Positions 1 to 6,176 of a DNA stretch of 6,176 nt are shown here, piece by piece. The DNA comes from a bacterium. GTDB lineage: Bacteria; T1Sed10-126. Under the pieces are notes generated by a model, which did no database searches, was not told where the DNA came from, and worked only from the letters and a program-made list of their open reading frames with translations. The DNA lies in the NCBI GenBank assembly GCA_003557545.1, contig PWOD01000071.1, positions 1 to 6,176 of the forward strand, read 5' to 3'. Position numbers and translations under genes: made by a program. Position 1 is the stretch's first letter. Each line of letters opens with the position of its first letter.

Positions 1-44
1 AAACTTAGCGCATGCTTCCGGGCCAGGCGACTAAAATGTTTCAT
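1..44 (-). CDS. 5' end of an unidentified gene cut by the left window edge
   Basis: Reading leftwards from an ATG at 44, fourteen complete codons are open to the window edge and give MKHFSRLARKHALS. A full Shine-Dalgarno AAGGAGG lies at 63-57 on the minus strand, 12 nt before the ATG, which is slightly long but similar to the spacing of the porin gene in this window. No other in-frame start lies between the two. The N terminus is basic, which would suit a signal peptide or a cytoplasmic leader before a membrane segment, but too little is present to name a family. The gene diverges from the anti-sigma operon and has a matching copy of the same promoter-like element (130-158), so it is probably co-regulated with it. 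The start call is fairly secure; the function is unknown. Confidence 0.6.
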   Translation of the reverse strand, partial: MKHFSRLARKHALS

Positions 45-129
45 TGTTAAAACAAACCTCCTTAAAAATTTTTAATCAATAAAACTAAATTGAAAAATTT
101 CTAGACTTATATAGCCCCCTCTATAGTAC

Positions 130-158
130 TAAACGAAATTCGTATAAAAAACCCCCGG
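130..158 (-). promoter_or_regulatory. Candidate ECF-sigma promoter for the leftward gene
   Basis: On the minus strand CCGGGGGT (158-151) is followed after exactly 15 nt by CGTTTA (135-130). The same two blocks with the same spacing precede the rightward operon at 277-305. AATTT (165-161) upstream is also shared. A CGT-type -10 with a short spacer is typical of ECF sigma factors; a G-rich -35 is less usual. Transcription would begin near 123, giving a leader of about 79 nt. The repeat is seen directly; the promoter role is inferred. Confidence 0.5.
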
Positions 159-276
159 AGAAATTATTATTTTTACCTAAAAGACCTTACTCATCGAACT
201 TTTACTCAATCTTTCCTTGGCAGAATAGGTTTAAGTAAACAGTCTCGAAATTAATCTCAAAAAAAAATAAATTTAA

Positions 277-305
277 CCGGGGGTATTATCAACTGATTCC
301 GTTTA
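277..305 (+). promoter_or_regulatory. Candidate ECF-sigma promoter for the anti-sigma operon
   Basis: CCGGGGGT (277-284), a 15-nt spacer and CGTTTA (300-305) repeat, in inverted orientation, the element in front of the divergent gene. Over 36 aligned positions (270-305 against 165-130) 27 are identical, and the identity is concentrated in AATTT, CCGGGGGT, ATTyCGTTTA. Initiation about 7 nt after the -10 (near 312) would leave a leader of about 15 nt starting right at the AGGAGG of the anti-sigma gene. I saw no good housekeeping -35/-10 pair just upstream of this gene. The ECF sigma encoded at 1545-2096 is the natural candidate to read it. Confidence 0.55.
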
Positions 306-326
306 TATTTAACAGGAGGCGTTAAG

Positions 327-827
327 ATGAACTGTGATAAAACAAGACGACAAATCGACCGTTACGTTGATAATGAACTAACCCGCACCGAAGCAGAGGC
401 TATCGAACAACATCTGGCCAGTTGTTCACAGTGCAGGTTGCAGTTCCAACGGCGAGCGCAGTTAACCAAACTGCTAAATATTATGTCGACAAATAAGCTT
501 TCTACTGATCTTGTCAAAACAACCCTGATGTCTGTAGAAAAAATACAGAAGATTTTTTGGAAACGTCTCAAACAAGCTGTTGCTGCAGTTGTAATTATTG
601 GTTTTGGAGCCGGAATAGCAGCGGGGGTAATCATCTCTGAAGAGCCGGTCATAACGAATGAAGCAGGTTATTATTTCAACTCATTGGTTGAATCTTTTTC
701 ATCGACATCCGGAGGATTTATAGCTGATTATCAACTCCCGGGTGAACTTGAGGAGCAGCCAGATGATGACAGTACAGTTAGTGAAAAAGTTACTGAGACA
801 ACTAATATAAACCAGGTTGATCATTAA
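327..827 (+). CDS. Membrane anti-sigma factor-like protein with zf-HC2 zinc finger
   Basis: This 166-residue protein probably binds and restrains an ECF sigma factor at the inner membrane. Residues 1-50 match the zinc-binding anti-sigma domain: C3, then H29-x3-C33-x2-C36 in HLASCSQC, with the characteristic helix RYVDNELTRTEAEAIEQHL before it. A basic stretch (about 75-83) is followed by a single hydrophobic membrane segment at about 84-103. The rest, 104-166, would lie outside the membrane and is acidic near its end (EEQPDDD). AGGAGG at 314-319 sits 7 nt before the ATG. The gene is followed 26 nt later by a secreted acidic protein in the same operon. Unusually, its likely partner sigma is not next to it but in the following transcription unit, behind a terminator. 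The family call is confident; pairing with the nearby sigma is inferred. Confidence 0.85.
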   Translation: MNCDKTRRQIDRYVDNELTRTEAEAIEQHLASCSQCRLQFQRRAQLTKLLNIMSTNKLSTDLVKTTLMSVEKIQKIFWKRLKQAVAAVVIIGFGAGIAAGVIISEEPVITNEAGYYFNSLVESFSSTSGGFIADYQLPGELEEQPDDDSTVSEKVTETTNINQVDH

Positions 828-853
828 TTTTTTCTTTCAGGAGGTTTACTGAT

Positions 854-1273
854 ATGGATAAGCGAGTTTTGCTATTTTTTATTTGTTCAGTTTTTCTCAT
901 TACTACTGTCTTTTTTATCGGACTCGGGGCGGAAGAATACGACCCCTGGGGCCAACCAGAAACAGAGGTGGAGACCGGCGAACAAGAAGATCCTCTGGTT
1001 GCTGAGTATGCTGAAAAGATCAATAAATTGGAGGAGGCTACCGATGCCGTTCAGTCCGCCGAGGATACGGATGATAAACTTACTGCCACAAAACAGCTTG
1101 TCGTTCAACTGGCCGAACTACAGATAGATGAATTAACTGAACGGAAGGAAGATTTACAGCTTCCAATCTATTATGAGCCTGAAGAATCGACAGAGGACTA
1201 CCATGATCCTTATGAAGACGATGTAGAATTTGAGGAGTGGGATGATCAACAGTGGGAAGGGGAGGAGTGGTAA
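854..1273 (+). CDS. Small secreted, highly acidic protein of unknown function
   Basis: I do not recognise a family for this 139-residue protein. It begins with MDKR and a hydrophobic stretch (5-24) ending in GLGA, a good signal peptide with likely cleavage after A26; it may instead stay as an anchor. The mature part has an acidic N-terminal piece (27-47), a charged helical and possibly coiled-coil middle (about 48-101, many E, K, L, A), and a tail from 107 to 139 in which 17 of 33 residues are D or E and none is K or R, interspersed with Y and W (EFEEWDDQQWEGEEW). AGGAGG at 839-844 lies 9 nt before the ATG. It is the second gene of the anti-sigma operon and the last before the terminator. Binding of cations in the periplasm would fit the tail and the metal-sensor neighbour, but this is speculation. 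Confidence 0.75.
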   Translation: MDKRVLLFFICSVFLITTVFFIGLGAEEYDPWGQPETEVETGEQEDPLVAEYAEKINKLEEATDAVQSAEDTDDKLTATKQLVVQLAELQIDELTERKEDLQLPIYYEPEESTEDYHDPYEDDVEFEEWDDQQWEGEEW

Positions 1274-1297
1274 ATCCTTCAGGATATACCACACAAT

Positions 1298-1405
1298 TCA
1301 ATTCAGCCAACCTTTTTGAGCCCCACCTCGAGAGTGGTTAAAGCTCCCGGTGCGGGGAGATCCTGTCCCCTCCCCGCACCATTTTTTTATATCCAGCTGA
1401 ATTGA
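1298..1405. repeat. 10-bp inverted repeat enclosing the terminator
   Basis: TCAATTCAGC (1298-1307) and GCTGAATTGA (1396-1405) are perfect complements and bracket the terminator hairpin plus a smaller dyad, CCAC-N7-GTGG, near 1323-1337. In RNA this could form a long stem carrying two inner hairpins. No flanking target duplication is seen, so a miniature transposon is not supported. Confidence 0.4.
1349..1388 (+). terminator. Strong intrinsic terminator after the anti-sigma operon
   Basis: GGTGCGGGGAG (1349-1359) pairs perfectly with CTCCCCGCACC (1370-1380) across a 10-nt loop, and the stem is followed by A and seven T (1382-1388). An 11-bp GC-rich stem with a U tract is a textbook Rho-independent terminator. 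It lies 75 nt after the acidic-protein stop and separates that operon from the sigma operon, so the sigma gene needs its own promoter. Confidence 0.93.
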
Positions 1406-1458
1406 TACTAAAGATTGTTGATCGGTTGTAAAGTTCCACAACTATTGATTATCCTCTG

Positions 1459-1485
1459 TAGATTGAGGGCAGGAGAGACAATCTA
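1459..1485. promoter_or_regulatory. Dyad upstream of the sigma promoter, candidate operator
   Basis: TAGATTG (1459-1465) and CAATCTA (1479-1485) form a perfect 7-bp inverted repeat with a 13-nt centre. The dyad ends about 8 bp before the expected -35 position of the sigma-gene promoter, a common place for an activator or repressor site. No protein is known to bind it; the symmetry is the only evidence. Confidence 0.3.
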
Positions 1486-1513
1486 TCGCTCCCTCACTAT
1501 TCAGTTTTTTGTA

Positions 1514-1522
1514 TGATATAAT
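1514..1522 (+). promoter_or_regulatory. Extended -10 promoter of the sigma/sensor operon
   Basis: TGaTATAAT is a perfect extended -10 element of the housekeeping sigma type. The hexamer 17 nt upstream (TCACTA, 1494-1499) is a poor -35, which extended -10 promoters tolerate. Transcription would begin near 1529, immediately before the AGGAGAGGA ribosome binding region, giving a leader of about 16 nt to the GTG at 1545. A start further upstream (TTG 1509) would lie before the transcript begins. Confidence 0.6.
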
Positions 1523-1528
1523 CCGGGC

Positions 1529-1537
1529 AGGAGAGGA
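1529..1537 (+). promoter_or_regulatory. Ribosome binding site that fixes the sigma start at GTG 1545
   Basis: AGGAGAGGA offers two overlapping purine-rich cores, AGGAG (1529-1533) and GAGGA (1533-1537), 11 and 7 nt before GTG 1545. The alternative in-frame TTG at 1509 has only CAGTTTTT just upstream and no ribosome binding site. Confidence 0.6.
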
Positions 1538-1544
1538 CAGGACA

Positions 1545-2096
1545 GTGTCTGACTTATCTGACGAGCAACTTATGAATTTAGTCTCTGAAGGTAAAACAGA
1601 AGCCTTTGGGGAGTTGGTCCGTCGACACCAGAATCGTGCCTGGGGTATAGCCTACTGGTTTTTAAAGGACGCATTGCAGGCTGAGGATCTTGCTCAGGAA
1701 GCTTTCTTAAAAATTTTCGAAGCAGCACCTCGTTACGAACCCACAGCTAAATTTACCACCTATCTTAACCGGGTAGTTTCACGCCTTTGTTTTGACTGGA
1801 TAGAAAAAAACAAACCAAAATTAATAAAAAAAATACCGGTCGAGCAGAACAGAAGTGCAATCTCTTCCCCCGAACAAAATTTACTTGAAGATGAACTGGA
1901 AATAAAATTGAGAAAAGCAGTCCAGAAACTTCCAAAAAGACAGCGAATGGCAATAATCCTGCAACATCGAGAAGAACTGTCCTATCAAGAGATCAGCGAA
2001 ACAATGGGCACTTCGATCAAAGCAGTTGAAAGGTTACTGGCCAGAGCTCGTGATCAGTTGCAGGAAGAGTTGGCTGAATTTGAAAAATATCTTTAA
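1545..2096 (+). CDS. ECF-family RNA polymerase sigma factor
   Basis: The protein (183 residues from GTG 1545) redirects RNA polymerase to a small regulon. Sigma region 2 spans about 21-89, with the core-binding signature QAEDLAQEAFLKIF (45-58) and the -10 recognition helices to WIEKNKP; a short linker (about 90-117) follows, and region 4 spans about 123-178 with LPKRQRMAIIL and the helix-turn-helix LSYQEISETMGTSIKAVERL. There is no region 1 or 3, as usual for ECF factors. A longer frame opens at TTG 1509 but lacks a ribosome binding site and overlaps the -10 element; the SDLSDEQLMNLV start fits family N termini. The sensor-like gene follows with its ribosome binding site overlapping this stop codon, so the two are co-translated. 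The probable anti-sigma lies in the preceding operon. I cannot assign the ECF group from sequence alone. Confidence 0.93.
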   Translation: MSDLSDEQLMNLVSEGKTEAFGELVRRHQNRAWGIAYWFLKDALQAEDLAQEAFLKIFEAAPRYEPTAKFTTYLNRVVSRLCFDWIEKNKPKLIKKIPVEQNRSAISSPEQNLLEDELEIKLRKAVQKLPKRQRMAIILQHREELSYQEISETMGTSIKAVERLLARARDQLQEELAEFEKYL

Positions 2097-2101
2097 AGGA
2101 G
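2095..2101 (+). promoter_or_regulatory. Ribosome binding site overlapping the sigma stop codon
   Basis: AAAGGAG starts inside the sigma TAA (2094-2096) and lies 9 nt before ATG 2111. The frame can be read from TTG 2102, but that codon touches the Shine-Dalgarno and cannot be used, so ATG 2111 is the start. Confidence 0.75.
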
Positions 2102-2110
2102 TTGACACTG

Positions 2111-2551
2111 ATGTTTAGAAGAGACCAAAGGATTCTATTATATATTTCACTCGCATTGAACGGGGTCTTCATTTTTATCTGTTCCTCATGGGTAATTTAT
2201 AGCTTGATCTCTCGATCAGCCCCCGAACAAACCACGTGGAGAGATTTTTACCGGGAAGAACTGGATGTTAGTGATAATCAATGGAAGTTTATCAAGGAAG
2301 AGATGCAATCTTATAGAACTTCCTGGAGGAACACCTGCGAGGAGATAATAAATTACCGGAAACAGATCATCAACCGATTAGAAGCCAAGGAAAACTTCGA
2401 CGATTTACTGGAGAAAATTGCCCGACCACAAAAAGAGATGCAAAATATTGTCCTGGCACACATTGACGCTCAACGTGGAATTCTTACGGAAGAACAGGAA
2501 AAACTATTTTTTGAGAGATTACGAAAAGTTACCGGTTGCCACTATCATTAA
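2111..2551 (+). CDS. Membrane-anchored periplasmic heavy-metal sensor-like protein (Spy/CpxP/CnrX type)
   Basis: The 146-residue product has a basic start (MFRRDQR), one membrane segment at about 9-31, and an all-helical periplasmic domain. Its layout matches the metal-resistance/Spy-CpxP superfamily: a first LTxxQ-like motif in divergent form, LDVSDNQW (51-58), long amphipathic helices rich in E, K and R (60-120), and a second canonical motif LTEEQ (125-129) before a final helix. It ends in GCHYH; C143, H144, H146, with C75 and H118, are possible metal ligands. In the Cupriavidus Cnr system a related anchored protein, CnrX, senses Ni/Co and controls release of an ECF sigma, so translation directly behind a sigma gene fits a signalling role. 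The fold call rests on motif pattern and length; the bound metal is not known. A simple chaperone role, as in Spy, is the alternative. Confidence 0.75.
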   Translation: MFRRDQRILLYISLALNGVFIFICSSWVIYSLISRSAPEQTTWRDFYREELDVSDNQWKFIKEEMQSYRTSWRNTCEEIINYRKQIINRLEAKENFDDLLEKIARPQKEMQNIVLAHIDAQRGILTEEQEKLFFERLRKVTGCHYH

Positions 2552-2565
2552 GAGCAGCCGAATTA

Positions 2566-3675
2566 TTAAAATTTAAGGGAAACTTCTCCGACCAGACCTT
2601 TAAAGTCAAAATCGTCCTCATTATCCTGACTATTGTCCTGGCGAACAAATTCCACTTTAACTAACATATTATCCTGTGGTTGATGATAAGTCCCAACCTG
2701 AATTCTTCTTAAATCAGTAAAGGATCTCTGCTCTCTATGATCAAAGTCAAGAACCGACCATCGGGCGGCAAAACCGGTATTTTCTGTATATGACCAGTCT
2801 CCCTGAACTGCCCAGTAATCACGGTCCCAAAAATAAACTGAGTGACGCTCAAGGGCTCCCATATGCGCGGATAAATTTAGATTACCCACGGCAAAACCAG
2901 CATCAACCTGTAATACATCAACTCGATTAAAGGTTAAGTCACGTAGAAAACTTAAATTACTAAAGGTTTGTTCAAGCAGATATGGCTCCGGTTCCGCACC
3001 GAAAAAGGAACTACCGCTGGCTGCATCCTCATCATGTTTAACCCTGTACCAGGAGGTTTTCAAAAAAGAGTTTGGGCCAAACTCAAACCCTGCCCCAAGA
3101 TTGATAGCCAGCTGGGTACCGTCTTCTACAGTGGCATCTCTGGTTCCATTGGTCAATCCTGCATTCCAGGCAAAATAACCCCGGTTTCCAGCTAAATGTA
3201 ATCCACCTTCTATATTACCGAAATCGGTCAGATGATTGCCAATCAAGGGATTTGATTCGACCCGCGCATTAACGCTTCTATGCTGATACTGTCGTCCAAA
3301 AGGAAGCTCCGATAAACCAATTTTCAAATTGGTGTTGGCAAAAATATTGTCCAACGAAATATAGGCTTCTCGCAAAGCAACCTCACTAACATCACGTAAT
3401 TGTGAAGGATCAGCCGGAGGCGGAGGGGACGGTAGATAGTTCTGAATATAATTATTATGGATTTCAGCAAAAACCTTGATATCATCGGCCAGCTCCAGGG
3501 TTGTGGACAGATTTATCATCGGCTCGCCAAACCCCATCTCTTCACTACCAGGCTCTGAACCAAGATTCTGCGCCGTCAGGGCAATATTACCATTTAACTC
3601 GTACCATCCGTGTAGCGGGTAGACTAAAAAAATTGAAAAGACTATAATTGCTAAAGCTATTAAGAATGATTTCAT
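2566..3675 (-). CDS. Outer-membrane porin-like beta-barrel protein
   Basis: The 369-residue protein has an N-terminal signal sequence (hydrophobic 4-20, MKSFLIALAIIVFSIFLVYP), although the cleavage site is not a clear AxA. It then shows alternating polar/aromatic strands such as LKTSWYRVKHDED and LVKVEFVRQDNS and ends in VSLKF; the terminal phenylalanine is the recognition signature of outer-membrane barrels. KIGLSELPFGRQ (118-129) and GLTNGTRDA (173-181) resemble the conserved PFG and TNG strands of phosphate-selective-type porins. A proline stretch (82-90, PSPPPPADP) probably forms a loop. AAGGAG at 3694-3689 is 13 nt from the ATG, rather long. It stands alone, converging on the sensor gene with a 14-nt gap. 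Substrate unknown; it might act in diffusion of small solutes. The beta-barrel class is well supported, the porin subfamily only tentatively. Confidence 0.75.
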   Translation of the reverse strand: MKSFLIALAIIVFSIFLVYPLHGWYELNGNIALTAQNLGSEPGSEEMGFGEPMINLSTTLELADDIKVFAEIHNNYIQNYLPSPPPPADPSQLRDVSEVALREAYISLDNIFANTNLKIGLSELPFGRQYQHRSVNARVESNPLIGNHLTDFGNIEGGLHLAGNRGYFAWNAGLTNGTRDATVEDGTQLAINLGAGFEFGPNSFLKTSWYRVKHDEDAASGSSFFGAEPEPYLLEQTFSNLSFLRDLTFNRVDVLQVDAGFAVGNLNLSAHMGALERHSVYFWDRDYWAVQGDWSYTENTGFAARWSVLDFDHREQRSFTDLRRIQVGTYHQPQDNMLVKVEFVRQDNSQDNEDDFDFKGLVGEVSLKF

Positions 3676-3763
3676 CTCTTGCTCACGTCTCCTTATAGTA
3701 AATAAATCTTATGATGGACAAAAAACTATTCAGCTATTGACAACAAATTTTGTGAGATTTCAA

Positions 3764-3769
3764 ATTATA
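3764..3769 (-). promoter_or_regulatory. Candidate -10 box for the porin gene
   Basis: The minus strand reads GGTATAATTTG with a perfect TATAAT at 3769-3764. The hexamer 17 nt upstream is T-rich and a weak -35. A transcript from here would have a leader of about 80 nt. In such AT-rich DNA a lone TATAAT is weak evidence. Confidence 0.25.
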
Positions 3770-3950
3770 CCTAATTATGCTTGAAAGAAAAATTATCTTC
3801 GATAATAATCTTTATATTAGGGTAGCGTAAAAAAACTTTTTTTGCACGAACTTTCATTAAATTTTAAACTCAAGAGATCAATTTACCATATAATTATCCG
3901 GTTGACCTAATTCAAAGCAACGCTATTTTTCAGTTATACTAAATTAATTT

Positions 3951-3979
3951 TTCAGGATTGAATAAAAATATCATATAAT
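3951..3979 (+). promoter_or_regulatory. Candidate promoter for the prenyltransferase gene
   Basis: TTCAGG (3951-3956) and a perfect TATAAT (3974-3979) are separated by the optimal 17 nt, which would start transcription near 3986 with a leader of about 66 nt. An alternative pair is TTGACC (3902-3907) with TATTTT (3924-3929) at 16 nt. The sequence does not decide between them. Confidence 0.3.
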
Positions 3980-4051
3980 TTCTAATCCGTCTGACCGTCT
4001 AATCAAACCGGCGCTTTTTCTAAAATTAAATTCAAACAGGGGGTAAGCTTA

Positions 4052-5665
4052 ATGCGATTTCTTTCACTAACCAACAACAAGATTGGTAAAATAATTGACT
4101 ATATTGAATCAGATCGAATCCCATTTATTTATTATATTTTCACAATCATCTCTGTTTTTTATCTCAGACATCTTCTTGAAATAATAGCTTATGATCAACC
4201 GGTTAATCTTCACCAGTTCTTCCATTATAATCTATTTTTTGCAGCTGTTTTTCTTCCAACAACAATCATTCTGACAGTTTTAACTGCTAAAAAACTTAAA
4301 AGAGTCGCTAAATCCGTTATGGCATTAAGCACCTTAATATTTTTGGCTCCCCTGATTGACATGATTATCTATGGGATAAATAACTACCAAACAAGGTATC
4401 TTTTACCGCAGGACCACAGTGGTACAACCCATCTATTACTTCGTTTCATCGGATTTTTCTTTTTCGAAAAAACTGGCGATCCCAAAATCGGAGTTAGTTA
4501 TGGTATCCAGATAGAAATAGCCATCATTTTAATCATGATCGTAGTTTACTGTTTACATAAAAACAGCTCAATTTTTAAATCTATCGGCGCAACTCTTCTT
4601 GTCTACAGTTCAATTTTTTTAACGGGAATGGCCCCATATTTTCTCCTGATATTAAGGAGAATCATAGGAGAAAATAGTTTAATATTTTCTGATCTTGAGA
4701 TTTCCAACTTTTTTTTAATTCTCGTCTTTGTTTACTTCTGGATAGTATTTTACCTGGCCGATAAAAAATCTTTCATAGCACTCATCAAAGATCTTCGAAT
4801 TTTTAGACTGCTTCACTATAGCCTGATGATTGTCCTGGGGATTGCTCTGGGATTACGCACCGGTTCATATACAATCAGTTTTAAATCAGTACATTATCTG
4901 GAATTGATTAATTTATTTTGTACTCTTTTCTTTGCTTGCCTGACAGTGATCTTTTTCAATAATCTAAGCGACTATTCAATCGACAAAATTTCCAACAAAA
5001 AACGTCCACTTGTTTCAGGCGAAATCTCGCCGAATATATATAAAAATTTAACATTAATTTTTTTGACTATGACCGTCCTGTTTACTATAAAAACAGGTGC
5101 CGGGTTTATCCCTCACTTATTTTTAATCCTTTTTATCGGCAATTATTTCCTTTATTCCTCTCCACCTGTTCGCTTTAAAAAAGTCCCAGTTCTTTCTAAA
5201 CTCACAATTTCAATTAATTCTCTACTCCTTTTGACACTGGGTTATAGCTATGTGGTAAAACCTCGGGATATAATTTCAGCACCATATGCAGACCTGGCCT
5301 TACCGTTACCACTCATATGGATATTTCTTACAATTTTCACTCTAGGTGCTAATTTTATCGATCTAAAAGATTATGCGGGAGACAGAGTCGAAGGAATAAT
5401 GACATTACCGGTTTTACTCGGCTTGAAAAATGCTAAACTAATAAGCGGTTTGTTTTTCGCAGGAGCTATCGCCTCGGCCTATTTTATCATTGATATGGCT
5501 GTGGAAATGACTACCGGTGAAAGTTATGTATTAATCGGAATAATTGCTTTTTTTGCACTACTTGAGTTCTTTTTGATCAACCGGAAGCGGTACAGTGAAA
5601 AACCGGTTTTTATCGTTTATTTAACTTTTTTAACCGGTTTGATTATAACAATCTTTTATCTTTAA
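4052..5665 (+). CDS. UbiA-family prenyltransferase with an extra N-terminal membrane domain
   Basis: The C-terminal half (about 250-537) is a UbiA-type integral-membrane prenyltransferase, which joins a polyprenyl diphosphate to an aromatic or other acceptor using Mg2+. Motif I is NNLSDYSID (303-311), followed by KRPLVSGEIS (317-326); motif II is DLKDYAGDRVEG (437-448) with TLPVLLG after it; YSSPPVRFKK (368-377) is also typical. The second position of motif I is N rather than the usual D; the other acidic ligands D307, D311, D437, D440 and D444 are kept. Residues 1-250 add roughly six hydrophobic segments (about 24-46, 58-78, 88-108, 152-168, 176-201, 218-236) that I cannot assign; ordinary members have about 290-330 residues. 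AGGGGG (4038-4043) lies 8 nt before the ATG. The gene stands alone, so neither substrate nor pathway (quinone, heme, lipid) can be told. Confidence 0.85.
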   Translation: MRFLSLTNNKIGKIIDYIESDRIPFIYYIFTIISVFYLRHLLEIIAYDQPVNLHQFFHYNLFFAAVFLPTTIILTVLTAKKLKRVAKSVMALSTLIFLAPLIDMIIYGINNYQTRYLLPQDHSGTTHLLLRFIGFFFFEKTGDPKIGVSYGIQIEIAIILIMIVVYCLHKNSSIFKSIGATLLVYSSIFLTGMAPYFLLILRRIIGENSLIFSDLEISNFFLILVFVYFWIVFYLADKKSFIALIKDLRIFRLLHYSLMIVLGIALGLRTGSYTISFKSVHYLELINLFCTLFFACLTVIFFNNLSDYSIDKISNKKRPLVSGEISPNIYKNLTLIFLTMTVLFTIKTGAGFIPHLFLILFIGNYFLYSSPPVRFKKVPVLSKLTISINSLLLLTLGYSYVVKPRDIISAPYADLALPLPLIWIFLTIFTLGANFIDLKDYAGDRVEGIMTLPVLLGLKNAKLISGLFFAGAIASAYFIIDMAVEMTTGESYVLIGIIAFFALLEFFLINRKRYSEKPVFIVYLTFLTGLIITIFYL

Positions 5666-5694
5666 AAAAGTACAAGTAACGATAGCTGAGTTTT

Positions 5695-6176
5695 TTAACA
5701 GGAAATATGGTCAAATTCAGAAAGATTTCTACCATTTTTTTTAGCCAGGTAGAGAGCTTCATCCGCTTTTTTTACCAGTTCAGATGACTCTTTTAACAAA
5801 GAAGCCAAACTGGCGGAAGCAACACCGGTACTTATCGTGATATAAATATCATTCTCTCCAACCTTTAACCCGTTTTTATGTAAATTATCCCTGATGCTTT
5901 CAATTTTATTTTGAGCTTCAGCCAGAGTACATCCGGGCATGACAATAAGAAATTCATCGCCACCGTAACGTCCAACACTGTCTTTTTCAGATAGTTTTTC
6001 AGAGAATACTCCCGTAAGTCTTTTCAACACAAGATCTCCAGCCGGATGTCCATACGTATCATTGATCCGTTTAAAATGATCTATATCGATCATTGCTACA
6101 GCCATAGGCCGGCCGTTTTTTTGAGCTCTGTTCAACTCCTGGCAGAGAATTCTATGAATAGTTCTATGGTTGGGTA
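5695..6176 (-). CDS. GGDEF diguanylate cyclase, C-terminal domain, 5' end beyond the window
   Basis: This makes the second messenger c-di-GMP from two GTP. The frame is open from the right edge, beginning PNHRTIHRIL, which matches the (L)PNRR start of GGDEF domains; the TTG at 6135 is therefore an internal leucine and the gene continues outside the window. The metal and substrate residues are present: DIDHFKRINDTYGH, then RYGGDEFLIV with an intact active-site GGDEF, then the closing KADEALYLAKKNGRN. The protein ends eight residues later with FDHISC. At the allosteric I-site position, RxxD five residues before GGDEF, the sequence is SEKD, so the arginine is missing and product inhibition through this site is unlikely. 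Any sensory domain lies in the missing N-terminal part. It converges on the prenyltransferase gene with a 29-nt gap. Confidence 0.92.
   Translation of the reverse strand, partial: PNHRTIHRILCQELNRAQKNGRPMAVAMIDIDHFKRINDTYGHPAGDLVLKRLTGVFSEKLSEKDSVGRYGGDEFLIVMPGCTLAEAQNKIESIRDNLHKNGLKVGENDIYITISTGVASASLASLLKESSELVKKADEALYLAKKNGRNLSEFDHISC

Follow-up and report, generated by a model that had tools for sequence, protein, structure and literature searches.

Canonical ECF promoters have AAC in the -35 and CGT in the -10 element as their hallmark (PMC8103513), and the promoters of EcfG, which governs the general stress response, follow the pattern GGAAC-15/17-CGTT (PMC5869019). In complexes of sigma-E and SigW, residues R176 and S172 of the recognition helix contact positions -35 and -34, and R171 contacts the base opposite C-31 (PMC6713349). 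Clusters of an ECF sigma factor, a zf-HC2 anti-sigma factor, and a Spy-like protein are already known in kind; similar ones are present at G058 and G027. For a G-run -35 in ECF promoters, our literature search found no relevant description.

The DNA analyzed here (the window) is an entire contig of 6,176 bases, one of 239 in a 2.15-Mb genome (G000) of the GTDB phylum T1Sed10-126, or Candidatus Busufiota, for which two genomes, 2.15-2.2 Mb in size and recovered from sediment of hypersaline soda lakes, are listed (PMC11382960). The nearest relative is bacterium T1Sed10_126 (G001). At the left end of the window, an ORF cut by the contig end (minus strand, 43-1) is separated by two divergent predicted promoters from genes for a zf-HC2 anti-sigma factor and an exported acidic protein, followed by a hairpin, an ECF sigma gene, and a gene for a Spy-like protein:

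1-43, minus strand: start of the leftward gene, first 14 codons MKHFSRLARKHALS, truncated at the contig boundary; the N-terminus is basic, like that of a signal peptide
130-158, minus strand: predicted leftward ECF promoter, -35 CCGGGGGT at 158-151 and -10 CGTTTA at 135-130, facing the cut ORF that starts at 43, transcript start expected at ~121-124; based on the exact copy and the matching divergent promoter on G001:C117
277-305, plus strand: predicted rightward ECF promoter, -35 CCGGGGGT at 277-284 and -10 CGTTTA at 300-305, transcript start expected at ~311-314; based on the exact copy and the same element at the orthologous anti-sigma gene on G001:C117
327-827, plus strand: zf-HC2 membrane anti-sigma factor (Pfam PF13490, 1.2e-10; one hydrophobic segment)
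854-1273, plus strand: exported acidic protein, encoded second in the anti-sigma operon (G001 counterpart 43% identical over 70 aa, same gene order)
1341-1388, plus strand: conserved hairpin and T-run, GCTCCCGGTGCGGGG..CCCCGCACCATTTTTT (fold z -6.0)
1545-2096, plus strand: ECF sigma factor (Pfam r2 9.8e-18, r4_2 2.1e-15), recognition helix IKAVERLLARAR
2102-2551, plus strand: Spy/CpxP-like membrane-anchored periplasmic protein (LTXXQ 0.006, a weak match below the cut-off; 42% to the gene at the corresponding position in G001)

With E. coli sigma-E (RpoE/RseA), this locus shares the pairing of an ECF sigma with a membrane anti-sigma factor, and its predicted targets resemble the sigma-E regulon in comprising a SurA-like chaperone, a lipoprotein, a probable small RNA, and the anti-sigma operon. 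In contrast, E. coli sigma-E uses GGAAC as its -35, RseA is not a zf-HC2 protein, and residue 172 is Ser rather than Arg. The CnrYXH system of Cupriavidus metallidurans and other ECF/anti-sigma/Spy-like (Metal_resist, LTXXQ) operons likewise keep an ECF sigma, an anti-sigma factor, and a Spy/Metal_resist-type periplasmic protein together, but CnrH is only distantly related to the window sigma (PDB 4cxf, E 2e-6). Nor is the G-run motif in excess near other ECF genes: about 100 ECF loci from other phyla (888 kb) yielded 13 matches and 13 control matches, with one match to the exact core, so that the element looks lineage-specific. EcfG promoters have the same -10 and the same spacing; they differ in carrying GGAAC where GGGGG stands here, and the anti-sigma factor in the window is a zf-HC2 protein.

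The 183-aa sigma factor contains only Sigma70_r2 (residues 24-90) and Sigma70_r4_2 (121-172), joined by a short linker, and is thus of the ECF (group 4) type; its best NCBIfam model, PRK05602, scores 154 bits, below the cut-off of 208. A putative anti-sigma factor is encoded nearby (327-827), and a paralogous operon carries the same pair. The protein at 327-827 shows the H-x3-C-x2-C signature of ZAS factors (HLASCSQC) and a hydrophobic segment, AAVVIIGFGAGIAAGVII, as a transmembrane helix, and is 31% identical to the anti-sigma factor of G001:C117. The Spy-like protein is a probable sensor or chaperone.

An initial sequence-only reading had described a two-block element, CCGGGGGT-N15-CGTTTA, at 158-130 on the minus and 277-305 on the plus strand. 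Both copies are present at exactly these coordinates and strands, about 120 bp apart, as CCGGGGGTTTTTTATACGAATTTCGTTTA (leftward) and CCGGGGGTATTATCAACTGATTCCGTTTA (rightward), and a recount of the 36-nt alignment that includes the upstream AATTT returns the 27 identities given there. The proposal that CGT is a typical ECF -10 agrees with the published hallmark (PMC8103513) and with the presence of CGTTT at all core sites. The -35 is as unusual as had been suspected, with CGGGGG in place of the hallmark AAC, and we file the element as a variant; the distance from CGGGGG to CGTT is 15-16 nt, within the 15-17 nt that separate the -35 from CGTT in ECF promoters.

The element is kept in the one relative that has the sigma factor. 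On G001:C117, a divergent pair, CCGGGGGGGAAGCCGGTGTTATCCGTTTA (minus strand) and CCGGGGGTTTTTAGACCGGTTTCCGTTTA (plus strand), lies between a 346-aa SurA-like gene (SurA_N_3 1.4e-15, PPIase 3.9e-25) and the orthologous operon, which encodes a zf-HC2 anti-sigma factor and an acidic protein and has the same hairpin as the window. The rightward copy had been placed just ahead of the ribosome binding site of the anti-sigma gene. Indeed, the -10 is followed within ~10 nt by AGGAGG and ~8 nt further on by ATG, at a near-equal distance in both genomes (on G001:C117, the -10 lies ~27 nt upstream of the anti-sigma ATG). Conservation is here a single comparison, since two genomes of the phylum were compared. 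By its position, the leftward gene of the window possibly encodes a SurA-like chaperone as well; a search for such an ortholog elsewhere in G000 returned only a PPIase-domain match on contig C24, and its identity therefore stays positional.

The placement of the element in the genomes is not random. In the 2.15-Mb genome, CCGGGGGT-N15-CGTTTA matches exactly at the two window copies and nowhere else, with ~0.016 chance matches expected for the 14 bases (4.3 Mb over both strands / 4^14). When two mismatches are allowed, this first-written pattern shows no clear excess over its reversed control (6+13 versus 6+8), so the signal resides in the exact core. We therefore turned to the core, listing every CGGGGG-Nx-CGTTT with x from 4 to 33 in both genomes, and found a peak at x=15 (7 matches) and x=16 (11), against a mean of 2.07 at other spacings; these two spacings hold 18 of the 76 matches where ~4 are expected (P 4e-7 for the pair). 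Taking as intergenic whatever lies outside stop-free frames of 120 aa, 12 of these 18 matches are intergenic, compared with 6 of the 58 matched controls that have a different spacing (P 6e-6). Of the six remaining "in-frame" matches, at least three are in fact intergenic, namely those before the G001 anti-sigma gene, the G001 sigma hairpin, and the G000 efflux gene.

Columns outside the selection are also biased, with an upstream A/T run (P 1e-5), a T after the G-run (P 2e-5), and a purine after CGTTT (P 0.006). The refined pattern WWNYCGGGGGWWW-N13-CGTTTR, with one mismatch, has nine matches in the two genomes, all at operon fronts, and no match to its reversed control; its 15-spacer version has eight, at least five of them real sites, again with no control match. 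The true core is [C/T]CGGGGG-N15/16-CGTTT[A/G], in which the T of GGGGGT is merely a preference. The concern that the element might be frequent at random places thus does not hold: matches concentrate in intergenic DNA and at spacings 15-16. We judged the matches on G001:C35, C69, C94, C95, and C98 and on G000:C100 to be chance, as they have the wrong spacing, lie within genes, or lack A/T flanks.

Beyond the divergent pairs, sites of this type were found at the following places:

C33: before a lipoprotein gene
G001:C14: before a probable 70-nt small RNA with a terminator (fold z -3.9)
G001, T-first: before the hairpin that precedes the window-type sigma gene
Both genomes: at an HlyD-type membrane-fusion/ABC efflux operon behind a TauE-like permease
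Two per genome: at the Spy-sigma-anti-sigma paralog operon
C110: before a gene for a hypothetical histidine-rich protein

The names lipoprotein, TauE-like, and ABC partner come from reading the sequences, not from a family search. Motif, spacing, location, conservation, and the genes behind the sites can be read directly from the two genomes. Spy-like protein genes are also among these genes, which, judged by their predicted products, constitute an envelope-stress set (cell-envelope repair and efflux).

Analyzing the recognition helix, we noted that the window sigma, its G001 ortholog, and both paralogs share K168, E171, R172, A175, and R176 (a K-x-x-E-R-x-x-A-R helix). Among the Busufiota sigmas of this type, four of four have Arg at the position of E. 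coli sigma-E Ser172, compared with none of the 93 other ECF sequences aligning there; another ECF sigma in the same genome retains Ser (GTVMSRLHRAR). Only R172 is distinctive, because E171 is also common in relatives (45 sequences). The two changes would fit together, with an Arg gained opposite the G-run and R171 gone along with the C. With the conservation, non-random placement, spacing, and CGTT -10 of the element, this helix change supports the proposal that it is an ECF promoter; all the sequence-based checks suggested in the initial reading thus turned out favorable.

We consider it very probable that the ECF sigma encoded at 1545-2096 uses the two elements as divergent promoters, probably sharing them in part with the paralog on C191, and conclude that they are predicted ECF promoters with a variant -35 through which a sigma-E-like envelope-stress regulon would regulate itself. 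We infer the binding sigma, its contacts, the inducing signal, and the start of transcription there as follows. Envelope stress would free the sigma factor from the zf-HC2 anti-sigma, perhaps aided by the Spy-like protein; domain 4 would then read CGGGGG as the -35 and domain 2 CGTTTA as the -10. RNA polymerase would start rightward into the anti-sigma operon, providing feedback, and in the leftward direction would enter an envelope gene, which its position suggests to be that of a SurA-like chaperone.

That the two copies resemble each other by chance, or arose when AT-rich intergenic sequence was recently duplicated in place, might be suspected from their closeness, ~120 bp apart, and from the two-mismatch counts, but the spacing, intergenic, and flank tests all contradict it, and the same elements recur at the corresponding genes in G001, whose sigma is 67% identical to that of the window. 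Such conserved, correctly spaced copies refute this reading in practice. It is also quite improbable that a DNA-binding regulator uses the element as its operator, or that a housekeeping sigma-70 promoter includes it as an upstream part. Operators can likewise consist of two conserved blocks, and a G-run is not known as a -35; however, the element is non-palindromic, points toward a gene at nearly all sites, keeps a fixed promoter-length spacing, and marks two separate sigma/anti-sigma operons, while sigma-70-like matches in positions 1-1600 of the window are at shuffle level (4 versus 3.4), just one of them near the element.

A weightier alternative, which we nevertheless regard as unlikely, accepts the elements as real ECF promoters but has them read mainly by the paralog (G000:C191, G001:C116), or equally by both factors, so that the window sigma would not be their specific reader. 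The paralog has the same recognition helix, its own operon bears near-identical sites, and in G001 a T-first site precedes the hairpin and the window-type sigma gene. Against this, CCGGGGG-N16-CGTTTA occurs at anti-sigma operons of the window type and the genes divergent from them, and TCGGGGG(TTT)-N15/16-CGTTTR at the paralog operons. This split by first base and context suggests two overlapping specificities, and the single T-type site before the G001 window-type sigma gene hints at a cascade; the assignment of sites to sigmas is uncertain because the two paralogs share their recognition helix. We tentatively propose a fuller scheme, which we hold as somewhat less probable than not: the Busufiota sigma pair would read a G5 -35, not AAC, via the Arg at the sigma-E Ser172 position, and the paralogs would split the envelope-stress regulon, small RNAs included, by one base (C/T) before the G-run. 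This sequence-defined regulon is perhaps the first to be put forward for a phylum of which only two metagenome-assembled genomes are known. It also provides a naturally occurring example of an apparent joint change in a -35 element and a contact residue of the sigma recognition helix; with it, the code of ECF -35 recognition, commonly presented as AAC-centered, can be tested directly.

The hairpin occurs at only three places in the two genomes, all beside this sigma system: in the window (1341-1388), in L048 (3068-3118), and in L147 (2720-2768). It carries GAGCTCCCGGTGCGGGG/CCCCGCACCATTTTTT, with AAGCTCCC in the window, and the stem shows a compensatory change from an A-T to a T-A pair. It could be either an operon terminator or the 3' end of a small RNA; one G001 copy directly follows an ECF-type promoter, so that a small RNA, and not just a terminator, may be what it forms. 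In the window, the site stands at the anti-sigma operon; the sigma gene, which has no copy directly in front, comes after the terminator-like hairpin further downstream. Upstream of the sigma gene, an extended -10-like sequence, TGATATAAT (1512-1521), suggests a housekeeping promoter for the sigma gene itself.

The small RNA candidate of G001:C14 (L149, 1494-1425, minus strand) lies directly downstream of CCGGGGG-N16-CGTTTA and comprises two stable hairpins and a T-run. We sought a homolog in G000 and found none, the sole similarity being that of its promoter to the left promoter of the window. Rfam gave no match in the window, L048, or L040, nor in three target loci at a permissive threshold.

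Elsewhere in the window, a 369-aa signal-peptide protein of porin-like appearance, without a significant Pfam or NCBIfam family, is encoded beside the Spy-like gene (2566-3675, minus strand), and a 537-aa membrane protein (4052-5665) has no Pfam match in its N-terminal half and a UbiA prenyltransferase domain in its C-terminal half. In G001, the contigs C8 (L129) and C116 (L041) carry a near-identical promoter and Spy-like gene at two contig ends, reflecting either a tandem duplication or strain variants in one bin.
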